Shown in pieces: positions 1 through 10,893 of a DNA stretch of 10,893 bases; position 1 is the first letter of the stretch; each line of letters starts with the position of its first letter. Origin of the DNA: Bacteroidota bacterium (GTDB lineage: Bacteria > Bacteroidota > Bacteroidia > Bacteroidales > Prolixibacteraceae); the NCBI GenBank assembly GCA_030695265.1, contig JAUYTA010000872.1, positions 1 to 10,893 of the forward strand. Reading direction: 5' to 3'. Both the position numbers and the translations under genes were made by a program. Below the pieces are notes generated by a model. It was not told the DNA's origin. It worked only from the letters and a program-made list of their open reading frames with translations, and ran no database searches.

Positions 1-193
1 CGTAATCCACTACAAACAGAAAGATGATTATAAATAATTGTATTACAGATATATGTGTCAATTTTTGAAATGAATAATCGAATTCTGGCACTCTATGAAC
101 CTATATGAATCAAGAAAAATTTCCTCCGAAATGTTAGTTATTTTAGTCTGATAGTCTAAAATAAAAATTTCTTTCCTGAATTGCAATCGACCA
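1..193. other. Intergenic stretch without a convincing gene
   Basis: This A/T-rich stretch lies downstream of the left operon's terminator. I see no credible coding region in it. The only structure is an inverted repeat at 138-164, listed separately. An open frame on the minus strand spans 58-321, but it only runs through the 3' end of the rhodanese gene in the wrong frame and then through the terminator hairpin, so it is not called. Confidence 0.6.
138..164. repeat. A/T-rich perfect inverted repeat, 9-bp arms
   Basis: The arms TTATTTTAG (138-146) and CTAAAATAA (156-164) are exact reverse complements around a 9-base loop. The repeat could be the terminator of a gene lying to the left, or a regulator site. 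The stem is too A/T-rich to make a strong terminator, and in this base composition such a repeat may arise by chance. Confidence 0.35.
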
Positions 194-194
194 T

Positions 195-227
195 AAAAAA
201 AGAGCCATTCTGTTCGAATGGCTCTTT
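195..227 (-). terminator. Intrinsic terminator of the left operon
   Basis: The arms AAAGAGCCATT (199-209) and AATGGCTCTTT (217-227) pair perfectly over 11 bp around a 7-base loop. Read on the minus strand, the hairpin is followed at once by a run of T (complement of the A run at 195-201). It therefore terminates transcription of the rhodanese-porin-cytochrome unit arriving from the right. A near-identical copy lies at 6904-6937. Confidence 0.85.
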
Positions 228-232
228 GCATA

Positions 233-271
233 TTAGCAACCACCGGCTGCTTCTTTTTTCTTTTTTGTTTT
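233..271 (-). other. Untranslated relic of a KTKKKKEAAGGC C-terminal tail
   Basis: Read on the minus strand in the same frame as the upstream rhodanese, this stretch would encode KTKKKKEAAGGC followed by TAA (233-235). That matches the true C-terminus of the exported rhodanese-fold protein at 6943-7569 (KTKKKKGAAGGC) at 11 of 12 residues. Here it sits behind two in-frame stops of the rhodanese frame (TAA at 281-283, TGA at 272-274), so it should not be translated as part of that gene. It could be a decayed former tail, a copied 3' end, or the product of sequencing or assembly errors in the A-rich run. Poly-A tracts make the last possibility real. Confidence 0.6.
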
Positions 272-280
272 TCAATAAGG

Positions 281-1132
281 TTACTTTTCCATTTTGTTTG
301 AAGGCGTTGCAGCCCACTCATTTAACCCTCCATCATAAAGTTTCACATTCGGATATCGTAATATTGATTTTAATGCAAAATATCCTTTTGAAGCTCTTGT
401 TCCTGAACTGCAAATAACATAAATAGTTTTGTCACTGGTAGCTCCTACGTCATTAAACATTTTTTGCAGATCAGTTTTCGATTTGTAGACACTTTTAGCA
501 TCAAGCAATGTGGTGTGGTCAACATTTACTGATCCGGGAATTCGTCCTTTTCCTTTAGGGTCTTTCCCGTTAAACAATGCTGCTTCATGAAAATCGACCA
601 GCGCAATTTTCGAATTTCCAACCGCTGCCTGTACATCTTTCATCGATGCAAAAATTGAATTGTTTACTGAAGTTGAAAATGTTTCAGGTTTAACAATCGT
701 TGGATTTTTAGTTACCGGTTTTCTTGCAGCTTTCCAGGCAATTAATCCTCCATCGAGAATTTTTACATTTGGGGCGCCCATGTATTTGAGTATCCAGTAA
801 ACCCTTCCGGCGTATTTCCCAGTCCCTTCATCATATACAACGATGGTTTTCTTTTCACTAACTCCTTTTGCGTTCATTGCTTTTGCAATTTCTTCAGGTG
901 AGATAAGTAAACCTTCAACTGCACCGACTTTTTTCTCTAAACTTGTATATGGAACATTAACAGCATCGGTAATGTGCACTTTGGCATATTCGGTTTCCAC
1001 TTCGGCTGAGATTACTACAAAACTTGGATCTTTTAATTTGGCACTCAAATCGGCAACAGAAATTAAGTCTTGCGCAATGCCAGCCATTGCCAGACTTAAA
1101 AGAGCAATAAATGAGAATATTAGTTTTTTCAT
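281..1132 (-). CDS. Exported tandem-domain rhodanese (thiosulfate/3-mercaptopyruvate sulfurtransferase family)
   Basis: This 283-residue protein has a signal peptide (about residues 1-20, ending AMAGIA) and two rhodanese domains (about 22-135 and 160-275). The first domain has Asp101 (VVYDEGTGKYAGR) at the cysteine position, as is usual for the structural N-terminal domain of this family. The second carries the catalytic loop CSSGTR with Cys241. Family knowledge: such enzymes move sulfane sulfur from thiosulfate or mercaptopyruvate through a cysteine persulfide. The length is normal for the family and the protein should act in the periplasm. It is the last gene of the left operon, 19 bases after the porin, and is followed by a terminator. 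Beyond its stop lies the relic GGC tail described separately. The fold is certain; the physiological sulfur donor is not. Confidence 0.92.
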   Translation of the reverse strand: MKKLIFSFIALLSLAMAGIAQDLISVADLSAKLKDPSFVVISAEVETEYAKVHITDAVNVPYTSLEKKVGAVEGLLISPEEIAKAMNAKGVSEKKTIVVYDEGTGKYAGRVYWILKYMGAPNVKILDGGLIAWKAARKPVTKNPTIVKPETFSTSVNNSIFASMKDVQAAVGNSKIALVDFHEAALFNGKDPKGKGRIPGSVNVDHTTLLDAKSVYKSKTDLQKMFNDVGATSDKTIYVICSSGTRASKGYFALKSILRYPNVKLYDGGLNEWAATPSNKMEK

Positions 1133-1151
1133 GTTAAACTATTTTATAAAT

Positions 1152-2162
1152 TTAGAATTTAACCTGTACCTGAATGGCAAGTTCGTCGTTTTTTACTTCG
1201 ACGGGTGAATCGCCACTGTACATGTAATTTACTTGCAGACGGGTCCAATCGTTAAAGAAGTAATTGACGCCGAAAGTCATGTTGCTCTCTTTGTATTTTG
1301 ATGTATTACCTGAATCGAAAAAGTCGTACCTGAAAACAGGTTCAAGGTTCCATTTCGACAGGTACGACATGGTAACATAACCTCCACTTCGTTTTTCGCC
1401 CAGTTCAATCAGGTTTCCACTGCATCCGCCACCGAGGTCGCGGTTGTAATCGCCCTGATCTGAAATATATTCACCAAGCAAGGTAAATCCGGCGTATTTG
1501 GCCTGTAATTCGGCACCAATTGAGGTCCTGCTATCAACATTGTTCACATATGAAGGGAATCCGTAACGAAAGCTTCCTCCAATTTTCAGGAAATCCAGTG
1601 GATTAAAGACTACCCGGCCAACAACATCTTTTTTGTTATTGTTGTCGAACTTGCCTAATCCGCTTCCATTCATGAATCCAAGCTGGTAAGTGAATAAAGT
1701 TGAGTCGGTTCCGCCCATGAATACAACTCCTAAATCGCGGAATGGCGCTACCATTTGTAACGTAGCTGTTGAGCGATAAATGGTTGTAAGACCGCTGCAG
1801 GCAGTATTGGTTTCAAGACCAAACGGGGTTTTAAACGAGCCCAATGAAATTCTCGACCATGAAAACCTGTCGTAAGTAATAAATGCGTCGAGAAGATATG
1901 GGTTAGGGGAAATAAACGGGCTGAATTCGGCTACCATATAGTAAGAGAAATCGTAAGGTATCTTGCCCATTACGCCAAGGCGTGAACGTTCGAACGAGAA
2001 TCCGTTTTTAGCCGGATCAGTGTAATGTGATTCGTATTGAGCCTGAAGGAAACCGAATACTTTTAGTCCTTCATCTGAAGGAGCCCCTCCGCAGCCTTGA
2101 GCTGCAACTTTTGTTGCAGTCAGGGCAAATAGCAACATAACAACGATAAATAAGTATTTCAT
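1152..2162 (-). CDS. Outer-membrane porin, Porin_O/P (OprP-like) family
   Basis: This 336-residue protein has an N-terminal signal peptide (about residues 1-21). It is followed by alternating hydrophobic/aromatic segments typical of a beta-barrel, and it ends in ...IQVQVKF with the C-terminal Phe recognised by the outer-membrane assembly machinery. Segments such as SFERSRLGVMGKI and the closing FNDWTRLQVNYMYSGD resemble Bacteroidota phosphate-selective porin O/P-type proteins. Its place between two exported rhodaneses (27 bases from the upstream one, 19 from the downstream one) suggests it admits a sulfur oxyanion or polysulfide, but this is inferred from context only. Unusually for a porin it has three cysteines: Cys24 in QGCGG near the mature N-terminus, Cys122, and Cys247 in GGGCSG. 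Confidence 0.82.
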   Translation of the reverse strand: MKYLFIVVMLLFALTATKVAAQGCGGAPSDEGLKVFGFLQAQYESHYTDPAKNGFSFERSRLGVMGKIPYDFSYYMVAEFSPFISPNPYLLDAFITYDRFSWSRISLGSFKTPFGLETNTACSGLTTIYRSTATLQMVAPFRDLGVVFMGGTDSTLFTYQLGFMNGSGLGKFDNNNKKDVVGRVVFNPLDFLKIGGSFRYGFPSYVNNVDSRTSIGAELQAKYAGFTLLGEYISDQGDYNRDLGGGCSGNLIELGEKRSGGYVTMSYLSKWNLEPVFRYDFFDSGNTSKYKESNMTFGVNYFFNDWTRLQVNYMYSGDSPVEVKNDELAIQVQVKF

Positions 2163-2189
2163 AATCGGTATGAAATTTTGATTTGTAAA

Positions 2190-3149
2190 TTAATTACCGG
2201 TAACTATTGGCAAACTTTTCGACATGGTAGCTTTCCATTGATTAACCGATGTTCCCCAGGCTGAACTTGCATTGTTTAATTTATTCATACCAAACATGAG
2301 GCTTTTTGCATTATAGCCAATAACGCGCAGATAAGCTGAAATTGCAGCTGACGTTTGTCCAGTGTAACAGTAGGTTATCACTTCTTTAGATGAGTCAAGG
2401 TATTTAACCTGGGCTTCACCTACTAAAAGCGGATTGATGCGGTAAGCTCCTTTTATGTGACCAAAAGCAGCATAATCTGTTTCATTGAAATAATTATTAA
2501 TGAAGTATTTGGTTGGATCGGCCAATACATCGGTTGCAGTAACAGATTTAAATCCTTCAGAAAGTACCTGTGCAACTCTGGCTTTAAGGATATTGGCAGG
2601 GACAATATCGGTACTGGAAATTGTTGGGCTCGCGAAGCTTAGATTAGCTGGAGCTGCATCGGTTGTCCAATTAGCATTTCCGACAGCAACGCTTCCAATG
2701 CTCGATGTCCAGACATCTAATTTAGTGTTCCACGAGCTCATTCCCCATTTTAAGGCAACGGCATCGGCATATCCCGACAGACGGAGCAAAGTAACGGCAT
2801 GGGTAGCTGTTTGTCCGGTTTTGCAAACTACCAAAATTGGTTTTGTTGCTTTGGCCGCTTCAGTCAAAATGTTAGCGAGGTCAACCCGACGAGCATCAGT
2901 AATATGACCAGAAGCAAACTCATCGGCAGTTCGGATATCGATCACATATTTTGCACTGACATTTCCATCGGCTGGAGCAGACATCACAAAATTGGCAATA
3001 ATAGTATTGATGTCCAGGTTTTGGGTAACCAAATAATCGGTTAATGCTTTCTGTGCATCAAATGTTTCTTCGTTTTCTTTTTTACAACTGCTTAAAAAGA
3101 AAGCAGGAACAACGACTAAAATAATCAGGAGTTTAAATAGCTTTTTCAT
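2190..3149 (-). CDS. Tandem-domain rhodanese lipoprotein with two active-site cysteines
   Basis: This 319-residue protein has a lipoprotein signal with lipobox LSSC, Cys22 being the lipidated residue. Two rhodanese domains follow, at about 30-150 and 185-305. Both keep a cysteine in the active loop: Cys109 in VVCKTGQTA and Cys261 in TYCYTGQTS. That differs from the common tandem architecture in which only the second domain is catalytic, so this protein may carry two persulfides. Supporting motifs are DIRTADEFASGHI in domain 1 and WGMSSW / FGMNKLNN near the domain ends. It should be anchored in the periplasmic or outer-membrane leaflet. It lies between the small GGC-tail rhodanese lipoprotein and the porin in one operon. 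Substrate is unknown; sulfane sulfur transfer is inferred from the family. Confidence 0.9.
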   Translation of the reverse strand: MKKLFKLLIILVVVPAFFLSSCKKENEETFDAQKALTDYLVTQNLDINTIIANFVMSAPADGNVSAKYVIDIRTADEFASGHITDARRVDLANILTEAAKATKPILVVCKTGQTATHAVTLLRLSGYADAVALKWGMSSWNTKLDVWTSSIGSVAVGNANWTTDAAPANLSFASPTISSTDIVPANILKARVAQVLSEGFKSVTATDVLADPTKYFINNYFNETDYAAFGHIKGAYRINPLLVGEAQVKYLDSSKEVITYCYTGQTSAAISAYLRVIGYNAKSLMFGMNKLNNASSAWGTSVNQWKATMSKSLPIVTGN

Positions 3150-3200
3150 AGAATTGTTTGTTTTTATTTATTGGTTAAAAATGAATTATTTCGTTTGTAA

Positions 3201-3710
3201 TTAACATCCCCCGGCAGGTTTTGGGGTATCGTGCCCGCCACTCATTTTTTCGAGGTTTTTCTCAAAAATATCGGGGAAAGTTAATTCCCACTGCTTCCAA
3301 CCTTCTTTTAAGGTTAAAACATTGGTATATCCCAATTGCTGAAGTGTTTGGGCTGCCAATATTCCACGTTTGCCTTTCTGGTCGTACACAATAATTTTTT
3401 CACTGGGTAATGGCATGTAAATACCAACACTTTCCCAGAAAATAGAATCAGCAATTTTGAATTCAAGACTTCCTCGTGGTATATTTACTGATCCGGGAAT
3501 GTATCCGGGATAATGTTCGTCAGCCTGGCGCACATCAATCAACGTATATACTTCTTCTCCACCCATCAATCCTTTTAGCTCTTCAGAGGTAATTATTTTG
3601 ACTTGTTTTTCTGCTTTATTCACCATTTCATCAACATTGGCGAACTTCTCGGATTTGTTACATGCTGCAATAATGATTGCAATTGCGAATGCGAATACTA
3701 TTTTTTTCAT
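3201..3710 (-). CDS. Non-catalytic rhodanese-fold lipoprotein ending in AGGC
   Basis: This is a 169-residue single-domain protein. The frame is open to 3767, but the start at 3710 is preferred: it begins MKKIVFAFAIAIIIAAC, a clean lipoprotein signal with lipidated Cys17, and it follows the previous gene by 28 bases instead of overlapping it. The rhodanese fold is marked by LIDVRQADEHYPGYIPGSVNIP and IIVYDQKGKRG...LGY..VLTLKEGWKQW. The catalytic cysteine position is Asp110, so ordinary sulfurtransferase activity is not expected. A short linker follows and the protein ends ...HDTPKPAGGC. Apart from lipidated Cys17, the last residue, Cys169, is the only cysteine. This suggests a membrane-tethered sulfur carrier with a mobile terminal thiol. 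The fold is well supported; the carrier role is inference. Confidence 0.88.
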   Translation of the reverse strand: MKKIVFAFAIAIIIAACNKSEKFANVDEMVNKAEKQVKIITSEELKGLMGGEEVYTLIDVRQADEHYPGYIPGSVNIPRGSLEFKIADSIFWESVGIYMPLPSEKIIVYDQKGKRGILAAQTLQQLGYTNVLTLKEGWKQWELTFPDIFEKNLEKMSGGHDTPKPAGGC

Positions 3711-3738
3711 TGTCGTGTCTTTTTTATACTGATTGTTA

Positions 3739-4347
3739 TTATGTGCTTTCTTTGGTAATTGGCTCATCTTCGTATCCCGAAATCATGGCTTTAACATTCG
3801 TTGTGATTCGATGCCCGGTTGATGTCATATAAACATGAACAATAAGGAAGGCTAATAAAAGGAAAGCTCCGAGCGTGTGTGTGATTACTGCAATCCATAA
3901 ACCGCTTGCATCGATTGGATTTTCAGGATAATGGTAATACATATAAAGCAAACCGGTGATTGTTTGTACTGGGAAAATCAGGATTAATAAACCCAGGTAA
4001 ATGATTCGTTGTAATGGGTTTAGCTTGTTGGTCGCTGTTTTTTGTGTTGGATGTGGCGCGTTTTGAAAAATCCCTTTGGCGTAATAGTTGATTTGTTCTT
4101 TAAGCTTATTCCTGGTTGGTATGAAATTTTGATATTGACCTGTAACAAACAGCCAAAAGATGGTGATAAATCCGAGTATGATAAACGTAATGGCTGCAGC
4201 ATTGTGCAATCTTACCGCTTGTTCGAAACCAAACATCTCATAATTACCATGTATTTCGAAACCGGTAAGGGTAAGTAAAATAACCACTGCCATCTGACTC
4301 CAGTGCCAAAAGCGCTCAAACCTTGAAAATATTTTTATTTTTCTCAT
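3739..4347 (-). CDS. Four-helix membrane cytochrome b (cytochrome b561 / Ni-hydrogenase b-type family)
   Basis: This 202-residue integral membrane protein has four predicted helices at about 17-34, 49-70, 114-138 and 150-176. Histidines suited to two b hemes are His15 (FWHW), His48 (RLHNAA), His157 (ITHTLGAF) and His171 (LIVHVYM). The RFERFWHWSQ opening is typical of di-heme cytochrome b subunits of formate dehydrogenase, hydrogenase and thiosulfate reductase (PF01292-like). In those families it exchanges electrons with the quinone pool. It starts 11 bases after the octaheme cytochrome c gene, so the two probably form a quinol-linked electron-transfer pair. I infer that it delivers menaquinol electrons to the octaheme protein; the reverse direction is possible. 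Confidence 0.87.
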   Translation of the reverse strand: MRKIKIFSRFERFWHWSQMAVVILLTLTGFEIHGNYEMFGFEQAVRLHNAAAITFIILGFITIFWLFVTGQYQNFIPTRNKLKEQINYYAKGIFQNAPHPTQKTATNKLNPLQRIIYLGLLILIFPVQTITGLLYMYYHYPENPIDASGLWIAVITHTLGAFLLLAFLIVHVYMTSTGHRITTNVKAMISGYEDEPITKEST

Positions 4348-4358
4348 TTTGCTTTGAT

Positions 4359-5960
4359 TTACAAATTGTTTTTACGGGCTAATATTCGCAGGACGGAATG
4401 GATAAGAACCCCCAGAATTGAAATGATAATGATAGCAAAGCCGGAATAATCAGCTGCTTTCGCGTAATCACGGCCTGGAAGATAAAATCCCGAAAGTTTG
4501 GCCAGTCTGCCTTCATCGCTGCGGGTGTGGCAATCAATGCATTTCAGTGTTTGTTCTTTAGGCGAAACCTGATGGTTTATTGGCCAGTACGCTTCGGTTT
4601 GAACGAAGTCAAACTTGCCGCTATATGGACGTTCAGCATATTGCATGCCGAGATAAATAGCAGTATCCCAGCGTAAATCTTCCCAAAAAGCGCCTTCGCC
4701 TTTCTTATTTGCGAATACTTTTACATTCACTAATTGTTTTGAAATGGTATCGTAAGGCTGTTTCCCACGGTGAATCTTAACGGGCCATATTTTCGATTCC
4801 TTATCTTCATAACTACCCATTAAAGTATTAATCTTAACTGGTATTGTTTTGATGGTGTCTTCATACAGGTAATGATCGGCAGTTCCGTTAAACCATGCGT
4901 AGTCGGGTTTTACATGGTCGTTCCATACAAAATGTCCTTTTATTGAAATGTAGCTGTATTTGTGTTGGTTATCGTATTCTGTGATCGGATTACCGTTTGC
5001 ATCACGTTTCCCGGCAACGGACCAATCCCAATACATAACTGTTGGATTTACCTTAGCGTAAATTGGTATGTGACAGGTTTGACACGCAACTTTAATGTTG
5101 TGCATATCAAGTACTTTGTCGTTATGTGGAGCATTTGTGTGACATTGCTCGCAGGTAGAACGGTTGGTGTTTTCGGAAGAAACGCTGTAAGCCCGTCCTT
5201 TAATGTTATGGTTTTCGGTAAGGTGACAATCATTACAGGCCATATCTTTTCCGTCTTTGGCCATGTGAACATCAACAGAACGGGAGCAATTCAGCATGGC
5301 TTCTTCCAGATCGCCATGTTTAACATTGTTTCCACCCCCACCATGAAAATGACATACACCACAATTTTCTTTTTTAGGTTTTCCTACGTTTTGTGATACA
5401 TAGTTATAGTCGGGCACCGGGAATTCGGCAGAAGCATTTTCAGCAGTAGCTGGCATCCCGGCACTGTTTTTTCGCTTTTTATAGGTGTTGGTATTGTCGT
5501 GGCAAACTAAACAGTCGATGTTATTCGGATCACTAAAATCAAAAGATTTATCCTGCCAGCCATATCCAATATGGCAACGCATACATGATCCATTATTGCC
5601 ATCTGCTGCCATACAGAAATTATTGATCAGATTTTTTTTACCGATGTTAACTTTTCCACGGCCATTTGGTAGGTTGGTTTCTCTTTCCCATTTCCAATGA
5701 GCCGAAGCCATTAATTCATCATCGCGCTTATTGTGGCATGAGAGGCAGGCTGCCGTTACATCTTGTGGTCGTTTAAATTCTTGTTTCAGGATTTCAAATT
5801 CAGAGTGGTCAACTTTTTTACCCATTTCGGCTCTTACCTGATATTCCATTTTAATTGGTGTTCCCCTTCTAAGCCCGAAATGTACGGTAAGGAAAATTAC
5901 AAGGGCTGGAAGTAATAGTACCACCAGAAATGTAGTTAGTTTTTGAGCCGTTTTATTCAT
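4359..5960 (-). CDS. Octaheme c-type cytochrome, tetrathionate reductase (OTR) family, membrane-anchored
   Basis: This 533-residue protein has exactly eight CXXCH heme motifs, at residues 72-76, 126-130, 150-154, 200-204, 242-246, 270-274, 293-297 and 474-478. The long gap before the last heme and the HGGGGNNVKHGDLEEA...DVHM region fit the octaheme tetrathionate reductase family known from Shewanella, whose members reduce tetrathionate and, in vitro, nitrite and hydroxylamine. Non-heme cysteines include Cys116 and Cys225. A hydrophobic N-terminal segment (about 8-27) and a C-terminal helix (about 507-525) would anchor it to the membrane with hemes outside; the Shewanella enzyme is soluble. 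It is the first gene of the left operon, directly upstream of the cytochrome b. The true substrate cannot be read from sequence, but a sulfur oxyanion fits the neighbours. Confidence 0.92.
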   Translation of the reverse strand: MNKTAQKLTTFLVVLLLPALVIFLTVHFGLRRGTPIKMEYQVRAEMGKKVDHSEFEILKQEFKRPQDVTAACLSCHNKRDDELMASAHWKWERETNLPNGRGKVNIGKKNLINNFCMAADGNNGSCMRCHIGYGWQDKSFDFSDPNNIDCLVCHDNTNTYKKRKNSAGMPATAENASAEFPVPDYNYVSQNVGKPKKENCGVCHFHGGGGNNVKHGDLEEAMLNCSRSVDVHMAKDGKDMACNDCHLTENHNIKGRAYSVSSENTNRSTCEQCHTNAPHNDKVLDMHNIKVACQTCHIPIYAKVNPTVMYWDWSVAGKRDANGNPITEYDNQHKYSYISIKGHFVWNDHVKPDYAWFNGTADHYLYEDTIKTIPVKINTLMGSYEDKESKIWPVKIHRGKQPYDTISKQLVNVKVFANKKGEGAFWEDLRWDTAIYLGMQYAERPYSGKFDFVQTEAYWPINHQVSPKEQTLKCIDCHTRSDEGRLAKLSGFYLPGRDYAKAADYSGFAIIIISILGVLIHSVLRILARKNNL

Positions 5961-6068
5961 GTTTTAGTTAATTAATAACATTGCTAAAATATGGCTATCT
6001 CTTCTTGCAATGCTATTTTAAACCAACAACTAAACGGTAGATTTTCATTCTGTCCGTCACAGAAATCC

Positions 6069-6082
6069 TTGACGTAAATCAA
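6069..6082. promoter_or_regulatory. Putative Fnr/Crp-family operator (TTGAC-N4-ATCAA)
   Basis: TTGAC GTAA ATCAA matches the Fnr half-site palindrome TTGAT-N4-ATCAA at nine of ten fixed positions. It lies in the 179-base region between the divergent octaheme cytochrome and the Crp/Fnr-type regulator, about 57 bases before the regulator's start and about 109 before the cytochrome's. A weak Bacteroidota-like -7 element for the regulator (TTTCTTTG, 6094-6101) follows it. In that arrangement the box would overlap the -33 region and suit autorepression, while activating the divergent operon. No promoter for the octaheme gene is clear enough to call. Confidence 0.6.
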
Positions 6083-6139
6083 AGATTTTATTGTTTCTTT
6101 GTACAAATGGGTATTTTAACTAACTAATTAATTATACAA

Positions 6140-6844
6140 ATGACATCTGGAATGGAAGTGGTACAGCATAGCTGTGCAATTGGTAAAAAATCAGGTTCAT
6201 GTATAGATCTTCTAACTACACAAGAGCAGGATTTGGTTAATTCTAAAGCTGCAGAAGTAAATTACAGGAAAGGGGAGATTATTTGTAAGCAGGGAGGTCT
6301 GGCGAATCAAATCATGATTGTTCGCGAAGGACTGGTTAAGATTTATATGGAAACCAATAGCGGACAAGATCTGGTTCTGCAAATTATGCCATCAATGAAT
6401 ATCATTGGCTTATCAGCTCTGTTTGGTGGAAATTCAGTTTATCAATTCTCTGCCCGAACTTACCATGACACCAAAGTTCAGGTAATTGAAATCAGTGTAG
6501 TGAAACAACTAATCAGGTCAAATCCCGAATTTGCTCTTCATATTGTTGGGATGCTGGCTGAATACAATACCATTATAAGTGGACGTTTTTTTTGTCTCAC
6601 GCACAAGCAGACTTATGGCCGCTTTTCTGATGTTATACTTTGCCTTGCCAATCGGATTTATAAAGATAAAACATTTCCTCTTCAGCTATCGCGCAAAGAA
6701 CTTGCTGAAATTGCTGGTATGTCGATTGAAAGTGTTGCACGGATACTTTCCCGTTTTAAAGAGGAAAAACTCATTGAAATTGATAATAAGCAAATCCGCA
6801 TTCTCGATTATGAAAGGATGTGTGAGATAAGCTTTAAAGGTTGA
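6140..6844 (+). CDS. Crp/Fnr-family transcriptional regulator
   Basis: This 234-residue protein has an N-terminal cyclic-nucleotide-binding-type barrel (about 28-140), a dimerisation helix (about 125-160) and a C-terminal winged helix-turn-helix. The HTH segment LSRKELAEIAGMSIESVARI (about 183-202) has Glu197 and Arg201, the spacing of the DNA-contacting Glu and Arg of Fnr. Fnr's intervening Ser is Ala here. This fits the Fnr-like box upstream. Cysteines at 12, 21, 49, 152 and 168 could sense redox state or persulfide, but the N-terminal spacing is not the classic Fnr iron-sulfur pattern and the effector is unknown. It is the only plus-strand gene, divergent from the octaheme operon and convergent with the right operon. 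I infer control of the left operon and possibly of the right one. Confidence 0.92.
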   Translation: MTSGMEVVQHSCAIGKKSGSCIDLLTTQEQDLVNSKAAEVNYRKGEIICKQGGLANQIMIVREGLVKIYMETNSGQDLVLQIMPSMNIIGLSALFGGNSVYQFSARTYHDTKVQVIEISVVKQLIRSNPEFALHIVGMLAEYNTIISGRFFCLTHKQTYGRFSDVILCLANRIYKDKTFPLQLSRKELAEIAGMSIESVARILSRFKEEKLIEIDNKQIRILDYERMCEISFKG

Positions 6845-6903
6845 TCAAGCAACGATTTCTCCAATACAAAATGTTATTCTTTTGCTTTGATTGATTGGCA
6901 CAC

Positions 6904-6937
6904 AAAAAAAAGAGCCACTCTGTTCGAATGGCCCTTT
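6904..6937 (-). terminator. Intrinsic terminator of the right operon
   Basis: The arms AAAGAGCCACT (6909-6919) and AATGGCCCTTT (6927-6937) flank the same 7-base loop as the terminator at 195-227. In minus-strand RNA all 11 positions pair, two as G-U wobbles, and a U run follows (A run 6904-6911). In plus-strand RNA those two positions would be A-C mismatches and there is no U run. It therefore ends the right operon rather than the convergent regulator gene, for which I see no good terminator. Confidence 0.85.
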
Positions 6938-6942
6938 GCATA

Positions 6943-7569
6943 TCAGCAACCCCCTGCTGCTCCTTTTTTCTTTTTGGTTTTTTGAATGACTGGTTTTGGC
7001 AAATCAGTTTTTATTCCCGGACTTGCTGCTGCAGCATCTAATCCGCCGCCCAATGCCCGGTTGGCGCCCATCCTGAAATTGTATTTGGCAATTTCTTCAT
7101 TTGGACTGCTTTCCGCTGGTTTTTCAGGATTCATAATGGTTTCGGCCCAATAGTTTAAGCCGCCCTGAAGCACGTAATTGTTATTGTAGCCCAACTGACG
7201 GGTGATCATCCAAGCCTGATTTGCGTCGTTGCTGCTGTTCGAATAGAAAACGTTTACTTTTACATCCTGATTCAAAACGTCGTCGTATTCGCTGCTTAGT
7301 AAACTTTCGAGTGGAATATTGATCGCATTGGGCAAACTGAATTTCTCAAACTGATCTTTGCTCCTCACATCAATCAGTTGCATGGATGGATCTTTATCAA
7401 TCAGCATCTGTGCAATTTCGTCGGGACTCATAAACTGACGGTTTTCCATCACTTCAATCAACAATTCTTCAGCTGTTAATTTGTATGGACGGGTGGTGTT
7501 TTCAGGTACTGCTGCAATGATAAATCCAAGTGGAAGTATAGCAATTGCAAGTATTTTGAGTGATTTCAT
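6943..7569 (-). CDS. Exported non-catalytic rhodanese-fold protein with lone C-terminal Cys (GAAGGC end)
   Basis: This 208-residue protein has an N-terminal signal or anchor segment (about 1-20) with no lipobox. Its rhodanese domain (about 45-145) shows QLIDVRSKDQFEKFSLPNAINIP and FYSNSSNDA...LGY..NYVLQGGLNYW. The catalytic Cys position is Ser110, and the loop Gly and Arg are also lost (Ser113, Asp115). A 60-residue linker rich in Ala, Pro, Gly and Lys leads to the end ...KTKKKKGAAGGC. The final Cys208 is the only cysteine in the protein. Such a layout suggests a carrier holding sulfane sulfur on a flexible arm rather than an enzyme. It is the last gene of the right operon, 11 bases after a YeeE/YedE gene, hinting that it hands sulfur to or takes it from that transporter. 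The function is inferred. Confidence 0.88.
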   Translation of the reverse strand: MKSLKILAIAILPLGFIIAAVPENTTRPYKLTAEELLIEVMENRQFMSPDEIAQMLIDKDPSMQLIDVRSKDQFEKFSLPNAINIPLESLLSSEYDDVLNQDVKVNVFYSNSSNDANQAWMITRQLGYNNNYVLQGGLNYWAETIMNPEKPAESSPNEEIAKYNFRMGANRALGGGLDAAAASPGIKTDLPKPVIQKTKKKKGAAGGC

Positions 7570-7580
7570 AGTCCGGATTT

Positions 7581-8186
7581 TTAATGTTGGTTAATTTTAT
7601 AATCGTCTCGGGCAAATTTCTTTTCGGCCCATTCCCCCACCCAAAACATGGCAAGTGCCATCAAAATAATGAGGAACGTTAACATACCGCGCGAAGTACC
7701 AATCAGATTGTTCAGCAAAGGATAGCCCAGATCTTTGGCTTTGTAAAATCCTTCCCAAAGCGGATAACCTTCAGCAAAAATGAAGATACCAATGAAAAGT
7801 CCGCCAATAAAGGCCAACGCATCTAACTTGCCGATAGATGCTGCTGCGAACGATGTTCCGGGGCAGTATCCGCCCAGAATGAAACCTGCACCCATAATTA
7901 CTCCGCCTCCAATGGCTGACCACAAGAAGGTAGGATTGATATAGATAAGGCTGAGATCGAGCATACCGAACAAGCTTAGGAAGAGAATACCAATCATACC
8001 GACAATCGCCGCTGTGAAGAATACTTTCAGTACGGTGGTGTCGTAACCGTAAAACATACCGGCAAGTCGCCGGCTGGAAGAGAATCCATTGATTTCGAGC
8101 ACAAAACCAAACGCAATTCCAATAAGGAAGGCAAAGAAAAGATTGGTTTCGGGTGATATTATTTCGTTTACTACTAAAGGTCCCAT
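7581..8186 (-). CDS. YeeE/YedE-family sulfur transporter, half-size (GYCPGTS type)
   Basis: This 201-residue polytopic membrane protein has about five hydrophobic segments. The family motif GGYCPGTS holds its only cysteine, Cys108. Near the start is GFVLEINGFSSSRRLAG, where many YeeE/YedE proteins carry a Cys; here it is Ser. Full-length YeeE (TsuA) proteins of roughly twice this size import thiosulfate through conserved cysteines, while half-size pairs (PmpA/PmpB type) split the fold in two genes. This is one half; the other is at 8372-8896. A role in moving thiosulfate or another sulfur compound across the inner membrane is inferred. The ATG at 8184-8186 has no Shine-Dalgarno; its leader is mostly a T/C-rich tandem repeat. 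Confidence 0.88.
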   Translation of the reverse strand: MGPLVVNEIISPETNLFFAFLIGIAFGFVLEINGFSSSRRLAGMFYGYDTTVLKVFFTAAIVGMIGILFLSLFGMLDLSLIYINPTFLWSAIGGGVIMGAGFILGGYCPGTSFAAASIGKLDALAFIGGLFIGIFIFAEGYPLWEGFYKAKDLGYPLLNNLIGTSRGMLTFLIILMALAMFWVGEWAEKKFARDDYKINQH

Positions 8187-8196
8187 AGACTGAAGA

Positions 8197-8270
8197 GATT
8201 GAAAAGATTGAAAAAAAAGATTGAAAAGATTGAAAAAAAAGATCGAAAAGATTGAAAAAAGAGATTGAAT
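8197..8270. repeat. 22-bp tandem repeat, about 3.4 copies
   Basis: The unit is GATTGAAAAGATTG followed by eight A. Copies lie at 8197-8218 and 8219-8240 (identical) and 8241-8262 (variant with GATCG and a terminal GA), plus a partial GATTGAAT at 8263-8270. It sits 10 bases upstream of the YeeE/YedE start codon and therefore forms most of its 5' leader on the minus strand (TTTTCAATC runs). Confidence 0.85.
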
Positions 8271-8280
8271 TAACTTGATC

Positions 8281-8369
8281 TAATTTCCAATATTAAATAA
8301 CCAATATTGAATATCCAAAAGGCTCAACTTGGAACTTTGTCCGCCAACTGGCGGATGAAACTTGAAACT
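8281..8369. repeat. Mosaic intergenic repeat, copy A
   Basis: The modules run in order: CCAATATT-type blocks (8287-8316), a GGCTCA joint, an AACTTGGAACTT block, the near-palindrome TCCGCCAACTGGCGGA (8340-8355), and GAAACTTGAAAC running to the stop codon at 8372. The same modules recur in copies B and C in the next spacer. Such elements are dispersed in many Bacteroidota genomes. Confidence 0.75.
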
Positions 8370-8371
8370 CG

Positions 8372-8896
8372 TCAGATCCAAAGTTTGCGGGCGAAATATG
8401 CCAGTCCAAAGGCGGTTCCGAAGATAGCTGCCATGGTAACAAATCCACCTACCGACAATACGGCCATTCCTGTCAAAGCTGATCCGCTGGTACAACCTCG
8501 CCCCAGTTGCGAACCAAACCCGAATAAAATGCCGCCAATCGTTGCGAATATTAGTCGGGTTTTGTTGGTGATTTTAGGAGATTTTTCCACGTTGAATTTT
8601 AATCGACCGGCAAATGCTCCTGAAATAAAACCTCCAACAACAACACCCATCATTTGGAAAACCAACCATGCTTTCCATGGATTTTCTTTGGCGCTTCCAT
8701 ATTCTTTGAAGAATGGAGCTGCGGCAGCATGTGCAGGTGCAATGGCTTCAACGCCAGCAACGATCAAGCTTTTTGGAGCGCCACTGGCTCCCAATCCGCG
8801 TCCTGAAACCCAGAATGCAAATACCAGCACCAATCCCAGCAAAGCTCCGCCAAGATATGGATTCATGTACTTTTTAGGTTTATTGTCTTTTGTCAT
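8372..8896 (-). CDS. YeeE/YedE-family sulfur transporter, half-size (GRGCTSG type)
   Basis: This 174-residue membrane protein begins with a short charged segment and has about four to five hydrophobic stretches. Near the first helix is SGRGLGASGAP (31-41), and the family motif QLGRGCTSGSALTG contains its only cysteine, Cys135. GRGCTSG is a hallmark of the YeeE/YedE family, and the residues complement the GYCPGTS half encoded downstream, so the two probably form one transporter or a pair. It precedes the other half by 185 bases and follows the NrfD-type subunit by 428 bases, both gaps being filled with repeats. The substrate is unknown; thiosulfate or another sulfane-sulfur compound is likely from family and context. 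A long frame on the opposite strand is a shadow. Confidence 0.88.
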   Translation of the reverse strand: MTKDNKPKKYMNPYLGGALLGLVLVFAFWVSGRGLGASGAPKSLIVAGVEAIAPAHAAAAPFFKEYGSAKENPWKAWLVFQMMGVVVGGFISGAFAGRLKFNVEKSPKITNKTRLIFATIGGILFGFGSQLGRGCTSGSALTGMAVLSVGGFVTMAAIFGTAFGLAYFARKLWI

Positions 8897-9006
8897 ATTT
8901 GTGTTTTTATAGTTTGATGTTTCTTGTTTCTTATTCCTTATTTCTCATTTTTTATTTCTTGTTCGATATTTCTTGTTTTTTTGTTTTAAAGAGTTTTATT
9001 CCATTC

Positions 9007-9025
9007 CCTGCCTGCGGCTGGCAGG
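9007..9025. repeat. GC-rich hairpin, CCTGCC/GGCAGG arms
   Basis: CCTGCC (9007-9012) and GGCAGG (9020-9025) are perfect 6-bp arms with a 7-base loop. There is no T run beside it on the minus strand, so it is probably a dispersed palindromic repeat rather than a terminator. Confidence 0.6.
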
Positions 9026-9065
9026 CCTCCGAAAGAAGGTTTTTGCTCTGTATAGCCTTAATCGC

Positions 9066-9110
9066 GGACGGGACTTTTTTGCTTTCTGTCCCGTTCGCTA
9101 AAGCGAACGG
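9066..9110. repeat. Two overlapping, mutually exclusive inverted repeats
   Basis: GGACGGGAC (9066-9074) can pair with GTCCCGTTC (9088-9096) at eight of nine positions. CCGTTCGCT (9091-9099) pairs perfectly with AGCGAACGG (9102-9110) around AA. The shared bases 9091-9096 cannot be in both stems at once. This may simply be two dispersed palindromes joined together. Confidence 0.65.
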
Positions 9111-9150
9111 CAAAGGATACATCTGGCAGCACATCCGCAAATAAAATTTT

Positions 9151-9240
9151 AAAATATCCAATATCCAATTTCGAATAACCAATATCCAACCCCAGGGCAT
9201 ACTTTGAACTTGAAACCTGTCCGCCAGCTGGCGGATGAAC
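9151..9240. repeat. Mosaic intergenic repeat, copy B
   Basis: The order matches copy A: AATATCCAATAT blocks, TCGAATAACCAATATCCAA, a CAGGGCA joint, ACTTTGAACTTGAAAC, then the perfect 16-base palindrome TCCGCCAGCTGGCGGA (9220-9235) followed by TGAAC. Confidence 0.75.
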
Positions 9241-9248
9241 TCATATTT

Positions 9249-9324
9249 GAAATATCCAATCTCGAATAACCAATATCCAATTTCAGGGCAAACAACTTGA
9301 AACTTTGAACTTGAAACTTGAAAC
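9249..9324. repeat. Mosaic intergenic repeat, copy C
   Basis: It repeats the AATATCCAAT-CTCGAATAACCAATATCCAA block and the CAGGGCA joint of copy B, then runs through AACTTGAAAC units up to 9324, the base before the NrfD-type gene's stop codon (9325-9327). The palindrome module is absent in this copy. Confidence 0.75.
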
Positions 9325-10266
9325 TTAGTAGAGCCAACGGCTCAATTGACCGGCATAGACAATGATGAACCGCAACATTATGCTTCCGAACAAAACCAGA
9401 ACGACAGGAATTATAACCGGAACTTTAATGTGTTTCAATTCCATAATTTCAAGTACTGCCGGAACTGCCATACCTAAAACCACCACGAAAATCCAGAACG
9501 GTGCGGTATATTGACCTCCAAGGAATAAATTGGCTGCATCAATCTGAACCGATGTGCTTGCCAGAAATCCCATGAAAAGGTGGGTAATCAGGAACAATTC
9601 GATGACAATCAGCAGTAAATCTATTTTGGCAAATAATATGCGCTCTTTCTTGGATTGTGAGAATAGAATGATTGTTGCCGCACCTGCCGATAAGCCTGAA
9701 GTCAGGAACAGCGGTCCAAGAATGGATGTATTCCAAAGCGGACGGGCATTGAAGGCTGATAACAGGATGCCGGTGTAAATTCCCAGAATGACTGCATATA
9801 TAATAATAATCCAGGCCAGGTAATATTTATACTTCACCAGAAAAGCTTCAATCTGTTTTAAAATGTCGTATTTCCAGTCCCATTTGGGGAAAAATTCGCG
9901 GATATGCAGTGCAACCCAAACCATCGAGAGGGGAGTAATGGCCATTAAAGTCCAGGCACCCCACGACATGGGTGATTGCAAACGGACGGTGGTATAAAGT
10001 TGCCAGAAGTAGAGTTTGTGTTTCAAATCCAAAAACAAGGCAAACAGACCAAGTACCAGCAAAATAGGAACAATAATTGGCGCGCGGCGAACTGCTCCCG
10101 GATAATTATCCTCTTTTCCCATAATGGTGTACAATGCGGCAAAAAACAAAATGCCTGCTGCCAAACCACCAAGAAACAGATAAAGTGGAATTTGCCAGTG
10201 CCAGATTTCCAGATAGGGATCAATATGCGGATTCAGCCGACCGCTTGTGATGATTTCTTCTCTCAT
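9325..10266 (-). CDS. nrfD: NrfD/PsrC-family membrane anchor subunit (polysulfide reductase type)
   Basis: This 313-residue protein has eight predicted helices, at about 24-48, 63-82, 102-121, 147-171, 183-204, 213-236, 256-277 and 284-306. Family signs are IPLYLFLGGLAAG in the first helix, SPMSWGAWTL before the third and TSGLSAGAA in the fifth. NrfD/PsrC subunits bind quinol in the membrane and pass electrons to a ferredoxin-like partner; the length is close to that of PsrC. The ferredoxin-like subunit lies 11 bases upstream and the end of a molybdopterin enzyme before that, giving a PsrABC/PhsABC-like complex. I infer menaquinol-dependent polysulfide, thiosulfate or tetrathionate reduction; nearby sulfur genes support this, but the catalytic subunit is mostly outside the window. 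Confidence 0.92.
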   Translation of the reverse strand: MREEIITSGRLNPHIDPYLEIWHWQIPLYLFLGGLAAGILFFAALYTIMGKEDNYPGAVRRAPIIVPILLVLGLFALFLDLKHKLYFWQLYTTVRLQSPMSWGAWTLMAITPLSMVWVALHIREFFPKWDWKYDILKQIEAFLVKYKYYLAWIIIIYAVILGIYTGILLSAFNARPLWNTSILGPLFLTSGLSAGAATIILFSQSKKERILFAKIDLLLIVIELFLITHLFMGFLASTSVQIDAANLFLGGQYTAPFWIFVVVLGMAVPAVLEIMELKHIKVPVIIPVVLVLFGSIMLRFIIVYAGQLSRWLY

Positions 10267-10277
10267 TCCTTTTCAGT

Positions 10278-10811
10278 TTAAATAAGGTAATAAACCTGTG
10301 GTTTTGTTCCGGCCTCCGGAATTAGTGTCTTGTGTTTGCGCTTTTTCAGAACGAGTGAAACTTCGCTGTTCGGATTTTCCAGGTCTCCAAAATACATGCA
10401 CTTGGTAGGGCATACAGCCACGCAGGCAGGTTTTTCCCCTTTTTCTATCCGGTGAATGCAGAAGGTACATTTATCGACATATCCTTCAGGATGCGAATAC
10501 CGTGCATCGTATGGGCAGCTTGCAATGCAGGCGCCGCAGCCAATGCATTTGTGATGGGTTACCACAACAATTCCACCTTTTTCGTAATGACTGGCGCCGG
10601 TAGGGCAGCAGCGTACGCAAGGCGAGTTGTCGCAATGGTTGCAGCGTTCCGAACGAAGTTCAATCTCCAGTTGCGGATAAGTTCCATCGGTTACTTCTAC
10701 AATCCAGTCGCGGCAATACCCGATTGGTACATTATTTTCAGTCTGACAAGCTACCACACAATCGGCACAGCCGACGCATTTTTTTGTATCAATGGCCATT
10801 GCATATCTCAT
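10278..10811 (-). CDS. Four-cluster 4Fe-4S electron-transfer subunit (PsrB/PhsB type)
   Basis: This 177-residue ferredoxin-like protein has sixteen cluster cysteines in the arrangement typical of molybdoenzyme beta subunits: 12/15/18/22, 57/60/65/69, 89/92/95/99 and 115/118/130/134, with the usual cross-pairing between the first and fourth groups. The start MRYAMAIDTKKCVGC is preferred. It overlaps the upstream gene's stop as ATGA (10808-10811), which implies translational coupling, and a GAGGTG ribosome site lies 6 bases before it. There is no signal peptide, so if it acts outside the membrane it must be exported together with a Tat-signalled catalytic subunit, as for PsrA/PsrB. It should relay electrons from the NrfD-type anchor to the molybdenum site. 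Confidence 0.93.
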   Translation of the reverse strand: MRYAMAIDTKKCVGCADCVVACQTENNVPIGYCRDWIVEVTDGTYPQLEIELRSERCNHCDNSPCVRCCPTGASHYEKGGIVVVTHHKCIGCGACIASCPYDARYSHPEGYVDKCTFCIHRIEKGEKPACVAVCPTKCMYFGDLENPNSEVSLVLKKRKHKTLIPEAGTKPQVYYLI

Positions 10812-10893
10812 GATTTCACCTCACTTTCTTTCTCAAACCTGAAGGTCACAAAATTTCCCCTCATACCGGTTCCTCCCATGATCGGGTCAATTA
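10808..10893 (-). CDS. C-terminal end of a probable molybdopterin oxidoreductase catalytic subunit (partial)
   Basis: The last 27 codons are present, ending ...GNFVTFRFEKESEVKS and a TGA at 10808-10810. IDPIMGGTGMRGNFV resembles the extreme C-terminus of DMSO-reductase-superfamily proteins, which end just after the molybdopterin-dinucleotide-binding domain. Its position directly upstream of, and overlapping, the 4Fe-4S subunit strongly suggests a PsrA/PhsA/TtrA-type subunit. Most of the gene is beyond the window, so the substrate class cannot be decided. The Tat signal and molybdenum ligand lie outside. Confidence 0.7.
   Translation of the reverse strand, partial: IDPIMGGTGMRGNFVTFRFEKESEVKS

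Follow-up and report, generated by a model that had tools for sequence, protein, structure and literature searches.

The question raised by this locus is what a rhodanese-fold protein can do once its catalytic site is dead and its only cysteine stands at the very end of the chain. The protein, which we call GGC1, is encoded in a window of 10,893 nucleotides (the whole stretch of Bacteroidota DNA analysed here), where it closes an operon that combines subunits resembling polysulfide reductase with the two halves of a split YeeE-type transporter. A second cluster of the window is built around an octahaem cytochrome c of the tetrathionate reductase family (OTR). All features are collected in Table 1.

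Table 1. Features of the window, with positions, strand and the basis of each assignment.
Feature	Position	Strand	Basis
Two-domain rhodanese, signal-like N-terminus, CSSGTR in second domain	281..1132	-	profile
Porin_O_P-type porin of the OTR operon	1152..2162	-	profile
Lipoprotein with two rhodanese domains, Cys-containing loops CKTGQTA and CYTGQTS	2190..3149	-	profile
GGC2, rhodanese lipoprotein, Asp at catalytic position, C-terminal ...PKPAGGC	3201..3767	-	ORF, profile
b561-type cytochrome, OTR partner	3739..4347	-	profile
OTR, tetrathionate reductase family octahaem cytochrome c	4359..5960	-	TIGR04315, 579.6 bits, cut-off 375
Crp-type regulator between the two clusters	6140..6844	+	profile
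GGC1, rhodanese-fold protein, 208 aa, dead catalytic site	6943..7569	-	ORF, profile, model, alignment
Gly-Gly-Cys-stop of GGC1	6943..6954	-	sequence
GGC1 arm, residues 176-208: variable Ala/Pro linker, Lys cluster, GGC	6946..7044	-	model and alignment
Rhodanese domain of GGC1, PF00581, residues 48-143	7141..7428	-	profile match
Ser110 codon of GGC1, at the place of the catalytic Cys	7240..7242	-	alignment
N-terminal hydrophobic segment of GGC1, residues 3-21, mean hydropathy 2.38	7507..7563	-	hydropathy
YeeB, half of YeeE/YedE-type sulfur transporter, single Cys108 (GGYCPGT)	7581..8186	-	profile
YeeA, other half of YeeE-type transporter, single Cys135 (GRGCTSG)	8372..8896	-	profile
PsrC/NrfD-type membrane subunit	9325..10266	-	sole PDB match 2vpw chain C, 29.2 bits
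PsrB/NrfC-type iron-sulfur subunit	10278..10811	-	best PDB match 2vpw chain B, 229.6 bits
PsrA (molybdopterin subunit), last 27 codons, cut by the contig end	10808..10893	-	sequence comparison

Anatomy of GGC1

An earlier note on this DNA had described GGC1 as a rhodanese fold with a dead active site, a long linker and a lone cysteine as its last residue, and our analysis confirms this description in each of its parts. The PF00581 profile matches residues 48-143 with 60.1 bits against a cut-off of 22.2, and the top Foldseek matches of the structural model are rhodanese-like domains (best 3nhv, E 2.8e-7); in a sequence search, Sud of Wolinella (1qxn) ranks fourth among 12 PDB relatives with an E value of 0.0027. 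The catalytic loop of rhodaneses follows the motif C-x-x-G-x-R. In GGC1 it reads S110-N-S-S-N-D, with Ser110 at the catalytic position and the Cys, Gly and Arg of the motif all missing. The variable Ala/Pro linker and the Lys cluster lie within the C-terminal arm, and the chain ends in KKKKGAAGGC, where the final residue, Cys208, is the only cysteine of the protein.

The AlphaFold model of GGC1 (36 relatives) is confident for the rhodanese core, including a helix at residues 157-172, and pLDDT falls below 50 at residues 176-193 and 203-208; the 33-residue tail of low confidence is probably flexible. At the other end of the protein, residues 3-21 align with the extra membrane helix found in fusions of YeeB to a GGC-ended rhodanese, and therefore we read them as an uncleaved anchor. 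Judged by hydropathy and charge under the positive-inside rule, this anchor probably holds the N-terminus inside and the C-terminus outside. The AlphaFold model of a YeeB fusion is poor (pLDDT 58.3) and lends this topology no support.

Conservation of the tail and of its genomic company

Our systematic search for relatives covered Bacteroidota in the GTDB sense and yielded 127 distinct ORFs from 186 loci, with a BLASTP threshold of E <= 1e-12 to nine subtype representatives; family matches were listed in 45 of 395 genomes, and loci were taken for part of these and of the further matches listed in 60 genomes of the family. After exclusion of three ORFs cut by contig ends from the tail count, 124 complete relatives remained, all of which differ from each other over their last 120 residues. 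Every one of the 124 has a Gly-Cys end, exactly terminal in 110 and followed by one residue in 14, and the motif is GGC in 112 and EGC in 12. By comparison, none of 547 other ORFs from the same loci ends in Gly-Cys and two end in Cys, this background being a mechanical set of ORFs of at least 250 aa, some of which need not be genes. Mean column entropy is 0.15 bit at positions 206-208, 3.18 bit at 177-195 and about 2.1 bit in the domain, where the core residues Asp67 and Arg69 are invariant (124/124). The same tail is found in the protein database: 119 of the best 120 of 2401 relatives of GGC1 end in GGC, and 119 of the best 120 of 3128 relatives of the YeeB fusion end in GGC or GGCS, the lone exceptions being two partial entries. 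Where these proteins have a name at all, it is mostly 'rhodanese-related sulfurtransferase' or 'rhodanese-like', given to proteins without the catalytic residue.

The catalytic position is occupied by Ser in 74 of the aligned relatives, by Gly in 27, by Ala in 22 and by Cys in a single one (L157), while in three others (L107, L112 and L165) a Cys adjoins it; 33 of the 124 have a further Cys, their second or third, between residue 44 and the end. The earlier note had proposed to check whether the terminal GGC goes together with a missing catalytic Cys in homologues; a Gly-Cys end without a catalytic Cys is found in 123 of the 124, which strongly supports this part of its interpretation. It had also named, as evidence against its reading, relatives in the same context that lack the terminal Cys. 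None exists among the 124; below the family threshold of E <= 1e-12 there are two Cys-less relatives of 158 aa. Each of the latter is a second relative that follows a carrier ending in GGCE (L113 6352-6828, L114 5959-6435), an arrangement that recalls SoxZ beside SoxY.

Both transporter halves of the window match PF04143 (YeeA with 79.0 and YeeB with 50.4 bits, cut-off 27), and the adjoining enzyme appears to be of the PsrABC type, in that all three of its subunits, with the A subunit taken from a homologous operon (L027; 667 bits to chain A), have their best PDB match in 2vpw, the C subunit weakly. We take 2vpw to be PsrABC of Thermus thermophilus, a polysulfide reductase; its PDB title is thiosulfate reductase. 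The assignment of PsrA is similarity-based, its score against the NCBI PhsA model being 451, below the cut-off of 694. In the window's genome (G000), an N-terminal part of PsrA was found on contig C92. One similarity search gave 44 loci, of which 43 (L013-L055) contain true relatives. The remaining one (L056), the one match from Desulfobacterota, was rejected as a family member, the match being short and local; the multi-domain rhodanese encoded near its OTR-b561 pair has no GGC tail. A YeeB half is located directly upstream of the carrier in 43 of 43 loci, and the order NrfC-NrfD-YeeA-YeeB-GGC1 is preserved in 41, the other two (L016 and L038) being contig fragments that start at YeeB. In two fully read loci, NrfC is preceded by a molybdopterin subunit whose N-terminus looks twin-arginine-like by eye, and genes recognized by eye as those for the molybdenum cofactor surround the operon.

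Our study distinguishes four genomic types: (a) a Psr operon with one carrier, which is also present in records of named strains, for example of Carboxylicivirga and Prolixibacter; (b) a Psr operon with two tandem carriers, both GGC-ended; (c) YeeA-YeeB followed by a carrier ending in LDGGCE, with no Psr within the examined stretch; and (d) OTR-b561-YeeA-YeeB, with an extra membrane helix joining YeeB to a dead rhodanese and its GGC tail in one protein. Type (c) is represented in the window's own genome by a 3.8-kb contig (C104) that encodes its third GGC-type rhodanese, ending in GGCE. Fused proteins account for 22 of the 124 relatives; 17 have OTR or b561 in reach, one (L148) has Psr, and the remaining four, from short loci, show neither. 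The respiratory neighbour is mostly of the PsrABC type, it is OTR for most fusions, and the third type shows neither. On most of the fusion proteins listed in the database, PF00581 and PF04143 are already marked together.

The association of the family with split YeeE transporters is close to one-to-one. YeeA/YeeB halves lie within 5.5 kb of, or are fused to, 119 of the 124 complete relatives; among the other five, three have less than 510 bases of contig upstream and two, in a single locus (L140), directly follow NrfD. In that locus (7-1314) a pair of carriers stands after NrfD with no YeeE between and the contig end beyond, and both tails read VKVEVEEGGC. In a count over 60 genomes of the family, uncorrected for kinship, a GGC-family match lies within 1.5 kb of, or is fused to, 58 of 60 split-YeeE N-halves (YeeB-type), compared with none of 23 full-length YeeE proteins of the same genomes, one of them truncated where its contig starts. 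The two N-half exceptions sit at contig edges, and so do the two GGC matches that have no YeeB beside them. For this count the GGC family consisted of 60 matches with E values up to 2e-13, part of them read to the end, and YeeE matches were accepted at E <= 1e-8. The window's genome has two split transporters and one full-length transporter of the YeeE type.

The tandem carriers of type (b) provide a further view of the tail. Over 14 tandem pairs, identity averages 58% in the 12 residues before xGC, compared with 25% in the protein bodies, and re-pairing of tails across loci gives a mean of 29% and reached the observed value in 1 of 10,000 cases. The pairs divide into seven with strong similarity (75-100%) and seven with weak similarity (17-42%). 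Codon comparison covered the strong group, where synonymous differences outnumber non-synonymous ones in every case, and therefore recent gene conversion is unlikely as the sole cause of the matching tails. In one genome that has both systems (G030), the Psr tails are unlike the OTR tail. The tail may be recognised as a unit, with each arm adapted to its own enzyme or pore.

GGC2 and the OTR cluster

The window encodes a second GGC-ended rhodanese, GGC2, which the earlier note had overlooked, as it had the third one of the genome on contig C104. GGC2 bears an N-terminal lipobox-type Cys. Among the best 120 of its 321 relatives, 119 end in Cys (88 GGC, 27 GSC and 4 others), and the catalytic position holds Cys in 107 and Asp in 10, with three unparsed. 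The ten nearest of these 120 listed relatives share the catalytic Asp of the window (YDQKGKRG), and most of the others have Cys. Because the listed relatives of GGC2 mostly have both cysteines (107 of 120), the arm can exist while the active Cys is kept; the idea that it depends on loss of this residue was not borne out and has been dropped. The GGC2 line, most of whose listed members have both, looks like an intermediate state.

The arrangement of a Crp gene followed by the operon OTR-b561-GGC2-double rhodanese lipoprotein-porin-two-domain rhodanese was also identified in four other genomes, and the GGC2 tail is present in all five of these operons. It is absent from four of four distant GGC2 relatives, which have CSxG or CGxG loops and around which no OTR was found in stretches of 5.9-18 kb. 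The tail of GGC2 tracks the OTR operon (5/5 vs 0/4), and therefore arm and enzyme context go together again. In another locus (L034 11218-12549), the OTR-associated b561 is fused C-terminally to two similar sensor-like repeats, PAS-like by eye.

The two clusters of the window may also bear traces of rearrangement. Direct repeats of 78 bp, identical at 71 of 78 positions and composed of the last GGC1 codons and a terminator-like stretch, lie at window positions 195-272 and 6905-6982 and flank the whole OTR-Crp cluster. One locus without an OTR match (L014) aligns with window positions 140-276 over the GGC1 end and about 95 bases beyond. These alignments suggest an insertion of the OTR cluster at the 3' end of GGC1. 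In the sister genome G018 (L179), 97.7% identical over window positions 157-6860, the OTR-GGC2 cluster is intact, and after Crp, at about 12136-12436, only scars are found (91 bp of GGC1 and 208 bp of the YeeB region). No other intact GGC1 match except a YeeB fusion was identified in this genome, from which the Psr-YeeE-GGC1 operon appears to have been lost. We rejected a chimeric assembly at the Crp-GGC1 junction of the window: the sister genome has the same junction with the GGC1 scar.

Proposed function and relation to known sulfur carriers

SoxY carries sulfur intermediates on a cysteine of a C-terminal GGCGG swinging arm, and the molybdenum enzyme SoxCD acts on its cargo. GGC1 is partly like SoxY in having its candidate carrier cysteine on a C-terminal Gly-Gly-Cys arm, and in the GGC1 and GGC2 settings the partners are likewise molybdenum or multihaem enzymes and a YeeE-type transporter; the tandem pairs, moreover, recall the SoxY/SoxZ dimer. 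It differs from SoxY in its fold, with PF00581 as sole profile match and no match to PF13501, and on this ground membership in the SoxY family was rejected. Other differences are the place of the cysteine, which in the GGC1 family is last or last but one, with no trailing GG, and the probable membrane anchor or the fusion to the transporter. Profile searches found no SoxAXB/SoxCD-like match in the window. The second point of reference is Sud of Wolinella succinogenes, a single-Cys rhodanese that feeds polysulfide reductase and carries sulfur on its rhodanese-loop Cys. GGC1 is also a single-Cys rhodanese fold, is related to Sud by sequence and shares an operon with a PsrABC-like enzyme, but its loop residue is Ser and its sole Cys is on the arm. 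With DsrC, which has a Cys near its C-terminus, TusA and LbpA it shares the idea of a sulfur carrier, although these are cytoplasmic and of unrelated folds.

Several published systems touch on parts of this arrangement. In the accessible part of one report, one SoxY variant adjoins an octahaem otr gene and another is co-localised with yeeE/D (PMC11237559). For Desulfurivibrio dismutans, active rhodanese lipoproteins of Psr operons have been proposed to take up sulfur outside the membrane, with YeeE/YedE as the inward route; the likeness is an exported rhodanese in a Psr operon, and the difference is that the proteins described there have three rhodanese domains, the accessible part of the text mentioning neither a dead site nor a GGC arm (PMC12142623). 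The transporter halves YeeA and YeeB belong to the same family as YeeE/YeeD (TsuA/TsuB), SoxT and PmpA/PmpB, and PmpA/PmpB are, as far as that source was accessible, likewise split halves with one conserved Cys each (PMC11582611). In the accessible part of the same source, SoxYZ is proposed to hand sulfur to the YeeE-like SoxT, a transfer described as conceivable but chemically questionable (PMC11582611). TsuA differs from the transporter described here in its partner, the cytoplasmic TusA-like TsuB, in place of which we find a putatively outward-facing dead rhodanese and, in the window's genome, no TusA. In the literature searched, with subscription papers largely outside its reach, we found neither GGC-ended dead rhodaneses nor the YeeB fusion described. 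The architecture is visible in databases without a published account that we found, and swinging-arm carriers as a kind are already known. To our knowledge, the rhodanese fold is not known for sulfur-carrier swinging arms.

The arrangement of GGC1 mirrors SoxY and Sud, and therefore we suggest that it would ferry sulfane sulfur among donors, Psr or OTR, and the split YeeE pore. That GGC1 is such a SoxY/Sud-like carrier, membrane-anchored, facing outward and serving the enzyme and the transporter with a swinging arm, is in our judgement moderately probable, and the genes around it (split YeeE, PsrABC or OTR) are consistent with a role in handling sulfur. Against it stand the relatives with a Cys at or beside the catalytic position or with further Cys, the Cys-less second relatives of two operons, the L140 pair with no YeeE after NrfD and the weak tail similarity in half of the tandem pairs. 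In this scheme the rhodanese domain would perform no transferase chemistry on a cysteine of its own and would serve for docking and as a scaffold. The exported protein would be loaded with persulfide on the single thiol at the tip of its flexible, lysine-rich arm of about 33 residues, and the arm would present this cargo, presumably sulfane sulfur, to the operon's own respiratory enzyme (PsrABC, or OTR in most fusions) for reduction or oxidation. It would also reach the mouth of the split YeeE pore, whose halves in the window have one Cys each, so that sulfur could pass between enzyme and transporter, in the direction of import or of export. TusA is the usual cytoplasmic sulfur acceptor. A search for it (PF01206) found none in the window's genome, an assembly of 1074 contigs with 9.69% contamination, while the control was positive in 11 of 14 genomes; import of sulfur is disfavoured because no TusA was found there.

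Other explanations of the terminal cysteine have been considered. It might be a docking or redox switch, in which a disulfide with a Cys of YeeE, of Psr/OTR or of the tandem partner tethers or gates the complex. Exactly one Cys each in the YeeA and YeeB of the window, matching tails in 7 of 14 tandem pairs and the physical fusion of YeeB to the rhodanese domain in many genomes would suit such a switch, but a disulfide made for docking requires no Gly-Gly hinge at the very end of the chain, and the same tail is retained in the fusions, which are tethered already; we regard it as unlikely. We hold it to be less likely still that the cargo of the arm is another soft ligand (selenium, arsenic, mercury or copper) and that the operon serves that element: a single Cys is a poor metal chelator, and the best match of all three enzyme subunits is of the PsrABC type, not an arsenate or selenate reductase. 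What speaks for this ligand are two similarities below cut-off, of YeeE to relatives that include selenium transporters and of the OTR-cluster porin to ExtI of selenite/tellurite reduction.

Two further explanations concern the tail as such. A motif that is short, C-terminal, usually Lys-rich and nearly invariant could be a lipidation site or another C-terminal processing signal, comparable to protein-sorting tails. However, GGCS, GGCA, GGCG and GGCE ends exist (14 of 124), for which reason a C-terminal sorting or lipid tail was rejected; moreover, no hydrophobic segment follows the motif, GGC2 already has its lipobox-type Cys and the fusions are already membrane proteins, so that we consider this explanation very improbable. 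Finally, the loss of the catalytic site would be expected of a pseudoenzyme with a functionless tail, whether by drift or as an annotation artefact, but a drifting pseudoenzyme is contradicted by the low entropy of the tail relative to the adjoining linker and by the Gly-Cys end of all complete relatives, and it was rejected as scarcely credible.

A broader reading of the sulfur-carrier proposal, which we offer tentatively and with somewhat less confidence than the proposal itself, is that Bacteroidota have evolved a SoxY of their own. A rhodanese would have given up its catalytic Cys and moved the sulfur to a C-terminal Gly-Gly-Cys arm, and this arm would have become the obligate outer partner of a split YeeE; its fusion to the pore would have occurred chiefly in OTR systems, and its doubling into SoxYZ-like pairs in certain Psr systems, with GGC2 half-way, most of its listed members having both cysteines and some the arm only.

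Transfer of sulfur from extracytoplasmic carriers to transporters of the YeeE/SoxT type is unsettled in print, as far as the accessible part of the source goes (PMC11582611), and here a Cys-tipped arm is fused to half of such a transporter. If our proposal is true, the swinging-arm solution arose on an unrelated fold, many 'rhodanese-related' proteins without a catalytic residue would be accounted for, and, on the broader reading, the fusion would be the first hard-wired periplasmic sulfur-carrier arm that hands its cargo to a YeeE/SoxT-type transporter.
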